Below, in pieces: positions 1 through 64,000 of a stretch of 64,000 nucleotides of DNA (its first letter is position 1; each line of letters starts with the position of its first letter). The stretch covers positions 1 to 64,000 of the forward strand of contig CAMEVC010000006.1 of the NCBI GenBank assembly GCA_945939115.1. The letters run 5' to 3'. The translations under genes and the position numbers were made by a program. The stretch is from an uncultured Eubacterium sp. (GTDB taxonomy: Bacteria; Bacillota; Clostridia; Lachnospirales; Lachnospiraceae). The notes under the pieces are model-generated. The model searched no databases, was not told the DNA's origin, and saw only the letters and a list, made by a program, of their open reading frames with translations.

Positions 1-23
1 AGCTGTTCATTAGTAAACGCCAT
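1..23 (-). CDS. ThiF/MoeB/HesA-like adenylyltransferase (N-terminal fragment)
   Basis: Only the first seven codons are inside the window; they read M-A-F-T-N-E-Q-L, the usual opening of HesA/MoeB/ThiF E1-like enzymes. The ATG overlaps the TAA of the ThiS-like gene (TAATG), so the two are translationally coupled. Family knowledge: such enzymes adenylate the C-terminal glycine of ThiS/MoaD-type carriers so that sulfur can be attached. The assignment rests on the start motif and on the neighbour, because the ATP-binding and zinc motifs lie outside the window. Confidence 0.6.
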
Positions 24-232
24 TAGTATGCTCCTCCTCCCATGAAATATAAGAATTCTACTGCATCTCCATCTTTTAATTTCGTTGTCTCGAATTCATC
101 TCTTTCCACAAATTCATCATTGAGAGTAACTGTAACATACTCAGCATTCTCAACATTCTCCTTAACTATAAGCTGTGCAATAGTAAGCTCCTCATCATAA
201 TTCTTCTTGTTTCCTGCAACTGTAATTGTCAT
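23..232 (-). CDS. ThiS/MoaD-like sulfur carrier protein with extended C-terminus
   Basis: A 69-residue beta-grasp protein. The start has a GGAGG site seven bases upstream. The C-terminus reads M-G-G-G-A-Y (residues 64-69). In the ThiS/MoaD family the diglycine is normally the very end and becomes a thiocarboxylate; here one or two residues follow it, so a peptidase would have to trim the tail first. Known precedents are CysO (trimmed by Mec+) and HcyS of Wolinella (trimmed by a JAMM protease). Lying between a thioredoxin-like gene and a ThiF-like gene, in an operon with sulfite reductase and MetY, it is probably a sulfide donor for homocysteine synthesis rather than for thiamine. Confidence 0.85.
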   Translation of the reverse strand: MTITVAGNKKNYDEELTIAQLIVKENVENAEYVTVTLNDEFVERDEFETTKLKDGDAVEFLYFMGGGAY

Positions 233-252
233 TTTACTTCCTCCCTCATCAA

Positions 253-573
253 TTAATTAATTTTCCCTTCAAACAATCCAAGAAGTGCATCTAAAGTCGT
301 CTTTCCTGTAAGTCTGCCAATCTCCTCTCCCTTGTCAAAGGCGATAAATGTAGGTGCTGACAGCACTTCATACTCTGATGCAAGCGCATCATCAAAATTA
401 ACATTTACCTTATAGACATTAAGCTTTCCTTCATAATCATCCTCAATGTCTCCAACTATTCCCGCCATCATCTTGCATGGTATGCAGGAATCCGAATAGA
501 AATCCACTAAAACCGGGAGTTCTGACTTAAGCACCAACTCCTCAAAGTTCTCTGCGTTAGCTCTTACCGCCAT
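253..573 (-). CDS. Thioredoxin-like protein with CIPC active site
   Basis: A 106-residue thioredoxin fold. The redox motif is C30-I-P-C33 instead of the CGPC of housekeeping thioredoxins, and the cis-proline loop S-A-P-T-F is present (P74). The start chosen is the ATG with GAGGTGACA just upstream; a longer reading frame has no ribosome site. It sits between tusA-like and thiS-like genes in the sulfur operon, so it may keep TusA, sulfite reductase or the carrier reduced, or act as their disulfide reductase. The altered dipeptide usually shifts redox potential. General thioredoxin function in electron supply is the alternative. Confidence 0.85.
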   Translation of the reverse strand: MAVRANAENFEELVLKSELPVLVDFYSDSCIPCKMMAGIVGDIEDDYEGKLNVYKVNVNFDDALASEYEVLSAPTFIAFDKGEEIGRLTGKTTLDALLGLFEGKIN

Positions 574-611
574 TGTCACCTCTTTCCGCGCGGATATATA
601 TCCACACAATT

Positions 612-866
612 TTATTCGTCCTCGTCTTCTACCTTCCTTACAATGAGTACATAGGTTCCGTCCTCATTGGCAGTAAGCTTTAATATCTGGTGTCCCTCTT
701 CTTTTATGCTTCTTGGAACATTCTGGACAGGCTCTCCGTCATTCATTCTTATAGCCAGTATCTGCCCGTCATCTAACTCTTCCAGTGCCACCTTTGCCTT
801 AACAAATGTTGTTGGGCAGACCACATCAGTAATATCCACAGTATCATCAATCTCAAAATCAGCCAT
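612..866 (-). CDS. TusA-like sulfurtransferase
   Basis: An 84-residue SirA/TusA-fold protein. The single cysteine C17 lies in the V-V-C-P-T-T motif, matching the CPxP active-site motif except for the final proline. TusA proteins accept persulfide sulfur on this cysteine and pass it to a partner. The start overlaps the end of the sulfite reductase gene by 8 bases, indicating coupling, and the thioredoxin-like gene follows closely. In this operon it could shuttle sulfur from sulfite reduction to the ThiS-like carrier. The acidic tail (E-D-E-D-E) is not family-typical. Confidence 0.85.
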   Translation of the reverse strand: MADFEIDDTVDITDVVCPTTFVKAKVALEELDDGQILAIRMNDGEPVQNVPRSIKEEGHQILKLTANEDGTYVLIVRKVEDEDE

Positions 867-1725
867 TGTATGCCTCCTTTATCTTCTTATAGAATTCCTC
901 TCTTCCAACTCTGTCCAGCGTGAACTTAAATCTTTCACTCGGCTTTGCATTATCTTCAAAGAACTGGATTGCTGCATCGCACACTCTGAAAAGCTGTTCC
1001 TCACTTCTTATCAGAGGAAGCGGTGTCTCACCTTTACATATAGCATTACCAAATGTTCCTGCAAATGAAATGATATATGCCGAAGGAGCATCCCACGCAT
1101 CTGTAGGACAGGACTTAGCGCATCTTCCGCAGTAATTACATTTATCATAATTCACTCTGACCTTGCCATTCTCCATCGTGATGGCCTCTGTCCGGCATGC
1201 CTTCTCGCACACACCGCAGCCAATACATTTGCCCTCAATCCACTTAACATCAGCAGCGCCCTTGATACCAACATCATTCTCCTCTGCCTTAAGACAGTTA
1301 TTCTGGCATCCGGTAACACCGAACTTGAATTTGTGTGGAAGCTCCCTTCCAAAATATCTTTCATCAAGCTTTACTGCAATATCATATGTGTCAATATTGC
1401 CGCTTGGACAGATTGTGTTGCCCTGACAGGCTGTGACTGTACGGACTCTTGGACCGCACACCCCGGGTCTGCATCCTCCCTCAGCCAGCTTATCCTTAAC
1501 AGCATCAATATCCTTAAGCTTAATAAATGGAATCTCAACGCCCTGACGGGATGTAAGATGAACATGTCCGTCTCCATATTCCTTTGCAACCTCAGCAATC
1601 TTTATAAGATTCTCTGCTGTAAGATACCCTCCTACAACTGCAAGACGAAGTGAAAAATTATTCTTCTGCTTCTGTCTCATAAATCCGCCCTTCTTAAGTG
1701 TTGCATAATCAACTTTCTCTGCCAT
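859..1725 (-). CDS. Siroheme sulfite reductase fused to 2x[4Fe-4S] ferredoxin (AsrC-like)
   Basis: A 288-residue single-chain reductase. Residues 1-160 form a sulfite/nitrite reductase half repeat with the siroheme-[4Fe-4S] ligands C100-x5-C106 and C140-x3-C144. Residues 165-210 are a bacterial ferredoxin domain with two CxxCxxCxxxC sets (C167/170/173/177 and C196/199/202/206). The architecture resembles AsrC of anaerobic sulfite reductase and short assimilatory reductases of anaerobes. It would reduce sulfite to sulfide using reduced ferredoxin. A GGAG site lies seven bases before the ATG. Its place directly after metY indicates assimilation, not respiration; asrA and asrB are absent. Confidence 0.88.
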   Translation of the reverse strand: MAEKVDYATLKKGGFMRQKQKNNFSLRLAVVGGYLTAENLIKIAEVAKEYGDGHVHLTSRQGVEIPFIKLKDIDAVKDKLAEGGCRPGVCGPRVRTVTACQGNTICPSGNIDTYDIAVKLDERYFGRELPHKFKFGVTGCQNNCLKAEENDVGIKGAADVKWIEGKCIGCGVCEKACRTEAITMENGKVRVNYDKCNYCGRCAKSCPTDAWDAPSAYIISFAGTFGNAICKGETPLPLIRSEEQLFRVCDAAIQFFEDNAKPSERFKFTLDRVGREEFYKKIKEAYNG

Positions 1726-1766
1726 AACATTTCTCCTTATCCTGTATATATTTATCTTATATATAT

Positions 1767-2996
1767 CTATGTTGAGGACTCTATTGCTGCTCTGAAATCT
1801 TCTTTCAAATCCTCAATATCCTCTATCCCCACGCTGACACGTATCAGGTCATCATACACTCCTGAGGCTTCCCTTTCCTCTTCACTTAGGTGGAGGGCAA
1901 TTGTGGAGGCCGGATGGATTACCAGCGTTTTAGTATCGCCAATATTAGAAACAATAAGAGGTATCTTTAATGAATTAATTATCTTAAATGCTCTCTGTCT
2001 GCTTCCAACCCGGAATGTTATTATTGCCCCGTAGCCTTTACAAAACTGTTTTCTTGCCACCTCATAGTATGGACTGGATTCAAGCCCCGGATAATTAACG
2101 GTTATTCCGTTCAATGTATCAAGAAACTCTGCAAGTTCCAGAGCATTGCGGCAATGTCTCTCCATTCTCAGCCCCAGTGTCTCAAGACCGATATTGTTAA
2201 GAAAAGCATTCTGTGGAGCAATACATCCACCCGTATTTCTGAACAAACCATTACGAAGCTTAATTATATATGCCATAGGTCCGAATTTCAAATACGGCTT
2301 AAGCCCCGGATATTTCTCTGCATTAAATTTAAATTTGCCGCTGTATGTAAGAATACCGCTTATTGCGCTGCTGCTTCCATTAATGTACTTGGAAGAAGAA
2401 TTCACGACAACATCCGCTCCTAATGTAATAGGCTGTGCCAGGTACGGTGTTGATACAGTGTTATCAACTACCATAAGCACACCATGTTTATGTGCCACAC
2501 CGGCAACCGCTTCTATATCAGTCACATCAAGCTTAGGATTACCTATTGTCTCGGCAAATACCACTCTCGTTCTGTCTGTTATCAGTTCTTCGAAACATTC
2601 CGGTCTGTTATCTTTAACGTATTTAACCGTTATACCAAAGCTTTTAAAATCTTCAAATAATTCAACTGTACCGCCATACAACCCGCAGGACGCAACAATT
2701 TCATCCCCCTGCACTACAACATTTGCAATTGAATTAAATATAGCCGCCATTCCTGAGGAACACGCAACACTGGAAAATCCCTTTTCGAGTTTAGTCACTC
2801 TTTTTTCAAATGCCTCCGTTGTAGGATTATTAATTCTTGTATATGAAAAACCCATTGCCCTGTTGTCAAATATCTCACCCAGCTCCTCAGCGCTCTCATG
2901 CTTAAATGCACTGGATTGATATATAGGAACAAGTGTCGCCCCATTGGGATATTGGTCTACCCCCTCATGAAGCAATGCTGTATTAAATCCACTCAT
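1767..2996 (-). CDS. metY: O-acetylhomoserine sulfhydrylase / Cys-Met PLP enzyme (MetY-like)
   Basis: A 409-residue member of the Cys/Met metabolism PLP family. The cofactor lysine is in S-S-K-Y (about K203) and the pyridine-binding aspartate in V-V-D-N-T (about D178). The start is the ATG eight bases after AAGGAGG, not the longer in-frame ATG at 3056. The family replaces the acetyl or succinyl group of an activated homoserine with sulfide, giving homocysteine. It is the first gene of the sulfur operon. Cystathionine gamma-synthase or methionine gamma-lyase activity is possible on sequence alone; the adjacent sulfite reductase and sulfur carrier favour sulfhydrylation. Confidence 0.85.
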   Translation of the reverse strand: MSGFNTALLHEGVDQYPNGATLVPIYQSSAFKHESAEELGEIFDNRAMGFSYTRINNPTTEAFEKRVTKLEKGFSSVACSSGMAAIFNSIANVVVQGDEIVASCGLYGGTVELFEDFKSFGITVKYVKDNRPECFEELITDRTRVVFAETIGNPKLDVTDIEAVAGVAHKHGVLMVVDNTVSTPYLAQPITLGADVVVNSSSKYINGSSSAISGILTYSGKFKFNAEKYPGLKPYLKFGPMAYIIKLRNGLFRNTGGCIAPQNAFLNNIGLETLGLRMERHCRNALELAEFLDTLNGITVNYPGLESSPYYEVARKQFCKGYGAIITFRVGSRQRAFKIINSLKIPLIVSNIGDTKTLVIHPASTIALHLSEEEREASGVYDDLIRVSVGIEDIEDLKEDFRAAIESST

Positions 2997-3135
2997 ACAT
3001 CCTCCTTGTTTTACCTGCCCTTCAATAATTACCATTAAGATAGGGTAAGCATTCATGCATATGATGAACTGTTCATATAGTAAACCCTTTTACCTACTAT
3101 GTCAATATGTTATTGGGATTTTTTGTAAAATATAT

Positions 3136-3182
3136 TAAAAAAAAATCATACCAAACCTCCAATTGAAAAGATTTGGTATGAA
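3136..3182 (-). terminator. Intrinsic terminator after the Rrf2 gene
   Basis: Arms TCATACCAAA and TTTGGTATGA form a stem and are followed on the minus strand by a run of nine T. It lies between the Rrf2 gene and metY, so the sulfur operon probably has its own promoter in 3000-3135. Confidence 0.85.
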
Positions 3183-3194
3183 TTATCCATGCTT

Positions 3195-3626
3195 TTAAAT
3201 AATATAACTGTCTATACCTGAGTTAGAATTTACAAGGTCTGCAATTGTAATTCCTTCAAAATAATCATTGACAAGCTTCTCGAAATTCTCCCACATATGC
3301 AGGGTCTTACACTCTGCAATCTTAGGGCATCTGTTCGGCTTCTTCTCAAGACAGGCAACAGGAGCAAGCGAGCCCTCCGTTACAAGAAGAACACTTAATA
3401 CAGTGTATTCTTCAGGATTGCGTGCCAGCTTGTAACCGCCTCCCTTTCCCCTTAAGGAAATCAGGAACTCATTCTTACTCAGCGTAGCAACAATAGCCTC
3501 CAGATATTTCTCAGATATATCCTGTCTTGTTGCGATATCCATAAGTGGAATAAATTCGCCTGTGTTGTGTTCAGCCAGGTCAATCATAACCCTCAATGCG
3601 TATCTTCCCTTTGTCGAAATCTTCAT
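3195..3626 (-). CDS. Rrf2-family regulator with candidate Fe-S cysteines (IscR/CymR-like)
   Basis: A 143-residue winged-helix regulator opening with M-K-I-S-T-K-G-R-Y-A, characteristic of Rrf2 proteins. Three cysteines (C92, C100, C106) sit where IscR carries its [2Fe-2S] ligands (C92, C98, C104), so it may sense iron-sulfur or cysteine status. The start follows a GAGG site; the longer frame upstream lacks one. It precedes the metY operon on the same strand with a terminator between. In Firmicutes CymR, a relative, represses sulfur assimilation, so control of the metY-thiS operon is a reasonable inference. Confidence 0.88.
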   Translation of the reverse strand: MKISTKGRYALRVMIDLAEHNTGEFIPLMDIATRQDISEKYLEAIVATLSKNEFLISLRGKGGGYKLARNPEEYTVLSVLLVTEGSLAPVACLEKKPNRCPKIAECKTLHMWENFEKLVNDYFEGITIADLVNSNSGIDSYII

Positions 3627-3735
3627 ATACGTAACCTCATTTCTATAATATATTATTACTAAAATGTATCCCGCCTCTTCAAGCATACCTTATCACAATG
3701 TTTATATCTTTTTCAAGTATTATTTTAATATAATG

Positions 3736-5421
3736 TCATTCCGGGATACTGGCTGCAACACAAAGTTCTCCCCAGCCTCTTGCCGAATCCGGCCAGATTC
3801 CTCCGGTTCGGGTTGCCCCTCTTATAAGATACGCCTTTACCTTCTCTCCGAACATATCTGCATCATTACCCTTAACAATCCCCCATTCCATCAGCATTGC
3901 TGCCGCTCCCGTTACCATCGGTGCAGCAAAGGATGTTCCGGTGACATATTTCTCTAATTGTCCCGGAATTCTAATATTCACTCCCGGTGCCGTTATATCA
4001 GGCTTTGCATATAATATCAGACTGTTATCTACTGTCACTCCCCTTCCCGAAAAAACAGCTGCACTCCCCGGAACTATTCCTGTAGCCCCAACACATATTC
4101 CGCGTCTTGATGTAGATGGAATTGTAAATGTATACTCCGGCGAAGGCCTCAGAAATCCTGTAGCCCCGCTTAATGTCACTACTGATGGAAGCCATATATT
4201 GTAGGTGCCATCCACAATTTCCCCTGCACTGAACCTTATATTCCATATGCCGGGGGTAATATATCCAGAACTCGCGGCTATTGCCGTATATATTTCTTCT
4301 TCCATATAGAAAGGTCCCGGTCCGTATGCCCCTGTCACAAGCTGCATATTGTTAAAATCCACTTCCTGAAATCCTGCATTTATATCACTTATGACAATTC
4401 TTTCTCCTGTTGGTGCAAAAAGCTCTATAACACACTTATCCATGAATCTTTTCCATATCTGGATACTTATCTGGGTCTCATAGTCTCCTATTGCCAGTTC
4501 AACATTCTGAACAGAATAATTATCAAGCTTTCCAAGATAATGAGTTCGCCCCTCGCCCTCGTTACCCGCTCCAATGCATACACTGCATCTGTATGTGCCA
4601 CAGCAGTCGTCTATAAACATCTCAAATATTGAATTGCCCTCGTGATTGCCGTAATTACCTCCATAGCTTATATTTACAGCAACAGGCTGGCCATATTCAA
4701 TTGCTTTTCTTATACAGTAATCCAGACCACGCATTAACTGTGTTGTCCTGATAAACGGTTCTCCTCCTGCATTTCCAAGCCTCACAATAATTATATCCGC
4801 ATCGGATGCAACACCTTCGTTTCCACATGCAATAACCGCCACTTCATTTCCATGTCCGGCTCTGTCTGCTGCCGGGAGAAACCTTGTTCTTCCCTGCCTG
4901 TAATCTTCAAGTGAAGCGTTAATCTCATCCGAATCATACCTTATATCCGTTCCCTGATCCCATATTGCCTTGATTCTTGTTGTTCCATCCTCATTGAGAA
5001 ACTCATCATCAGCTATATCAATACCTGTATCAATTACCGCAACAAGTACTCCCCTGCCAGTAACACCCTTATAGGGAGTTCTTTCAGACTTAGCGAGATT
5101 AACACAGGCCTCCGATTTAGCTGCATATAATTCAGAATACATAGCCTTAGGCTTCTCCATATATATAATCTCCGGTGCCTCTGCAATCTGCTCAATATCC
5201 TGTATCGTGCCACGGATAATCCAGTAACCACACAGCAGTTCAATAAACTGGGTCTCTGTAAACACACTGCTTAAATACTGTATCCCCGCTGCCGTCTTTA
5301 CCACAACCTCCCATGTTCTGTCACTCTCATTAAACCCGGCACTAAGATCAGGTATCTGCCTTCTAAAATCCTCATCTGAATTAATACTTATCTGTAATAG
5401 ATTCTCTATTCTTGGATTCAT
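3736..5421 (-). CDS. Subtilisin-family S8 serine protease, Csp-like
   Basis: A 561-residue subtilase without a signal peptide. An N-terminal prodomain-like segment (1-110) is followed by the catalytic Asp in V-I-D-T-G (D131), His in A-G-H-G-N (H190), the oxyanion Asn in G-A-G-N-E-G, and Ser in G-T-S-F-A-A-P (S497). About 130 residues inserted between the oxyanion and serine blocks match the jelly-roll insert of clostridial CspB/CspC spore-germination proteases. The full triad suggests an active enzyme. The role could be germination or intracellular proteolysis; no germination genes are adjacent. Confidence 0.85.
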   Translation of the reverse strand: MNPRIENLLQISINSDEDFRRQIPDLSAGFNESDRTWEVVVKTAAGIQYLSSVFTETQFIELLCGYWIIRGTIQDIEQIAEAPEIIYMEKPKAMYSELYAAKSEACVNLAKSERTPYKGVTGRGVLVAVIDTGIDIADDEFLNEDGTTRIKAIWDQGTDIRYDSDEINASLEDYRQGRTRFLPAADRAGHGNEVAVIACGNEGVASDADIIIVRLGNAGGEPFIRTTQLMRGLDYCIRKAIEYGQPVAVNISYGGNYGNHEGNSIFEMFIDDCCGTYRCSVCIGAGNEGEGRTHYLGKLDNYSVQNVELAIGDYETQISIQIWKRFMDKCVIELFAPTGERIVISDINAGFQEVDFNNMQLVTGAYGPGPFYMEEEIYTAIAASSGYITPGIWNIRFSAGEIVDGTYNIWLPSVVTLSGATGFLRPSPEYTFTIPSTSRRGICVGATGIVPGSAAVFSGRGVTVDNSLILYAKPDITAPGVNIRIPGQLEKYVTGTSFAAPMVTGAAAMLMEWGIVKGNDADMFGEKVKAYLIRGATRTGGIWPDSARGWGELCVAASIPE

Positions 5422-5485
5422 ACAAACAACCGCTTCCGGTATGCTGATTATTCAATATGTATGCCTGCAAAATACCACACATGAC

Positions 5486-5535
5486 ACAAACAGGCTGTTA
5501 TACCCGGTTTCCCGCAATATAAACAGCCTGTTTAA
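5486..5535 (-). terminator. Terminator after the zinc-ribbon membrane protein gene
   Basis: Inverted repeat AAACAGGCTGTT / AACAGCCTGTTT begins directly after the stop codon of the 5536-5940 gene. The following T-tract is weak (TTTGTGT), so termination efficiency is uncertain. Confidence 0.6.
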
Positions 5536-5940
5536 TCATGTCTTCTTAATAAATTCTATACGGCACTTAGGACACTTAATACTTATCCTTCCCTTTCCCT
5601 TAGGGACTCTTATCTTCTGCCCGCAGCTTGGACACTTGAAAATCCTGTGTGTCTTACTGTCCTTAATACGTGCCCTTAACTGATTGAACTTAGTCATGCA
5701 TCTATAATGATACTTCATGTACTTCTCGTTCTCAGCGCTTCTTCTTGATATATTTCTGGAGAACATCCTGTAATATATATACACAATCCCCACAAGTGCT
5801 ATTGTATATAATAATCTGTTATGAAGAAAAAATGTAATAATAATCAGTGCAAGAACTACATATGATAAGAATCTGGAAAGCTGGTCCATACCGTATCTTC
5901 CATACATAAATCTGGAAAAACTCTGTCTGAATCTATTCAT
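5536..5940 (-). CDS. Small membrane protein with C-terminal zinc ribbon
   Basis: About 134 residues. Two hydrophobic segments lie near residues 24-60, then a basic linker, then a zinc-ribbon-like end with two CPxC knuckles (C-P-S-C and C-P-K-C) separated by a basic loop. I chose the start M-N-R-F; the reading frame is open further upstream but without a clear ribosome site. The function is not recognised. Similar architectures occur in Firmicute membrane proteins of unknown role. It is the distal gene of the folT-folC-yfcE unit or a separate transcript; about 100 bases separate it from the phosphodiesterase gene. Confidence 0.7.
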   Translation of the reverse strand: MNRFRQSFSRFMYGRYGMDQLSRFLSYVVLALIIITFFLHNRLLYTIALVGIVYIYYRMFSRNISRRSAENEKYMKYHYRCMTKFNQLRARIKDSKTHRIFKCPSCGQKIRVPKGKGRISIKCPKCRIEFIKKT

Positions 5941-6038
5941 AACCCATATAATTCCCTTTCTGTATATTGAAGTATAAACATCAACACACATATGGTATCA
6001 TACCTGCTGATAAATTCAATTAAAAATGTATTAAATCT

Positions 6039-6584
6039 TTATTCATATTCCATATACACTTCGCCATCCAGATTCTTCCAATAGAACTTGTCTGTGAGAA
6101 TCATATAACTGTGCTCTGAACCCTCCTTCGGAATTGATACCGAACCTGGATTCATATAAATATAATTGTCTCTCTTCTCACACTTTGGCACATGCGTATG
6201 TCCACACAGAAGAATATCATTATCCTTTAGCGCCGGAATATTCTTTTCATCCAGCTTATGTCCATGCGCAAGAACAATATCCCTTTCATTAAAAGACACA
6301 TAGGCCTGTTCCGCAAGGACATTAAAGTCAAGCACCATCTGGTCTACCTCTGTATCACAGTTGCCACGCACACATATAATCTCATTCCTCAGAGGATTGA
6401 GCATGGCAATTACCTCCTTAGGTGCATACTCCTTTGGCAGATCATTTCTTGGTCCATGATAAAGAATATCTCCAAGAAGAATAAGCCTGTCCGCCTTCTC
6501 CTCCTCGTATCTTTCAAGCAGCTTTCTGCAGTAATATGCCGAGCCGTGTATATCCGATGCAATCATCAGTTTCTTCATACCCAT
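6039..6584 (-). CDS. yfcE: YfcE-like metallophosphodiesterase
   Basis: A calcineurin-like phosphoesterase of about 181 residues. All metal-binding blocks are visible: S-D-I-H-G near the N-terminus, L-L-G-D-I-L-Y-H-G-P, V-R-G-N-C-D, L-A-H-G-H and C-G-H-T-H. The match to YfcE is over its full length. YfcE hydrolyses small phosphodiesters in vitro; its physiological substrate is unknown. Three in-frame ATGs lie close together; the middle one has the best spacing (8 bases) to AGAGG. It starts soon after folC ends and is probably cotranscribed with it. Confidence 0.9.
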   Translation of the reverse strand: MGMKKLMIASDIHGSAYYCRKLLERYEEEKADRLILLGDILYHGPRNDLPKEYAPKEVIAMLNPLRNEIICVRGNCDTEVDQMVLDFNVLAEQAYVSFNERDIVLAHGHKLDEKNIPALKDNDILLCGHTHVPKCEKRDNYIYMNPGSVSIPKEGSEHSYMILTDKFYWKNLDGEVYMEYE

Positions 6585-6608
6585 CACCATTTCCTCTCAT
6601 AAGTTAAT

Positions 6609-7844
6609 TCAGTTATTATCAGTCACAAAATGGCAGACCAGCCGTCTAATCTCTCCGGCCATATACAATGAGCCGAAAGCAAGTACCGGTTCTTTCTTTT
6701 CTGACAGAGCTATCATAACACCTTCAGATATACTTTGCATAGCCCTTGAACATCCTCCGTAAGAATTAATCAGCCTGGATAATTCTTCTGCGGGAAGCGC
6801 TCTGTCACTTTCAGGTGTCACACATATAAATTCTCTTGCATAAGGCATAAGAAGCCTTACCTCATCCTCATAATCCTTGTCCCGAAGAACTCCCATTATA
6901 AATGTAATCTTCTTACCCTTGAGAAACTGTTCAATATTGTCCCTGATTGCCTCAGCGCACTGAAGATTATGCCCGCCATCAAGAATAAACAGAGGTTTTG
7001 AGCATAACACCTCGAATCTTGCAGGCCATGACACATTCATTAATCCTTCCTTTACTGCTTTATCACTAATCCAATAACCTCTGTTATTCAAGGCTTCTAT
7101 GCATGACAAAACGAGCAGAGCATTGTTTACCTGATATCTTCCAACAAGAGGAATCATATATTCTGCTTTATGATATATGAAATGCTGCCCATTCATATCA
7201 GACTGCACTATTGCCACATCGTCAAAATCCGGGAGTATCAGTCTGACATTCCGGTTAAGGCATACATTTTCTACCACATCCGTAACTTCCTTACTTCCGT
7301 CATAACATACGGCTGTGCAACCCTCTTTAATGATACCTGCTTTCACCCCCGCAATCTTTTCGAGAGTGTCGCCAAGATATTCCGTATGTTCAAGACCTAT
7401 ATTGGTTATAACTGCAACCTCTGGAGCCGGAATAACATTGGTGCTGTCAGTAGCACCTCCCATGCCAACCTCCATGATAACAATATCGCAGTTCATTCTT
7501 GTAAAATGTACTATAGCTACAGCTGTCAACAGTTCAAAAGGACTTGGATAGTCTGACATCCTGACAGCCGCATTTTTTACAATATTCTCTGCGGTCTCAT
7601 AATCCTGTGCACTGATATTCTGTCTGTTTACCTGAATCTGCTCTGAGAGACTCTCTAAACATGGAGATGTAAACATTCCCGTCTTAAGACCCGCACATCT
7701 TAATACTGACTCAATCATGGCACATGTACTTCCCTTGCCATTGCTTCCTGCAACATGAACATACTTTAAAGACTTCTGTGGATTGCCAAGCAGTCCCATT
7801 AATTCTGTTATTCTCTCAAGTCCAAGTCTGATCTGTTCAGCCAT
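6609..7844 (-). CDS. folC: Folylpolyglutamate synthase / dihydrofolate synthase
   Basis: A 411-residue Mur-ligase-family enzyme. The P-loop V-A-G-S-N-G-K-G-S-T lies at residues 31-40, followed by the F-T-S-P block that binds folate and the D-G-G-H-N motif of the C-terminal domain. The N-terminus is shorter than usual by roughly 20 residues. It adds glutamates to folates, trapping them in the cell. The start codon overlaps the folT stop (TAATG), so it is translationally coupled to the transporter and under the same tetrahydrofolate riboswitch. Dihydrofolate synthase activity cannot be judged from sequence. Confidence 0.93.
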   Translation of the reverse strand: MAEQIRLGLERITELMGLLGNPQKSLKYVHVAGSNGKGSTCAMIESVLRCAGLKTGMFTSPCLESLSEQIQVNRQNISAQDYETAENIVKNAAVRMSDYPSPFELLTAVAIVHFTRMNCDIVIMEVGMGGATDSTNVIPAPEVAVITNIGLEHTEYLGDTLEKIAGVKAGIIKEGCTAVCYDGSKEVTDVVENVCLNRNVRLILPDFDDVAIVQSDMNGQHFIYHKAEYMIPLVGRYQVNNALLVLSCIEALNNRGYWISDKAVKEGLMNVSWPARFEVLCSKPLFILDGGHNLQCAEAIRDNIEQFLKGKKITFIMGVLRDKDYEDEVRLLMPYAREFICVTPESDRALPAEELSRLINSYGGCSRAMQSISEGVMIALSEKKEPVLAFGSLYMAGEIRRLVCHFVTDNN

Positions 7845-8392
7845 TAGTTACTTTCGCCTCTCAACATTGCAACCTCTTTAATATTGCCAACAGCTTTCAT
7901 AAGAGCCGGAAGCACAACTGAAATAACGATTGCCTTACCCACACATATCACGAGTCTTATTCCCAGGGAACCGAAAATAAATACCGGCGAATAATATCCA
8001 TATATCTTACTGTCGATAAATAATGAACCTGTATTAAGAGCAGTAATCATCAACTCACCTGCAATAACAACAATAGCTGTTAGCAAATAATTAAATTTAA
8101 ACTTAACTTTCTTAGCATATAATCCCATAAGTAAACCATATAACACATATGGAAGAATCCATAAAAATGTAGTGGCAGTAATTCCATATCTTAATATCTG
8201 ATAAACTAAGGTTCCAAGACCACCGACAATAACACCGTCAACCGGGCCAAAGAAAAAAGCTGCTATTAGAACAGGAATTCCTTCAAATGTTATCTTGATG
8301 TTACCAAGATCAAGGGCAATATACCCAAGCACTGCGCACAATGCAGCAAGCATTGCATCAACTGTCATCTGTAATGTTTTCAATTTTTTCAT
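7844..8392 (-). CDS. folT: Folate ECF transporter S component
   Basis: A 182-residue hydrophobic protein with five or six membrane segments, typical of energy-coupling-factor S components. It is the substrate-binding membrane subunit that works with a shared EcfA/A'/T module, not encoded here. Substrate assignment as folate rests on the tetrahydrofolate riboswitch upstream and on the coupled folC. The ATG lies immediately after a run of seven T that ends the upstream terminator hairpin, and its AGGAGG ribosome site is the 3' arm of that hairpin, so initiation and termination are controlled by one structure. Confidence 0.9.
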   Translation of the reverse strand: MKKLKTLQMTVDAMLAALCAVLGYIALDLGNIKITFEGIPVLIAAFFFGPVDGVIVGGLGTLVYQILRYGITATTFLWILPYVLYGLLMGLYAKKVKFKFNYLLTAIVVIAGELMITALNTGSLFIDSKIYGYYSPVFIFGSLGIRLVICVGKAIVISVVLPALMKAVGNIKEVAMLRGESN

Positions 8393-8437
8393 AAAAAAAG
8401 ACCTCCTTTGCAGTAGTTTCGCTCTACATAGGAGGCA
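8393..8437 (-). terminator. Riboswitch-controlled terminator that sequesters the folT ribosome site
   Basis: On the minus strand GCCTCC-TATGTAG pairs with CTAC-TGCAAA-GGAGGTC, followed by seven T and at once the folT ATG. The 5' arm TATGTAG is complementary to CTACATA at the 3' edge of the aptamer, which gives an antiterminator alternative. Predicted result: ligand-bound aptamer allows the terminator to form and turns folT off. Confidence 0.8.
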
Positions 8438-8469
8438 CATGTATGCTGTTTCCAGCAATTATCATCCAT

Positions 8470-8575
8470 AGTATGTAGCAGCGGGATGCGAAATGTGTAC
8501 CGCAAGTTCTACCCTTTCGTCCGAATGGCAACTCCCTGTCCACCCGGCACTTAACGCACACAAATCTACTCTGCT
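8470..8575 (-). promoter_or_regulatory. Tetrahydrofolate (THF) riboswitch aptamer
   Basis: Read on the minus strand, the element opens with AGAGTAG, then GCGTTAAGTGCCGGG, GGGAGTTGCC, GGACGAAAGGG, GCGGTAC, GCATCCCGCTGCTACAT. These are the conserved segments of the THF-I class in the correct order. The end-closing helix is GTAG/CTAC. It lies between a good promoter and folT, the commonest position of this class. I recognised it from consensus knowledge; no covariance search was run. Confidence 0.9.
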
Positions 8576-8595
8576 TATGTTTATTTAATGGTGAT

Positions 8596-8624
8596 ATTAT
8601 ATATTCAATTGTAGTATTTGTAAA
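8596..8624 (-). promoter_or_regulatory. Sigma-A-type promoter of the folT-folC unit
   Basis: TTTACA, 17 bases, TATAAT on the minus strand, ending about 20 bases before the first riboswitch helix. It predicts a leader of roughly 195 bases. Confidence 0.75.
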
Positions 8625-8640
8625 TAGGCAAATCAAAAAA

Positions 8641-9321
8641 TCATCTTGCAAGCTTAAAGAAAGTAGGAATCTTATAATGGGACGCATTGCTTAAAAACTG
8701 TGACAGGGTATTGGTAACCTTGTAGGTATCCAGTATCTTTTTCATAAAAGCAATAGTCCTTTTCTTGTATTTCATACTGTGAATCACTGTTACAGCCGCT
8801 TCATCATTATAACCTCTTGCAAACTGCTTGGCATATCTGGCGAATTTCGTCTTATCAAGCTCAGGTATCTCACTGTAATTCTGAAGTATTTCAAGAGCTT
8901 CAATTACTCTTGTATTCTCGAAATTCAGTTCAACCCCCGGTCTTCTTGCAGTTATATTCCCGATATGGCAGACATTACCCCTGCATACATCTGAATACAG
9001 CTCAACACTGTCCGACTTTACAGATGTCAGAGAGTACTTGTTATATAGATGCAGACCTGTAAACATTCCTCTGGAGTTATCCTCACCAAAGAAATAATTG
9101 AGAAGTATCTCTGCACGGTTCTTATCCTTATCTTCTTTTCTGATATACAGGCCCTTGCCGACACGCACAATCATTCCTTCATCTGACAGTCTCTCCACTG
9201 CCCTGAAAAAGGCTTCCTGGCTCATTTTCTCAAAACCATTCCCATACATCTCATTAGCTGACACTATTGTGCCTTCCTGTATATTATCGAAATAATCTAT
9301 TATTCTGTCTCTGTATTTCAT
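8641..9321 (-). CDS. AbiEi/DUF6088-like antitoxin-type protein (orphan)
   Basis: A 226-residue soluble protein. Residues 1-65 look like a winged helix (A-V-E-R-L-S-D-E-G-M-I-V-R-V-G-K-G-L-Y), the layout of AbiEi-type antitoxins and DUF6088. The rest is an alpha/beta domain of that family containing R-R-P-G-V-E-L. In type IV toxin-antitoxin systems such a protein represses its operon and counteracts the AbiEii nucleotidyltransferase. No nucleotidyltransferase gene is beside it: the neighbours are an acidic-tailed protein and the folT leader. It may be a solitary regulator or the remnant of a toxin pair. Family placement is by eye. Confidence 0.65.
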   Translation of the reverse strand: MKYRDRIIDYFDNIQEGTIVSANEMYGNGFEKMSQEAFFRAVERLSDEGMIVRVGKGLYIRKEDKDKNRAEILLNYFFGEDNSRGMFTGLHLYNKYSLTSVKSDSVELYSDVCRGNVCHIGNITARRPGVELNFENTRVIEALEILQNYSEIPELDKTKFARYAKQFARGYNDEAAVTVIHSMKYKKRTIAFMKKILDTYKVTNTLSQFLSNASHYKIPTFFKLAR

Positions 9322-9360
9322 AATTCATCCGTATCAAAGCTTCTCTGACTAATGCGTTAA

Positions 9361-10134
9361 TTAAACTTCCTCAAGGTTAATTGTCTCAGGCTCTTCTGTC
9401 TTAGTCTCTTCTGTCTTAGTCTCTTCTGCCTTAGGCTCTTCCTTCTTGTCTTCTTTCTTGTTATTCTTCTTTTCCTTCTTGTCTGAATCAGAAGCCTTAT
9501 CTTCTTTCTTATCCTTGCTTAAACCAGAAGCTTTGTCTTCCTTCTCGTTAATTACCTTAACTTCAACTTCAACGTCCCCTTCCTTTTCATTGAAGATTAC
9601 GCTGTCATCAAAATCATTCTCTTCATCAACAAAATCTGAATCCTCTTCATCCTCCTCATCAACATAGAAGTTGACAGGAATAATTTCAACAGAACTGCAC
9701 ACAGCCTTTCCTATAACATAAACTGTATGGATACCCTCTTCATCAACATTATCCACAAGATTCTTAACCCCTGACATCTTTCTTGTAATGTCACAGGTTG
9801 CATTAACACCCTCAGGAAGAATGATTGTCACGCAGCTTCCTGTACTTGTGAAATTGATATAAACATCCTTCTCAAATACTGCAAGACCAAGGTCAAGTAC
9901 TGTCTTAGACGCAACTGACTTAAGTTCGCATCCGGAAAACACTTCATCCTCCACTTCAATAACCTTCTTCTCTCCGATTGCATTATACTTGCGAATCTCA
10001 TCATCAAGACTGTCATTCTCTTCCTTCGCATACCTTTCCTTAGTCTGCTTAAACTTATCGAGAACCACCTTTCCTGCTACTGCAGCAGCACCTACTCCCA
10101 AAACAACCTTTGCAAATCCATGTTTCTTTGCCAT
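9361..10134 (-). CDS. Membrane-anchored protein with charged repetitive tail, unknown
   Basis: A 257-residue protein of unknown function. A short hydrophobic N-terminus (residues 8-25, glycine/alanine/valine-rich) is followed by a charged helix and a beta-rich domain (about 60-160) with a V-F-S-G-C and I-I-L-P-E-G pattern, somewhat like the C-terminal domain of LiaF/DUF4097 proteins. Residues 160-257 are almost entirely E, D and K, ending with near-repeats of E-E-T-K-T. The tail is low-complexity and probably disordered. It could be a cell-envelope stress protein; I have no firm assignment. Confidence 0.55.
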   Translation of the reverse strand: MAKKHGFAKVVLGVGAAAVAGKVVLDKFKQTKERYAKEENDSLDDEIRKYNAIGEKKVIEVEDEVFSGCELKSVASKTVLDLGLAVFEKDVYINFTSTGSCVTIILPEGVNATCDITRKMSGVKNLVDNVDEEGIHTVYVIGKAVCSSVEIIPVNFYVDEEDEEDSDFVDEENDFDDSVIFNEKEGDVEVEVKVINEKEDKASGLSKDKKEDKASDSDKKEKKNNKKEDKKEEPKAEETKTEETKTEEPETINLEEV

Positions 10135-10254
10135 AAATCAATTCCTCCAATCTGCGCGTTTAATAATCCGACGCTAATATGATAAATACTTTCCTGTTCA
10201 TTAAATATTCTCACACAAATCTATGCTGAGTATAGCATAATATACATACAAAAA

Positions 10255-10872
10255 TCAACGAGAATACACGCATCCGCAATAATTCTGTCTATACAGTCCA
10301 TACTCGCGGGAAAGCTCTATTGAGCGCTTATATCCCTCTTTCTTCTTAAAATCTGAAAACAGATATGGCATATCATATTCTTCTGACAATTTTGCCCCTA
10401 TCTCATTGAGCTTTGCACTGTTTTTCAAAGGGCTTATTGTCAATGTGGTGGTAAAATAATCAAAGCCGGCTGCCTTCGCTGTTTCACATGTCTTTCTCAG
10501 ACGCAGCTCATAACACCTGAAACACCTTTCGCCACCTTCCCTGCACTGCTCATATCCCTTCGCAATATCATAAAAACTCTCTGTATCATAATCTCCCTCA
10601 ATGAAAGAGACCTTGTACTTTGCCGGAAATTCATTTATGAAACGTTTCTGCTCCTCAACCCTTTTTCTATATTCCTCCTGTGCTGAAATATTAGGATTAT
10701 AGTAAAAGACTGTTATATGAAAGTAATCTGACAGATACTCAATACAGTGGCTGCTGCAGGGCGCACAGCAGCTGTGCAGCAAAAGTGACGGCACAATCCC
10801 CTGTTCTTCTAACATGGATATTTTCTTATCAAGTTCTTTCTGAAAATTTCTCTGTTCAAAAGGTATTGCCAT
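10255..10872 (-). CDS. queH: Epoxyqueuosine reductase QueH
   Basis: A 205-residue DUF208 protein. It carries H-S-C-C-A-P-C-S-S-H-C at residues 33-43, E-R-C-F-R-C-Y-E-L-R-L in the middle and Y-C-G-C near the end, the cysteine set that in QueH binds a [4Fe-4S] cluster and a second iron. QueH performs the last step of queuosine synthesis, reducing epoxyqueuosine in tRNA anticodons; it is the non-orthologous replacement of cobalamin-dependent QueG. It starts one base after hisC ends, so the two are cotranscribed although functionally unrelated. Confidence 0.93.
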   Translation of the reverse strand: MAIPFEQRNFQKELDKKISMLEEQGIVPSLLLHSCCAPCSSHCIEYLSDYFHITVFYYNPNISAQEEYRKRVEEQKRFINEFPAKYKVSFIEGDYDTESFYDIAKGYEQCREGGERCFRCYELRLRKTCETAKAAGFDYFTTTLTISPLKNSAKLNEIGAKLSEEYDMPYLFSDFKKKEGYKRSIELSREYGLYRQNYCGCVYSR

Positions 10873-10873
10873 A

Positions 10874-11938
10874 TCAGTCCGCCTGTCCTGTAATTTCTTC
10901 TAATGCGCTGTAGAGCTTCTCCATCTGCTCATCCGTTCCAATCGTGATTCTCAAATAGTTATCAATGAGCGGCTTGTTGAAATATCTGACAAATATGTTC
11001 TTTTCCTTAAGCTTCTCAAATATTTCTCTGGCTGGAACGCTTCTGTGTGTTGCAAATATAAAGTTTGCCTTAGAATCCGGGAAAGAAAAACCAAGCTCAC
11101 CAAGACGCTTCTTTGCAGTCTCTCTTGTCTTAACTATCTTACCCACACATTCATTAAAATATTCCCTGTCATTAACCGATTCAATTCCATAGCTTATAGA
11201 AGTTCTATTCATTGTATAAGAATTAAATGAAAATTTAACATCGTTCAGAGCCTTGATAAGTTCCGGATTACCAAAGCAGTATCCGATTCTCATACCAGCC
11301 ATTGAACGGGACTTTGAGAATGTCTGTACAACCAGAAGATTATCATACTTATTCACAAGCTCAAGGGCTGACTTACCGCCAAAATCAATATAAGCCTCAT
11401 CAACAATGACAACTACATCCTGATTATGCTTTATAATATCCTCAACCTTGTCAAGTCCCATGTAAAGAGCTGTCGGAGCATTAGGATTAGGGAATATTAC
11501 GCCACCATTCTCCTTGTAATAATCCTCCGGAATAATGTTAAAATTCTCATCCAGAGGCTGCATTTCATATGGAATTCTGTATAAATCTGCCCATACGCTG
11601 TAGAAGGAATATGATATATTTGGAAACAGTACCGGCTTGTCTGAATTAAAAAATGTAAGGAAACACATAGACAAAACATCATCTGAGCCCACGCCCACAA
11701 ACACCTGGTTATCCTTCATCCCATAAAACTGTGCAAGTGCATGTACAAGTTCTGAAACCTCCGGATCCGGATAGAGCCTTAAATCACTCATATTCATCTG
11801 TTGTGCTGCCTCAGTCACCTTAGGTGATGGCGGATATGGATTCTCATTAGTATTAAGCTTTACCACACCCTGCACCTTAGGCTGTTCACCGGGAACATAA
11901 GGCTCAACTCTTCGTACATTCTTCTCCCATGCTTTCAT
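10874..11938 (-). CDS. hisC: Histidinol-phosphate aminotransferase
   Basis: A 354-residue fold-type I PLP aminotransferase. Diagnostic blocks are K-L-N-T-N-E-N-P-Y near residue 27, P-N-P-N-A-P-T in the middle, V-D-E-A-Y-I-D-F and the cofactor lysine in T-F-S-K-S-R (K209). These match HisC better than aspartate aminotransferases. It converts imidazole acetol-phosphate and glutamate to histidinol-phosphate. No other his gene is present, so this copy stands apart from any his operon; broad aromatic aminotransferase activity, known for HisC in some bacteria, is possible. Confidence 0.88.
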   Translation of the reverse strand: MKAWEKNVRRVEPYVPGEQPKVQGVVKLNTNENPYPPSPKVTEAAQQMNMSDLRLYPDPEVSELVHALAQFYGMKDNQVFVGVGSDDVLSMCFLTFFNSDKPVLFPNISYSFYSVWADLYRIPYEMQPLDENFNIIPEDYYKENGGVIFPNPNAPTALYMGLDKVEDIIKHNQDVVVIVDEAYIDFGGKSALELVNKYDNLLVVQTFSKSRSMAGMRIGYCFGNPELIKALNDVKFSFNSYTMNRTSISYGIESVNDREYFNECVGKIVKTRETAKKRLGELGFSFPDSKANFIFATHRSVPAREIFEKLKEKNIFVRYFNKPLIDNYLRITIGTDEQMEKLYSALEEITGQAD

Positions 11939-11992
11939 ATATACATCCTCTTCTTTCCAAGTAATAAGATTTCACCCCACAATAATCTGCAA

Positions 11993-13180
11993 TTACAGTC
12001 CCATCTCTTTGGCAACCTGCGCAAAATGTGGCAGTGAATTAACAATTGTTTCATAGGATACGCAGTAAGCAATTCTTACATATCCGGGACACCCGAAGGA
12101 TGATGCAGGAACCATAAGAATATTATGCTTCTTGGCTGCTTCACAAAATACAGTCTCGTCCTCTACAGGAGACTTAACAAACAGATAAAATGCTCCCTCA
12201 GGCTTCACACACTCAAATCCAAGCTTTGTAAGTCCCTCATATATAGCCTTTCTGTTCTTGTCATATGCTTCAAGATTAACATTGGCATCAACACACTTTG
12301 CAGCTACCTTCTGCATAAGGGAAGGTGCATTGACATATCCTAAGATTCTTGTCGCAACAGAAGCTGCTGACTTGACATCCTCTGAATCTGTTACCTCATC
12401 CGGAATAACAAGATATCCTATTCTCTCACCAGGAAGCGAGAGTGACTTGCTGTATGAATATCCAACTATTGTATTGTCATAGTATTTAGTAAGGTACGGA
12501 ACTTCCACTCCATCATAAGCTAATTCTCTGTATGGCTCGTCTGCTATTAAATAAATCTCAGAACCGTACTCCTTCTGCTTCTTCTCCATGATGGCAGCCA
12601 TCTTCTTAATAGTATCTTCAGAATACACAACGCCTGTCGGATTATTAGGATTATTGACAATAACAGCCTTCGTTTCAGGTGTTATCTTAGCTTCAAACTC
12701 ATCAAGCTTTGGCTGGAAATCCATAGTATTCGGAGATATAACAACCAGCTTTCCATTATAATTAGATACATAATTCCTGTATTCTCCAAAGAATGGTGCA
12801 AATGTGATAACCTCATCCCCAGGATTAAGAAGTGTCTTAAAAATAGTGTTAAGTCCGCCTGCGGCTCCTACTGTCATCAAAATATTAGTGTGGTTAAAAT
12901 GTGTTCCAAACCTCTTGTTGAGCGACTCTGCTATTGTCTGGCGCACATCCTCAAACCCTGCATTGCTCATATATCCATGAATTAATGTCGACTCTTCGTT
13001 GTCAACTATATCCTTAATTGCCTGATTAACCTCTGCCGGAGCAGGGACATTTGGATTACCCAAAGAAAAATCATATACATTCTCCGGGCCATATAACTTG
13101 GCGAGTCTTGTACCCTCCTCGAACATGGCGCGAATTACAGAACTGTTTTTTACAAATGAAACCATTGATTCAGCTATCAT
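11993..13180 (-). CDS. Pyridoxal-phosphate class I aminotransferase
   Basis: A 395-residue aminotransferase. Visible are the V-N-N-P-N-N-P-T-G block (asparagine binding the PLP ring), A-D-E-P-Y-R (aspartate to pyridine nitrogen) and the cofactor lysine in S-Y-S-K-S-L-S-L-P-G-E-R (about K245). The start M-I-A-E-S-M has GGAGG ten bases upstream; a TTG codon six residues earlier is within the ribosome site itself and was rejected. The family includes aspartate, alanine and aromatic aminotransferases; the amino acid cannot be fixed from sequence. About 50 bases separate it from hisC. Confidence 0.85.
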   Translation of the reverse strand: MIAESMVSFVKNSSVIRAMFEEGTRLAKLYGPENVYDFSLGNPNVPAPAEVNQAIKDIVDNEESTLIHGYMSNAGFEDVRQTIAESLNKRFGTHFNHTNILMTVGAAGGLNTIFKTLLNPGDEVITFAPFFGEYRNYVSNYNGKLVVISPNTMDFQPKLDEFEAKITPETKAVIVNNPNNPTGVVYSEDTIKKMAAIMEKKQKEYGSEIYLIADEPYRELAYDGVEVPYLTKYYDNTIVGYSYSKSLSLPGERIGYLVIPDEVTDSEDVKSAASVATRILGYVNAPSLMQKVAAKCVDANVNLEAYDKNRKAIYEGLTKLGFECVKPEGAFYLFVKSPVEDETVFCEAAKKHNILMVPASSFGCPGYVRIAYCVSYETIVNSLPHFAQVAKEMGL

Positions 13181-13247
13181 TGCTTTATATCCTCCCAAGA
13201 AAAATATGACTACATTATAATCAAAATCATTTCATTTTACAACTTTC

Positions 13248-13275
13248 ATATGATATTAACATGTGATATCATCAT
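13248..13275. promoter_or_regulatory. Inverted repeat ahead of the plus-strand glycosyltransferase pair
   Basis: ATGATAT and ATATCAT arms with a nine-base spacer lie in the divergent spacer between the aminotransferase and the plus-strand membrane protein. It could be an operator; no regulator is linked. Confidence 0.3.
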
Positions 13276-13312
13276 ATGTGGATTCTATTATGTATTTCAG
13301 GGGGATATAATT

Positions 13313-14971
13313 ATGTCTAAAGGCACTGGCAGAATATCTGATATTCTGTTTTCTATATACAGATACATTGTCCTTGGTATATTCCTGTTTATCAATATCT
13401 GGCTGTTTCTTCTAAGCATTTTCAGCACCAGCAGACTGACACAGGATGCGAATGAATATACCTATTACACATTCGATTATTTCTGGCTTCATATTCTCAC
13501 ACTCGCCGCACTTGCTGCATTTGTGTATTTTCTTGTGAACAGAAGAATTCTACAGCATATAAACGCGTATTATACAAGAAACAAAAAGGCTTATATCAAG
13601 ACAAGAAATATATGTCTGATTATAACCGGCATTATCGGAGCGGCATGGGTACTGCTTACCCAGAGTCATGCAGGGGCCGACCAGTACTATGTACTTAAAG
13701 CTGCCGAGGAGCTGAGGAATGGAGATTACTCTGCATTCCAGTACGATGGCTACATTGCTAAATACACCAACCAGATTGGTCTTTTATTCATTGAGTACCT
13801 TATTGGGTTTATTGTTGGAGATTATAACTACATTTTCTGGCAGCTGCTCAATGTTGTAATGGTTGTTTTCACATACAAGCTTTTTTCTGATATTCTTGCT
13901 CTGTTTAATATGCCGCGGCTTGCCTGTCTGCTCGCCCCGGTATCAGGAATACTGTTTTTTCCGTGGACTTTATATTCTGTATTTATATATGGCAATGTTG
14001 CGGGGCTGTTCTTTGCTGCCCTCTCTTTCAAATACGCCCTTCTTTTCATTGGCTCGTCAGATGAAAAATGCAGTGTAAAATATCTGTTAATAAGCGGACT
14101 TGCCATGATGTTAAGTGTCATGGTTAAGAACAATTATCTAATCTTCATGATTGCTCTTATAATTTATACAGTTGCAGAAATGTTAAGACGCAGGAATATA
14201 CAGATTATCCTGCTGTCATTTGCAGTAATTGCCGGATTCTGTATGCAGGCTGTAATTCCTAAGCTTGTCATTGAGAAGATTACCGGTTGTGACTTAAACA
14301 ATGGTGCCTCAAGCTGGGCATGGATTGACATGGGTCTTCGTCCTAACGCCGGAACAACCTATGCCGACGGATGGTATAACGGCCGGATTGCCGCTCTGTA
14401 TGAGAATAACGGATATGACACGAAGAAAGAGGCCGTTGCCGCGAAAGAAGAAATTAAGGCATACCTGGAACTATACAGAAATGACTCTAAAGCATTAGTT
14501 TCCTTTCTTTCAAAGAAGGTTGCATCCCAGTGGAACAATCCTGAATTCCAGTGTTTCTGGATTACTAATGTGCGTGGGAGCAACATACGGCAAAGCAGCC
14601 TCATTACTGGTATTCTCTCTGTCAAAGACAATTCTGCACATATGAACTATCTGAATATACTCCAGAGTCTTATTCTGTTTGGAAGCATGCTCTATGCCAT
14701 TGACGCATTTTTCAGGAAAGCATTTGCCGGGACAACGGTACTTCCCCTCACTTTTATCGGAGGATTTATATTCCATATATTCTGGGAGGGTAAATGCCAG
14801 TATACCCTGCCTTACTTTATGATTCTTATACCGCTGTGCATAATGGGATATTACCACATGGCTAAGCGCATTACAGATACATCGAAAGAACACCTGTTAA
14901 AATGTGGTATATGGGCTGCAGTATTTATATTTATAACAATAGCCTTTAACCGTTTTATAATTATTAAGTAG
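13313..14971 (+). CDS. Polytopic membrane protein, probable GT-C type glycosyltransferase
   Basis: A 552-residue protein with about a dozen hydrophobic segments spread over its length and a large hydrophilic loop near residues 340-440. After the second or third segment comes a loop with Q-S-H-A-G-A-D-Q-Y, fitting the acidic extracellular loop of lipid-linked GT-C enzymes. The start follows AGGGGGAT; an upstream in-frame ATG lacks a site. It lies 23 bases before a GtrB-like polyprenyl-phosphate sugar transferase, so it probably uses the sugar that GtrB places on undecaprenyl phosphate to modify a wall polymer. Acceptor unknown. Confidence 0.7.
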   Translation: MSKGTGRISDILFSIYRYIVLGIFLFINIWLFLLSIFSTSRLTQDANEYTYYTFDYFWLHILTLAALAAFVYFLVNRRILQHINAYYTRNKKAYIKTRNICLIITGIIGAAWVLLTQSHAGADQYYVLKAAEELRNGDYSAFQYDGYIAKYTNQIGLLFIEYLIGFIVGDYNYIFWQLLNVVMVVFTYKLFSDILALFNMPRLACLLAPVSGILFFPWTLYSVFIYGNVAGLFFAALSFKYALLFIGSSDEKCSVKYLLISGLAMMLSVMVKNNYLIFMIALIIYTVAEMLRRRNIQIILLSFAVIAGFCMQAVIPKLVIEKITGCDLNNGASSWAWIDMGLRPNAGTTYADGWYNGRIAALYENNGYDTKKEAVAAKEEIKAYLELYRNDSKALVSFLSKKVASQWNNPEFQCFWITNVRGSNIRQSSLITGILSVKDNSAHMNYLNILQSLILFGSMLYAIDAFFRKAFAGTTVLPLTFIGGFIFHIFWEGKCQYTLPYFMILIPLCIMGYYHMAKRITDTSKEHLLKCGIWAAVFIFITIAFNRFIIIK

Positions 14972-14994
14972 ATTACTGTGTCGAGGAGGAATGT

Positions 14995-15960
14995 ATGAAT
15001 TCAGAAAGACCTAACTGTTTATATATTGTTGTTCCCTGCTATAACGAAGAAGAGGTGCTGCCCATAACATCAGGAATGTTTCTTGATGAATTGAAACTGC
15101 TTATAAACAAAGAAAAGATAAGTCCCGACAGCAGAATATTATTTGTCAATGACGGCAGCAAAGATTCTACATGGGATATAATAAAGAATCTGTCACAGAC
15201 AGACGAACATTTCATTGGCATAAGCCAGAGCAGAAACCGCGGTCACCAGAGCAGCGTCCTCGCCGGACTTATGGAAGCGGCAAGTTATGCTGATATGACT
15301 ATTTCCATAGATTGTGATGGTCAGGATGATATCACCGCAATGGAGGAAATGGTGGACGCATACATTGACGGCTGCGATGTAGTGTATGGAGTGAGAAGTG
15401 ACCGCTCCACTGATACATTTTTCAAAAGAAACACTGCGAAGGGATTCTACAAACTGCTTAACAGGCTTGGCGCCCAGACAGTTTATAACCACGCAGATTA
15501 CAGGCTTCTTTCCAGAAGAGTCATCAATGAACTGGCTGAATTTCAGGAGGTTAATCTGTATCTTCGCGGACTTATCCCTCTTGTTGGATTCAAAAGCACC
15601 AGCGTATACTACTCACGAAGCGAAAGACTTGCAGGCAAATCCCACTACCCTCTTGGCAAAATGATGGCTCTTGCTTTCGACGGTATCACAAGTCTTAGCA
15701 ACAAACCATTAAGTCTTGTAATGGGTCTTGGAATATTTGTTTCAATTATAAGCTTCATTGGTGTTATCTGGGCTGTGATTGACAACCTTCTGGGCAATAC
15801 CGTCGCCGGATGGGCAAGTACTGTATGTATCGTGTGTTTCATGGGTGGAATCCAGCTTATCTGTCTCGGGGTTATAGGTCAGTATATCGGCAAGATATAT
15901 ATGGAAGTCAAGCACAGACCCCGCTATATTATCAGTGAGAGAACCTACGATGAAAAGTAA
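14995..15960 (+). CDS. GtrB-like polyprenyl-phosphate glycosyltransferase (GT2)
   Basis: A 321-residue DPM1/GtrB-type enzyme. The GT2 domain has P-C-Y-N-E-E-E near residue 14, N-D-G-S-K-D-S near 52 and the donor-binding D-C-D-G-Q-D-D at 106-112. Two membrane segments near residues 238-305 match the C-terminal anchor of GtrB. It transfers a sugar from a nucleotide donor to undecaprenyl phosphate at the inner membrane face. A clear GAGGAGG precedes the ATG. Together with the upstream membrane protein it forms a two-gene wall-glycosylation unit; a GtrA-type flippase is not present. Confidence 0.88.
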   Translation: MNSERPNCLYIVVPCYNEEEVLPITSGMFLDELKLLINKEKISPDSRILFVNDGSKDSTWDIIKNLSQTDEHFIGISQSRNRGHQSSVLAGLMEAASYADMTISIDCDGQDDITAMEEMVDAYIDGCDVVYGVRSDRSTDTFFKRNTAKGFYKLLNRLGAQTVYNHADYRLLSRRVINELAEFQEVNLYLRGLIPLVGFKSTSVYYSRSERLAGKSHYPLGKMMALAFDGITSLSNKPLSLVMGLGIFVSIISFIGVIWAVIDNLLGNTVAGWASTVCIVCFMGGIQLICLGVIGQYIGKIYMEVKHRPRYIISERTYDEK

Positions 15961-15962
15961 TC

Positions 15963-16460
15963 TCAGTTTATTATTGTACTGAAAACCGGCAGTATAATCA
16001 TTATTATCAATGGCAGTACTATGTCCAACGGTGATATATTTCCATAAGCCAGACAGGATATCAGTATTCTCACTGCAATGCAGATAAATGTTGTAACAAA
16101 GCACACTTTCCATATCTTGTTTATCTTGTAATAGACCAGTTGTATCCTGTCTATCGGAAGGTGTGCTATAAGTCTGCTCACTCTCTTTAAGCCTTTTTTG
16201 CCGTTGGTGAATTCAGAATAGCTTCTGTATTTGGCAGCAATAAAGTCAACTCCCGACAGATACAGATAAGCGGGCACAATAAGCATCGGGGTAATATCCC
16301 CGTTACATACGCTGTTCCATGGAAACACAAGCAACATCATTGATAAACCTATAAACAGAGCTGCAATATAATTATACATATAATTATCCGGATACCATGT
16401 TCTCTGTTCCGCAAAGAAATTATCCAACGCCTTCTGCTGTCTTATGTCAACCTTCACCAT
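15963..16460 (-). CDS. Small membrane subunit of ABC transporter
   Basis: A 165-residue protein with four hydrophobic segments (near 28-45, 60-72, 113-135 and 140-162). The sequence alone gives no family. Its start overlaps the end of the upstream ABC ATPase gene by 14 bases, so it is most likely the membrane partner of that ATPase. It is shorter than most ABC-2 permeases and might be a truncated or dimeric half-permease. It converges on the plus-strand GtrB gene with only two bases between stop codons and no terminator visible. Confidence 0.6.
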   Translation of the reverse strand: MVKVDIRQQKALDNFFAEQRTWYPDNYMYNYIAALFIGLSMMLLVFPWNSVCNGDITPMLIVPAYLYLSGVDFIAAKYRSYSEFTNGKKGLKRVSRLIAHLPIDRIQLVYYKINKIWKVCFVTTFICIAVRILISCLAYGNISPLDIVLPLIIMIILPVFSTIIN

Positions 16461-17121
16461 TATCCATCACCTCAATACTTTCCGCGAATTTTCCAAGCCT
16501 GCCATTATCCATAACTGCCACATAATCTGTCTGCTTTGATATCTCAGTCATGTTGTGGCTTGTCATAAGGACACAGCACTCTTCATTAATAAGAAGTTCC
16601 CTGAGCATATCGAACAGCTCAATGCGAAATACAGCATCCATCCCGGCAGTCGCCTCATCAAGCAGATAAAGTCTGCTCTTATGTGCAATTGCAAACGCAA
16701 GCTGAAACTTCATTTTCTCACCCCGTGACATTCTCCAGTATGTCTTACCGGGAGAAACACCCATTTTTTTCATGCTCCCATAAAACAGTTCCATATCAAA
16801 ATCCTCGTACAACAGTCCCAATATAGATGCATTCTGCTCTCCAGTCCTCAATTCAAGAAAATTGTTGTCTTCTGAAATAAATCCTGTGACCTGCATTACA
16901 TTTGCATGATTTCTTCTCACATCAGTACCAAGTACACATATCTGTCCGCTATATCTGCTTTTCTCTGAGAGAATACAATTCATAAGAGTGGTTTTACCTG
17001 CTCCATTCCTTCCTGTCACCGCATATATAAAGCCCGGTTTCAGTGACATATTAATATCTGTGAAACGAAAGCCTTTTCTTTTCCCTGTTACCCCTTTTAA
17101 CTCAAGCACTATATTATCCAT
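16447..17121 (-). CDS. ABC transporter ATP-binding protein
   Basis: A 224-residue ATPase with the P-loop G-R-N-G-A-G-K-T-T near residue 37, the signature M-S-R-G-E-K (replacing LSGGQ), Walker B L-Y-L-L-D-E-A-T-A-G-M-D and the switch histidine in M-T-S-H-N-M-T. The R-G-E-K signature is seen in YtrB/YtrE-like and bacitracin-type exporters regulated by GntR proteins. It is the fourth gene of a five-gene unit with a GntR regulator immediately upstream (2-base gap) and a small membrane protein downstream. The substrate is unknown; envelope stress or peptide resistance is a fair guess. Confidence 0.88.
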   Translation of the reverse strand: MDNIVLELKGVTGKRKGFRFTDINMSLKPGFIYAVTGRNGAGKTTLMNCILSEKSRYSGQICVLGTDVRRNHANVMQVTGFISEDNNFLELRTGEQNASILGLLYEDFDMELFYGSMKKMGVSPGKTYWRMSRGEKMKFQLAFAIAHKSRLYLLDEATAGMDAVFRIELFDMLRELLINEECCVLMTSHNMTEISKQTDYVAVMDNGRLGKFAESIEVMDNGEG

Positions 17122-17123
17122 CC

Positions 17124-17504
17124 CTATTTCTCCTCATATAATGTCTTTACCATCTCCACCACATCACTGCATCCAAGGCCCGCAGTCCTGGCCTCAAATA
17201 TAATCTCCTGAAGTCTGCTCTCCAGCATCATAAGCTGCTTTTCTTTCAGATAATCCGTATTGTACTCACAGACATAGAATCCTTTGCCGGCTACAGACCT
17301 TATAAGCCCCTCCTTTTCAAGTTCCTCATATGCTCTTTTCGTGGTTATGACACTTACCTGCAAATCTGCAGCCAGAGAGCGGATTGACGGAAGTGCTTCA
17401 CCCGGCTTCAGCTCTCCGGTCACTATTGCATTCTTAAGCTGCATCACTATCTGTTCATATATAGCAAGTGTTCCCTGCGGCAGGATGTTAATATTAATAC
17501 TCAT
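17124..17504 (-). CDS. GntR-family regulator, YtrA subfamily
   Basis: A 126-residue protein with an N-terminal winged helix (A-I-Y-E-Q-I, P-G-E-A-L-P-S-I-R-S-L-A, V-I-T-T-K-R-A-Y-E-E-L-E) and only a short helical C-terminal tail, the layout of the YtrA subfamily that controls ABC transporter operons. The start has a GGGGGATT site; it begins one base after the upstream permease stop. It is embedded between two ATPase-permease pairs and probably autoregulates the unit through the palindrome at 19031-19052. Confidence 0.9.
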   Translation of the reverse strand: MSININILPQGTLAIYEQIVMQLKNAIVTGELKPGEALPSIRSLAADLQVSVITTKRAYEELEKEGLIRSVAGKGFYVCEYNTDYLKEKQLMMLESRLQEIIFEARTAGLGCSDVVEMVKTLYEEK

Positions 17505-17505
17505 A

Positions 17506-18141
17506 TCAATCCCCCATTTTCTCATAATAATCCGCTGTTTTAAGTTCTTTCCTGATAAACCCTGTATATTTAACAAACAGTGGTATCTCTACCGCAACAA
17601 GAAATATATACACTATTATCTGGACAATATAATAATTCTCCGGATTAGAAATAATCACGAGCTGTACCAGATTAATCAATACTCCGATGACAACAATTGC
17701 CGCCATAATAATATAGTCTGAGTTCTCTTTGTTTTCCGATGGTATAAGCAGACATATCATAACATCATTTATCACAACACATATAAGTGAAAGCCAGTTA
17801 AAATAGGCCATGCTAAATGCGGCTGTCAAGCCTGCAGCCATTAGCAGCATATGAATAATTACCCTGAAAATATATTCCCGCCTTACAATTCCCCTGCGTT
17901 CTACAGGTGTCATCGGACACAGATAAAACATCTTTCCATGCCTGACCGGATGTGTCATTACAGACAACATTACAAGCAGTATAGGCATAATTAACCCTAA
18001 TTCCATACACATATCTTTCCTGTCGTGTGTCATGAAAAGAGAGAATCCAAATGCGACAAACGCTGACATCGCAGCCTGACAATTACCTAATCCACTCCAT
18101 TTCCACCCTGAAAAATATTCCCTAAAAAGTCTCTTTGTCAT
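17506..18141 (-). CDS. ABC-2 type permease-like membrane protein
   Basis: A 211-residue protein with six hydrophobic segments (about 22-38, 47-62, 88-110, 113-128, 144-165 and 170-190). It overlaps the upstream ATPase gene by four bases (ATGA), which argues that the two proteins form one transporter. A short loop with M-T-P-V-E-R-R between the second and third segments resembles the coupling loop of ABC-2 permeases. Exported substrate unknown. Confidence 0.75.
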   Translation of the reverse strand: MTKRLFREYFSGWKWSGLGNCQAAMSAFVAFGFSLFMTHDRKDMCMELGLIMPILLVMLSVMTHPVRHGKMFYLCPMTPVERRGIVRREYIFRVIIHMLLMAAGLTAAFSMAYFNWLSLICVVINDVMICLLIPSENKENSDYIIMAAIVVIGVLINLVQLVIISNPENYYIVQIIVYIFLVAVEIPLFVKYTGFIRKELKTADYYEKMGD

Positions 18142-18986
18142 CTCTTCACCCTCTTACTGTAATGATACATGAACTCCTCAAGTGACGGATATGTAACCTG
18201 AAGAGCCTTATCATAGTCACTGCCTATGCCATGCCTGACTAAAGCCTTTGCTCCATATTTACGTTCTTCCATGTGAATTATATTATCTTTATTAATTAGA
18301 TTAATCTTATACTTTTCCCCTGACACAATCCTGTACTTATCCCGGAAGCTTTCAATATCTCCGGAATATACCAGATTACCTTCATCAAAATATATAAGGT
18401 AATCAGCATATCTGTCCAAATCCTCCATCAAGTGGGATGCAAGTATTACAGACCTTTTTCCATCCGCAACAAAATCGCTTATAAGTCTTAGAAAATCCTG
18501 TCTGAATTCCGGGTCAAAGTTCGCAGTCGGTTCATCCAGCACAAGATACTTAGGCTCACATGCCAGCGCAAATGCAAACTGACATTTCAGTTTCTCTCCC
18601 TTAGACAGGCGTCCAAATCTGGTCTTTGGCTGCAGGTTAAACTCCAGAAGAAGCCCGGTGTATTTATCATTATCAAACCTGCTGTAATAACCTCCGTACA
18701 AAAGCCCGTTTTCCTTAAGAGAGAGTTCCCTGTTCATCAGCTCATCCACAAGCACCGCTCCCATCAAATCATGAATTGTTTTCTCATCATCAGAATAATT
18801 CATGCCATCTATCATAAGGGTTCCTTTATCCTGTCTGTATAACCCAAGCAGCAGATTTAAAAATGTAGTTTTCCCCGCACCATTCTGTCCGGCCAGCGCA
18901 CATATGTACCCATCAGGTATGCTGGCTGATATCCCTTTAAGCTGAAAACTGTCCATCATTTTCCACACATCGTTAAAAACAATCAT
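18138..18986 (-). CDS. ABC transporter ATP-binding protein
   Basis: A 282-residue ATPase and first gene of the GntR-controlled unit. Motifs: P-loop G-Q-N-G-A-G-K-T-T near residue 33, signature L-S-K-G-E-K, Walker B Y-L-V-L-D-E-P-T-A-N-F-D, and the switch histidine in L-A-S-H-L-M. The last 80 residues form an extra domain beyond the core. A strong GGGGG site precedes the ATG. The variant signature x-G-E-K is shared with the second ATPase in the unit, which suggests that the two arose by duplication and may form a heterodimer. Confidence 0.88.
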   Translation of the reverse strand: MIVFNDVWKMMDSFQLKGISASIPDGYICALAGQNGAGKTTFLNLLLGLYRQDKGTLMIDGMNYSDDEKTIHDLMGAVLVDELMNRELSLKENGLLYGGYYSRFDNDKYTGLLLEFNLQPKTRFGRLSKGEKLKCQFAFALACEPKYLVLDEPTANFDPEFRQDFLRLISDFVADGKRSVILASHLMEDLDRYADYLIYFDEGNLVYSGDIESFRDKYRIVSGEKYKINLINKDNIIHMEERKYGAKALVRHGIGSDYDKALQVTYPSLEEFMYHYSKRVKR

Positions 18987-19030
18987 ATAATCCCCCAGTT
19001 TGAAATAAGTGTTTTGGAACTGTTTATGTT

Positions 19031-19072
19031 CTGTATATATACATATATACAGTTAAATTACAGTTTTGTCAA
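19031..19072 (-). promoter_or_regulatory. Promoter and candidate GntR operator of the ABC unit
   Basis: The promoter reads TTGACA (19067-19072), 17 bases, TATATA (19044-19049). A palindrome with arms CTGTATATAT and ATATATACAG (19031-19052) covers the -10 box, ideally placed for repression. The only linked DNA-binding protein is the YtrA-like regulator of the same unit. Confidence 0.75.
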
Positions 19073-19138
19073 CTATATATTTAAAAAATTTTTTGTGGGA
19101 TATTTCTTTTTATAAGTTTTTTCAAAAATGGATAATGC

Positions 19139-19180
19139 AAAACGCAGCACTGACCGTCGACTACGGTTCAGCACTGCGTC
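19139..19180 (-). terminator. Terminator after the 19222-19608 lipoprotein gene
   Basis: On the minus strand ACGCAGTGCTGA pairs with TCAGTGCTGCGT (two G-U pairs) and is followed by TTTT. It ends the lipoprotein transcript just before the GntR-ABC promoter. Confidence 0.7.
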
Positions 19181-19221
19181 TCATGCGTACAGCTGATTAG
19201 CTGTTAAATCTTTTATCTTTA

Positions 19222-19608
19222 TCATTCTCTTTCGACACTGAACTCCCTTACATCACCGTCGAAATCCAGTTTCAGATGTTCGCTGTCGAATTCTAGAATT
19301 TTTATCTTTGTATCTATGGAATCTGTCTTTTCTTTCGCCTTAAAAGTAATTGTTTGATTTTCTTTATCATAAGAATATGATTTTATTAAGTCTGAATCGT
19401 TCACAGGATTGCCGCATGAACAATAGTAACTAAAGGTTCCGTCAGTCATAAAACTCAGAAACTCCACATCTTCATCTACTTTTCTAACCCATTGAACGCC
19501 CATAAACTCAGCATCATATGCGTTCCTCTTATTACCGCATCCAACTAACGACATCGAAATAATCAAGCACAGAACACCTGCCATAATTCTCTTATATGTT
19601 GTCATCAT
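19222..19608 (-). CDS. Small lipoprotein, unknown
   Basis: About 128 residues. A signal peptide with lipobox L-V-G-C-G-N ends at the lipidated cysteine near residue 23. The mature part is short, beta-rich and acidic, with no recognised family; it contains C-S-C in its centre. The start is the ATG five bases after GGAGG. It stands alone between two ABC operons and has a promoter plus a long structured leader with a terminator immediately upstream, so its expression is probably controlled after transcription starts. It may be a bait or sensor for the ABC exporters beside it. Confidence 0.75.
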   Translation of the reverse strand: MMTTYKRIMAGVLCLIISMSLVGCGNKRNAYDAEFMGVQWVRKVDEDVEFLSFMTDGTFSYYCSCGNPVNDSDLIKSYSYDKENQTITFKAKEKTDSIDTKIKILEFDSEHLKLDFDGDVREFSVERE

Positions 19609-19714
19609 CTTTACCTCCATAAAAATGGCGGGGTAAATCCCCGCCAGCCGGTGGACCAGGACCTTTCGGTCAGCCCAAATATTAATGCACTTCGTGCAAA
19701 AGATTCATATTTGT
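19609..19714 (-). promoter_or_regulatory. Structured 5' leader with terminator in front of the lipoprotein gene
   Basis: A leader of about 105 bases holds three hairpins on the minus strand: TGCAC-GAA-GTGCA, GACC-GAAA-GGTC and GGCGGGG-ATTTA-CCCCGCC (19627-19645). The last is followed by ATTTTT and then the GGAGG ribosome site. This is the layout of an attenuator or riboswitch. It matches no class I know. Confidence 0.5.
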
Positions 19715-19720
19715 ATAGGT

Positions 19721-19749
19721 ATTATATGTTGATTTCATGGAAATAGCAA
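19721..19749 (-). promoter_or_regulatory. Promoter of the leader and lipoprotein gene
   Basis: TTGCTA, 17 bases, TATAAT on the minus strand; the predicted start is near 19714. Confidence 0.65.
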
Positions 19750-19782
19750 CTGGTTTTTATAATAATTTCAGCCTATACTCCG

Positions 19783-19858
19783 GTCTGACTGAGGAGTATG
19801 GATAGCTCTATTAAAACAGTCGCATTGAATTGGTGGCAAGGATTTTCCCTGCCACCAA
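19783..19858 (-). terminator. Two hairpins after the ABC permease gene
   Basis: GGTGGCAGGGAAAATCCTTGCCACC (near 19833-19858) and ATACTCC...GGAGTAT (near 19783-19806) form stable stems on the minus strand after the permease stop. Neither has a strong T-tract, so they may protect the 3' end or terminate weakly. Confidence 0.45.
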
Positions 19859-19872
19859 TAATACGTAGTATT

Positions 19873-20658
19873 TTAATGTATATCTTTTTTCGTATATTTC
19901 AGGTAGGCAATAATTATTCCGACAATTCCTATGACTACACCAATAATAACTAAAGTACTGTCTAAACTTCCGTTTGATACAATATCAGCTCCCTCGCAAT
20001 ATCCAAATGGAGTTATGTATTTCAGAAATTCTGCGACATCTGCAATGTTTGCAATCAGATTCAGAAAATACATCATTGCTGCAATGCCCAGTCCTATCCC
20101 CACGCTTCCTTTGCGAAGGAAGGCCGAAATACCAAAACAAATTCCTGCCAGCTCAACTTGAAGCAGATAATAAGCAAGATGAAACAGACTAAGTTCTTTC
20201 CAGGGAATTACCTCACCAACGGCAGCTATACAACCAACAGCAAGAGCATAAATAATTATATTCATAGCTGTAATCTGAATAAGTACCGCAATCAACTTTT
20301 CTGTAATAATCCTTTTGCGGCTGACAGGATGAGTCAGCAGAAATTCTGCTGTTTTGTCTTTTTCTTCTTTGCTTAGAATACCGACTGCACAAAGAGAAGC
20401 GTAAAATGCGCCGCCGAGTCCCAAAATATTGCCGCACTCAACAGAATAAAACCCTATAAGCGTTCCGAAGTTCAAACGATCCATACCGAATGCCTCGGTA
20501 AAAGAACCCATAGAGGAAAACATATCATTTACACCTTCCATCTGTCCTTTCATTTCAGGAAACAGAAAAATACATATTGCAAGGAGAAAGCCGACAGAAG
20601 CCGTCCATATTAAAAATGAAATCTTTCCTTGCCTCAGTTCGTGTTTTACAAGAGTCAT
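19873..20658 (-). CDS. ABC-2 type permease
   Basis: A 261-residue membrane protein with six hydrophobic segments (near 15-33, 82-95, 128-145, 158-180, 185-205 and 233-252). The second cytoplasmic region contains E-E-K-D-K-T-A-E-F-L-L-T-H-P-V-S-R, a block typical of ABC-2 permeases of the NatB/BcrB/LinearmycinG type. Its start overlaps the upstream ATPase gene by four bases. Together they form a two-subunit exporter, most often linked to peptide, bacitracin-type or lantibiotic resistance. The substrate is not inferable here. Confidence 0.88.
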   Translation of the reverse strand: MTLVKHELRQGKISFLIWTASVGFLLAICIFLFPEMKGQMEGVNDMFSSMGSFTEAFGMDRLNFGTLIGFYSVECGNILGLGGAFYASLCAVGILSKEEKDKTAEFLLTHPVSRKRIITEKLIAVLIQITAMNIIIYALAVGCIAAVGEVIPWKELSLFHLAYYLLQVELAGICFGISAFLRKGSVGIGLGIAAMMYFLNLIANIADVAEFLKYITPFGYCEGADIVSNGSLDSTLVIIGVVIGIVGIIIAYLKYTKKDIH

Positions 20659-21536
20659 ACCGTTTCACCGTCCTTTTCATAATAGTGCATAAAAATTTCT
20701 TCCAAATCAGGTTCCGTAACCGTTAGGTCATCAACCTGACCTGAAGACAGTGTGCGCAGTAAACTACCCATATCACCGCTGTAAAGAAAATTGACCGAGT
20801 CTTTCGTTTCTTTTATGTCACGAATACCGCTTAGATGTTCAAGGTCTATTTTGCCGTGAACAGTTATTCGTTTTGCATTTGTTTTAGTAAGAGCATCAAC
20901 ACTGTCACATGCAATCATTCTGCCGTCACGTATAATTGCCGCACGGGTACAATTGCGCTGTATTTCAGAGAGAACATGGCTGGATAAGAAAATAGTTGTG
21001 CCTTCCCTGTTTCTCTCTCTCAGAATGTCAAAAAACTCTTTCTGCATCAGCGGATCAAGTCCGCTTGTCGGTTCATCCAGCACCAGTAATTCAGGTCGAT
21101 GCTGTAAAGCACAGACAATGGCAACCTTCTTTCTGTTACCAAATGACAGATCATCTATCTTTCGGGAAGTATCAAGCTGTAAGCGCTCACAGAGTAATTT
21201 AGATTCTGTTTTACAATCCTTTTTCCGCAAATTAGCTGATAGCTTCAATACATCTTTGACATTCATTCCCTGATAAAACAATGCTTCCGAGGGAAGATAG
21301 CCAACATCCTGTAATATGGATTCCTTTTCTTTTGTGATATCTTTCCCAAATATCATTGCGCTACCTAAGGTAGGGGTAATCAGCCCGAGCAGGGTTCTGA
21401 TTGTCGTGGATTTTCCGGCTCCGTTAGGACCGATAAACCCGAAGAACTCTCCCTGTGACACCGTCAGGTCAAGGTCAATGATACCTCTTGCCTTACCGTA
21501 GTATTTCGTGAGCTTTGTCGTTTTAATAATCTCCAT
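20655..21536 (-). CDS. ABC exporter ATP-binding protein (BcrA/CcmA-type)
   Basis: A 293-residue ATPase. P-loop G-P-N-G-A-G-K-S-T-T-I-R near residue 35, signature L-S-F-G-N-R-K-K (diverged from LSGGQ), Walker B L-L-V-L-D-E-P-T-S-G-L-D-P, D-loop, and switch histidine in L-S-S-H-V-L-S. The C-terminal 80 residues are the extra domain found in BcrA-like drug ATPases. It is the first gene of a two-gene exporter with a GGAGT site. Such cassettes usually carry a linked TetR gene; none is present here, although a TetR-like inverted repeat lies upstream. Confidence 0.9.
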   Translation of the reverse strand: MEIIKTTKLTKYYGKARGIIDLDLTVSQGEFFGFIGPNGAGKSTTIRTLLGLITPTLGSAMIFGKDITKEKESILQDVGYLPSEALFYQGMNVKDVLKLSANLRKKDCKTESKLLCERLQLDTSRKIDDLSFGNRKKVAIVCALQHRPELLVLDEPTSGLDPLMQKEFFDILRERNREGTTIFLSSHVLSEIQRNCTRAAIIRDGRMIACDSVDALTKTNAKRITVHGKIDLEHLSGIRDIKETKDSVNFLYSGDMGSLLRTLSSGQVDDLTVTEPDLEEIFMHYYEKDGETV

Positions 21537-21601
21537 ATTCTATCACTCCTTCCGAAGATAAATACTCTTCCAAAGATATCCTTCAGATGCCATTAACCGA
21601 T

Positions 21602-21633
21602 TCGGTCAATCCTATTATAAATTTATTGACCAA
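21602..21633 (-). promoter_or_regulatory. Inverted repeat around a -10-like box ahead of the ABC exporter
   Basis: Arms TCGGTCAAT and ATTGACCAA (one mismatch) flank a segment that contains TATAAT on the minus strand. A repressor dimer or pair could bind here. No clear -35 box is seen. Confidence 0.45.
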
Positions 21634-21664
21634 TTTCGAGAAGACCCCTCTTGAAAATTTATAC

Positions 21665-21703
21665 AAAAAAGCCGCTACTAAGATAATCTCTTAATAACGG
21701 CTT
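21665..21703 (-). terminator. Terminator of the sugar operon
   Basis: AAGCCGTTATTAAGA pairs with TCTTAGTAGCGGCTT on the minus strand, followed by six T, 20 bases after the stop of the ROK gene. Confidence 0.88.
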
Positions 21704-21722
21704 CCGTATTATATCGTAATCA

Positions 21723-22874
21723 CTACACCTGCTGCACAAACTCTGCAATATATGTGAGAGCTGCTCCTAAATCAGTCTGTCTGTCACTGCATCCGGCTAT
21801 CTTAAGAAATGATGCATCTGTATCAAATGAATAATTATTCACAAGCTTTTCTTTTATCACATTTTCATACTTCTTAAGATATGGCGCCACAGAACCTCCA
21901 AGTACTATATCACAGTCCAACATTGTATATATATTATTTATTCCCAGAACAAGGTCATCTATATATGTAGCAAATACTTTCATAAACCGGCTCTTTTGCT
22001 CCCCCGGCTTACCACGCTCAATAATATTAAAGAAGTCCTCTAATGTAACTCTCTGCTCTGTTGACAGCTTCCGTTCTGATACGTAAGCCTCGAAGCAGCC
22101 ACATTTGCCGCAGGTACATTTATTCCCTTCAGGATGTATGACCATATGTCCCAGCTCCCCACAACGGTTATGAGTCCCCCGCTTTATTGATGAATTCTCA
22201 ATATAAGCACCACCGACACCGTCGCCAAGCATAATATACATCTTCTCATTGGTATCAGTTTCATTAAACCAGTTGTCAGCAAATGCCTCGGCTCTTGCAT
22301 CATTCATTATTCTGCATGGATAGCCAAATGCTGACATCAGTCTTCTTAAATCATAATTCTTAACTCCCAGAGGAGGTGCTGAAATAAGCATATTACTCTC
22401 TTCATCCATTATACCGGAAACTGTTACTCCAATCCCCAGAACATCGTCAGCGCCGTATCTACGCGCATAAACTAAGGCGCACTTCACACTTAAAACAATC
22501 GACTCAATATAAAAATCAGTCTCATCAAACTGCTTGGAAATCACGGAATTATATAGTATCTGTCCTTTCAGGTCAACGACGTAAACATCATACCTATCCG
22601 GTTTAATATTGACACTTATTGCTATCTTGGCATAATTGTTAACAGTAATCGCCTGGGCCCTTCTTCCTCCGGTAGAGCCAAAATTTCCTTCACACTCTAT
22701 AAGGCCTTCATCTCTTAGCAGCTTCAGATTCTGGTTTACCGTTGGCAGTGATAGCCCCAATCTGTCAGCAATATCCTGCCTCGCAATTCTGTCATTATTG
22801 TATATCAGTCTGAATATACGGTTTTTATTAAGCCTTTTAACATCCGTGCCAGTCAGTTTCTGTGATGAATTCAT
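21723..22874 (-). CDS. ROK-family transcriptional regulator (XylR/NagC type)
   Basis: A 383-residue regulator. Residues 14-70 are a winged helix (N-R-I-F-R-L-I-Y, R-Q-D-I-A-D-R-L-G-L-S-L-P-T-V-N-Q). The ROK sugar-kinase-like domain follows, with G-D-G-V-G-G-A-Y and the zinc site C-G-E-L-G-H-M-V-I-H-P...C-T-C-G-K-C-G-C-F-E (cysteines and histidine as in NagC/Mlc). Such proteins repress sugar operons and release DNA on binding a sugar. It is the last gene of a pentose-like catabolic operon and probably regulates it. Kinase activity is unlikely with the DNA-binding domain present. Confidence 0.9.
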   Translation of the reverse strand: MNSSQKLTGTDVKRLNKNRIFRLIYNNDRIARQDIADRLGLSLPTVNQNLKLLRDEGLIECEGNFGSTGGRRAQAITVNNYAKIAISVNIKPDRYDVYVVDLKGQILYNSVISKQFDETDFYIESIVLSVKCALVYARRYGADDVLGIGVTVSGIMDEESNMLISAPPLGVKNYDLRRLMSAFGYPCRIMNDARAEAFADNWFNETDTNEKMYIMLGDGVGGAYIENSSIKRGTHNRCGELGHMVIHPEGNKCTCGKCGCFEAYVSERKLSTEQRVTLEDFFNIIERGKPGEQKSRFMKVFATYIDDLVLGINNIYTMLDCDIVLGGSVAPYLKKYENVIKEKLVNNYSFDTDASFLKIAGCSDRQTDLGAALTYIAEFVQQV

Positions 22875-22889
22875 CTGTTATCCTCTCAT

Positions 22890-23543
22890 TTACTCGCCAA
22901 ATACTGCAATATAATCCTTCTTGAACTTCTCAATTCCTGCATCAGTAAGTGGATGATGAACCATCTGTTCAATAACCTTATAAGGTACCGTTGCAATGTC
23001 TGCCCCAGCTAATGCACAATCAGTAATATGAATTGGATTCCTTACACTTGCACATATAATTTCTGTATGAAGGTCATAGTTGGCAAATATATCTGTAATA
23101 TCCTGAATAAGCTGGATTCCCGGCTGTGATATATCGTCAAGCCTTCCAAGAAATGGTGAAACAAATGCTGCTCCTGCTCTTGCAGCTAAAAGTGCCTGAT
23201 TTGCTGAAAAAATAAGTGTAACATTCACCTTAATTCCCTCTGATGAAAGTACCTTAGTCGCTTTAAGCCCCTCAACAGTCATAGGAATCTTAACCACCAT
23301 ATTAGGATGGATTGCAGCAATTTCTCTGCCCTCTTTAATCATCCCCTCAGCATCCTCTGTTGTTGCCTTAACCTCTCCGCTGATTGGTCCGTCAACAATT
23401 GACGCAATCTCCTTAATTACTTCCTTAAAATCTCTCCCCTCCTTAGCAATAAGAGAAGGATTAGTTGTTACGCCGCATATAACGCCCATATCATTGGCTT
23501 TTCTGATATCCTCTACATTAGCAGTATCAATAAAAAATTTCAT
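22890..23543 (-). CDS. Fructose-6-phosphate aldolase / transaldolase-like (TalC type)
   Basis: A 217-residue protein, the length of the short TalC/FSA branch of transaldolases. It opens with M-K-F-F-I-D-T-A-N and has the Schiff-base lysine in M-V-V-K-I-P-M-T at K85, the same position as in E. coli FSA. Members either move a dihydroxyacetone unit between sugar phosphates or cleave fructose 6-phosphate. Following xylulokinase in the same operon, it would connect xylulose 5-phosphate to glycolysis through the pentose phosphate pathway. Bacillus-type short proteins with this signature are usually transaldolases. Confidence 0.88.
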
Positions 23544-23561
23544 TATGTAAATCTCCTTTTT

Positions 23562-25037
23562 CTAATTAATAGTCCTGAATACTTCTTTAAGTGCAGGATA
23601 AATTGTCCTGAACTGTCTGTACCTGTCCTCATACCGCAAGGCAATCCCCTCTTCCGGTTCAATTACCCTTCGCACTTTAACCAAAGCATCAGACACCTCT
23701 TTTACTGAATTATATTCTCCTGCTGCCACCATGGCAAGCATGGCAGCACCCATTCCCGGACCTTCCTCTGATTCCGGAAGTTCAACTCTTACTCCGAGAA
23801 CATTTGCCATAATCCTGCACCAGAGCTCAGATTTTGCACCGCCTCCACACATACGTGTTGATGTGATATTTATACCTGAAGACTTTGCAACCTCAAAGCA
23901 GTCTCTTATTGCAAATGCAACACCTTCCAGAACAGCCTGCATCATATCTTTTCTCTCAGTATCCATGGTAAGTCCCGTAAATGTTCCCCTTGCAAACTCA
24001 TCATTGTGTGGTGAGCGTTCACCCATGAGATATGGCAGGAAAAAAACTTTATTGTTTCCAAGCATTTGTTCTGTAATTTCATTTTGTGCGCCTGCATAGT
24101 CGCCGCTTCCAATAATCTTATCCATCCACCAACCGTTAGCTGATGCAGCACTGAGTATACATCCCATAAGATGGTATCTTCCATCCGCATGAGCAAATGA
24201 ATGAAGCGCATTGTCAGCATCCACCTTGAATTCTCTGCTTGATATGAAAATTGTTCCACTTGTTCCAAGAGATATATTGCAATGCCCGTCTCCAACTGTA
24301 CCGGTTCCCACAGCCGCCGCCGCATTATCACCGGCTCCTGCTGCCACAATTACGCCATCAGGAAGCCCAAGCATTCCGGCAATATCATTTCTTACCACTC
24401 CGACTTTGTCACTGCTCTCAAAAACGCTTGGCATCTGTTCCTCTGTTATTCCGCATATATCCAGCATTTCCTTTGACCAGCATCTGTTCCTGACATCAAA
24501 AAGAAGCATCCCCGAAGCATCCGACACATCTGTACAATGGACTCCTGTAAGCCTGTAGGCAATATAGTCCTTCGGAAGCATAATCTTTCTAATTCTGGCA
24601 TAATTATCCGGCTCATTCTCCTTAAGCCACAGTATCTTAGGTGCTGTGAATCCTGCAAATGCTATATTGGCAGTATACTGCGACAACTTGTCTGTTCCAA
24701 TCACCTGATTAAGATATTCGCATTGCCTTGTGGTTCTTCCGTCATTCCACAGAATAGCAGGTCTTATCACCTTGTCATTCTCATCCAGAATAACCAGTCC
24801 ATGCATCTGTCCACCAAAACTTATCCCGGCAATCCGGCTCACATCTGCATAATTTAACAATTCCTTCAAGCCTGCAATACTCGCCTCATACCAATCCTCC
24901 GGGTTCTGTTCAGACCATCCTGGTTTTGGATAGAAAATAGGATAACTCTTTGAAACGCTTTTTATGATAGTCCCTCTGCTATCCATAAGCACCAGTTTAA
25001 CAGAAGATGTTCCAAGATCAATTCCTATATACTGCAT
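23562..25037 (-). CDS. xylB: Xylulokinase-like FGGY sugar kinase
   Basis: A 491-residue FGGY kinase. The N-terminus I-G-I-D-L-G-T-S-S-V-K binds phosphate, G-G-Q-M-H-G-L-V and W-N-D-G-R form the sugar site seen in XylB, and G-A-G-D-N-A-A-A-A-V-G contains the catalytic aspartate. The match is closest to D-xylulose kinases. The start ATG follows AGGAGG; a GTG two codons earlier was not chosen. It lies between the isomerase-family gene and the transaldolase-like gene, so its substrate is the ketose made by that isomerase. Confidence 0.9.
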   Translation of the reverse strand: MQYIGIDLGTSSVKLVLMDSRGTIIKSVSKSYPIFYPKPGWSEQNPEDWYEASIAGLKELLNYADVSRIAGISFGGQMHGLVILDENDKVIRPAILWNDGRTTRQCEYLNQVIGTDKLSQYTANIAFAGFTAPKILWLKENEPDNYARIRKIMLPKDYIAYRLTGVHCTDVSDASGMLLFDVRNRCWSKEMLDICGITEEQMPSVFESSDKVGVVRNDIAGMLGLPDGVIVAAGAGDNAAAAVGTGTVGDGHCNISLGTSGTIFISSREFKVDADNALHSFAHADGRYHLMGCILSAASANGWWMDKIIGSGDYAGAQNEITEQMLGNNKVFFLPYLMGERSPHNDEFARGTFTGLTMDTERKDMMQAVLEGVAFAIRDCFEVAKSSGINITSTRMCGGGAKSELWCRIMANVLGVRVELPESEEGPGMGAAMLAMVAAGEYNSVKEVSDALVKVRRVIEPEEGIALRYEDRYRQFRTIYPALKEVFRTIN

Positions 25038-25049
25038 ACACACCTCCTG

Positions 25050-26534
25050 TTATGCAAATGGATTTTCGCTCTTATAAAGCATTCCCGCAGGCTGGTTAAA
25101 GGAAATATCCTCTATACCGATATACTTAAACACTTCAAATAATGCTTTTCCAAAATGTCCGAATGCAACCGCACCATGATGAGGATAATTCTTTTCAATA
25201 AGAACATGCCTGTAAAATCTTCCCATCTGTGGGATTGCAAATACACCTATTGCACCAAATGACCTTGTCCTTACAGGAAGAACTTCTCCCTGTGCAATAT
25301 ATGCACTAAGTCTGTTATCCGATGAATTCTGAAGTCTGAAAAATGTGATATCTCCCGGAATAATATCTCCCTCAAGGGTACCATTAGTCACTTCCTCAGG
25401 AAGGGAGCGAGCCATAATCATCTGATTCCTCATCTCACAGAATGACAGCTTGCTTGATGCTGTATTGCCACAGTGGAATCCCATAAATGTATCCTTCTGT
25501 GTATATGGGAATTTCCCGGCAATATCCTCATTATAAATATCAGCCGGAACCGTATTATTAATATCAAGAAGTGTAACAATATCGTCACTTACAACCTCAC
25601 CGATAAATTCACTTAAAGCCCCATATATATCAACCTCGCAGGATACCGGAATACCCCTTGATGTAAGTCTAGAATTCACATAACACGGAACACAGCCAAA
25701 CTGTGTCTGGAACGCCGGCCAGCACTTTCCGGCTATAGCCACATATTTTCTTGAGCCCTTATGAGCCTCGACCCAGTCAGTGAGTGTAAGCTCATACTGT
25801 GCAAGCTTATTAAGTATCTCCGGCTTTTTATTACCTGCTCCCAGCTCAGCAGCCATATCCTTTACAATCTCAGGAATTCTTTCGTCGTTCTCATGCTTAT
25901 TAAAGCTCTCAAAAAGGTCAAGTTCAGAATTCTCCTCAATCTCAACGCCCAGATTATAAAGTCCTGCAATAGGTGCATTACATGCCAGGAAATTATTAGG
26001 TCTTGGCCCGAAACTTATTATCTTAAGATTACTTAATGCATACACAGCCTTGGCAACAGGTATAAAGTCATGAATCATATCTGCGCATTCACTGGCAGTT
26101 CCAACAGGATACTCAGGAATATATGCCTTAACCCCACGCAGTTTAAGATTATAACTTGCGTTTAGCATTCCACAGTATGCATCTCCCCTTCCCTGTACCA
26201 GTCCTCCATCAGCAGATGTCTCTTCTGCCGCTGCAATAAACATCTTCGGTCCGTCAAAATTCTTAGCCAGCATTGTCTCAGCTATCTCCGGTCCAAAGTT
26301 GCCAAGATACACACAGAGCGCATTACATCCGGCATTCTTAATATCCTCAAGTGCCTGCATCATATGGATTTCACTCTCAACGATACATACAGGACATTCA
26401 TATATATCTCCCTCTCCATATTTCTCCTTATAGGCTCTCACAAGATTCTGCCTTCTTGTAACGGATAAAGATTCCGGAAAACAGTCCCTTGATACCGCTA
26501 CAATTCCGATTTTCATTTCAGGTGTGTTGTTCAT
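25050..26534 (-). CDS. L-fucose/L-arabinose isomerase family protein
   Basis: A 494-residue protein of the FucI/AraA superfamily. Candidate metal and substrate residues appear in F-I-A-A-A-E-E-T-S, C-E-V-D-I-Y-G-A-L, L-L-D-I-N-N and M-G-F-H-C-G-N-T. It lacks close similarity to classic AraA or FucI, so the sugar cannot be named. Family members isomerise aldoses to ketoses with a divalent metal. A GGAGG site precedes the ATG. It sits 12 bases before a xylulokinase-like gene, implying that its product is xylulose or a related ketopentose. Confidence 0.8.
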   Translation of the reverse strand: MNNTPEMKIGIVAVSRDCFPESLSVTRRQNLVRAYKEKYGEGDIYECPVCIVESEIHMMQALEDIKNAGCNALCVYLGNFGPEIAETMLAKNFDGPKMFIAAAEETSADGGLVQGRGDAYCGMLNASYNLKLRGVKAYIPEYPVGTASECADMIHDFIPVAKAVYALSNLKIISFGPRPNNFLACNAPIAGLYNLGVEIEENSELDLFESFNKHENDERIPEIVKDMAAELGAGNKKPEILNKLAQYELTLTDWVEAHKGSRKYVAIAGKCWPAFQTQFGCVPCYVNSRLTSRGIPVSCEVDIYGALSEFIGEVVSDDIVTLLDINNTVPADIYNEDIAGKFPYTQKDTFMGFHCGNTASSKLSFCEMRNQMIMARSLPEEVTNGTLEGDIIPGDITFFRLQNSSDNRLSAYIAQGEVLPVRTRSFGAIGVFAIPQMGRFYRHVLIEKNYPHHGAVAFGHFGKALFEVFKYIGIEDISFNQPAGMLYKSENPFA

Positions 26535-26582
26535 ACTATGTTCCTCCTTTTAAAATAATAATCATAACCTGACACTTTTTAT

Positions 26583-27191
26583 CTACATTCTTATATTAGT
26601 TCCCCTTAATCCGTTAAATGCACCATCAATATGTGCATCCTCATGGGCAATGAGCCACTTATTAGAAGCCGCCAGAAGCTTATCTTCTTCTGTTATATGT
26701 TTATTGGAAACTTCCAGATTAGTGCCCTTAGGAAGAACAACAACACATCTGAAGCCTGCGCCGTTTATTCCACATGGAGCATAGTGCAGTGTCGTTGCAT
26801 ATAATTCAACTGCAGTTCCTCTTGGCACCTTAAATGCTTCTACTTTAGAGGTGTCATATGTAAAATCCTCCTCCATATCCTCTCTCTTTCCCAGCAAAAG
26901 AATAAGATCTGTGGCGGCAATATTAATCTCTGAGCTTCTGTGATACTCCAACGCATTGAGAAGCTGATTATGTCCGTTACAATATCCTGTCTGAACCGGA
27001 CTTCCTCCATATATGCTTTCCTCCATTATCTTATGAATAGCTGTTTTTTCAAGCACCTTATCTGAAGGTTCATAAACCACATCCTCCGGTATTATATAAT
27101 TATCCATAACTTCCAGAATTTCCGTGGTATCCACATCAGAAATCACTCTGCCATACTTTCTGAATTCACCTTCCAATACACTATATACCAT
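26583..27191 (-). CDS. DUF4867 family protein, first gene of the sugar operon
   Basis: A 202-residue cupin-like protein. It matches DUF4867, a family I recall chiefly next to sugar-catabolic genes. Visible features are G-Y-C-N-G-H-N in the first half, H-Y-A-P-C-G-I-N-G-A-G-F in the second and a C-terminal H-E-D-A-H. Histidines and an aspartate spaced in this way could bind metal. Its biochemical role is unknown: a lyase, epimerase or sugar mutarotase are options. As the promoter-proximal gene of an operon with isomerase and kinase it probably acts on the same sugar. Confidence 0.75.
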   Translation of the reverse strand: MVYSVLEGEFRKYGRVISDVDTTEILEVMDNYIIPEDVVYEPSDKVLEKTAIHKIMEESIYGGSPVQTGYCNGHNQLLNALEYHRSSEINIAATDLILLLGKREDMEEDFTYDTSKVEAFKVPRGTAVELYATTLHYAPCGINGAGFRCVVVLPKGTNLEVSNKHITEEDKLLAASNKWLIAHEDAHIDGAFNGLRGTNIRM

Positions 27192-27265
27192 ATTTTTCTC
27201 CTTTATAATTCATATTCCAACCCATTATCCAACTTATACAAAACACCTTTCTAAAAGTTAATTTT

Positions 27266-27294
27266 ATTCTAACACTTTCATAATAACAATTCAA
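27266..27294 (-). promoter_or_regulatory. Promoter of the DUF4867 sugar operon
   Basis: TTGAAT, 17 bases, TAGAAT on the minus strand. An imperfect CTTTTAGAAAG palindrome lies just downstream (near 27248-27258) and could be a ROK operator. Confidence 0.7.
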
Positions 27295-27357
27295 TAAAAA
27301 ATGTCCGTTTATATCAGACTTATGTTATAAACAACACAGTCTGATATAAACGGACAT
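27295..27357 (-). terminator. 20-bp perfect hairpin terminator after the permease gene
   Basis: Perfect 20-base arms (27301-27320 and 27338-27357) with a 17-base loop, followed by six T on the minus strand. It ends the PAP2-permease transcript just ahead of the sugar operon promoter. Confidence 0.85.
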
Positions 27358-27385
27358 TATATCGTTTTACTTATCCCTATCAATA

Positions 27386-28240
27386 TTACAGCCTTGTCAG
27401 AAAATCAATGATTATTCCCCATACTACGCCACTGACATAAAGTGTGGCAAGAATACGCAGATTGTCTTTAATGTCATCATTCTCTCTGAAAAGAACAAGT
27501 ATACCCACACCAGAACCTGCGAGAAGTCCCGCCATAAGAGAACCAAGTCCAAGTACACCCTCAATATAAAGCTGGGTAAGCACAACAGAAGATGCACAAT
27601 TAGGTATGAGTCCAATAACTGACGCTATCATCGGTCCTATAACCGGCTTATTCAGTATGAGATTTCCCAGTGTATCCTCCCCGATTAAGAAGATAACCGT
27701 GTTCAGTGCAAAGGAAATAACAACAATAAAAGCAAATATTGTTACCGTATGTCTTAATGCAGACTTTAATATACTGTTACTGCATCCACAGTGGTCATGG
27801 TCACATACATGTCCAATTTTTTCTATCATATCATAGTTTTTCTTCTTGTAGGACCGATATAAAAAATCAATTGCAAAGCCCATCACAAGGCCAATAACAA
27901 TCTTCATAGCTACTATTTTGACAAGTACAAGTATATCGACCTGTTCTGACAAAAATACCGGAATCATCTCATCCGATGTAGACATAAATATAGCTATCAA
28001 TGTTCCTAGAGTTATAACTTTACCTGCATATAAATTAGAAGCAGCCGCCGAAAACCCGCACTGAGGAAAAGCTCCTAAAAGAGCACCTATTAAAGGGCCT
28101 GCCTTTCCTGACTCTTTGACCATTTTCTTGGTTTTGTTACTTGTCTTGTGCTCAAGGAACTCCATTGCAAGATATGTCAGAAAAAGAAACGGTAACAGCT
28201 TAATACCATCCAGAATAGTATCAAACACAACATCCATCAT
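27386..28240 (-). CDS. Putative manganese/arsenic-type permease
   Basis: A 284-residue membrane protein with eight or more hydrophobic segments. Two repeated halves are visible: G-A-F-P-Q-C-G-F-S-A-A-A in the first and G-L-I-P-N-C-A-S-S-V-V-L in the second, the duplicated P-x-C motif of ArsP/putative manganese efflux permeases. The central loop is rich in metal ligands (H-V-C-D-H-D-H-C-G-C). It probably exports a metal or metalloid ion. No metal regulator or yybP-type riboswitch is seen upstream. It follows the PAP2 phosphatase gene by 56 bases and likely shares its transcript. Confidence 0.8.
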   Translation of the reverse strand: MMDVVFDTILDGIKLLPFLFLTYLAMEFLEHKTSNKTKKMVKESGKAGPLIGALLGAFPQCGFSAAASNLYAGKVITLGTLIAIFMSTSDEMIPVFLSEQVDILVLVKIVAMKIVIGLVMGFAIDFLYRSYKKKNYDMIEKIGHVCDHDHCGCSNSILKSALRHTVTIFAFIVVISFALNTVIFLIGEDTLGNLILNKPVIGPMIASVIGLIPNCASSVVLTQLYIEGVLGLGSLMAGLLAGSGVGILVLFRENDDIKDNLRILATLYVSGVVWGIIIDFLTRL

Positions 28241-28296
28241 GATAAATAATCGTCCTTTCGTGATCTCATATTCCCCCTACAGGAAAGCCAAAATTG

Positions 28297-28899
28297 TCAA
28301 TCATTCTCTCCTGCTTTTGAGAATAACAACTTATATGATTCCCCTTCCGAAAACACCCTTCTTGCTCTTTCCGATTTCTTCATTATCAGCTTAGCAATAA
28401 AATATCCTGCAATTCCGTAAAGTGAACCAAACACAAGACTTGTAAGAACATCTGTCGGATAATGCACAGTCAGATACAATCTTGAAAAAGAAATAAGAGC
28501 TGCGACAATCACTGCAGCTGTTCCCTTCTTTCTGTCCCACAAAATGATCGCCAGTGCTGCAGCAAAGGATGCTGATGTATGCCCTGATGGAAATGACCAG
28601 TCATTGATACCGTTAAACACCCCATATAAATTCTCAAATGTAGTATCCACATTGAACGGTCTCACTCTCGCCCACAGATTCTTCATTATTCCATTACACA
28701 TAATAAGAGATAATATCAAAGCAATAGCTATGCTAAGTCCTATCTTTCTGTCCTTCTTGAATATAGGAATGGCCAAAAAGGCAAGAGCAATTAAAATCCA
28801 TAAAATCCCGGCATTTCCAAGACATGTAATTCCATACATAATCGGATCTGTAACAGGATTATGTAATGACTCAAACCAGTGTAAAATCTGTATTTCCAT
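28297..28899 (-). CDS. PAP2-family membrane phosphatase
   Basis: A 200-residue protein with five or six hydrophobic segments. The three PAP2 motifs are present: K-N-L-W-A-R-V-R-P (near residue 77), S-F-P-S-G-H-T-S near 101-108, and S-R-L-Y-L-T-V-H-Y-P-T-D-V near 150. These form the active site with the catalytic histidine in the second and third motifs. Such enzymes remove phosphate from lipid phosphates, often undecaprenyl pyrophosphate (recycling the wall carrier) or phosphatidic acid. The preferred lipid is not inferable. Confidence 0.9.
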   Translation of the reverse strand: MEIQILHWFESLHNPVTDPIMYGITCLGNAGILWILIALAFLAIPIFKKDRKIGLSIAIALILSLIMCNGIMKNLWARVRPFNVDTTFENLYGVFNGINDWSFPSGHTSASFAAALAIILWDRKKGTAAVIVAALISFSRLYLTVHYPTDVLTSLVFGSLYGIAGYFIAKLIMKKSERARRVFSEGESYKLLFSKAGEND

Positions 28900-28977
28900 A
28901 TCATCTCTCCATTATAATCACATTGTATATCCCCCATGGACACACTTGTATAATTCTATGATATAAGAAAACATTTG

Positions 28978-29379
28978 TCAATTAAAGGAGTATGCTTTTT
29001 CATAGTAACATTTACCATTCATGCCACCAAAGGGATAGGTATATTCTTCGGTTACGCCTATCTGAAATAATCCGGTTTCCAAATCAGCTGAAATCAGCCT
29101 GACTTCAATCTCTCCGTCCGAGGCAATTCTATTTTTCAATACACTGCAGAAGTCAAAAACCAGTTCTTCAATAATCTGTTCTCTTCTATCCTCGCTGTAT
29201 GTTGTAAAGAATTCATCAGCATAAATATCTCCCAGCCTGTCAAAGGCATAATCTATAGATGAATCCAGTCCTCTTTCGACTTCTCCTCTCCTTATGTTAT
29301 TCCCTGTTATTGTTGCATGAATCATAATAATTATAGCTGTAATAACAATAAGACCTCCGCATGTGACAACTCCTCTCAA
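28978..29379 (-). CDS. TadE/pilin-like secreted protein
   Basis: A 133-residue protein starting with TTG, which lies six bases after GGGAGGAAG and is the only well-placed initiator. Residues 6-28 are one hydrophobic helix, followed by a basic patch and a soluble alpha/beta domain. No cysteine pair or sortase motif is seen. The layout fits a TadE-type pseudopilin or a small anchored protein. It is the last gene of the Tad-like cluster, 19 bases after another protein of nearly the same size and layout. Confidence 0.65.
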   Translation of the reverse strand: MRGVVTCGGLIVITAIIIMIHATITGNNIRRGEVERGLDSSIDYAFDRLGDIYADEFFTTYSEDRREQIIEELVFDFCSVLKNRIASDGEIEVRLISADLETGLFQIGVTEEYTYPFGGMNGKCYYEKAYSFN

Positions 29380-29398
29380 TATCTTCCTCCCTTATATA

Positions 29399-29773
29399 CT
29401 AATTCACACAGTACCTTGCAAAACCGCTAAATGAATGCTCTGAAGAATAACCAAACATAGCCGCTCTTAAACTATACTTTAGCGTATAACTGATATATTC
29501 ATAATCTCCGGCTCTGTCCCTGTCCAAGAATTCCAGTGTCATTCCACCCTTTGATACTGCGCTTTTCAAGCCTTCAAGACGCCTGTTTCTCTCTGTTTCT
29601 GAGAGAACTGCATCTTTGGAATCTCCGCAAAATGCTTCTATATAATTCTCCACATACTGACTTACCTCCCCCGCATCAGAAACCTCTTTATTAATTCTGA
29701 TAAAATCAATTGAATAAAGGCTGATGAGAGCAAACAAAATCAGATATATTGATGCTTCAATTATTCCCTTCAT
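29399..29773 (-). CDS. TadE-like protein
   Basis: About 124 residues. The N-terminus M-K-G-I-I-E-A-S-I-Y resembles the start of TadE pseudopilins, where a glutamate follows the processing site, and continues as a hydrophobic helix to about residue 24. The rest is polar, with an E-R-N-R-R segment and a C-terminal C-V-N. The start ATG has GGAG seven bases upstream; a longer ATG at 29791 lacks one. It follows the three micro-proteins of the cluster and precedes a similar gene, so it is probably a minor pilin of the same machine. Confidence 0.65.
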   Translation of the reverse strand: MKGIIEASIYLILFALISLYSIDFIRINKEVSDAGEVSQYVENYIEAFCGDSKDAVLSETERNRRLEGLKSAVSKGGMTLEFLDRDRAGDYEYISYTLKYSLRAAMFGYSSEHSFSGFARYCVN

Positions 29774-29811
29774 CCTCACACTCCTATCCATAATCAAAAT
29801 AACTGATAACC

Positions 29812-29949
29812 CTATCCCAGACAGGCATGCACCACATCATACAGAATCTGACGATAAGCGGAAAATGCCTCTGAAAGCATCACTGTAACCAGCATTACTG
29901 CACATACTCCAATTACTGCCTCTCCATAGAGCTTAATAATCTCAATCAA
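29812..29949 (-). CDS. Micro membrane protein (45 aa), prepilin-like
   Basis: A 45-residue ORF too short for ordinary ORF lists. It starts with TTG after a GGGGGTGATG site, and that start overlaps the stop of the preceding micro-gene (TTGA). The sequence opens L-I-E-I-I-K-L-Y-G-E-A-V-I-G, runs on as a hydrophobic helix to about residue 25 and ends in a short polar tail. The pattern I-I-x-x-Y-G-x-x-V-I is shared with the micro-protein at 32589-32768. Coupling and conserved motif argue that it is real. Confidence 0.65.
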   Translation of the reverse strand: MIEIIKLYGEAVIGVCAVMLVTVMLSEAFSAYRQILYDVVHACLG

Positions 29950-30053
29950 ACACTCATCACCCCCATAAGAACATTCATAAACACAAATAACATGGCATAC
30001 ACAACACCGGTTCCCATAATAACTCCGGCATATTCTTCTATAATCTGATCCAT
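29946..30053 (-). CDS. Micro membrane protein (35 aa), prepilin-like
   Basis: A 35-residue ORF with a perfect GGAGG site eight bases before the ATG. It opens M-D-Q-I-I-E-E-Y-A-G-V-I-M-G and the remainder is one hydrophobic segment, leaving almost no soluble part. The E-Y pair at residues 7-8 recalls the E-Y of Flp pilins. It lies 11 bases after the T2SF-type membrane protein gene and overlaps the next micro-gene by four bases. Its size allows only a transmembrane helix, so a structural or regulatory subunit is most likely. Confidence 0.65.
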   Translation of the reverse strand: MDQIIEEYAGVIMGTGVVYAMLFVFMNVLMGVMSV

Positions 30054-30064
30054 ACTGCCTCCCT

Positions 30065-31546
30065 CTACAGATACATACTCACAACAAGCATCATGTCAAC
30101 CGCCATCTTAAATGCCACAAAAAATGTGGGAATATACTCTGAAAAACGCATAATACTTGTGCTGTCCATATATCTTGCATTCTCAGCCTTATCAGATAAT
30201 TCATAATTCCTTCTGACAAGAGCATTAATAGTCTGATTCATACTTTCTCTGTCCAAGTCGCCTATTGAGTACAGCATTCTCACCGCTGACTGGATATCCA
30301 CAACCCCGAACTCACTCAGAAAACTGTAATATGGCTTGATATCAGACGGATTCTGTTCAATATCACATATAAATTTCTCTAAGGGCTCTTTCATTATTAC
30401 AGGGCAGGCATCATATGTATCCTCCACCGCAGACAGCAGTGGATTATTATCCAGATTAACTGCCAGATCACGGAGCCACTCTGTAAACCCACAGTACAAA
30501 TCATTCCTTACTCTCTTCACAGCCCTCTTCTTCTGCGAAAAAGGCGTTACTATAAGCATTACCGTGACAATTAAAACAGATACGGCGGCAATATTTCTTC
30601 CCAGCACCAGAAACACAACAACTGTTAATGCCAGAACAATCCACACAGGTATCATCCTTACAGTTATTTCTCCTGCTCTGGACTTGAATACCATATTGTA
30701 ATCATGCAATATCTGTTTGTCCGACCTGCCCTTTTCCAACCAGTTGAATCCATAATGAATCCTTGTAAATGTGTAAAAAAACATACACATTAGTACAAAT
30801 ACCGATGAAACACACTGATAGGCTAGTGTCTGTGTTATGTACACATTCTTGTTGCCAAACATATTGAGTGCTGAACACATAAATGTTGTGAGCATCGCAA
30901 GCACCATACTGATAATAATGCCAACCGATATATCACGCTTAATCTTTCTAATCTCCGCCTGATACTTATAGATATTATTAACCCATCTGTCAAAATCCTC
31001 CAGAAGTACTTCCATTGCACCTATGTATCTGCCGCCTCTCTCCTCCACACTTATCATAAACCTGTGAAGTGCCCTTATTCTGGTACAGTCATATTCATCC
31101 TCAATTAATCTCAGTGCCTCCACATACACCTTCTCACTAACGCCATATTTAAGTTCATCCATAGCACGTTCAAGACATTTCCTAAGCCTGCCACTGCTGA
31201 TATCATGTGCATCCTGAAGCGCAATATTAACCTTAGGATTCCTTATGAAAGAATAAGTCATCTGGTGAAGATATATATCTACATCAGAAAATCTCGCACT
31301 CTCTCCCAGTTCCCTGAAATAATTCCTCACAAGTCCGGGAATCATCATCACAGCAACGGCCATGATGACCAGTGCCGGAATATAATGTATGCGGTAGGCC
31401 ATACACGCCCCATATACTCCAACCCCAGCTATAATAGTTGTCACAATAAACTTCTTCACAGACATACAGCCATTCATTGCCGCAATGTCCTCCATCAGTT
31501 GATTAACTGATAAATAATTAATAATTCTTCTCAATAATGCCTCCAT
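30065..31546 (-). CDS. Tad/type II secretion-like integral membrane protein (double T2SF)
   Basis: A 493-residue protein. Four or five hydrophobic segments occur in two clusters (about 33-72 and 210-265, then 305-345) plus one at the C-terminus. Each cytoplasmic half (about 75-205 and 345-465) has the all-helical character and end-of-domain pattern of T2SF/TadB/TadC proteins (for example the conserved R-G-G-R-Y-I and E-R-A-M-D-E-L-K-Y-G blocks). It looks like a TadB-TadC fusion. The gene overlaps the ATPase gene by 16 bases. It would be the inner-membrane platform of a pilus or secretion machine. Confidence 0.75.
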   Translation of the reverse strand: MEALLRRIINYLSVNQLMEDIAAMNGCMSVKKFIVTTIIAGVGVYGACMAYRIHYIPALVIMAVAVMMIPGLVRNYFRELGESARFSDVDIYLHQMTYSFIRNPKVNIALQDAHDISSGRLRKCLERAMDELKYGVSEKVYVEALRLIEDEYDCTRIRALHRFMISVEERGGRYIGAMEVLLEDFDRWVNNIYKYQAEIRKIKRDISVGIIISMVLAMLTTFMCSALNMFGNKNVYITQTLAYQCVSSVFVLMCMFFYTFTRIHYGFNWLEKGRSDKQILHDYNMVFKSRAGEITVRMIPVWIVLALTVVVFLVLGRNIAAVSVLIVTVMLIVTPFSQKKRAVKRVRNDLYCGFTEWLRDLAVNLDNNPLLSAVEDTYDACPVIMKEPLEKFICDIEQNPSDIKPYYSFLSEFGVVDIQSAVRMLYSIGDLDRESMNQTINALVRRNYELSDKAENARYMDSTSIMRFSEYIPTFFVAFKMAVDMMLVVSMYL

Positions 31547-32568
31547 ATATATGGATTTTCTATTCCATATTTCATAAACTTATCCATAATATCCTGTGGG
31601 ATATCATTATCCAGATATTCTCCATCTTCATATATTACAGTGCACTTATTCTCTCCCTTACATCTGCTAAGGAAACCCACCTGGCTAATCCTTCTCCTTT
31701 CAAACCTGTCACACTCCACCAGCAGTACAAGGTCAATATACTTATAAATACTGTTAATAAATCTGTCAGAAGATTCACCTCTGCCTAACATAGAATACAT
31801 CCTGTCAGGCATATCTCTTATATCATCAAGATGCATGGTCGTCATACAATATGCGCCTGTTGACAGACTGTTAATAAGCTCCATTACTTCCGGTCCTCTC
31901 GATTCAGAAAGAAGAACCCAGTCTATATTATGTCTCAAACCTGCTCTTATAATATCCTGATATGTCACTTTGGAATCCACAAAAAACTCCACGCACTTAC
32001 TATGAGGATTAATCCGTCTGTAATGTATCTCCTGATTATCTTCATATACACCCACTTTCTCTTCTGCCGGGATAAATGTAGCAAGATACTTAAGAAGTTC
32101 CGTCTTTCCGGCATGCGGCTGCCCACCAACAACAGTGGACAAATGTGCTGCAACACAATTCTCAAGTAATGTGATAATGCTCTCAGGAGCATAATTGGAC
32201 TTTACAAGATCTGCATGTCCGAATCTTAACTTCTGCGGAATCTTTCTTATTGCCATACTCTTTCTTCCGCATCTGGATTCATGCCAGATAGATATTCGTA
32301 ACGCCTCAGTATTAGCCTCCAATACAGGGTGCATCCTGTTAAAAGACACACCCATAATATTCGCAAGCCTTATAGACAGATTATCCATATACCTGTCGCT
32401 TAGTTCCTTCATGGAAATGTAGCAGCCCCGCCCAAGTTGAGTTATCCATAGATTATATCCATCCCACTCAATATCAGTTATCGTATCGTCAGATATTTCC
32501 TCTTGTATCTCAGAAAAAATATCCTCTTTATTATTCTCAATAAGTTCCTGTAGCTGTTCCCTCTCCAT
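31531..32568 (-). CDS. TadA/CpaF-like secretion ATPase
   Basis: A 345-residue ATPase of the TadA/VirB11 type. The P-loop is G-G-Q-P-H-A-G-K-T-E-L-L near residue 143. The Walker B region reads D-W-V-L-L-S-E-S-R-G-P-E-V, matching the family's E-x-R-G box, and C-M-T-T-M-H-L-D-D matches the T-T-x-H histidine box. The start ATG has a GGGGACG site six bases upstream. It powers pilus assembly or secretion together with the T2SF-type membrane protein. It is shorter than CpaF, which lacks nothing essential visible here. Confidence 0.85.
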   Translation of the reverse strand: MEREQLQELIENNKEDIFSEIQEEISDDTITDIEWDGYNLWITQLGRGCYISMKELSDRYMDNLSIRLANIMGVSFNRMHPVLEANTEALRISIWHESRCGRKSMAIRKIPQKLRFGHADLVKSNYAPESIITLLENCVAAHLSTVVGGQPHAGKTELLKYLATFIPAEEKVGVYEDNQEIHYRRINPHSKCVEFFVDSKVTYQDIIRAGLRHNIDWVLLSESRGPEVMELINSLSTGAYCMTTMHLDDIRDMPDRMYSMLGRGESSDRFINSIYKYIDLVLLVECDRFERRRISQVGFLSRCKGENKCTVIYEDGEYLDNDIPQDIMDKFMKYGIENPYIWRHY

Positions 32569-32588
32569 ATACGTCCCCATTCATCTTA

Positions 32589-32768
32589 TTATTCCGGTTT
32601 ACTTGCATCAATGGCGCTGTATATGTTCTCCTTATATGAAATTTCATTGACAGCATCCTTTGTTTTACTGGAAACAATAGTAACCACTGCTGCTGTCAGT
32701 AAAACTGCCGCAAGAACACCCGCCAGGGCAATAACAACCTTTCCATAGTGTTCGATTATATCATGCAT
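32589..32768 (-). CDS. Micro membrane protein (59 aa), first gene of the Tad-like cluster
   Basis: A 59-residue ORF not in the usual size range. The ATG follows GGAGGATTAGTAT. It opens M-H-D-I-I-E-H-Y-G-K-V-V-I-A, continues as a hydrophobic helix to about residue 33 and ends with a polar tail of about 25 residues. The first 14 residues line up with those of the two micro-proteins at 29812-30053. It is followed after 20 bases by the secretion ATPase, so it is part of the cluster. It may be the major pilin-like subunit. Confidence 0.7.
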   Translation of the reverse strand: MHDIIEHYGKVVIALAGVLAAVLLTAAVVTIVSSKTKDAVNEISYKENIYSAIDASKPE

Positions 32769-32872
32769 ATACTAATCCTCCTTAATATAATAATTATTTA
32801 AAAAGTACTTTTTATACTGTTGATATTAACACATATCATATATTTTGTAAAGCAATAAAATATATTTATTGT

Positions 32873-32912
32873 AAAAAAAGACTTTTGCACCTCTATCAGA
32901 TACAAAAGTCTC
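32873..32912 (-). terminator. Terminator of the ddl-murF-lipoprotein unit
   Basis: AGACTTTTG and CAAAAGTCT arms are followed by seven T on the minus strand, a few bases after the lipoprotein stop codon. Confidence 0.88.
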
Positions 32913-32918
32913 TTTACA

Positions 32919-33242
32919 TTACTGCCTGTTAAGTTCTATTGACGTACTGCCATCGCTTATTGTCAAAACATTTTTCTTAATTGAATAAGTATACTCTTCT
33001 GTCTCGTCTATTCCAAGATAGCTTACTGTAATGCTAAGCTTTCCGTCTTTAGCTTCATAAGAGGAAATCTCAACACTAATTCCTCCAATCTGTCGCGTTC
33101 CTGTTCCATCAGAATTAAATATGTATGTATAATCATCTCCTGACCAGGTTCCAACAATAGTTGTCTTCTTGCCACATCCTGCAAATACTCCAATCATTGC
33201 TATCATGGTAACCAGAACGCCTACTCTCTTCAAATATTTCAT
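32919..33242 (-). CDS. Small lipoprotein with DUF5640-like beta domain
   Basis: A 107-residue lipoprotein. Signal peptide and lipobox F-A-G-C-G-K-K place the lipidated cysteine near residue 23. The mature domain begins I-V-G-T-W-S-G-D-D-Y and has the short beta-strand repeats (Y-I-F-N-S-D-G-T-G-T) of DUF5640/lipocalin-like proteins of gut Firmicutes. Function unknown. The start has GGGAGG upstream and lies 16 bases after murF ends, so it is cotranscribed with the wall-precursor genes. Confidence 0.8.
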   Translation of the reverse strand: MKYLKRVGVLVTMIAMIGVFAGCGKKTTIVGTWSGDDYTYIFNSDGTGTRQIGGISVEISSYEAKDGKLSITVSYLGIDETEEYTYSIKKNVLTISDGSTSIELNRQ

Positions 33243-33258
33243 AATTCCTCCCAAATAG

Positions 33259-34662
33259 TTAAATTGTCTTCACCGCTTCAACAACTTTAGAAAACTCCAT
33301 TCCATGTGAAGCCTTTATGAGTATGTTATCATCTTTGTTAAGTATCTGTCCAATACATTTTAACATATCATCTCTTGTTTTAAATTGATGTACCTCACAT
33401 CTATGAGCATTGTAATGTGTGTTTACATAATTTCTTGTTCCCTCAGCAATATTGGCAGCAAGTGCTCCGGCAGTGATAAGAACATCAATATTCTTAGTTC
33501 CAAGATACATGCCCACATCATAATGCATCTGCTTTTCATTTTCCCCCAGTTCAAACATATCTCCCAATATAGCGATTTTTCTCCCAATTGCTGTATCAAG
33601 CACATCAATAGAAGCCTTCATTGAAACAGGATTAGCATTATAACAATCATCTATTATAGTAAACCCGTTCTCTTTGATGATATTATTTCTCCCTGCAATT
33701 GTTTTGAGATTTCTTATTCCTCGCTCTATTTCAATTGAAGACAGGCCAAACACTGAGCCGACAAGAGCCGCTGCCATGGCATTGTATACCATGTGATGTC
33801 CCGGAACAGGAACTGTAACATCAAATGTAGAAAATTTATCCGCAGTATGAACACCATGTATAGTAAAGCTTGTTCCATCAAGTCCCAGACTCTTTATATC
33901 ATCTGCATATACGCCCTCCTTATTGCTGATTCCAAAGAAAAGCGGACGTTTGCCATTAACCTGACTGATGGTTTCCAGTTTATCATCATCACCGTTAAGA
34001 ATAACTATTCCTTCCGGATTCATATGCTTGAAAATCTCTGTCTTAGCTTTTAATATTCCATCTCTTGTTCCCAGATTTTCCAGATGACACAGCCCGATAT
34101 TAGTAATAACACATACATCTGGTTTTGCAATTTTTGAAAGACGCTCCATCTCTCCAAAATCGCTTATCCCCATCTCAAGTACCGCAATCTCATCCTCCGG
34201 TGTAAGACGAAAAACGGTAAGAGGAAGACCTATCTCGTTATTATAATTTCCAAGAGTTTTCAACACCCTGTATTTCTCTGACAATACCGAACTTATTGTC
34301 TCTTTTGTGCTGGTTTTACCAACACTTCCTGTGATACCTACAACCTTTACTGACAGATTATTTCTATACAACAGAGCCAGTTCCTTTAAAGCCTGAAGGC
34401 TTGACTGCACCTGTATATAAGAATGTGTCTCCCCCGGAAGCTCTTTCTCTGATATAACACAGGCAGCCCCCTTTTCAAAACACTGCCCGATATAATCATG
34501 TCCATCACTTCTCTCTCCCTTTATCGCAACAAAAAGACCGCCCTCACATACTGTGCGGCTGTCTATTGTAACTGCGGTAATCTCATTTTCGAGATTATCA
34601 CTGCTGCCATGATATATGCCGTTAACAGCCTCCGTCATAGCTTTTAAGGTCATTCCCTTCAT
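33259..34662 (-). CDS. murF: UDP-N-acetylmuramoyl-tripeptide--D-alanyl-D-alanine ligase
   Basis: A 467-residue Mur ligase. The P-loop G-I-T-G-S-V-G-K-T-S-T-K-E lies near residue 110, followed by E-M-G-I-S-D-F-G-E-M and the C-terminal I-D-D-C-Y-N-A-N-P motif that is diagnostic for MurF. It adds D-Ala-D-Ala to the UDP-MurNAc-tripeptide in the cytoplasm. I chose the ATG ten bases after GGGGAG; a GTG three codons earlier is too close to the ribosome site. Ddl, which makes its D-Ala-D-Ala substrate, is encoded two genes upstream. Confidence 0.95.
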   Translation of the reverse strand: MKGMTLKAMTEAVNGIYHGSSDNLENEITAVTIDSRTVCEGGLFVAIKGERSDGHDYIGQCFEKGAACVISEKELPGETHSYIQVQSSLQALKELALLYRNNLSVKVVGITGSVGKTSTKETISSVLSEKYRVLKTLGNYNNEIGLPLTVFRLTPEDEIAVLEMGISDFGEMERLSKIAKPDVCVITNIGLCHLENLGTRDGILKAKTEIFKHMNPEGIVILNGDDDKLETISQVNGKRPLFFGISNKEGVYADDIKSLGLDGTSFTIHGVHTADKFSTFDVTVPVPGHHMVYNAMAAALVGSVFGLSSIEIERGIRNLKTIAGRNNIIKENGFTIIDDCYNANPVSMKASIDVLDTAIGRKIAILGDMFELGENEKQMHYDVGMYLGTKNIDVLITAGALAANIAEGTRNYVNTHYNAHRCEVHQFKTRDDMLKCIGQILNKDDNILIKASHGMEFSKVVEAVKTI

Positions 34663-34698
34663 ATTGAACACTCTCCCCGTTCATATTTAATATCTCAA

Positions 34699-35259
34699 TT
34701 AAATAATAATATCATCCAGTTTCTTCTTAGGTACATGATGTACCTGATTTTCATCCCTGTAATACTTAATGTCGCCATCTCCCGGAATATCTTCAATAAC
34801 AACATTTTCCTTAGGATAACCAAATGCAATTACATATATAATCTTAAGGCCCTCCGGTATTCCCAGTTCACCCATTAACTGTTCACGCCTTACATTGCCA
34901 AAGAAACATCCGCCAAACCCCTGCTCAGTAGCTGCAAGCAGCATTGTCTGTCCGACAATTCCGGCATCAACCTCACAATTAATGTTATCCGGACAGGTTA
35001 TAACAATATAGCCGGCTGGCTTTTCTCCCTCCTCAGGTCCATCCCAATCCTTAAGATATCCTGCAAATCCAAGACTCTCATATACTTTCTCATTCTCAAT
35101 ATCATCACAGACAATACGGTATCTGAACGGCTGTCTGTTTGCAGCCGACGGTGTCAGTCTTGCAATGTCAACAAGTTCCTTAAGCTGCTCTGTGCTTAAC
35201 TTCTTATCCTGATAAAATCTTCTGTAAGATCTGTTTTTCTTCACAAGTTCCTTTATCAT
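34699..35259 (-). CDS. Nitroreductase-family flavoprotein
   Basis: A 186-residue protein with the FMN-binding signature R-S-Y-R-R-F near the N-terminus, P-S-A-A-N-R-Q-P near residue 38, and the G-G-C-F-F-G and A-F-G-Y-P blocks near the end. These are shared by nitroreductases that use NAD(P)H and FMN to reduce nitroaromatics or quinones. The start has AAAGGG seven bases upstream. It is placed between ddl and murF on the same strand, an unusual location; a role in wall synthesis is not implied by the family. Confidence 0.88.
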   Translation of the reverse strand: MIKELVKKNRSYRRFYQDKKLSTEQLKELVDIARLTPSAANRQPFRYRIVCDDIENEKVYESLGFAGYLKDWDGPEEGEKPAGYIVITCPDNINCEVDAGIVGQTMLLAATEQGFGGCFFGNVRREQLMGELGIPEGLKIIYVIAFGYPKENVVIEDIPGDGDIKYYRDENQVHHVPKKKLDDIII

Positions 35260-35294
35260 GTACACGCCCTTTCCTCTCTCAGCCTTAGTGCGAA

Positions 35295-36326
35295 TTAATT
35301 ATATTTTGCAAGGGAAATATCGATTATTGTCTGCGTAAGCTCATCGTATGAAATCCCCACTGCTGCCGCCTCCTGTGGAATAAGGCTTGTATCCGTCATC
35401 CCCGGCAGGGTATTTATTTCGAGACAGAAAATATTTCCATTCCTATCAAGAAGTTCATCAACCCTTGCATATGTAGTAACTCCTGCACTCTGACAGCATT
35501 TTTCAGCCCAGAACTGCATCTGGCTTGCCACATCATCCGGTATATCCGCCGGACAGGTCTCCTTAGTTGACCCGGCTTTGTACTTATTCTTATAATCATA
35601 GAATCCCTCAAGTGGTTCTATCTCAATAACAGGAAGTGCTTTCCCATCAAGGACTGCAACAGAAAATTCCCTTCCGTCAATGTACTCCTCAACAAGCACA
35701 GTATCCTCATAAGAAAATGCATCCGCTAAAGCAGCTTCAAATTCTTTTTCGTTATGTGCAATTGATACTCCTACACTTGACCCGCCACAACATGGCTTAA
35801 CAACACAAGGAAACGGAACATATTCTGCTTTGTGTCCTTTATGAAGTGTCAATCCTTTAGGCATAGGTATTCCCTCCGGAACAAGAACTTTTTTAGCAAG
35901 CTCCTTGCTCATAGAGATAGCACTGCTCAAATAATCTGTTCCTGTATATCTTATACCCATCAGGTCAAATGTTGCCTGCACTTTTCCATCTTCACCATTG
36001 CTTCCATGCAGTCCCATAAACACAATATCAGCTTCTTTGCACAGTTCGATAACATTAGGGCCAAAAAAGCTTTCTCTTGCCTTATCTCTTCGCTCAACCT
36101 CAGCCGCAATCCCAGGTGTTTTATCCTTCAAATTGTCTGATAATTCACCCAAATCATTCTTTTCCGTAAAGAAATCTGCGACCTTACTATCCTCCAAGCC
36201 TAAGAAAACATCCAGCATATTGGCATCATGTCCATTTCTCCTCAGGCTCTCACATACCCTGTAACTTGTCACGATAGAAATATCTCTCTCTGTACTTGTT
36301 CCACCTGCTAATACTACAATTTTCAT
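35295..36326 (-). CDS. ddl: D-alanine--D-alanine ligase
   Basis: A 343-residue ATP-grasp ligase. It has the N-terminal V-L-A-G-G-T-S-T-E-R, the H-G-S-N-G-E-D loop, P-C-C-G-G-S-S-V-G-V-S, E-E-Y-I-D-G-R-E-F and the metal site E-I-N-T-L-P-G-M-T. The loop Y-D-Y-K-N-K-Y corresponds to the tyrosine-lysine region of Ddl rather than to VanA-type D-lactate ligases, but specificity needs testing. It makes the dipeptide used by MurF downstream. GGAGGAG precedes the ATG. Confidence 0.93.
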   Translation of the reverse strand: MKIVVLAGGTSTERDISIVTSYRVCESLRRNGHDANMLDVFLGLEDSKVADFFTEKNDLGELSDNLKDKTPGIAAEVERRDKARESFFGPNVIELCKEADIVFMGLHGSNGEDGKVQATFDLMGIRYTGTDYLSSAISMSKELAKKVLVPEGIPMPKGLTLHKGHKAEYVPFPCVVKPCCGGSSVGVSIAHNEKEFEAALADAFSYEDTVLVEEYIDGREFSVAVLDGKALPVIEIEPLEGFYDYKNKYKAGSTKETCPADIPDDVASQMQFWAEKCCQSAGVTTYARVDELLDRNGNIFCLEINTLPGMTDTSLIPQEAAAVGISYDELTQTIIDISLAKYN

Positions 36327-36381
36327 AGCTCCTCCTTATTACCTCTCAAATAAATGTCAATTTTTGAGATGAATTCAAACT

Positions 36382-36411
36382 TTTTCCACAATATCCACAT
36401 ACTTATTCACA
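36382..36411. promoter_or_regulatory. Three tandem DnaA-box-like sites
   Basis: TTTTCCACA (36382-36390), ATATCCACA (36391-36399) and TTATTCACA (36403-36411) each differ by one base from TTATCCACA and share orientation. They are followed by an AT-rich stretch up to 36450. The site lies between DUF1653 and ddl, near the likely ddl promoter. Confidence 0.5.
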
Positions 36412-36452
36412 TTTTTTGTTAATTATCCAATAATAATTAAATTGTCAGATAA

Positions 36453-36941
36453 TTATGGTCTCAAATGACTTCCTTCATACTTAGTGTGTGCCTGAAGGAC
36501 TTTTTTCAACGACTCCAGTTTCTTTGATGTATCTTCCTCAGGAACAACGACTTCAAGAGATTCTGCCATAATATCAATCATTTCATCTGTAAATTTATCC
36601 TTGTTTCTCATAAGTACATCAAGCTTATCCTCGTATCCTCTGGCATCAAGAAACTTTTCCAGCGGGCTGTCCTCTTCAGGCATTCCATTGTCAATATTAT
36701 TCATAGTCACAGGATCTACCTGCTCAAATCTGTATTTCTGTGTTACTTCAGGGTACTTTACATGGTCGACCTCACTCATAAACATATCATAAGGTCTTAC
36801 ATACACAGCATATTCTCCATACATCGCCTGGTATACCACCATCTTTTCCTTAGTCTCAGAGTGAAAAGCAACACACTTAACCTGATATAGTTTATTCTTA
36901 AAATGTCTGTAAAATCCACCCGGTACAAGTTTTCTTTCCAT
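36453..36941 (-). CDS. DUF1653-domain protein
   Basis: A 162-residue protein. The N-terminal 70 residues match DUF1653: P-G-G-F-Y-R-H-F-K-N-K-L-Y, then V-V-Y-Q-A-M-Y-G, and V-R-P-Y-D-M-F. This small beta domain is found alone in many bacteria and its function is unknown. The rest is a charged helical tail (E-E-D-S-P-L-E-K-F) not seen in the minimal family. The start ATG follows GGGAGG by eight bases. It is the first gene of the minus-strand set in front of ddl, with the DnaA-box-like cluster in between. Confidence 0.82.
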   Translation of the reverse strand: MERKLVPGGFYRHFKNKLYQVKCVAFHSETKEKMVVYQAMYGEYAVYVRPYDMFMSEVDHVKYPEVTQKYRFEQVDPVTMNNIDNGMPEEDSPLEKFLDARGYEDKLDVLMRNKDKFTDEMIDIMAESLEVVVPEEDTSKKLESLKKVLQAHTKYEGSHLRP

Positions 36942-37092
36942 CAGTACGCCTCCCCGCATTTAATATCTTATATATTTTATCGCACAATGGCGGCAGTTAC
37001 AACATTTTTTGCTCACTTGCGTCCAAAGTGTTAAAATGTTTTTATCAGCAGTTACATTTTTCAATTCATTTATGCATAAGGAGATTATGACA

Positions 37093-37956
37093 ATGAGACA
37101 AATAGATTTACATGTACATTCAACGTTTTCGGACGGAACAGACACCCCATCTGTTCTTGTAGATAAAGCAGCCGCAGCAGGGTTGTCTGCCTTTGCTCTG
37201 ACTGACCATGATACCACTAAAGGAATCGGGGAAGCACTTTCAGCCTGTGCCCGCAAAAATGAATCCGGTATTGAATTGGAAGTTATCCCCGGAGTTGAGA
37301 TAAGCACTAATTATGACAAGACTGAGATACACATAGTCGGTCTTTTTATTGATTATAACGACAAGGATTTTAATTCATTTCTAAATACACAATTAGAATC
37401 CCGCGACAACAGAAACAAACAGGTATGTGAATGTTTCAAGAAAATCGGCATAAACATCACTTACGAAGATATGATTAGCACTTACGGCGATTCTGTTATA
37501 ACGAGAGCACATTTTGCTGACAAACTTGTCGCAATGGGCATAACAGGAGACAGAAATGAAGCTTTTGACAGATTCTTAAGTCCGGGAAAACCATGTTATG
37601 TACCAAGGACTAAAGTTGACCCGGCGGATGCCATCACCAGAATCCATAAAGCCGGAGGAACAGCTATTCTTGCTCATCCAATTCTTTATCATCTCGGCAA
37701 GTCACAGATGACAAAGCTGCTTGATTATGTATGTTCGGCAGGTCTGGACGGCATTGAGGCCATCTATTCAACATACAAAATGGGAGATGAACTGTATATA
37801 AGGCGGATTGCCCGCGAACGGAACCTCCTGATATCCGGAGGTTCCGACTATCACGGAAGAAATAAACCGCACATCCAGCTCGGAACCGGAAAAGGTCATC
37901 TTTTTGTCCCATATGAATTATTAGACAAGATGCGTACTGCCCGGAATAACATTTAA
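37093..37956 (+). CDS. PHP-domain phosphoesterase
   Basis: A 287-residue protein with the PHP metal motifs: I-D-L-H-V-H-S-T-F-S-D-G at the N-terminus, L-T-D-H-D-T, I-P-G-V-E-I-S, I-L-A-H-P and S-G-G-S-D-Y-H-G. The pattern corresponds to the TrpH/YciV group, which hydrolyses nucleoside 3',5'-bisphosphates such as pAp in some bacteria. The preferred start has GGAG nine bases upstream. It is one of the few plus-strand genes, divergent from the DUF1653 gene and convergent with the rRNA methyltransferase gene. Confidence 0.88.
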   Translation: MRQIDLHVHSTFSDGTDTPSVLVDKAAAAGLSAFALTDHDTTKGIGEALSACARKNESGIELEVIPGVEISTNYDKTEIHIVGLFIDYNDKDFNSFLNTQLESRDNRNKQVCECFKKIGINITYEDMISTYGDSVITRAHFADKLVAMGITGDRNEAFDRFLSPGKPCYVPRTKVDPADAITRIHKAGGTAILAHPILYHLGKSQMTKLLDYVCSAGLDGIEAIYSTYKMGDELYIRRIARERNLLISGGSDYHGRNKPHIQLGTGKGHLFVPYELLDKMRTARNNI

Positions 37957-37961
37957 AGCCC

Positions 37962-39179
37962 TTATTTTTCATCCACCACCTGGAAAATAAAGAACTTAAG
38001 ATAATAACTTTCCTGTGCTTCCCACAATATAGGATGATCCGGTGACTGTGTCCTGAATTCAACCTGTCTTAATCTTTTATGTACAGCCTTAGCCGCCTCT
38101 TTAATAGTTTTCGTGAGCAGCTCCTGAGTCATAAAATGAGAACATGAACAACTTGCCAGATATCCACCATCCTTAACAAGCTTAAGACCTTTCATATTAA
38201 TTTCTCTGTAACCCTTAATAGCATTCTTTGTTGCCTCTCTGGACTTAGTAAATGCCGGAGGGTCAAGAATAACCACATCATACTTTTCACCCGCCTCATT
38301 AAGTCTTGGAAGTTCATCAAGCACATTTGCACATTTAAATCTAACTGTGTCCTCCAGATGGTTTAGCCTGGCATTGGCTCTCGCCTGTTCAATGGCATAT
38401 TCTGATATATCCAATCCTGTAACCTCGCTGGCTCCGGCAATTCCTGCATTTAGAGCAAATGTTCCCATATGTGTAAAGCAGTCCAGCACCCGCTTACCCT
38501 TACAGAGCCTCTGCATGGCAAGTCTGTTGTATTTCTGATCCAGGAAAAATCCTGTCTTCTGTCCATTTACAACATCTATCATGTAGTGGACACCATTCTC
38601 AACTATCTCAACATCAGTGTCAAATTCTTCTCCGATAAAGCCCTTAACCCGCTCCATTCCTTCAAGGGTTCTCACCTTGGCATCACTTCTCTCGTATACT
38701 CCCCGAATCTCTACACCCTTCTCGCCAAGTATTTGTTTCACTTTCTTGACAATCAATGGTTTAAATCTGTCGATTCCCAGTGCAAGAGATTCAACCACCA
38801 ATACATCTGAATATTTATCTATCACCAGCCCCGGAAGGAAATCCGCCTCACCAAATATCAGACGGCAGGCCGAAGTATCCACTGTATCATACCTGTACTC
38901 TACTGCATTTCTGACTCTTTTCTCAATAAATGCATCATCAATATTCCTTTCATGTCTCGACAACATCCTGACCGTTATCTTAGACTTTCTGTTTATAAAA
39001 CCTATTCCCATGAAATAATCATCAAAATCTAACACTTCAACAAGATGTCCGTCAGTCACATCCTCTGACATCCAGTCAATTTCATTATCATAAACCCATG
39101 CTCCACCTGCTTTAAGTGTTCTGCCCTCGCCCTTTTTAAGTCTTATCTGTCCGAATATTCTAAACAATTCCTCCATCAA
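37962..39179 (-). CDS. Class I SAM-dependent rRNA methyltransferase (RlmI-like)
   Basis: A 405-residue protein. An N-terminal PUA domain (about 1-75) is followed by a linker and a Rossmann-fold methyltransferase: V-L-D-C-F-T-H-M-G-T-F-A (SAM site) near residue 225, then D-V-V-I-L-D-P-P-A-F-T-K and a late S-C-S-C-S-H region. D-P-P-A-F and the PUA domain match RlmI, which makes m5C1962 in 23S rRNA. The second cysteine of an m5C enzyme lies in the S-C-S-C block. Substrate position is inferred. Confidence 0.88.
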   Translation of the reverse strand: MMEELFRIFGQIRLKKGEGRTLKAGGAWVYDNEIDWMSEDVTDGHLVEVLDFDDYFMGIGFINRKSKITVRMLSRHERNIDDAFIEKRVRNAVEYRYDTVDTSACRLIFGEADFLPGLVIDKYSDVLVVESLALGIDRFKPLIVKKVKQILGEKGVEIRGVYERSDAKVRTLEGMERVKGFIGEEFDTDVEIVENGVHYMIDVVNGQKTGFFLDQKYNRLAMQRLCKGKRVLDCFTHMGTFALNAGIAGASEVTGLDISEYAIEQARANARLNHLEDTVRFKCANVLDELPRLNEAGEKYDVVILDPPAFTKSREATKNAIKGYREINMKGLKLVKDGGYLASCSCSHFMTQELLTKTIKEAAKAVHKRLRQVEFRTQSPDHPILWEAQESYYLKFFIFQVVDEK

Positions 39180-39247
39180 TGTACCCTTTCATAAATCGAC
39201 ATTTTTCTCTAAACATATATCATCAGACTATATCTTATCATATTATA

Positions 39248-39697
39248 TCAGTCAGATGCAGGATTACCAAGAAAATAAAACATACATACTCCCACAACTG
39301 TAATAATCATGGAAATAAGCTTAATCATTGAGAACTGCATCTTCTCACTGCCAAACCATCCAAAAAGCCCGATTAAATATGACACAATAATCTGAGCCAC
39401 TACAATTGTAACCTCAGCCTTTGCAATTCCAAGACTGCTTATGCTCTTTATTACTGTAAAGGTTATAAATGCTCCTATAACACCTCCCAGCAGAGTCAGC
39501 TTATTATCCACCTTAAATAATTTCATAATATCCGGTCTTCCATCAGCCACCCACATAATTGCACATGTCAAAAGTGCTGTCAACTGCACAAACATTGCTG
39601 TTACCCATACACTGCTTGCCTTTGTAACATTTGTATTAAACGCCCCCTGCAGGCTCATAAGTGCTCCCGATATTATTGCAATAAGAAATCCTGCCAT
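39248..39697 (-). CDS. YdcZ/DUF606-type DMT transporter
   Basis: A 149-residue membrane protein with five hydrophobic segments. The N-terminal A-I-I-S-G-A-L-M-S-L-Q-G-A-F-N-T-N-V motif is characteristic of the DUF606 (YdcZ) half-size members of the drug/metabolite transporter superfamily. They act as dimers; substrates are mostly unknown. It lies 65 bases upstream of the rRNA methyltransferase gene and 65 bases after the solute-binding lipoprotein gene, with no terminator seen on either side. Confidence 0.88.
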   Translation of the reverse strand: MAGFLIAIISGALMSLQGAFNTNVTKASSVWVTAMFVQLTALLTCAIMWVADGRPDIMKLFKVDNKLTLLGGVIGAFITFTVIKSISSLGIAKAEVTIVVAQIIVSYLIGLFGWFGSEKMQFSMIKLISMIITVVGVCMFYFLGNPASD

Positions 39698-39762
39698 TAA
39701 CTAATACCTCCTAAAATATTCCTCTAGGATAATTATTAGTTAACAGCAGGAAATTATGCATA

Positions 39763-41043
39763 TTATTTGTTTTCAGTACTGCTTTCCGTTGTATTACTCA
39801 TACTCTTCGTCATCTTTTCGATAGTTGTTGCAAATGTGTTATAAGAGGCATCTATATCGGCACCGTCATATACCTGATGCAGCATAATCTCGTATCTCAT
39901 ATAGATTTCTCCAACGCCAATATATTTAGCCTTCACAATAGAATCCGAATAAATTTCATGTAGACTGTTATAGCTTTCCAGATTCTTCTTAATCTTCAGA
40001 TTGCCTCTTGCACAGCTCTTTCCCGCCATTGCTTCAAGATAATCTGCATAATCATAAGAAATAGCTCTGGCAACTGCCTTAGAAGCATCTACATTCCTGG
40101 TATATGGATTGACTACAGCCATAGTTGTTACAGACATAGTTTTCGACTTAACATCTGTACCCATAGCCGGATACGGACATATTCCATAATCCACATCCGT
40201 CATATTAATCTCTGCAAGACTATCTGCATCTAACACTGAATACAGAAGTCCTCCTGTTGCAAACAACTCTGAACAGTCTTTAAGACTGACTGTATTTCTG
40301 TCAATGCCAAATGCATCCTTCAGCTCTGAGTATTTCTTAAGCACCTGCTTAATCTTCTCTTCATTCACAGTCACATCCCGGCTGTTCTCAGCTTTATCTC
40401 CACCAACATTAAGATACTCCCCAACCGCCGCATAATTGATAAACATAGAATCCGGATTCCACTCAAATACCATTGTTACATCCTGGTTCTCATCAGTAAT
40501 CTGATAATTATCGCTGATTTCTCTTATCTTATCAATATTGTCAACAGGTTCTGCATATTTCTTGTTATACACAAGAAAAGATGCATTAAAGGAAACAGGA
40601 TATCCATACAGCTTATCCCCATATGAACAAGCTGTCATAGCAGCCTTTCCAAACACCTCTTCGTTATAGACATCAGGGTACAGGTCATTCTCTGACATCA
40701 GTCCCATAAGATACGCCTTTTCAATTTCCTCAGATGTAAGCATATATATATCACAGGCATTGTCTTTTCTTACCGACTCATCATATATATAGTTGATATA
40801 GGAATCTGCCTCCACATACACGGGATTAATTGTGACAAGCTCATTGGATAACTTGAACTGTTTTGCGACAAATTCAATATAAGACTCATATGCACTGTCA
40901 TTGTACCAGATATTAATTGTAATCGGCCCGCTAAGATTAAGTTCTCTCGCAGCCTGCGTTCTCTCATCTTTCTTACCGCAGCCTGAAAAGACTGTCAGCA
41001 TGGTAACAATCAGCATCATACTGATAAATCTTTTTAATTTCAT
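39763..41043 (-). CDS. Extracellular solute-binding-type lipoprotein
   Basis: A 426-residue lipoprotein (lipobox F-S-G-C-G-K-K, cysteine near residue 22). The mature sequence has the bilobal layout of family 1 ABC sugar-binding proteins: I-N-I-W-Y-N-D near residue 40, P-V-S-F-N-A-S-F-L-V-Y-N-K, and C-P-Y-P-A-M-G. A serine/threonine-rich tail ends it. The gene begins four bases after argD stops, with a CTAGGAG site inside argD, so it is cotranscribed with the arginine genes. No permease genes follow. It may bind an amino acid, peptide or sugar. Confidence 0.8.
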   Translation of the reverse strand: MKLKRFISMMLIVTMLTVFSGCGKKDERTQAARELNLSGPITINIWYNDSAYESYIEFVAKQFKLSNELVTINPVYVEADSYINYIYDESVRKDNACDIYMLTSEEIEKAYLMGLMSENDLYPDVYNEEVFGKAAMTACSYGDKLYGYPVSFNASFLVYNKKYAEPVDNIDKIREISDNYQITDENQDVTMVFEWNPDSMFINYAAVGEYLNVGGDKAENSRDVTVNEEKIKQVLKKYSELKDAFGIDRNTVSLKDCSELFATGGLLYSVLDADSLAEINMTDVDYGICPYPAMGTDVKSKTMSVTTMAVVNPYTRNVDASKAVARAISYDYADYLEAMAGKSCARGNLKIKKNLESYNSLHEIYSDSIVKAKYIGVGEIYMRYEIMLHQVYDGADIDASYNTFATTIEKMTKSMSNTTESSTENK

Positions 41044-41047
41044 AAGA

Positions 41048-42241
41048 TTAACTCCTAGTCTGGAAGGATTTCTTAAGCTTTGTTATACATTCATCAACAT
41101 CTTCTTTCGTAATTACAAGTGGCGGAACAAAACGAATGACATTAGTTCCTGCTGAGAAAAGTATAAGTCCGTTATCAAGAGCTGTAGAAATCACATCCTT
41201 TGGATTCACTGACAATTCCAGTCCCTGCATAAGACCCATTCCTCTTCTTTCGACCACAATATCAATACTCTCGACGAGCTCATCTAATCTCTTCTCAAAG
41301 TATGCTGAAACTTCCTTTACATTCTCAAGGACATGCTGCTTCTCAAACAGTTCAAACACCTTGGCAGCCGCTGCACATGCAAGAGGATTTCCTCCGTATG
41401 TTGTTCCGTGGTCTCCCGGTACTAATGCCTTGGCCACCTCTTCTGTAGCTGCAAATGCTCCGATAGGGACACCACATCCCAATGCCTTGGCAACCGTGAT
41501 AATGTCCGGTTTAACACCATACTGCTGGAATGCAAACATACTTCCTGTCCTTCCCATTCCGCACTGTATCTCATCAAGAATAAGAAGGATTCCCTTCTCA
41601 TCACAAAGCTTTCTGACACCTTCTATAAATTCTTTAGTTGCAGGATAAATTCCTCCTTCACCCTGTACCGTCTCGAATATTATAGCACATGTTTTATCAT
41701 TAACAAGCTCCTTTACACTATCAAGGTTATTGTACTGTGCAAACTTTATTCCCGGTATCATAGGGCCAAATGCTTCCTGATAATGCTTATTTCCTGTTAC
41801 TGCAAGGGCTCCCATGCTTCTTCCGTGGAATGAATGCTGCATTGCTATAATCTCTGCATCAGCAGTCCCATTCTTAACATAATAATATTTCCTGGCAAGC
41901 TTTACAGCTCCCTCAACAGCCTCTGTTCCACTGTTTGTAAAGAATACCCTGTCCATGCCGGATGCCTTGGTAAGTGCCTGTGCAGCAGCAACTGCAGGTT
42001 CATTGTAGAAATAGTTGGATGTATGAACGAGCTTATCAATCTGGCATTTAAGTGCATCGTTATATTCCCTGTTATTATATCCAAGTGCGAAGACAGCAAT
42101 ACCTGCGCCAAAATCAAGATATTCCTTGCCGTCTGTATCGTAAAGTCTTACGCCATCTCCCTTATCAAGCACAATCTGATAACGGTTGTAAGTATGTATA
42201 AGCTTTTCTTCCGCTGTATCAATAATCTGCTGTGTATTCAT
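41048..42241 (-). CDS. argD: Acetylornithine aminotransferase
   Basis: A 397-residue class III aminotransferase. G-A-G-I-A-V-F-A-L-G-Y (near residue 45), N-S-G-T-E-A-V-E-G-A-V-K-L-A-R, L-D-E-I-Q-C-G-M-G-R-T-G (aspartate and glutamine near PLP) and the cofactor lysine in V-A-K-A-L-G-C-G-V-P-I-G-A match ArgD. It converts N-acetylglutamate semialdehyde to N-acetylornithine. It follows argB by 55 bases in the argCJBD order and ends four bases before the lipoprotein gene. Confidence 0.93.
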   Translation of the reverse strand: MNTQQIIDTAEEKLIHTYNRYQIVLDKGDGVRLYDTDGKEYLDFGAGIAVFALGYNNREYNDALKCQIDKLVHTSNYFYNEPAVAAAQALTKASGMDRVFFTNSGTEAVEGAVKLARKYYYVKNGTADAEIIAMQHSFHGRSMGALAVTGNKHYQEAFGPMIPGIKFAQYNNLDSVKELVNDKTCAIIFETVQGEGGIYPATKEFIEGVRKLCDEKGILLILDEIQCGMGRTGSMFAFQQYGVKPDIITVAKALGCGVPIGAFAATEEVAKALVPGDHGTTYGGNPLACAAAAKVFELFEKQHVLENVKEVSAYFEKRLDELVESIDIVVERRGMGLMQGLELSVNPKDVISTALDNGLILFSAGTNVIRFVPPLVITKEDVDECITKLKKSFQTRS

Positions 42242-42296
42242 GATTATACTCTCTTTCTTATAGGATTATTATCAACCACTTAATAATATCATATAT

Positions 42297-43202
42297 TTAT
42301 ATATTAGTGTCAAAGAATTTCTCTGCCGTATCCGAAAGAATAGCTGTACCAACACCCTTATTGGTAAATATCTCAAGTAACAGGCAGTGTGGTATTCTAC
42401 CGTCAAGTATATGGACTCTCGAAACCCCATGCTCAATTGCATCAATACAGTTGTTAAGCTTTGGAAGCATTCCTCCACCGATTGTTCCACTCTCAAGAAG
42501 CTGTCTTGCCTCTGTTGTTGAGAGTTCTGAGATGAGTGAATTCTTATCATTGTAATCCTTATAAACGCCCTCAATATCAGTAAGAAATGCAAGTTTTTCA
42601 GCATTAACTGCTCTTGCTATGGCGCAGGCTGCGTCATCTGCATTTATATTATAAGCATGGAAATTATCATCGTATCCTATAGGGCATATAACAGGAAGAA
42701 AATCATCTTTCAGAAGAGAATGAATAAGTGTTGTGTCAACCTCCCTGACTTCTCCTACATATCCGATGTCCTCACCCTTGGAGTACTTCTTGTCGACCTT
42801 TAACATGCCGCCATCTTTGCCGCTAATACCGCAGGCCTTAACGCCAAGTTCTTCTATCATTGAAACCAGGCTCTTATTTACCTTATTAAGCACCATCTCA
42901 GCAATTTCCATAGTAGGCTCATCTGTAACACGCAGACCATTCTTGAACTCCGGTGTCATGCCTGACTTCTCAACCCACTTGCTTATTTCCTTGCCGCCTC
43001 CGTGAACAATGATTGGCTTGAATCCAACCAGTTTAAGAAGAACTACATCCTGAATAACCTTTTTCTTTAGTTCTTCGTCTACCATAGCACTTCCGCCATA
43101 TTTAACAACAATAATCTTCCTGTTGAACTTCTGTATGTATGGAAGCGCCTCAACAAGCACCTGCGCTTTCATTAACTCCTCTGTCATATCCTTTGCACTC
43201 AT
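42297..43202 (-). CDS. argB: Acetylglutamate kinase
   Basis: A 301-residue amino acid kinase. K-Y-G-G-S-A-M near residue 34 binds phosphate, [16 protein letters not shown] follows, and the end holds [17 protein letters not shown] with G-V-G-T. The N-terminal helix beginning A-K-D-M-T-E resembles the extra helix of arginine-inhibited, hexameric enzymes, so feedback inhibition by arginine is likely. It phosphorylates N-acetylglutamate, the second step of the pathway. Confidence 0.94.
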
Positions 43203-43256
43203 ATTTTCCTCCCAGTTCTCATCAATTATCTGACAAATGTAAATGCTGCCTTAATA

Positions 43257-44483
43257 TCAGCTTCTGTAATCCGCATTTATCTTAACGTAGTCAAAAGTAA
43301 GATCACATCCCCATGCTGTTGCCCTCGCATCACCCTGCTTAACATCGGCAATTGCAATAACCGGATTCTTTGAAAGTATCTCTGTAGCTTTATCTTCACT
43401 GTAATCTGTTGCCGTGCCATCCTCTACAATCTGAATCTTTCCTGCTTCACTCTCAAAGAATATATCAACCTTCTCCGGGTCGAAATCTGCCCCTGAATAT
43501 CCCATGGCACACAGAATTCTTCCCCAGTTAGCATCATGACCAAATATGGCCGCCTTAGTAAGATTAGAGGTAACAATTGACTTTGCAAGAACCTTAGCTT
43601 CCTCTTTCGTCTTTGCTCCCTTTACCTGTACTTCAAACAAACATGTACATCCCTCTCCGTCACCGGCAATCATCTTAGACAGTTCTGTAAACACATAAGA
43701 AAGTCCCTCATAGAACGCATCGTAATCAGCGCCCTCCTCCGTAATCTTCTTATTGCCTGCCATTGCGTTAGCAAGCACAAGAGCTGTATCATTGGTTGAT
43801 GTATCACCATCTACTGATATCATGTTAAATGAATCATCAACAATGGCACTTGTCATCTTCTGAAGTACTGCCTTATCAATATCACAGTCTGTTGTAATAT
43901 AACAGAGCATTGTGGCCATATTAGGGTGAATCATACCGGCACCCTTGCACATACCTCCTATTGTCACCTTAGTTCCGTCAATATCAACTTCTACAGCAAC
44001 CTGCTTACTTCTGGTATCCGTTGTCATAATGGCCTCTGCCGCCATAGTTCCAGCCTCTAATGAATCATCCAGCATCGGTGCCAGCTTATCAATACCTGCG
44101 CATATTCTGTCAACAGGAAGCTGCATTCCTATAACTCCTGTGGAACCAATAAGCACGGAATTCTCAGGAATTCCAAGCACCTTAGCCACCCCTTTTGCTT
44201 CCGCAGCACAGGCATTGTCTCCCTCTGCTCCGGTACAGGCATTGGCAACTCCGCTGTTTACCACTATTGCCTGTGAATATGCCTCATTATATACAATATT
44301 GCGGTCCCATTTTACAGGGGCTGCAAACACTTTGTTAGTTGTAAATGTACCTGCCGTAACGCAAGGCTTCTCGCTGTACACCAGTGCCATATCCTTCTTT
44401 CCATTAGTGTACTTAATTGCAGCTGCACAGCCTGCAGCCTTAAACCCTTTAGCTGCTGTAACGCCACCATCTATTATCTTCAT
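43257..44483 (-). CDS. argJ: Bifunctional ornithine acetyltransferase / N-acetylglutamate synthase
   Basis: A 408-residue ArgJ. The protein opens with G-G-V-T-A-A-K-G-F-K-A and carries the self-cleavage region G-M-I-H-P-N-M-A-T-M-L near the middle, where the threonine becomes the new N-terminal nucleophile of the beta chain. ArgJ recycles acetyl groups from acetylornithine to glutamate, so no separate argA is needed. I chose the second ATG, nine bases after GGAG. It sits between argC and argB. Confidence 0.94.
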   Translation of the reverse strand: MKIIDGGVTAAKGFKAAGCAAAIKYTNGKKDMALVYSEKPCVTAGTFTTNKVFAAPVKWDRNIVYNEAYSQAIVVNSGVANACTGAEGDNACAAEAKGVAKVLGIPENSVLIGSTGVIGMQLPVDRICAGIDKLAPMLDDSLEAGTMAAEAIMTTDTRSKQVAVEVDIDGTKVTIGGMCKGAGMIHPNMATMLCYITTDCDIDKAVLQKMTSAIVDDSFNMISVDGDTSTNDTALVLANAMAGNKKITEEGADYDAFYEGLSYVFTELSKMIAGDGEGCTCLFEVQVKGAKTKEEAKVLAKSIVTSNLTKAAIFGHDANWGRILCAMGYSGADFDPEKVDIFFESEAGKIQIVEDGTATDYSEDKATEILSKNPVIAIADVKQGDARATAWGCDLTFDYVKINADYRS

Positions 44484-44539
44484 AATCATAATCTCCTTAT
44501 TAAAATGTAATGAATCAAATTACTATAAATGATATTATT

Positions 44540-45586
44540 CTAAGGGAACATAGGCGCAAGCTGTAATCCCTCATTCTCCGGAAGTCCGAAGAGAAGATTC
44601 ATATTCTGCACCGCCTGTCCTGCAGCGCCCTTAACAAGATTATCAAGCGCTCCCATCATTATTAATCTGTTCGTTCTCGGCTCTATCTTAAATCCGATAT
44701 CAACGAAATTACTTCCCTCAACCCAGCGTGTCTCCGGACATACATCCTTAGGAAGTACTCTTATGAAATATTCCTTGTCATAATATCTGTCATATACTGC
44801 CTTCACATCTTCATATGTAACATTCTTTGCTAAGTTGGCATATGCAGTCACAAGTATTCCTCTGTTCATAGGAACGAGATGTGGAGTGAAAATAAGCTTT
44901 ATATCATCTCTTCCGCATGCATATCCCAATTGTTCCTCTATCTCAGGAGTGTGTCTGTGTGTTCCGACACCGTAGGCCTTCATACTCTCATTAACCTCGC
45001 AGAACAGGTTGGCAACTTTAGCACCTCTTCCAGCACCTGATGTTCCACTCTTGGCATCTATAATAATGGAATCCGGATTGATAATTCCCTCCTTAACCAT
45101 CGGGTAAAGAGTAAGAATTGATGTAGTTGTATAACATCCCGGATTAGCAATAATTCTTGTATCCTTATTAACCTTATCTCTGTTAATCTCACATAATCCA
45201 TAAACTGCTTCATCTATATACTGTGGTGACTTGTGTTCAAGCTTATACCACTGCTCATATATATCCACATTCTTAAGCCTGAAATCTGCACTGAGATCGA
45301 TTATCTTAGTCTTGGAAAGAATATCATCATTGACTAAAGATGCACACAGTCCCTGTGGTGTAGCAGTGAATATTACATCCACCTCGTCAGACAACTGTTC
45401 CATATTATCATCCATACATTTTGCATCAACAAGTCTGAACATATTTCTATAGACATCAGAATAATTCTGATCAATATAGCTTCTGGAACCAAGCCATACA
45501 ATCTCAACATCCTTATGACCTAATAACAATCTCACAAGCTCATTACCTGCATATCCTGTTGCTCCGATAATACCTACTTTAATCAT
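44540..45586 (-). CDS. argC: N-acetyl-gamma-glutamyl-phosphate reductase
   Basis: A 348-residue enzyme. I-G-A-T-G-Y-A-G-N-E-L-V near the N-terminus binds NADP and A-N-P-G-C-Y-T-T-T carries the catalytic cysteine, followed by H-R-H-T-P-E-I-E-E-Q. Full-length similarity to type 1 ArgC is evident. The ATG follows GGGAGGAATT; the frame stays open another 63 codons upstream but without a start signal. It is the first gene of argCJBD and divergent from argG. Confidence 0.95.
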   Translation of the reverse strand: MIKVGIIGATGYAGNELVRLLLGHKDVEIVWLGSRSYIDQNYSDVYRNMFRLVDAKCMDDNMEQLSDEVDVIFTATPQGLCASLVNDDILSKTKIIDLSADFRLKNVDIYEQWYKLEHKSPQYIDEAVYGLCEINRDKVNKDTRIIANPGCYTTTSILTLYPMVKEGIINPDSIIIDAKSGTSGAGRGAKVANLFCEVNESMKAYGVGTHRHTPEIEEQLGYACGRDDIKLIFTPHLVPMNRGILVTAYANLAKNVTYEDVKAVYDRYYDKEYFIRVLPKDVCPETRWVEGSNFVDIGFKIEPRTNRLIMMGALDNLVKGAAGQAVQNMNLLFGLPENEGLQLAPMFP

Positions 45587-45600
45587 AATTCCTCCCTGGT

Positions 45601-45780
45601 AAATGCACCAATATTGCATATATTCATTCTTTTTGCATAAAATCCAGCAAAATCTAAATTGATAACCTTCATTATAACAACTTTTTTCCTCATGTAAAGC
45701 ATATTTTGAATAAATTTTATATTTATGCATTTTTATTGCATATTCATGTATATTATGCATAATTTTGTGTTGCATTTTTA
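45601..45780. promoter_or_regulatory. Divergent argC-argG control region with repeated TGCAT motifs
   Basis: The 279-base spacer is very AT-rich and holds at least six TGCAT motifs (near 45615, 45635, 45726, 45738, 45756 and 45771), several in TATGCATA or TTGCATA context. ArgR/AhrC boxes in Firmicutes are AT-rich imperfect palindromes around TGAAT/ATKCA, so these are candidate arginine repressor sites serving both operons. No exact consensus box was found. Confidence 0.4.
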
Positions 45781-45865
45781 TATAATGTGGTTTATTATAG
45801 TTGGCAGGTGCATAACAGACTACTATATGCTATGCAACAGACTTTATATACGGAGGATTCTATTA

Positions 45866-47092
45866 ATGAAAGAAAAGGTTATTCTTGCTTATTCTGGCGG
45901 ACTTGACACAACTGCCATCATCCCTTGGTTAAAGGAAACATATGATTATGATGTTATATGTGTCTGCGCTGACTGCGGTCAGGAGGAGGAGCTGGACGGA
46001 CTTGAGCAGAGAGCTCTCTCTTGTGGTGCTTCTAAATTATACATCGAAGATCTTACAGATGAGTTCTGCGACAAGTACATTGTTCCTTGTGTTCAGGCTC
46101 ACGCTGTTTATGAAAATAAATATTTGCTCGGTACTTCTATGGCAAGACCACTTATTGCCAAGAGACTTGTTGAGATTGCACGTAAAGAGGGCGCTGTTGC
46201 CATCTGCCACGGTGCAACAGGTAAAGGTAATGACCAGATAAGATTCGAGCTTACAATTAAAGCATTAGCTCCGGATATTAAGATTATCGCTCCTTGGAGA
46301 AATGAGAAATGGACTCTTAAGTCACGTGAGGATGAGATTGAATACTGCAGACAGCACGGCATTCATCTTCCATTCAGCGTAGATACAAGCTACAGCCGTG
46401 ACCGTAATATCTGGCATATAAGCCATGAGGGTCTTGAGCTTGAGGATCCTGCTAACGAGCCTAACTACAAGCACCTCTTAGTTCTCGGCTGCACTCCGGA
46501 GGAAGCTCCTGATGAACCTGAATATGTTACTATGACATTTGAGAAGGGTGTTCCAAAGTCAGTTAATGGCAAGGAGATGAAGGTATCTGATATTATCAGA
46601 GAGCTTAACAGACTTGGTGCTAAACATGGAATCGGTATCATTGATATTGTTGAGAACCGTGTTGTCGGAATGAAATCACGTGGTGTTTACGAGACTCCTG
46701 GCGGAACAATTCTCTATGAAGCTCATCAGCAGCTTGAGGAATTAGTTCTTGACAGAGATACAACAACCTTCAAGATGGATGTTGCCAACAAGTTTGCTCA
46801 GGTTGTATATGAAGGAAAGTGGGAGACTCCACTTCGTGAAGCGCTTCAGGCTTTCGTTGAGAAGACACAGGAATATGTTACAGGTGAAGTAAGATTCAGA
46901 CTTTACAAGGGTAATATAATCAAGGCAGGAACAACTTCTCCATATTCACTCTACAATGAGTCAATTGCATCCTTCACAACAGGTGATCTCTACGACCATC
47001 ACGATGCAGAGGGCTTTATCAATCTCTTCGGACTTTCACTTAAGGTAAGAGCAATGAAGCAGAATGAGAATGAGAAGAAGAATAACAGATAA
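45866..47092 (+). CDS. argG: Argininosuccinate synthase
   Basis: A 408-residue enzyme. The ATP pyrophosphatase loop A-Y-S-G-G-L-D-T-T is at residues 8-16, followed by A-D-C-G-Q, the citrulline site M-A-R-P-L-I and G-A-T-G-K-G-N-D-Q, and the aspartate-binding [12 protein letters not shown]. It joins citrulline and aspartate. CGGAGG precedes the ATG. Codon choice (GTT, GCT, CGT-rich) differs from the surrounding genes and suggests high expression. A strong terminator follows directly, and argH is not adjacent. Confidence 0.96.
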
Positions 47093-47106
47093 GATGGTTA
47101 TACATG

Positions 47107-47147
47107 AAAAAAAGCTGTCGCACTGAAATAGTGCGGCAGCTTTTTTT
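47107..47147 (+). terminator. Terminator of argG
   Basis: AAAGCTGTCGCACT and AGTGCGGCAGCTTT arms with seven T after the stem on the plus strand; the A-run on the other side lets it work in both directions. Confidence 0.93.
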
Positions 47148-47276
47148 ACCCAACAGATAACCATTTTCTATGTCTTCTTTATATATTATATTTGCGTATA
47201 GATAAACATATCTATCACAAGTAAGTAAATTAAATGTAAAATTACTTTACAGGGAATATCAAGTCAGAAAGAATAG

Positions 47277-48443
47277 TCACTTATCAAACTTATTCTTATT
47301 AATATTCTTCTCTTCCACTTTATTATTGACAAAGGTTCTAAGAAGTGCATAGCACACTGAACTAATCGGTATGAAAGTCAGCATTCCCATTATTCCAAAC
47401 AGATTACCGCCAATTGTAACAGCAACTAAAACCCACATTCCCGGAAGACCAACTGAATTCCCAACTACATGCGGATATATGAGATTACCCTCTATCTGCT
47501 GCAGAATCAGGAATATGGCAATGAATATGAGCGCCTTCAAAGGACTTGTCATCATGATAAGCACTACACCCACAGCACATCCAATAAATGCACCAACAAT
47601 CGGCACAAGAGCAGTAACTCCGATAATTATTCCAATAAGAAGTGCATATGGCATTCTTAAAATGCTCAGTGTAATAACAAACAATGCTCCGAGAATACAT
47701 GCTTCAAGGCACTGCCCTGACAGGAAATTAGAAAACGTTGTATTAGTCAGTCTTAAAATCTCAACAATCTGGTCTGCCCTTCGCTCTGAAACCATTACAT
47801 ACAAAAGCTTCTTGCACTGTGATGCCAGCTTTTCCTTCTGAAACAGCACATATACAGAGAATACAAACCCGATAAAGAAATTAGTAATACCTGAAAAAAG
47901 TCCGCTTATAGCACCTATTCCGCCATTAATGATTCCTTTCGTTCCAATTGAGAGGAAATTCATCATATTCGCAAGAACAGAATCCCAATTGATTGAAATG
48001 CTGTTCAGTTTCTCCTCATATTCCGGATATGAAGCAAGCATTGTCTGAAGCCATGCAAGAAGCTTATTAAATGCAACAGGTACCTGGCTTATAAGATCCG
48101 CTATAGTATTCACAAGCTCCGGAACAACAATCAGAAGTACTCCGGCTATTACAGCAATAATGATAATAAGCGTCAGAAAATATGCCAGTACTCTTACTAA
48201 CTTGTTGTGCTGTTTCTTACATTTCTTATCAACAAGCTTTTTGATATTCTTCTCAATAGCTTTCATCGGAACATTGAATATAAATGCAATTACTCCTCCC
48301 ACAATAAATGGCATAATAAGCCCTGCAAGATAAGATATAGTACCAAGAATACCGGTAATATTATTCAATGCAAGATATATCAGGATTAATACAGCTCCTA
48401 TAGTAATTCCCCTGATTACATACTTGTCCATAAAACGCTTCAT
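47277..48443 (-). CDS. AI-2E family transporter
   Basis: A 388-residue polytopic protein. Eight hydrophobic segments are spread over the length, with a large hydrophilic region between the third and fourth (around 130-200). The family motif appears near the end as V-G-N-S-V-G-L-P-G-M-W-V. Members were named after TqsA but also include sodium/proton antiporters and other exporters, so the substrate is open. The ATG follows GGAGGGG; a longer frame upstream was rejected. Confidence 0.9.
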   Translation of the reverse strand: MKRFMDKYVIRGITIGAVLILIYLALNNITGILGTISYLAGLIMPFIVGGVIAFIFNVPMKAIEKNIKKLVDKKCKKQHNKLVRVLAYFLTLIIIIAVIAGVLLIVVPELVNTIADLISQVPVAFNKLLAWLQTMLASYPEYEEKLNSISINWDSVLANMMNFLSIGTKGIINGGIGAISGLFSGITNFFIGFVFSVYVLFQKEKLASQCKKLLYVMVSERRADQIVEILRLTNTTFSNFLSGQCLEACILGALFVITLSILRMPYALLIGIIIGVTALVPIVGAFIGCAVGVVLIMMTSPLKALIFIAIFLILQQIEGNLIYPHVVGNSVGLPGMWVLVAVTIGGNLFGIMGMLTFIPISSVCYALLRTFVNNKVEEKNINKNKFDK

Positions 48444-48547
48444 ATGTCCCCTCCAACTGGTTATGTATAATGTATAGCACCTACATAATACTATACCAAA
48501 AGAATACATTCAAACTATTTATGTTTTTTTTAGAAATATACAGATTT

Positions 48548-49147
48548 CTAGTTATACTGCGCATCCACCATACTCATCATCATTCTCATATTAAATGTGC
48601 CCATAAATTTCACTGTTGGCAGATACACAAAATGTTTCTTCTGTACAACACAGTCATCCTCATACTCTCCATCATACACCTCAAGACGCATAACCTCATT
48701 TACAATCTGTCCCTTTCCCGGCTCCACATTAAATGCCCCCTCGATAAACGGTGCATAACATTCTCTCTTGCCCTGAGAAGAAGGGTCATAGGCAATAAAT
48801 GTATGTATTATACTCTCATATTTAGTTATAAACAGACCATTTTCAACCCCGCTTTCTTTAAGAGCATTTGCATAAAGAGCCATCTCCTCCTCATACACGG
48901 CAGACTGACTGATAATTATTTCTTCAAGTTCTCCTGCTGTCATTGGTATATTCTCTGCAAAGAAAAATGCTATGGGCTGAATGCTTCCGCATAATAAGAA
49001 GCTGCTCATATCAGAGTTAAGTGTCCTTACAACCTCCAGCTTATCAGTATCTGACATATACATAAGCACTGCAAAACTTCCTTTATCAGTGAACTCCTTT
49101 AACATATTGATTGCTGCTTTTAATTCTGTTCTTGAAAAATGTCTCAT
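48548..49147 (-). CDS. Hypothetical protein
   Basis: A 199-residue soluble protein without signal peptide or membrane segment. It is mixed alpha/beta and acidic. I recognise no family. The start has a GGAGAA site twelve bases upstream. A 59-base hairpin rich in G-U pairs lies between it and the surface-protein gene upstream, and the AI-2E transporter gene follows about 100 bases later. Coordinates and codon use look like a real gene. Confidence 0.7.
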   Translation of the reverse strand: MRHFSRTELKAAINMLKEFTDKGSFAVLMYMSDTDKLEVVRTLNSDMSSFLLCGSIQPIAFFFAENIPMTAGELEEIIISQSAVYEEEMALYANALKESGVENGLFITKYESIIHTFIAYDPSSQGKRECYAPFIEGAFNVEPGKGQIVNEVMRLEVYDGEYEDDCVVQKKHFVYLPTVKFMGTFNMRMMMSMVDAQYN

Positions 49148-49183
49148 ATATTATTCTCCATTATAAATATTGTGTATTGTAAT

Positions 49184-49242
49184 ATCCCAGTCACAGACGG
49201 GATAACCACGCTATGGGTGATTATACCATCTGCGTCCGGGAT
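49184..49242 (-). promoter_or_regulatory. Long imperfect hairpin between two genes
   Basis: ATCCC...GGGAT closes a 59-base element. On the minus strand nearly all apparent mismatches in the stem become G-U wobble pairs, giving a stem of roughly 26 pairs with a GCTATGG-like loop. No T-tract follows. It may be a leader structure of the 48548-49147 gene or a processing signal. Confidence 0.5.
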
Positions 49243-49257
49243 TTTCACTGTCAAATA

Positions 49258-50601
49258 TTAGTTTTCTTTAGACTTTATTCCCCTTTTATTTCCATAAAAA
49301 ACTGCTGTCATACACATAATAGCTGAAACTGCCACTATAACAGTATACATGCACACAGCTTTAGAATCCGCAGTTTTAACAACTTCTTCATCTGCTGCCA
49401 CCTCATTATGTGCTGTCTCATTATGTGCTGTAGCACTCTCTTCCTGCACTGACGGCTCTGTATCTTCTTCCGGCAGTGTTGGTGTGTCGCTCTCTCTTTC
49501 CTGTGTTTCAGGCTCAGCAGGACTTACATATTCACTTAATGAAAATGCGAACTCCATCCCCCATGATGTCTGCTGATAAGGATTGGTTGTGTAAGGCCCG
49601 TTAAGATGAAGATGGGCATTAATAATATCCTTAGCTTCAATCATTCCTGCATTAAGCAGTCCAACTTTGGAATTCATATACTCATCTGCGTTATTCTCGT
49701 TACGCATCCAGCTTCCAAAGGAATATCTGCCTGACAGACAGTCTTCATCGCTCACAGTGACATCATCCATTGTGAGAGAGAGAAGATTATTATAAAACAC
49801 ATTATATCCCAGCTCTGCTATTTCCTTATCCTTTTCCCTCACATTTATCTTATATCCATCAAAAACATACTTACACAACTGGTCAACGCTGAATTGCTCC
49901 AGCTTTGAGTTATTTGTGTCGTATTTTTTATTTAAAAAATCTACATAATACCTGTCAATGTCCTCTAAACCATTAACATATCCGCTCTGTTTAAGTGATG
50001 AATCAATTATTTCATCCGTATAGTATCTGGAAGAATTATTCTTCTTATCAAGCCCCATAAGTTCTTTTAATGCCGAATTGCTTGTCCTCCACACTGTACT
50101 TGTAACCTTAACAGGTCTGTTGCTAAAAGTGACTGCACCCTTAACATATAACTCCTCATTACCTTCTGTGTCAGCATAATTCCCATCTGTAATCTGAAGA
50201 GACCCTTTCGAATACTCGTATTCTGTATCTGACCTGTTTATGATATTAACATAGAAATTCTCCCCATCTCCCGGCATATAGGTCGCCCCGTCATAATGTT
50301 TCTCGAGATCACTTATAAGATTTATATGGATTTCTCCACCCTTATAATCCTCCGGAATAGTATAGGTAAAATAATAATTATACTGCCATTCTGACTTATC
50401 ATACTCATCTTTAATGTCCACAAGTATCCCCTCTGATGTATCCCCCGGCTTAACTGCCTGTTCATCCAGTTTCCACCTGCTGTCCGACACAATATAATTA
50501 TTTTCTGCCAGAATCTTTGTCTTACCGGTAATTTCCGCTGTCAATGCAACCAATGCTAATGCTGATAAGACAGCAGTATACTTTAAAAGCCTTTTTACCA
50601 T
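49258..50601 (-). CDS. Secreted, C-terminally anchored surface protein
   Basis: A 447-residue exported protein. The signal peptide is at residues 1-32. Residues 33-360 are a predominantly beta region with several repeated short motifs but no recognised domain. A proline-, glutamate- and threonine-rich stalk (about 365-405) contains E-T-A-H-N-E repeats. The end has V-K-T-A-D-S-K-A followed by a hydrophobic helix and a basic tail (G-N-K-R), the layout of sortase substrates but without LPXTG. Function unknown; adhesion or wall binding is plausible. Confidence 0.75.
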   Translation of the reverse strand: MVKRLLKYTAVLSALALVALTAEITGKTKILAENNYIVSDSRWKLDEQAVKPGDTSEGILVDIKDEYDKSEWQYNYYFTYTIPEDYKGGEIHINLISDLEKHYDGATYMPGDGENFYVNIINRSDTEYEYSKGSLQITDGNYADTEGNEELYVKGAVTFSNRPVKVTSTVWRTSNSALKELMGLDKKNNSSRYYTDEIIDSSLKQSGYVNGLEDIDRYYVDFLNKKYDTNNSKLEQFSVDQLCKYVFDGYKINVREKDKEIAELGYNVFYNNLLSLTMDDVTVSDEDCLSGRYSFGSWMRNENNADEYMNSKVGLLNAGMIEAKDIINAHLHLNGPYTTNPYQQTSWGMEFAFSLSEYVSPAEPETQERESDTPTLPEEDTEPSVQEESATAHNETAHNEVAADEEVVKTADSKAVCMYTVIVAVSAIMCMTAVFYGNKRGIKSKEN

Positions 50602-50734
50602 TTCCCTCTCCTTAAACTATAAATATTCATGGTATTATTTTCATAATTCCATAATATGTATTCTATTCAGATTTTTTCTGTTTAATACATCATTTTCACT
50701 GCTTATTGTCCATCATAAGCAGAATATATGCGCC

Positions 50735-50767
50735 AAAAAGGTGGCTGTTTGCAGTGAAACAGCCACC
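50735..50767 (-). terminator. Terminator of the PII gene
   Basis: GGTGGCTGTTT and AAACAGCCACC arms with five T on the minus strand, 40 bases after the PII stop codon. Confidence 0.92.
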
Positions 50768-50807
50768 CCTGAAAAATAGGAAAAGGTAATAAGTTATAAT
50801 CTTTCTG

Positions 50808-51149
50808 TTAAAGGGCATCATCGCCAGTCTCACCGGTTCTTATCTTGACTGCTCCCTCGATATCTTTAATAAATATCTTACCATCACCAAAACTATTAGT
50901 GTTTAATTCATCTAACACCCTTTTTATAATACCATCTACAATCTCATCCTTCACCACTGTTCTCACACTCAGCTTAGGCAGAAGATTAATTCCGGGAGTG
51001 TCATCTCTTGTGTAAACCTGCCCCGTTCCCTTCTGATGTCCATATCCGAAAATAGTTGTAATCATCACACCTCTGGCGCCCTCGCAGTCCAGAATTCTCT
51101 TAAGATTTTCCAGCTTTTCCGGCTTAATAATAATCTCTAACTCTTTCAT
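50808..51149 (-). CDS. PII-family signalling protein
   Basis: A 113-residue protein with PII hallmarks: I-I-K-P-E-K-L-E-N-L at the start, G-Y-G-H-Q-K-G, L-L-P-K-L-S-V-R-T-V-V and the C-terminal G-D-G-K-I-F-I-K-D-I-E-G-A-V-K-I-R-T-G-E. The T-loop reads T-G-Q-V-Y-T-R-D-D-T-P-G-I-N, without the tyrosine that is uridylylated in E. coli GlnB. It binds ATP/ADP and 2-oxoglutarate in family members. Unusually it is the last gene after an APC amino acid permease, not an AmtB gene, so it may regulate that permease. Confidence 0.9.
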   Translation of the reverse strand: MKELEIIIKPEKLENLKRILDCEGARGVMITTIFGYGHQKGTGQVYTRDDTPGINLLPKLSVRTVVKDEIVDGIIKRVLDELNTNSFGDGKIFIKDIEGAVKIRTGETGDDAL

Positions 51150-51194
51150 AAACCATAACCTCTCTTTATAAATGTGATTAATAGCATCACAATA

Positions 51195-52598
51195 TTAGTA
51201 TTCCTTGTCACCTTCCGGTGTCTTCATCCATACTTTTTCTTTCTTCCACTTAATGAATATCATGTACAGCCATAATACAAGTCCAACGCCCATATATCCT
51301 GCGAATCCAAGCCATGTAGCTGTTCCGATACCGATTGTACAGAAAAATGCGATGACAGCCATTATAATAAGAGAAGCTATCTTGAGTGCAGTTGCACATT
51401 TGTATGGTCTCTCCCACTCCGGATGCTTCTTTAAAAGCACCAGTGAAGATATAGATGTTATCACATAACACAATGCACAGGCAAAGGCCATTAAATCAAA
51501 GAAGGCTGTAATACTCTGCATTGCGATAAAGCCAATACTTACAACAAGAATAAGGATATTAGGAAGTGTTGGCTGGTTAAATCTGTTAGTGTAAGAGAAC
51601 TGCTTTGGAAGGAAATTCTGACGTCCCATTGCGTAAATCATTCGAACTCCTGAGTACCAGAATCCCAGCACTGATGTACCGATTGGGAAGACAACGCCAA
51701 CAATACCCATTACAAGAACAAACCATGCAATCTTATCGCCAAAGCAATACTGTAATGCTTCAAATGTAATAAACGGATGACAGTCTCCGCTGTTGGTAAG
51801 CTGTGCCCATGGCATTGCACCTGCAAGGCAGAAGTAGAAAATTGTATATATTGCACCACATGTTATTACTGAACCAAGAATAGCTTTCTTCTGATCCTTT
51901 ATAGGGAAATCTCCCTCCTCAACCATGGCTGGTACTGTCTCGAATCCGAAATATGGTGTAATCATAAATGAACAGCCCACAACCCATGCTATTCCTGTTG
52001 CAAAATTACCTCCCCACTGCTTCTCATTACTGCTTGTGAAGAAATCTGCAAAGTTGGCGATGCTCCAGTGGCCACTGAACAGGAACATAAGTGAACAGAT
52101 AAGAATTCCTATGATACCTGCCATAAGCATGAAAGACTGAACCTTTCCGGCAACTACATTTTTATAAAGACTAAGTATACACCAGAAGCACAGTACAATG
52201 GAGCCGACAATAACTGCCTTACTTCCAGTAAGTCCAAGTCCGAACTGATAATTGAGCCACTCTATAATTCCAAGAACACCTGCTGCCGGTACTGCAATCC
52301 ACGCACACATGATAAGCCATGCTGACCAGAAACCTGCATGTTTATTAATACCTACCGTGTTAAATACAAGACATGAACCTGTACTTGGAAGCATTGTTGA
52401 AAACTCTGCATATACGAAAGCCGTCGGCAGAACTGCCAGAGTCATCAATGCAAATGCCAAGAATGTTCCGGGACCTGTATAGGACATAAATATACCGTCC
52501 CAGTAACACATAAATGTAAAAATTGCGCCTGTTGCCATTGCATATACATAAATCAATTTCATTGATTTAGATAATGCGCTTGTCCTTTTTTCTCCCAT
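51195..52598 (-). CDS. APC-family amino acid permease
   Basis: A 467-residue transporter with about twelve hydrophobic segments, starting with a short charged region (G-E-K-R-T-S-A-L-S-K). The sequence has the pattern of amino acid-polyamine-organocation permeases, including F-E-T-V-P-A-M-V-E-E-G in the central loop and G-R-Q-N-F-L-P near segment 8. A GGAGG site precedes the ATG. It lies between an APH-type kinase gene and a PII gene on the same strand; the kinase might act on the imported compound. Confidence 0.88.
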   Translation of the reverse strand: MGEKRTSALSKSMKLIYVYAMATGAIFTFMCYWDGIFMSYTGPGTFLAFALMTLAVLPTAFVYAEFSTMLPSTGSCLVFNTVGINKHAGFWSAWLIMCAWIAVPAAGVLGIIEWLNYQFGLGLTGSKAVIVGSIVLCFWCILSLYKNVVAGKVQSFMLMAGIIGILICSLMFLFSGHWSIANFADFFTSSNEKQWGGNFATGIAWVVGCSFMITPYFGFETVPAMVEEGDFPIKDQKKAILGSVITCGAIYTIFYFCLAGAMPWAQLTNSGDCHPFITFEALQYCFGDKIAWFVLVMGIVGVVFPIGTSVLGFWYSGVRMIYAMGRQNFLPKQFSYTNRFNQPTLPNILILVVSIGFIAMQSITAFFDLMAFACALCYVITSISSLVLLKKHPEWERPYKCATALKIASLIIMAVIAFFCTIGIGTATWLGFAGYMGVGLVLWLYMIFIKWKKEKVWMKTPEGDKEY

Positions 52599-52655
52599 AA
52601 TAATTCCTCCCTTTGTGTTGTCTCCTCAATTAAGTCTGAAGATTATTCTTTTGGG

Positions 52656-53651
52656 CTAGCCAAAAAGCCTTAAATACCTTTCAGCCAGTTCCATGGTTCC
52701 ATCCATCCATCCGACACTCAATTCTGCTACCGGACCAGATTCCTGATGTGAGGCCAGCCATGCGGTTAACTGCAATCTTCTCATCATTATAAATGTATCT
52801 ATCTCTTCAAAATCCGTATCAGTGAACGGAAGAACCTTCTTATACCCCGCAAGCCATGCATTGACAAGCTTTGGAACAATTGGCTTGTCCTCAATAAAGC
52901 TAAGCGCTGATGCAAGGTCATGCAGATGCCATCCGAAACCGCAGTCATCAAAATCAATTACCTTAATCTGGTCTCCTTCAATAAGAAGATTGGCAAGTCG
53001 TAAATCTGCGTGGATGAGTCCGAAATTATTTTCATTAGTCCCATATCTGTCAAGTCTCTTCTTAATTATCTGTGAAACCTCTGACAATATATTTTCTGCC
53101 TCCTTTGTCATTTCCGGGAAAGCTCTCCAGTCACCCCAGGCAGCATGTTCACCGATAATTGTGTCGTAGGTCCACACCATACGGTCAAGCTTATCAGTAC
53201 CATTCCATATCTCAGTCTGTCTGTGAAGGTATGCTGTTGTCTCTCCTAGGTACCTGAACTGCTTAACCATCTGCTCTTCATTATTCTCATCCGGTGCTTC
53301 TCCCGGAAGAAAATCACATATTACGCAGAAATATATATTTCCGTCCGGTCCTGTAACCTCCTGAATATTCTTTCCATCCAGTCCCTTAATTGGATTAGCT
53401 ACAAGAAGCGGTGTGTAATCATTAATCTGGCGAAGCCATTTCATCTCTGAATTAAGTTCATTAAGAGTGTGATATCCGGGACGGCTGATTCTCAATACGC
53501 CTTCCTTCTCTCCCGTCTCCTTATTCTTCACCATATATGTTGCATTCTCAGACAGTACAATAAGCTTAACCTCGTCCTTATCCTGCCATCCATACTTCTC
53601 CAAAGAAGCATTTGCAACCGCATCAAATAAATCAACATTCTCAAATGCCAT
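52656..53651 (-). CDS. APH-family phosphotransferase (kinase-like)
   Basis: A 331-residue protein of the aminoglycoside phosphotransferase/choline kinase fold. The catalytic loop is L-I-H-A-D-L-R-L-A-N-L-L, and the metal-binding block V-I-D-F-D-D-C-G-F-G follows. An N-lobe nucleotide-binding region precedes (E-G-V-L-R-I-S). It is unlike drug-resistance enzymes in context: next to an amino acid permease. Candidates in this fold include hydroxylysine, homoserine and ethanolamine kinases. The substrate is not predictable from sequence. Confidence 0.85.
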   Translation of the reverse strand: MAFENVDLFDAVANASLEKYGWQDKDEVKLIVLSENATYMVKNKETGEKEGVLRISRPGYHTLNELNSEMKWLRQINDYTPLLVANPIKGLDGKNIQEVTGPDGNIYFCVICDFLPGEAPDENNEEQMVKQFRYLGETTAYLHRQTEIWNGTDKLDRMVWTYDTIIGEHAAWGDWRAFPEMTKEAENILSEVSQIIKKRLDRYGTNENNFGLIHADLRLANLLIEGDQIKVIDFDDCGFGWHLHDLASALSFIEDKPIVPKLVNAWLAGYKKVLPFTDTDFEEIDTFIMMRRLQLTAWLASHQESGPVAELSVGWMDGTMELAERYLRLFG

Positions 53652-53676
53652 ATCTTTTTCTCCTCGTCTTTATACA

Positions 53677-53721
53677 GAAAAAAGGGCTTACACCAATCCT
53701 TCCGGATTAATGTACGCCCTT
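53677..53721 (-). terminator. Terminator between the SDR and kinase genes
   Basis: AAGGGCGTACATTAATCC pairs with GGATTGGTGTAAGCCCTT (few mismatches) followed by six T on the minus strand. It either ends the SDR transcript or attenuates the kinase-permease-PII unit. Confidence 0.88.
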
Positions 53722-53746
53722 GTACCGTTCTGTTATTATAATAAAG

Positions 53747-54541
53747 TTATTGTCCCATTGATGTAGTCTCAGGTAATGTACTTCCACCATCAATTACTAT
53801 CTGTGTTCCTGTAATATAGCTTGATTCTTCACACCCTAAGAACGCTGCCAGCTCTCCGACTTCCTCAGGTTTCGCAAGCCTCTTTAATGGAACTGCATCC
53901 GCAATTGCCTGAATTGCTCTCTGTGGGTTTTCCGGGTCTGACTGCTTAGCCATTCCCTCCACGAGAGGAGTAAGTACATACCCCGGACATATCGCATTAA
54001 CCCTTATGTTCTTATCTGCAAATTCTCTTGCCATTGACTTGGTGAATCCCACAAGGGCTGCCTTAGATGTAGCATATGCAACTTCCCCGGGGTCTGCAAC
54101 CATATCACCTGTCACAGAACTTGTAACTACAATAGCTCCTCCGCCATTTTCAATCATGCTTGGGATTACCGCCTTGGCAGTATTCCATGCTCCCTTTACA
54201 TTAATGTCAAAATGTAAGTCTCTGTTTTCAAATGTGTCATCCTCAAGAAAATCTTCAAGAACACATACACCGGCGTTACATACAAGTATATCTATCTTTC
54301 CGTATGTATTCTTTGCTACCTCCACAAGATGCTTAACGCTGCTGTAATCAGATACATCTACCTGTACACCTACAGCCTCGTAGCCATCTTTTTTCAATTC
54401 CTCTGCAAGCTCAAGCACTTTACTGCCTCTGGCTGCAAGAACACATTTGGCGCCATATCCGGCATATACCTTGGCAATACCCTCGCCAATTCCCTTTGAC
54501 GCTCCTGTTATGACTGCAACTTTTCCATCTAACTTTCCCAT
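53747..54541 (-). CDS. Short-chain dehydrogenase/reductase
   Basis: A 264-residue SDR. The cofactor motif G-A-S-K-G-I-G-E-G is at residues 13-21, N-A-G-V follows in the middle, and the active-site Y-A-T-S-K with the preceding serine (T-S-S-V-T) completes the triad. The C-terminal P-L-K-R-L-A-K-P-E-E and I-D-G-G-S are typical of classical NAD(P)-dependent SDRs. The substrate cannot be named. It is upstream of a terminator, so it may be a separate transcript from the permease unit. Confidence 0.88.
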   Translation of the reverse strand: MGKLDGKVAVITGASKGIGEGIAKVYAGYGAKCVLAARGSKVLELAEELKKDGYEAVGVQVDVSDYSSVKHLVEVAKNTYGKIDILVCNAGVCVLEDFLEDDTFENRDLHFDINVKGAWNTAKAVIPSMIENGGGAIVVTSSVTGDMVADPGEVAYATSKAALVGFTKSMAREFADKNIRVNAICPGYVLTPLVEGMAKQSDPENPQRAIQAIADAVPLKRLAKPEEVGELAAFLGCEESSYITGTQIVIDGGSTLPETTSMGQ

Positions 54542-54567
54542 AACAACACTTCCTTTTCATTAAAATT

Positions 54568-54606
54568 ACAAAAGGAGCACGAAAGCTTACGCCTCCGTGC
54601 TCCCTT
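54568..54606 (-). terminator. Terminator after glyA
   Basis: GGAGCACG and CGTGCTCC arms with four T on the minus strand, about 100 bases after the glyA stop and before the SDR gene. Confidence 0.75.
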
Positions 54607-54703
54607 GCACTTTTGTTATACTATAATCCATTCAAGTGCATTATGCAACGATAAAAATTCTTGATTTTTCTTAATAATCTTAGGCAATATCTGTTGTCTG
54701 CTA

Positions 54704-55945
54704 TTATTCATAAAGTGGATACTTATCTGTAAGAGACTTAACCATCTCCATAGCCTTAGCCTGATTAGCATCAACATCATCAACAAGCATAGCTATTGCT
54801 TCTGCAACAACATCCATATCTGCCTCGTTAAATCCTCTTGTTGTAACTGCTGCTGTACCAAGTCTGATACCGCTTGTTACGAATGGAGAAGCCGGATCAT
54901 TAGGGATTGTGTTCTTGTTACATGTAATATTAGCTGCATCAAGAAGCTTTTCAACCTCCTTACCAGTCTTTCCCTTGCTGAGAAGATTAACAAGCATAAG
55001 GTGGTTATCTGTACCTCCCGATACAATGTCAAATCCTCTGTTCATAAGGCCGTTTGCAAGTGCTGTTGCATTCTTGACAATGTTCTGGGCATATACCTTA
55101 AAGCCTGGATCAAGTGCTTCCTTAAGACATACTGCCTTTCCTGCTATTACATGCATAAGTGGTCCGCCCTGAATACCAGGGAATACACTCTTGTTGAGCT
55201 TAAACTTCTCTGCTGCCTCAGCAGAAGCCAGAATCATACCGCCTCTTGGTCCGCGGAGTGTCTTATGTGTTGTTGTTGTTGTAACATCAGCATATGGAAT
55301 TGGGCTTGGATGAGTTCCTCCTGCAACAAGTCCGGCAATATGAGCCATATCTACCATAAGTAATGCTCCAACTTCATCACAGATTTCTCTGAACTTCTTG
55401 AAATCAATTGTTCTTGCATAAGCAGAAGCACCTGCAATAATCATCTTAGGTCTGCACTCTTTTGCAATTCTTAATACTTCATCATAATCAATAAATCCAT
55501 CAGCAGTTACGCCATAAGGAACAATATTGAAATACTTTCCTGATATATTAACCGGTGAACCATGTGAAAGATGTCCTCCACAGTCAAGGCTCATACCCAT
55601 AACAGTATCGCCAGGGTTAACAAGAGCAAAAAATACTGCCAGATTAGCCTGTGCTCCTGAATGTGGCTGTACATTGGCATACTCACATCCAAAAAGCTTC
55701 TTTGCTCTCTCGATTGCAAGATTCTCAACCACATCCACATACTCGCATCCGCCATAATATCTCTTTCCTGGATATCCTTCTGCATACTTGTTAGTAAGCG
55801 GACTTCCCATAGCTGCCATAACAGCCTTGCTTACAAGGTTCTCAGAAGCTATAAGTTCGATATGGCTTCTCTGTCTTCCAAGTTCATCGTCCATTGCTTT
55901 AGCAAGGTCCGGGTCGAAGTTTGCTACTTCATCAAATGAATACAT
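54704..55945 (-). CDS. glyA: Serine hydroxymethyltransferase
   Basis: A 413-residue PLP enzyme with the SHMT motifs [29 protein letters not shown], and the cofactor lysine in [14 protein letters not shown] (about K226). It interconverts serine and glycine and makes methylene-tetrahydrofolate, linking it functionally to the folT/folC region. Codons are enriched in GTT and GCT, suggesting high expression. Confidence 0.95.
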
Positions 55946-56066
55946 AATAATGTCCTCCCATTATACTTTAGTGAAACAAAGTCCCCTATTGTTTTCTATA
56001 TTATAATCAAATTGACAATTAGTCAATTCTATTATTAAGTTTTAGCCATAAGTTTTCTCAACGACA

Positions 56067-56372
56067 TCAATCTTCTTTCGGAATAATGCACTCATAAGGT
56101 TCTTTATAATCCTCATGAAACTCATCCCACGCCTTCTTTAAAAGCTCCGGGTCACCGGCAACTGCTAAAGCGGTCTGTGCCATTGCCTCCCCCGCAAACA
56201 TTGCAGCTTTAAGGCCTATATCTGTTCCCATGATAGCTGTGACAGCCTCCTTCATATTTTCTTCTCTGGAACGAATGAAATAATACAATGACGCCTTATC
56301 CGGCACAATATTAGGAGCAAGTCCTCCGTTTCTGTACACATAATGAATCCATGTTTCATTATTGAAAGTCAT
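56067..56372 (-). CDS. Hypothetical protein
   Basis: A soluble protein of about 101 residues. It has G-G-L-A-P-N-I-V-P-D-K and K-A-A-M-F-A-G-E-A-M-A-Q segments but no recognised domain or membrane helix. The ATG start has only a weak ribosome site; the frame stays open 19 codons further to a TTG. It lies between glyA and the feo operon and might be the last gene of the feo transcript. I cannot assign a function. Confidence 0.6.
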   Translation of the reverse strand: MTFNNETWIHYVYRNGGLAPNIVPDKASLYYFIRSREENMKEAVTAIMGTDIGLKAAMFAGEAMAQTALAVAGDPELLKKAWDEFHEDYKEPYECIIPKED

Positions 56373-56461
56373 ATTCAGAAATATCCGATATTGCTGCCCT
56401 TGCTGTACCTCTTGAACATCCTTTTGCAAATCTTGATAAAATCAGCTCTTATTGAATTATG

Positions 56462-56602
56462 TTAGTGGCATCCTCTACAGTGTCCGCAACTCCCATCGCA
56501 GGAATGCTTACCCTTTATTCTGCCACGAACCATAGAATATACAGCAGCTCCCACAATTACTGCCAATATTAAACCAACTACTATTGTACCCACTGCTTTC
56601 AC
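56462..56602 (-). CDS. FeoB-associated cysteine-rich membrane peptide
   Basis: A 46-residue ORF with a GTG start that overlaps the feoB stop by four bases (GTGA). A hydrophobic helix at residues 5-25 precedes a tail with C-D-G-S-C-G-H-C-R-G-C-H, the pattern of the FeoB-associated Cys-rich membrane proteins found after feoB in many Firmicutes. It is thought to bind iron or assist FeoB; the mechanism is not established. The overlap and motif make this a confident call despite its small size. Confidence 0.85.
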   Translation of the reverse strand: MKAVGTIVVGLILAVIVGAAVYSMVRGRIKGKHSCDGSCGHCRGCH

Positions 56603-58758
56603 CCTGCCTTTCGCACTTTTGATGGTCTGAATAAAAGATACAGGAACGCAGCTACTAATATTATAGCAACTACTGTCCAGATATTAATTACTCCGCCTGA
56701 AATAAGTCTTCCAATATTGTAAATGCACAGAGATACAATATATGCAAAACCACACTGATATCCTATTGCAATCCATGTCCACTTAGCACTGTTCATCTCT
56801 CCCTTAATTGCTCCTATAGCCGCAAAACAAGGAGCACATAACAGATTAAAGGTAAGGAATGAAAATCCTGCCAGTTTAGTGAAATTAGCGGCAAGTTCTG
56901 CATATACAGAAAGTTCTCCACCTCCGTAAAGTATTCCCATAGTTCCTACTATATTTTCCTTAGCTACCAGTCCTGTGATTGAAGCAACTGCTGCCTGCCA
57001 GTTCCCCCAGCCAAGAGGTGTAAATATCCATGCAATAGCATTACCTATCTTTGCAAGAATACTCATATCAATCTCATCTTCAGCTAACATACGGAATCCT
57101 TCATCTGTAAATTCAAAATATGTAGTAAACCAGACAACAATTGTTGAAAGAAGAATGATTGTACCAGCTTTCTTAATGAATGACCATCCTCTCTCCCACA
57201 TGCTTCTAAGTACATTTCCGACAGTAGGAATATGATATGCAGGAAGTTCCATAACAAATGGTGCCGGGTCTCCCATAAACAGCCTTGTCTTCTTTAAAAT
57301 GATGCCCGAAACAATAATTGCCACCATTCCGATAAAGTATGCAGAGGTTGCAACCAGAGGTGAACCTCCGAAAATAGCTCCGGCAATCATTGCAATAAAC
57401 GGAGTCTTGGCACCGCAAGGTATAAATGTTGTTGTCATTATTGTCATCCGGCGGTCTCTCTCATTTTCAATAGTACGTGATGCCATAATTCCCGGAACAC
57501 CACATCCTGTTCCAATAAGAATAGGAATAAATGATTTACCCGAAAGACCGAATCTTCTGAAAATTCTGTCCATAATGAACGCAATACGTGCCATATAACC
57601 GCAGGCTTCAAGAATTGCAAGAAGCAGGAATAATACGAGCATCTGTGGCACAAAGCCAAGTACAGCGCCTACACCTGCGACAATGCCATCAAGTATAAGA
57701 CCACTAAGCCAGTCTGCACAACCGACAGCATCAAGTCCGTTACCTATAAGCACCGGAATACCCGGAACCCACACACCATTAGATGATGAACCTATTCCAA
57801 ACAAATGAAAACCATCTCCAAACAATCCGTCATTTGCCCAGTCAGTAGCTGCCGAACCCACCGTAACCATAGAGATATAGTAAACCAGAAACATTACAAC
57901 TGCAAAAATTGGAAGTGCTAATATTCTGTTTGTGACAATTTTGTCTATCTTATCAGAGGTGGTCAGTTTTTCCTTTGAACTCTGCTTTTTAACACAATCA
58001 TTAATTATTGAAGAAATGTATGTATATCTCTCATTGGTTATAATACTTTCCGTATCATCATCAAAATCATTTTCTATTTTTTCGATTTCAGCAGAAACAT
58101 CCGGTACGTTAGTCATAAACTGACTTATCTTGCTGTCACGCTCCAATAGCTTGATTGCAAAAAATCTTCTCTGTTCTTCAGCAACATCAAGACCAATTTT
58201 ATTCTGAACAGTTTCAATAATTGATTCAACATTTGCACTGAACCTGTGAACAGTCTTGTTAATCTTTTTACTTTCTGCAAGCCTGACAGCTTTTGCAGCA
58301 GCCTCCTTTATCCCGGTTCCCTTTAAAGCCGATATTTCAACAACTTCACAACCAAGCTTCTCTGAGAGTTTATCAGAATTAAGCTCAATTCCATTCTTAT
58401 CCAGCAGGTCAGTCATATTAACCGCCATTATTACCGGAATACCCAATTCCATTATCTGTGTTGATAAATACAGGTTTCTCTCAATATTAGTACCATCAAT
58501 AATATTGATAATAGCATCAGGTTTTTCATTGACAAGATAATTTCTTGCTACAACTTCTTCCAATGTATATGGAGAAAGTGAATAGATACCAGGTAAATCT
58601 GTTATAGTTACATCTTTATAACCTTTTAATTTACCTTCCTTTTTTTCTACTGTAACGCCCGGCCAGTTACCAACAAACTGATTAGAACCCGTCAGTGCAT
58701 TAAACAGTGTTGTTTTTCCGCAGTTCGGATTACCTGCTAATGCGATTTTAATTGACAT
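56599..58758 (-). CDS. feoB: Ferrous iron transport protein B
   Basis: A 719-residue transporter. The N-terminal GTPase domain has G1 G-N-P-N-C-G-K-T-T at residues 9-17, D-L-P-G-I-Y-S-L and N-M-T-D. The membrane part contains the two gate regions with I-P-I-L-I-G-T-G-C-G-V-P-G and L-L-C-A-P-C-F-A, the conserved cysteine/glycine motifs. It imports Fe2+. The ATG chosen is followed by M-S-I-K-I-A-L-A-G-N; six more codons are open upstream. Regulation is probably through the box at 58824-58842. Confidence 0.96.
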   Translation of the reverse strand: MSIKIALAGNPNCGKTTLFNALTGSNQFVGNWPGVTVEKKEGKLKGYKDVTITDLPGIYSLSPYTLEEVVARNYLVNEKPDAIINIIDGTNIERNLYLSTQIMELGIPVIMAVNMTDLLDKNGIELNSDKLSEKLGCEVVEISALKGTGIKEAAAKAVRLAESKKINKTVHRFSANVESIIETVQNKIGLDVAEEQRRFFAIKLLERDSKISQFMTNVPDVSAEIEKIENDFDDDTESIITNERYTYISSIINDCVKKQSSKEKLTTSDKIDKIVTNRILALPIFAVVMFLVYYISMVTVGSAATDWANDGLFGDGFHLFGIGSSSNGVWVPGIPVLIGNGLDAVGCADWLSGLILDGIVAGVGAVLGFVPQMLVLFLLLAILEACGYMARIAFIMDRIFRRFGLSGKSFIPILIGTGCGVPGIMASRTIENERDRRMTIMTTTFIPCGAKTPFIAMIAGAIFGGSPLVATSAYFIGMVAIIVSGIILKKTRLFMGDPAPFVMELPAYHIPTVGNVLRSMWERGWSFIKKAGTIILLSTIVVWFTTYFEFTDEGFRMLAEDEIDMSILAKIGNAIAWIFTPLGWGNWQAAVASITGLVAKENIVGTMGILYGGGELSVYAELAANFTKLAGFSFLTFNLLCAPCFAAIGAIKGEMNSAKWTWIAIGYQCGFAYIVSLCIYNIGRLISGGVINIWTVVAIILVAAFLYLLFRPSKVRKAG

Positions 58759-58823
58759 CTCTTTACGTCTCCTCATTTCTTAATTATATTCAAGCAGCAA
58801 TAATTTCATACAACTATCTTTAA

Positions 58824-58842
58824 TTAGGTTTAACTAACCTAG
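58824..58842. promoter_or_regulatory. DtxR/IdeR-type box between feoA and feoB
   Basis: TTAGGTTTAACTAACCTAG is a 19-base palindrome close to the DtxR/IdeR consensus (TTAGGTTAGSCTAACCTAA). Its core TTAG-N6-CTAA recurs in the feoA promoter (59355-59368). It points to iron-dependent control by a DtxR-family protein. Confidence 0.6.
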
Positions 58843-58852
58843 CTGCAAAAAA

Positions 58853-59071
58853 TTATTCAACTTCTACCATCTCTGCATCCGCTTTTCTTATTGATAATTC
58901 ATATCCTCTTACCGTCACCTCAACAGGGTCACCCAGCGGTGCAACTTTTCTTACATAAATCTCAATACCCTTGGTAATGCCCATGTCCATAATTCTTCTT
59001 TTCACGGGTCCTTCTCCAGACAGACGTCTAACTTTAACAGTCTGCCCTACAGACACATCTTTTAATGTCAT
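58853..59071 (-). CDS. feoA: FeoA domain protein
   Basis: A 72-residue SH3-like FeoA protein. It has V-G-Q-T-V-K-V-R-R-L near the start, R-R-I-M-D-M-G-I-T-K-G, and the late G-Y-E-L-S-I-R-K-A-D-A block, all typical of FeoA. FeoA is a small cytoplasmic partner that supports FeoB activity. The ATG follows GGAGGAG. It is the second of two feoA genes in tandem and lies just before feoB. Confidence 0.9.
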   Translation of the reverse strand: MTLKDVSVGQTVKVRRLSGEGPVKRRIMDMGITKGIEIYVRKVAPLGDPVEVTVRGYELSIRKADAEMVEVE

Positions 59072-59090
59072 CTTATTTCTCCTCCTAATA

Positions 59091-59300
59091 CTAAACATAA
59101 ATCTTATTTGCCATATCTTTACCAATAGCCACCCTTGAATCCTTTACGCTAACAATCAGGTTACCATTGGTCTGTGAGATTACCGTAACACTTGCACCTG
59201 TAACAAACCCAATATTCCCCAGAAATCTTCTGGTTTCTTCTCTACCGCCAACCCTGACTATGACATTAGGTTCTCCTTCATTTACCATAGATAACGGCAT
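59091..59300 (-). CDS. FeoA domain protein (first copy)
   Basis: A 69-residue FeoA domain: M-P-L-S-M-V-N-E-G-E, R-R-F-L-G-N-I-G-F-V-T-G-A and D-S-R-V-A-I-G-K-D. It is 20 bases upstream of the second feoA. Start choice is uncertain: an ATG at 59342 would lie about seven bases from the predicted transcription start, and ATGs at 59303 and 59300 have only a weak ribosome site; I chose the last because it gives the usual FeoA N-terminus. Confidence 0.82.
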   Translation of the reverse strand: MPLSMVNEGEPNVIVRVGGREETRRFLGNIGFVTGASVTVISQTNGNLIVSVKDSRVAIGKDMANKIYV

Positions 59301-59354
59301 CATATCAGCTTCTTTTATTATTATTCCGGAAATGTTTTGCATTCCTTACGCCGA

Positions 59355-59385
59355 TTAGTATATGCTAACTGATATTAGATGTCAA
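59355..59385 (-). promoter_or_regulatory. feoA promoter with overlapping TTAG-N6-CTAA operator
   Basis: TTGACA (59380-59385), 17 bases, TATACT (59357-59362) on the minus strand. TTAGTATATGCTAA (59355-59368) overlaps the -10 box, so a metal-dependent repressor bound there would block transcription. Confidence 0.75.
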
Positions 59386-59410
59386 TAACATTATATAAAA
59401 TTTTATTAAT

Positions 59411-59833
59411 TTACACCAACATACTGCCAAGCTCTTTACATTTTTCTACAGCTGCATCGTCAGGCGTTTCCATGCATATCACACTCTCTGCAGCTAATTC
59501 AGCACCAGCCTGTGTACATCTATTCTCCCAGTCGGACATCCATTCTCCATTTCCCCATCCATAGGAACCGAATAATGCTATTTTCTTTCCACTAAGATGA
59601 CTCTCGCAATCTGTAAACATTGGCTCAAATTCTGATTCCTCAAGATTTTCTGCACCCATTGCCGGACATCCAAATGCTATGGCATCGTAAGAATCCATAT
59701 CCTCTGCCTTAAAAGAAGCTGCCTCAATAAGGCTCTCCTCTCCTCCCTTTTCTCTTACACCTTCACATACTGCTTTTGCCATTGCCTCAGTATTACCAGT
59801 TCCACTCCAATAAACTACTGCTACTTTACTCAT
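59411..59833 (-). CDS. Flavodoxin
   Basis: A 140-residue flavodoxin. V-V-Y-W-S-G-T-G-N-T-E-A-M-A (residues 7-20) is the FMN phosphate-binding loop, and F-G-S-Y-G-W-G-N-G-E near residue 88 holds the isoalloxazine-binding loop. Flavodoxins replace ferredoxin when iron is scarce, which fits the adjacent feo operon. Length and motifs match short-chain clostridial flavodoxins. It lies upstream of feoA on the same strand, but the feoA promoter shows that the iron operon can be transcribed separately. Confidence 0.93.
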   Translation of the reverse strand: MSKVAVVYWSGTGNTEAMAKAVCEGVREKGGEESLIEAASFKAEDMDSYDAIAFGCPAMGAENLEESEFEPMFTDCESHLSGKKIALFGSYGWGNGEWMSDWENRCTQAGAELAAESVICMETPDDAAVEKCKELGSMLV

Positions 59834-60013
59834 TTAAAATCCTCTCTTTCTTTTTATACGCTTACTGTCAACTGCATTATATTTTTCTTTTCAGCAAACA
59901 TTTTCAAATAAATATCTGTACACTTGTCTGATTATATTCTCTCCTAAACAGCACATTATTATACCTCCGTTTTTATTATGGGGATTTAAAATGTAAATAT
60001 TCAGCTCATTATC

Positions 60014-60043
60014 AAAAAAAGCGCAGGGCTTTCACCCCGCGCT
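60014..60043 (-). terminator. Terminator of the PH-domain gene
   Basis: AGCGCGGGG and CCCTGCGCT arms with seven T on the minus strand, 15 bases after the stop of the 60059-60505 gene. Confidence 0.9.
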
Positions 60044-60058
60044 AATAACATAGCTGTA

Positions 60059-60505
60059 TCATCTTTCAAATGGTGCATCATCATCGTTATCAACATAACC
60101 ATCATAATCATCATATCCATCCGAATGACTATGACCGTCAATCATATTCTCCCTGTTGACAACTCTCTTAATATCTCTCTGTTTCTCAACAAGATCAGAA
60201 ATAAGTTCCTTTGTCTGCTTAGGCTTCTTAATATTCTTTATCTCAAAGTCGCCCATAGTCTTATCTCCGGAACATATCCTGATAGTTCCAACTCCGACAA
60301 GCCGCTGAAGAAATGAACGCTCAAGAGAGATATCCATAATTCTGTAAAGTCGTACCTCATCATCCTTTACACTAAAAAAGCCTCTGCTTATAAAGAATCT
60401 GTCCTTAGATACGCTGTATCTTGTAAATGACCATGGAAGTCCGAAGAATAGTATTCTCTTTCTGTCCTTCCATAAAATATCTGTGTTTACATTATCTCTT
60501 GCCAT
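60059..60505 (-). CDS. PH-domain (bPH/YdbT-like) protein
   Basis: A 148-residue protein. Residues 10-105 have the bacterial PH-domain pattern of YdbT/DUF304 proteins: R-Y-S-V-S-K-D-R-F-F-I-S-R-G-F-F, E-V-R-L-Y-R-I-M-D-I-S-L, V-G-T-I-R-I. The C-terminal 30 residues are rich in D, G, Y and H (D-G-H-S-H-S-D-G-Y-D-D-Y), a low-complexity tail that might bind metal. The start follows GGGAGG by seven bases. It has no membrane helix, so it may bind a membrane or wall partner. Function unknown. Confidence 0.75.
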   Translation of the reverse strand: MARDNVNTDILWKDRKRILFFGLPWSFTRYSVSKDRFFISRGFFSVKDDEVRLYRIMDISLERSFLQRLVGVGTIRICSGDKTMGDFEIKNIKKPKQTKELISDLVEKQRDIKRVVNRENMIDGHSHSDGYDDYDGYVDNDDDAPFER

Positions 60506-60550
60506 AATCATTCCTCCCTGTCAATCAGCCGGGCACATAAATACTATGCA

Positions 60551-63500
60551 TTACTTAAAGTACTTAACACCTGACTCAAATATTCTGATATCCTGTTCTC
60601 CATAGATATTAACTGCAACTGAATCGCCGCGTCTCTCTGAATGAGCCATCTTACCTAAGCATCTTCCATCAGGACTTGTGATACCTTCAATAGACATATA
60701 TGAACCATTGATGTTCCATTCCTCATCCATAGAAACATTACCATCTATATCGCAATACTGTGTAGCGACCTGTCCGTTGGCAAAAAGCTTATCGAGCCAT
60801 TCCTTCGGTGCAACGAATCTTCCCTCACCATGTGAAGCAGGATTGCAGTATACTCCTCCAAGCTCAGCATCAGCAAGCCATGGGCTTAAATTACTGACCA
60901 CCTTAGTGTATACCATCTTAGATATATGACGGTTGATAGTATTAAATGTCAGTGTTGGTGACTGTGCATCCTGTCCTGTAATCTTACCATTAGGGACAAG
61001 TCCCAGCTTAATAAGAGCCTGGAAACCATTACATATACCAAGAGCAAGTCCGTCTCTCTCATTGAGGAGCTTCTCAACAGCCTCCTTCATCTTAGCGTTA
61101 CGGAATGCAGTTGCAAAGAACTTGGCAGAACCATCCGGTTCATCACCTGCCGAGAAACCTCCTGGGAACATAATAATCTGTGCCTGATTGATAGCCTTCT
61201 CAAATTCATCAACAGACTCTCTTATGCTCTCTGCATCAAGATTCTTAAACACCTTTACTATTGTATCTGCTCCAGCTCTCTCAAAGGCTTTAGCACTGTC
61301 ATATTCACAGTTTGTTCCCGGAAATACAGGAATAAACACTGTAGGCTTAGCAACCTTATTCTTGCATATGTGTATGTTCTTAGCATCATAGAGTTCAGCT
61401 TCAACAGGAGTTGTATCCTTAGAAACCTTTGTCGGGAATACACCCTCAAGTGTATCAACCCATACACTTAAAGCTTCCTCAACATTAATAGATACTTCCT
61501 TGTATGTGAACTTACCATTATCTCTTACTGTGGCAACCTTAGTGAAAGGAACCTTGATATCAGCAATCTTATCAGCAGGAACTTCAGCTACAATGCAGCC
61601 AAATGCAGGTGCAAAGAGGTCATCTTCCTTAATATCTGAAGATATCTCAAATCCAAACTTATTACCAAATGCCATCTTGCTGAGTGCAGGAACAAGTCCG
61701 TTAGCATCAAGAACATAGGCAGAAATAATAGTCTTATTCTTAATAAGCTCATGAATAGCACTGTAAAGCTCCTTAACCTGCTCGAAATCAGGAAGCTCGT
61801 ACTCATCCTTACTTATATCAAATCTTACAAGAATATCCCCATCCTTCTTAAGCTCAGGAGTAATGATATCTCCCTCCTTAGCCACATCAATTGCAAATGA
61901 GCAGAGTGTTGGTGGAACATCAATATTCTCAAATGTTCCTGACATACTGTCCTTACCACCGATAGAAGGAAGTCCGAATCCCATCTGAGCCTCATAGGCA
62001 CCAAGCAACGCTGCAAATGGCTGGCTCCACTTAGATGGATCTTCTGTCATTCTTCTGAAATATTCCTGATATGTAAATCTTATCTTGCTGTAATCACCAC
62101 CGGCAGCAACAATCTTAGCTACAGAATCTGTCACAGCATATATTGCCCCGTGATATGGACTCCATGATGAAAGATATGGATCAAATCCATATGACATCAT
62201 TGTAACTGTATCGCATTTACCCTTAAGTACAGGGAGCTTAGCAACCATGCTCTGTGTCTCTGTAAGCTGGTACTTTCCTCCATATGGCATATATACCGAA
62301 CCTGCTCCAATAGAGCCGTCAAATCTTTCCACAAGCCCCTTCTGTGAGCATTCATTGAGGTCGGCTAAAGTCTTTAACCACTTGCCTCTCACATCTGTAA
62401 CCTTAACAGGCTTTAAGTAATCATCCTCCTGTGAAGGAATATCAACTAATACCTTAGTCTCCTGATGTGCTCCGTTAGTATCGAGGAAAGCTCTTGAGAT
62501 ATTAACTATATCCTTTCCTCTCCAGTTAAGCACAAGTCTAGGTTCCTCTGTAACCACAGCAACCTCAACTGCCTCCAGATTCTCCTCTGCTGCATAATCA
62601 AGAAATGCTTTAACATCCTTAGGGTCTACAACTACTGCCATTCTCTCCTGTGATTCAGAGATAGCAAGCTCTGTACCATCAAGACCCTCATACTTCTTAG
62701 GAACCTTGTCAAGGTCTACTTTAAGACCTGCTGCAAGCTCTCCTATAGCAACTGAAACTCCACCTGCACCGAAGTCGTTACATTTCTTAATAAGCTTAGT
62801 AACCTCAGGCCTTCTGAAGAGTCTCTGCATCTTACGCTCTGTAGGTGCATTACCCTTCTGAACCTCAGCTCCACAGGTTTCAATTGACTTCTCTGTATGA
62901 ACCTTAGATGAACCTGTAGCTCCGCCACAGCCATCACGTCCCGTTCTTCCACCAAGAAGAATAATAATATCACCAGGGTCAGAATTCTCTCTCTTAACCG
63001 CACTTCTTGGAGCGGCAGCAATAACCGCACCAATCTCCATTCTCTTAGCCACATAATCAGGATGATATATCTCCTTGACATAACCTGTGGCAAGTCCTAT
63101 CTGGTTACCATATGAACTATATCCGTGAGCTGCGCCTGTTACAAGCTTTCTCTGAGGAAGCTTACCGTGAAGTGTCTCAGATACAGGTACTGTAGGGTCA
63201 GCCGCACCTGTTATTCTCATAGCCTGATATACATAAGTACGTCCTGACAATGGGTCTCTGATCGCTCCTCCAAGACAAGTTGCAGCACCACCAAATGGCT
63301 CTATCTCAGTAGGATGGTTGTGTGTCTCATTCTTAAAGTTTACAAGCCACTCCTCTGTCTTTCCGTCAATCTCAACAGGTACAACAATACTGCAGGCATT
63401 AATCTCATCAGATTCTTCCTGGTCAGCAAGTTTTCCCTCAGCCTTCAGCTTCTTAGCTCCCATCAATGCCAAATCCATAAGGCACACAAACTTATCCTTG

Positions 63501-64000
63501 CGGTCCTTGTAGATTTCTGCCCTGTCTGAAAGATACTTGTTGTATGTAGCCTCCATAGGTGCTCTGTAGAATCCATCCTTAAACTTAACCTCTGTAAGCT
63601 CTGTTGCAAATGTTGTGTGACGGCAGTGATCTGACCAGTATGTATCAAGAACTCTTATCTCCGTCATAGAAGGATCACGTTTCTCTTCATTAGCAAAATA
63701 CTCCTGAATAAACTTGAAATCCTTAAAAGTCATGGCAAGTCCTAAAGAATCATAAAGCTTCTTAAGCTCATCCTCAGGCATATCCTTAAATCCATCAAAA
63801 TATTTAACATCAGCAGGAATACCAAACTCTGTAACAAGTGTTTCCGGAATATCCTCTGCGGCCTCTCTGGAGTCCACAGGATTAATACAATGCTCCTTTA
63901 CCTTGTTTTTCTCCTCTTCTGTTATGTCTCCTGTTAGTACATATGTAACTGCTGTCTTGATTACAGGAGTCTCGTTCTCATTAAAAAATTTAACACACTG
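60551..64000 (-). CDS. purL: Phosphoribosylformylglycinamidine synthase, single-chain (partial)
   Basis: The frame is open to the window edge; the GTG at 63877 is inside the coding sequence, since the upstream codons read V-T-Y-V-L-T-G-D-I-T-E-E-E and then C-I-N-P-V-D-S-R-E, a conserved PurL start region. At least 1149 residues are present. FGAM-synthase motifs include N-F-K-N-E-T-H-N-H-P-T-E-I-E-P-F-G-G and G-G-K-D-S-M-S-G-T-F. The C-terminal glutaminase domain has P-G-G-F-S-A-G-D-E and the catalytic cysteine in L-G-I-C-N-G-F-Q. It is the large fused type, not PurLQS. Confidence 0.95.
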   Translation of the reverse strand, partial: QCVKFFNENETPVIKTAVTYVLTGDITEEEKNKVKEHCINPVDSREAAEDIPETLVTEFGIPADVKYFDGFKDMPEDELKKLYDSLGLAMTFKDFKFIQEYFANEEKRDPSMTEIRVLDTYWSDHCRHTTFATELTEVKFKDGFYRAPMEATYNKYLSDRAEIYKDRKDKFVCLMDLALMGAKKLKAEGKLADQEESDEINACSIVVPVEIDGKTEEWLVNFKNETHNHPTEIEPFGGAATCLGGAIRDPLSGRTYVYQAMRITGAADPTVPVSETLHGKLPQRKLVTGAAHGYSSYGNQIGLATGYVKEIYHPDYVAKRMEIGAVIAAAPRSAVKRENSDPGDIIILLGGRTGRDGCGGATGSSKVHTEKSIETCGAEVQKGNAPTERKMQRLFRRPEVTKLIKKCNDFGAGGVSVAIGELAAGLKVDLDKVPKKYEGLDGTELAISESQERMAVVVDPKDVKAFLDYAAEENLEAVEVAVVTEEPRLVLNWRGKDIVNISRAFLDTNGAHQETKVLVDIPSQEDDYLKPVKVTDVRGKWLKTLADLNECSQKGLVERFDGSIGAGSVYMPYGGKYQLTETQSMVAKLPVLKGKCDTVTMMSYGFDPYLSSWSPYHGAIYAVTDSVAKIVAAGGDYSKIRFTYQEYFRRMTEDPSKWSQPFAALLGAYEAQMGFGLPSIGGKDSMSGTFENIDVPPTLCSFAIDVAKEGDIITPELKKDGDILVRFDISKDEYELPDFEQVKELYSAIHELIKNKTIISAYVLDANGLVPALSKMAFGNKFGFEISSDIKEDDLFAPAFGCIVAEVPADKIADIKVPFTKVATVRDNGKFTYKEVSINVEEALSVWVDTLEGVFPTKVSKDTTPVEAELYDAKNIHICKNKVAKPTVFIPVFPGTNCEYDSAKAFERAGADTIVKVFKNLDAESIRESVDEFEKAINQAQIIMFPGGFSAGDEPDGSAKFFATAFRNAKMKEAVEKLLNERDGLALGICNGFQALIKLGLVPNGKITGQDAQSPTLTFNTINRHISKMVYTKVVSNLSPWLADAELGGVYCNPASHGEGRFVAPKEWLDKLFANGQVATQYCDIDGNVSMDEEWNINGSYMSIEGITSPDGRCLGKMAHSERRGDSVAVNIYGEQDIRIFESGVKYFK

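What the first reader, a model, noticed from the sequence alone, without database searches (positions are those of the whole stretch)
1..2996. Probable protein-thiocarboxylate route to homocysteine in a Lachnospiraceae-like genome
Seen: MetY-type sulfhydrylase, sulfite reductase-ferredoxin, TusA-like, thioredoxin-like, ThiS-like carrier and the start of a ThiF/MoeB-like E1, close-packed on one strand. Known: in Wolinella succinogenes a ThiS-like carrier (HcyS), a ThiF-like enzyme and a JAMM protease form a protein thiocarboxylate that feeds MetY. Inference: this operon reduces sulfite and loads the sulfur on a carrier protein instead of using free sulfide. The TusA and thioredoxin partners are additions to the described scheme.
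Basis: partly seen in the sequence, partly recalled or inferred. Interest (0 to 1): 0.78.

Follow-up and report, generated by a model that had tools for sequence, protein, structure and literature searches.

The report
Sulfite-to-homocysteine operon with protein-bound sulfur
A gut bacterium carries a conserved seven-gene operon that probably turns sulfite into the methionine precursor homocysteine by carrying the sulfur on a small ubiquitin-like protein; the pathway type is known from Wolinella, but this version often includes a thioredoxin whose role is unknown.

Summary
The window's first 55 bases overlap another contig of the same genome, where the operon continues with the rest of the ThiF/E1 gene and a JAMM metalloprotease. 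The operon is MetY-SiR-TusA-Trx-ThiS-ThiF-JAMM. Of 80 named relatives chosen by TusA, 56 have exactly this order. All 79 ThiS-like carriers found there are capped after Gly-Gly, whereas 47 of 51 thiamine ThiS proteins read in the order end bare. The operon MetY groups with the Wolinella MetY (support 100/100) and lacks a loop present in the ten canonical MetY rows compared. This is the known HcyS/HcyF/HcyD-MetY system. TusA is not an addition: Iyer et al. 2006 say these neighbourhoods always contain it. Less expected: a thioredoxin in 66 of 80 loci; no CysD/CysH-family or ATP-sulfurylase match in this 97%-complete genome, so sulfite is the likely entry point; and four thiamine ThiS proteins that are also capped, all in JAMM-bearing genomes. 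Chemistry was not tested. That sulfur never passes through free sulfide is inference, and the genome also has two canonical MetYs. Known in kind, with two testable extras.

The parts
1767..2996 (-). MetY, O-acetylhomoserine sulfhydrylase of the Wolinella (protein-thiocarboxylate) type, 409 aa; lacks the PxxSYHG-like loop of canonical MetY
   Evidence: Pfam 391 bits; TIGR01326 448 bits, below its 495 cut-off; tree with 3ri6 100/100; loop absent
859..1725 (-). small siroheme sulfite reductase with inserted 2x[4Fe-4S] ferredoxin domain, 288 aa; siroheme/4Fe-4S cysteines C100, C106, C140, C144 (roles assigned from the known C-x5-C...C-x3-C pattern)
   Evidence: closest solved relative by sequence is the C-terminal half of F420-dependent sulfite reductase (7np8, 141 bits); these cysteines in 77 or 78 of 78 rows
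612..866 (-). TusA/SirA-like sulfur carrier, 84 aa, reactive Cys17 in DVVCPTTF; overlaps the end of the SiR gene by 8 bases
   Evidence: Pfam TusA 69.6 bits; Cys17 in 81 of 81 rows
253..573 (-). thioredoxin-like protein, 106 aa, active site CIPC, no Trp before it
   Evidence: Pfam 76 bits; found in 66 of 80 relatives: CVPC 39, CIPC 26, CGPC 1; in the SiR-picked set CVAC, CIAC and CITC also occur
23..232 (-). ThiS-like (HcyS-type) sulfur carrier, 69 aa, ends FMGGG-AY: Gly-Gly tail masked by two residues
   Evidence: TIGR01683 68 bits, match ends at Gly67; 79 of 79 carriers found in relatives are capped
1..23 (-). first codons of the ThiF/MoeB-like E1 (HcyF type); rest on contig C32:33-839 (268 aa), followed by the JAMM protease (HcyD type) at C32:976-1392 (138 aa)
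   Evidence: 55-base contig overlap; PF00899 299 bits; PF14464 77.7 bits; ORFs
3077..3105 (-). predicted promoter of the operon: -35 TTGACA (3105-3100), 17-base spacer, -10 TACTAT (3082-3077)
   Evidence: sequence reading, coordinates checked; relatives carry CCTATTGA..TATAAT-like sequence upstream of MetY
3092..3110 (-). predicted operator: imperfect dyad ACATA-N9-TAGGT overlapping the -35 box
   Evidence: CCTATTGA, the commonest 8-mer, is in 35 of 70 upstream regions against 0.2 expected in mononucleotide shuffles; the window has the variant CATATTGA
3195..3626 (-). Rrf2-family regulator (IscR/CymR-like), possible regulator of the operon
   Evidence: Pfam Rrf2 125 bits; an Rrf2-like gene lies within 2.5 kb upstream of MetY in 28 of 68 relatives, weak opposite-strand hits included

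Best explanation
This is a Lachnospiraceae version of the HcyS/HcyF/HcyD-MetY pathway: assimilation of sulfite into homocysteine through a protein thiocarboxylate. The small sulfite reductase makes sulfide-level sulfur. The JAMM protease trims the -Ala-Tyr cap off the ThiS-like carrier to expose Gly-Gly, and the E1 adenylates that end with ATP. Sulfur is loaded on the acyl-adenylate, most likely through the TusA cysteine persulfide, to give the thiocarboxylate. MetY adds it to O-acetylhomoserine, and JAMM releases homocysteine and recycles the carrier. I infer that the thioredoxin reduces the acyl-persulfide/disulfide formed when TusA passes its sulfur on. Shown here: genes, order, cap, MetY clade, conservation. 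Established in Wolinella (Krishnamoorthy and Begley 2011; seen only as citations in other papers, details recalled): thiocarboxylate formation and use by MetY. Inferred: TusA persulfide as donor, role of thioredoxin, no free sulfide.
For: JAMM and E1 genes complete the operon. Gene content within 4 kb in 80 relatives picked by TusA: ThiS 79, ThiF 77, SiR 77, JAMM 74, MetY 70, Trx 66; 56 of 80 in identical order. Five of the six loci without JAMM end close by. Of 20 loci picked by SiR, 14 carry TusA-ThiS-ThiF-JAMM, 11 of these with MetY and 7 with Trx. Carrier capped in 79 of 79, against 4 of 51 thiamine ThiS. Caps on thiamine ThiS were seen only in JAMM genomes: 4 of 12 against 0 of 39, which links JAMM to caps. 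MetY: 22 operon MetYs plus Wolinella 3ri6 against 10 canonical rows (9 distinct), 100/100; PxxSYHG-like loop absent in 23 of 23 and present in 10 of 10. Motifs are intact: JAMM HSHP in 74 of 74, TusA Cys17 in 81 of 81, E1 crossover-loop Cys187 in 76 of 78 with 2 gaps.
Against: No biochemistry. The genome has two canonical MetY enzymes (C30 610 bits, C3 567 bits to TIGR01326), a second sulfite/nitrite reductase (C26) and a CysK-like gene (C27), so this operon need not be the only route to homocysteine. Ten of 80 loci have no MetY within 4 kb; in five of them (L078, L079, L118, L123, L137) several kb upstream of SiR were read and no MetY was seen. One locus (L141) has SiR-TusA-ThiS without ThiF or JAMM although 5 kb follow. 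Fourteen of 80 lack the thioredoxin. In the MetY tree 3ri6 sits on a long branch (1.72), and few canonical MetYs were included. The Wolinella paper itself could not be read. No search for the O-acetylhomoserine-making enzyme was made.
Confidence: 0.85

Rival explanations
1. The sulfite reductase releases free bisulfide, which attacks the carrier adenylate directly; TusA and thioredoxin are accessory (sulfur buffering, redox repair). Same end product, different loading step.
For: This is the loading step in the Wolinella scheme as I recall it. Thioredoxin is missing in 14 of 80 loci, and its presence changes at least 6 times on the ThiF+SiR+TusA tree.
Against: TusA is in every locus of the TusA-picked set by construction, but also in 14 of 14 carrier-bearing loci found through SiR. 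SiR is the detected gene directly before TusA in 77 of 78 loci that hold both, and the 2006 survey found SirA/TusA 'always'.
Confidence: 0.4
2. MetY here works with free sulfide, and the ThiS-ThiF-JAMM module makes a thiocarboxylate for another product (cysteine or thiamine).
For: Thiamine ThiS in the same genome is capped and its thi cluster lacks thiF, so an E1/JAMM pair may also serve thiamine. A CysK-like gene is within the fetched stretch in 10 of 80 relatives, directly upstream of MetY in five. Five carrier loci have no MetY near.
Against: The operon MetY is in the Wolinella clade and lacks the canonical loop. Seventy of 80 carrier operons contain it. I saw no thiG or cysK among the ORFs of the window's operon.
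Confidence: 0.1
3. A ubiquitin-like protein-modification system, with JAMM as deconjugase.
For: JAMM's best curated family is desampylase, at 71 bits against a cut-off of 130. Carrier and E1 are ubiquitin-system relatives.
Against: No gene that looks like an E2 among the operon ORFs (read by eye, no E2 family search); usual company of SiR and MetY, and of AprA-like in 49 and CysD-like in 43 of 80 loci.
Confidence: 0.04

Closest known systems
[quoted passage not shown] seen only as citations in passages of PMC5764234, PMC6225789 and PMC11796402; gene names and details recalled)
   Same: Capped ThiS-like carrier, E1, JAMM protease, sulfite reductase and MetY together; the MetYs form one clade and share the missing loop.
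   Different: Here a small SiR with built-in ferredoxin clusters and a thioredoxin with CIPC; cap Ala-Tyr (relatives: Gln, Ala-Arg, Cys, Arg and others) instead of the single Ala that I recall for Wolinella; no CysD/CysH-family or ATP-sulfurylase match in this genome. The Wolinella locus itself was not compared.
Gene-neighbourhood type 4e of Iyer, Burroughs and Aravind 2006 (PMC1779556; outline, section 12 and passages read)
   Same: ThiS/MoaD-like, JAB, E1 without rhodanese domain, SirA always present, sulfite reductase, O-acetylhomoserine sulfhydrylase; Wolinella and clostridia listed.
   Different: Thioredoxin is not mentioned in the main text (0 occurrences); PAPS reductase/CysD family and ATP-sulfurylase have no match in this genome.
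Structure 2k5p/3cwi, named thiamine-biosynthesis protein ThiS (from Geobacter metallireducens, source organism recalled)
   Same: Best solved relative of the carrier, 77.7 bits; its sequence continues after FMGGG. Geobacter metallireducens is on the 4e list.
   Different: Named as thiamine biosynthesis; probably an HcyS-type carrier (inference). Residues after Gly-Gly-Gly include a likely expression tag, so its native end is uncertain.
CysO/Mec+/CysM of Mycobacterium tuberculosis (recalled; the cysteine route is mentioned in a passage of PMC6225789)
   Same: Thiocarboxylated ubiquitin-like carrier plus JAMM protease plus a PLP enzyme.
   Different: The product there is cysteine through CysM; here the PLP enzyme is MetY.

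Membership tests
HcyS/HcyF/HcyD-MetY pathway | ThiS-like carrier with residue(s) after Gly-Gly | tested here: met
   Window carrier ends GGG-AY; 79 of 79 carriers in relatives capped
HcyS/HcyF/HcyD-MetY pathway | ThiF/MoeB-like E1 next to the carrier | tested here: met
   C32:33-839, PF00899 299 bits
HcyS/HcyF/HcyD-MetY pathway | JAMM metalloprotease in the cluster with intact motif | tested here: met
   C32:976-1392, PF14464 77.7 bits, HSHPETPSRPSEED
HcyS/HcyF/HcyD-MetY pathway | MetY of the Wolinella type | tested here: met
   Clade with 3ri6 100/100, loop absent; caveat: long 3ri6 branch, only 10 canonical rows
HcyS/HcyF/HcyD-MetY pathway | Sulfite reductase in the cluster | tested here: met
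   859-1725; whether it is of the same type as the Wolinella enzyme was not compared
HcyS/HcyF/HcyD-MetY pathway | Sulfate-to-sulfite genes in the cluster (as recalled for Wolinella) | tested here: not met
   PF01507 and PF01747 have 0 matches in the genome; near the operon in many relatives (AprA-like in 49, CysD-like in 43 of 80). Not a step of the thiocarboxylate chemistry itself
HcyS/HcyF/HcyD-MetY pathway | Thiocarboxylate made and used by MetY | not testable with these tools
   Needs mass spectrometry and enzyme assays
Neighbourhood type 4e (Iyer et al. 2006) | SirA/TusA always present, E1 without rhodanese domain | tested here: met
   TusA 612-866; E1 of 268 aa, whose matches cover it with E1/adenylyltransferase models
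Thiamine ThiS system | thiG/thiH neighbours and bare Gly-Gly end | tested here: not met
   No thiG seen in the operon; capped. A separate ThiS gene lies on C23 beside thiG and a thiH-like gene
CysO/Mec+/CysM | Cysteine synthase (CysM) in the cluster | tested here: not met
   The PLP enzyme in the operon is MetY; a CysK-like gene is elsewhere (C27)

The most novel reading that the evidence does not exclude
A fully covalent sulfur relay from sulfite to amino acid: the small sulfite reductase hands its sulfur to the TusA cysteine as a persulfide, TusA loads the carrier adenylate, and the thioredoxin resolves the acyl disulfide, so that toxic sulfide is never released. In several genomes of the order an E1/JAMM pair of this kind has also captured the thiamine carrier ThiS, which has gained a C-terminal cap (and in three of four cases its thi cluster has no thiF), so that methionine and thiamine sulfur may share one maturation system.
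Probability: 0.25. Interest if true: 0.7.

Novelty: new member of a known kind. Interest (0 to 1): 0.45.

Why it matters
The protein-thiocarboxylate route to homocysteine was shown in Wolinella. Here a TusA-anchored scan of 84,980 species genomes finds 565 relatives of this TusA, and nearly all of the best 80, including Blautia, Roseburia and Ruminococcus bromii records, carry the operon. It may therefore be a common way for gut anaerobes to make methionine from sulfate or sulfite, one that gene-by-gene family names (ThiS, MoeB, desampylase, MetY) do not reveal. It makes two questions testable: whether TusA plus thioredoxin let cells assimilate sulfite without releasing sulfide, and whether a JAMM protease made for methionine also matures the thiamine carrier.

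Tried and rejected
Rejected: (1) TusA as a novel addition: already described in 2006. (2) A SiR cysteine (C249) that seemed to go with thioredoxin (47 of 64 rows with Trx, 2 of 11 without, Fisher p 0.0008): on the tree it goes the same way in 0 of 6 independent pairs, so it reflects ancestry. (3) Thioredoxin as partner of APS reductase: weak association with the AprA-like gene (44 of 66 against 5 of 14, p 0.04, not corrected for ancestry), but 22 Trx loci show no AprA-like gene in the fetched stretch (some are cut by contig ends) and this genome has no CysD/CysH-family or ATP-sulfurylase match, so it is unlikely to be its only role. (4) The cap as an absolute mark of the methionine carrier: 4 of 51 thiamine ThiS are capped too. 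(5) Riboswitch control of the operon: no Rfam match at gathering threshold near it; the window's two hits are a THF riboswitch and a DUF3800-XI RNA. (6) SiR as exclusive to this pathway: 6 of 20 SiR-picked loci have no carrier genes.

Literature: (HcyD, HcyF and similar names) listed nothing relevant; (thiocarboxylate/methionine/Clostridia/sulfite reductase/ThiS; ThiS C-terminal extension/JAMM/ThiF; sulfite reductase/TusA/thioredoxin/MetY) gave listings (20 of 75, 9 of 9, 8 of 10 shown) in which I saw no paper on this operon or on capped thiamine ThiS. Of these only passages of PMC11354881 were read. The word ThiS also matches 'this' there, so these searches were weak. One search (TusA/ThiF/JAMM/sulfite reductase/homocysteine) gave 0 papers. 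Subscription journals are not held, so this does not show that nothing is in print.

Limits of counts: the 80 loci are the best of 565 by TusA similarity, hence close kin. At least two loci appear in both sets (L044/L075 and L050/L132: equal contig lengths). Of the 79 carrier tails, two are 15 and 21 residues long, one is 5 long and one ends GGRR. L052 has its JAMM split over two frames. The thiamine count covers 53 of 54 genomes with ThiG (G191, a fragment, left out; one of two ThiG places in G169 read), minus two in which no ThiS was found (G067, G128). 'JAMM genome' means a PF14464 match of E 1.2e-20 or better; with the family's own cut-off the count is 4 of 15 against 0 of 36. An early note of mine gives 3 of 10 against 0 of 17 on a smaller set; it is superseded. 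AprA-, CysD-, CysN-, CysK-, ThiG- and ThiH-like genes were found by similarity to one example each, whose Pfam families were checked afterwards; the AprA example matches FAD-binding flavoprotein families only, so that name is by resemblance.


Full report
What is there. The window starts at base 1 of contig C6 of a 2.46 Mb, 48-contig, 97%-complete genome. On the minus strand lie MetY (1767-2996), a small sulfite reductase (859-1725), TusA (612-866), a thioredoxin (253-573), a ThiS-like carrier (23-232) and the first codons of a ThiF-like E1 (1-23). Neighbouring genes overlap or are 20-41 bases apart; the carrier's stop and the E1's start overlap (TAATG). The window's first 55 bases equal the first 55 of contig C32 in reverse. 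C32 carries the complete E1 (33-839; PF00899 299 bits) and, after 136 bases, a JAMM protein (976-1392; PF14464 77.7 bits).

Host. One sampled 'same family' genome, G173, has a contig of the same length (140,514) and operon position as the Blautia schinkii record NZ_JAAWUO010000011, so the window's family is very probably Lachnospiraceae (inference).

How conserved. Two selections were read. First, the sulfite reductase was sought in 196 genomes of the order (63 with E 1e-30 or better), and the surroundings of the 20 most similar intact ones were fetched. Fourteen of 20 have TusA, ThiS, ThiF and JAMM beside it, 11 of these also MetY and 7 thioredoxin. The other six have no carrier genes: three lie beside CysD- and CysN-like genes (L047, L062, L063), two beside ABC-transporter-like genes (L048, L049) and one beside genes that look unrelated (L058) (read by eye; some examples checked). 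Second, a TusA profile in 84,980 species genomes gave 565 relatives, best 80 kept. In these, ThiS 79, ThiF 77, SiR 77, JAMM 74, MetY 70 and Trx 66 of 80 lie within 4 kb; 56 of 80 have the order MetY-SiR-TusA-Trx-ThiS-ThiF-JAMM. Some absences are contig ends: five of six for JAMM. Others are real: L141 has no ThiF or JAMM, and five loci have no MetY upstream.

Marks of the thiocarboxylate pathway. (a) The carrier ends FMGGG-Ala-Tyr. All 79 carriers of the second set and all 15 rows of the first (window included) have residues after Gly-Gly, in the second set most often Gln 27, Ala-Arg 16, Cys 9, Arg 7. As a control, 53 thiG loci of the same order were read and ThiS was found in 51: 47 end bare, 4 are capped. 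(b) JAMM keeps HSHP in 74 of 74. (c) MetY: 22 operon MetYs (a choice from those at hand) and Wolinella MetY (3ri6) form one side of a branch with support 100/100, against 10 canonical rows, 9 distinct, that include this genome's own two. The operon enzymes and 3ri6 lack a PxxSYHG-like segment that all 10 canonical rows have. This shared gap is a character apart from the residues compared, although other Cys/Met enzymes such as methionine gamma-lyase may also lack the segment (recalled). The long branch of 3ri6 and the small canonical set are caveats. (d) E1 keeps both CxxC pairs, Cys187 in the crossover loop and Cys264 in the tail (76 or 77 of 78 rows, the rest gaps); TusA Cys17 is in 81 of 81; SiR keeps its siroheme and ferredoxin cysteines (77 or 78 of 78).

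Where the sulfur comes from. In many relatives AprA-like (49 of 80), CysD-like (43) and CysN-like (38) genes lie within the fetched stretch, usually downstream. This genome has no match to the CysD/CysH family nor to ATP-sulfurylase, while the controls ring in 14 and 5 of 14 genomes. The assembly is 97% complete, so absence is likely but not certain. The likely entry is therefore sulfite itself, from an unknown source.

How it probably works. From Wolinella (recalled; the paper is not held): JAMM removes the cap, E1 adenylates the carrier, sulfide-level sulfur gives the thiocarboxylate, MetY transfers it to O-acetylhomoserine, and JAMM releases homocysteine. What TusA does is inference: the 2006 survey predicted a rhodanese-like role and reported SirA/TusA as constant in these neighbourhoods. 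A TusA persulfide attacking the adenylate would leave an acyl disulfide (the survey's Background mentions an acyl-persulfide link between carrier and E1, passage), which must be reduced; a thioredoxin fits that step. In the 80-locus set its active site is CVPC in 39, CIPC in 26 and CGPC in 1 of 66; of the eight proteins aligned from the first set (window included), four have CVAC, CIAC or CITC, and none has the usual Trp before it. It is absent from 14 of 80 loci and changes at least 6 times on a tree of E1, SiR and TusA, so it helps rather than defines the system.

Against uniqueness. The genome has two canonical MetYs (C30, C3), another sulfite/nitrite reductase (C26) and a CysK-like gene (C27). 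The operon may work under sulfide or cysteine shortage (inference). An Rrf2 regulator precedes it (3195-3626), and relatives have an Rrf2-like gene within 2.5 kb upstream of MetY in 28 of 68, counting weak hits on the other strand. A dyad, ACMTA-N9-TAKGT, overlaps the -35 box: CCTATTGA occurs in 35 of 70 upstream regions against 0.2 expected in mononucleotide shuffles. The 8-mer was picked because it was the commonest, and the regions are related, so this is not a test. The window itself has the variant CATATTGA. Which regulator binds it is not shown.

A side finding that bears on mechanism. The thiamine ThiS of this genome (C23, beside thiG and a thiH-like gene) is also capped (GGG-QF), as in G173 (GGG-SC), G175 (GGG-CI) and G035 (GGG-C). 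All four genomes have a strong JAMM match: 4 of 12 JAMM genomes against 0 of 39 others (hypergeometric p 0.002, or 0.005 with the family cut-off, 4 of 15 against 0 of 36; not corrected for ancestry; four genera in three families). In three of the four the thi cluster shows no thiF, which 39 of 47 bare-ThiS clusters have; the fourth, G035, has one. Eight bare-ThiS clusters also lack thiF, so loss of thiF does not require a cap. This genome has a second ThiF-JAMM pair on C35. G173 and G175 have a single JAMM match, in the methionine operon. G035 has a ThiF-JAMM pair but no SiR match of the kind sought here. So in some genomes of the order a JAMM/E1 pair seems to serve thiamine too.

Verdict. A real, well-conserved operon of a known kind: Wolinella-type protein-thiocarboxylate homocysteine synthesis, neighbourhood type 4e of 2006. 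Not met in the sources I could search: the recurrent thioredoxin, the apparently sulfite-only form in this genome, and capped thiamine carriers in JAMM genomes.

Noticed in passing
G000 contig C23 (L160:5510-5758); G173 L044:14079-14282; G175 L192:4550-4867; G035 L229: Thiamine ThiS proteins beside thiG that carry residues after Gly-Gly, seen only in genomes with a strong JAMM match (4 of 12 against 0 of 39); in three of four the thi cluster shows no thiF.
   Followed up: partly
G000 contig C35 (L011:8787-10148): A second ThiF-JAMM pair with no ThiS or TusA recognised nearby; its E1 has Ser where the operon E1 has the crossover-loop Cys187 and ends before the Cys264 tail. Possible partner of the capped thiamine ThiS.
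   Followed up: partly
PDB 2k5p/3cwi: The best solved relative of the methionine-pathway carrier is named thiamine ThiS; it shares FMGGG and continues after it. Probably an HcyS-type carrier.
   Followed up: no
L069, L070, L071, L085, L143: In some relatives a CysK-like gene lies directly upstream of the operon MetY, so cysteine synthesis may be tied to the same operon.
   Followed up: no
L052:9527-9938: JAMM gene split over two reading frames in one relative (frameshift or assembly error).
   Followed up: no
L141:4470-5850: A locus labelled Planctomycetaceae MAG has SiR-TusA-ThiS without ThiF or JAMM in the 5 kb that follow.
   Followed up: no
window 8477-8575 (-): THF riboswitch (84.9 bits) upstream of a membrane protein that looks like a folate transporter component, with a folylpolyglutamate synthase-like gene following (gene names by eye).
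   Followed up: no
window 19630-19677 (-): DUF3800-XI RNA match (61.4 bits, gathering 37.8) among ABC transporter-like genes (gene names by eye).
   Followed up: no
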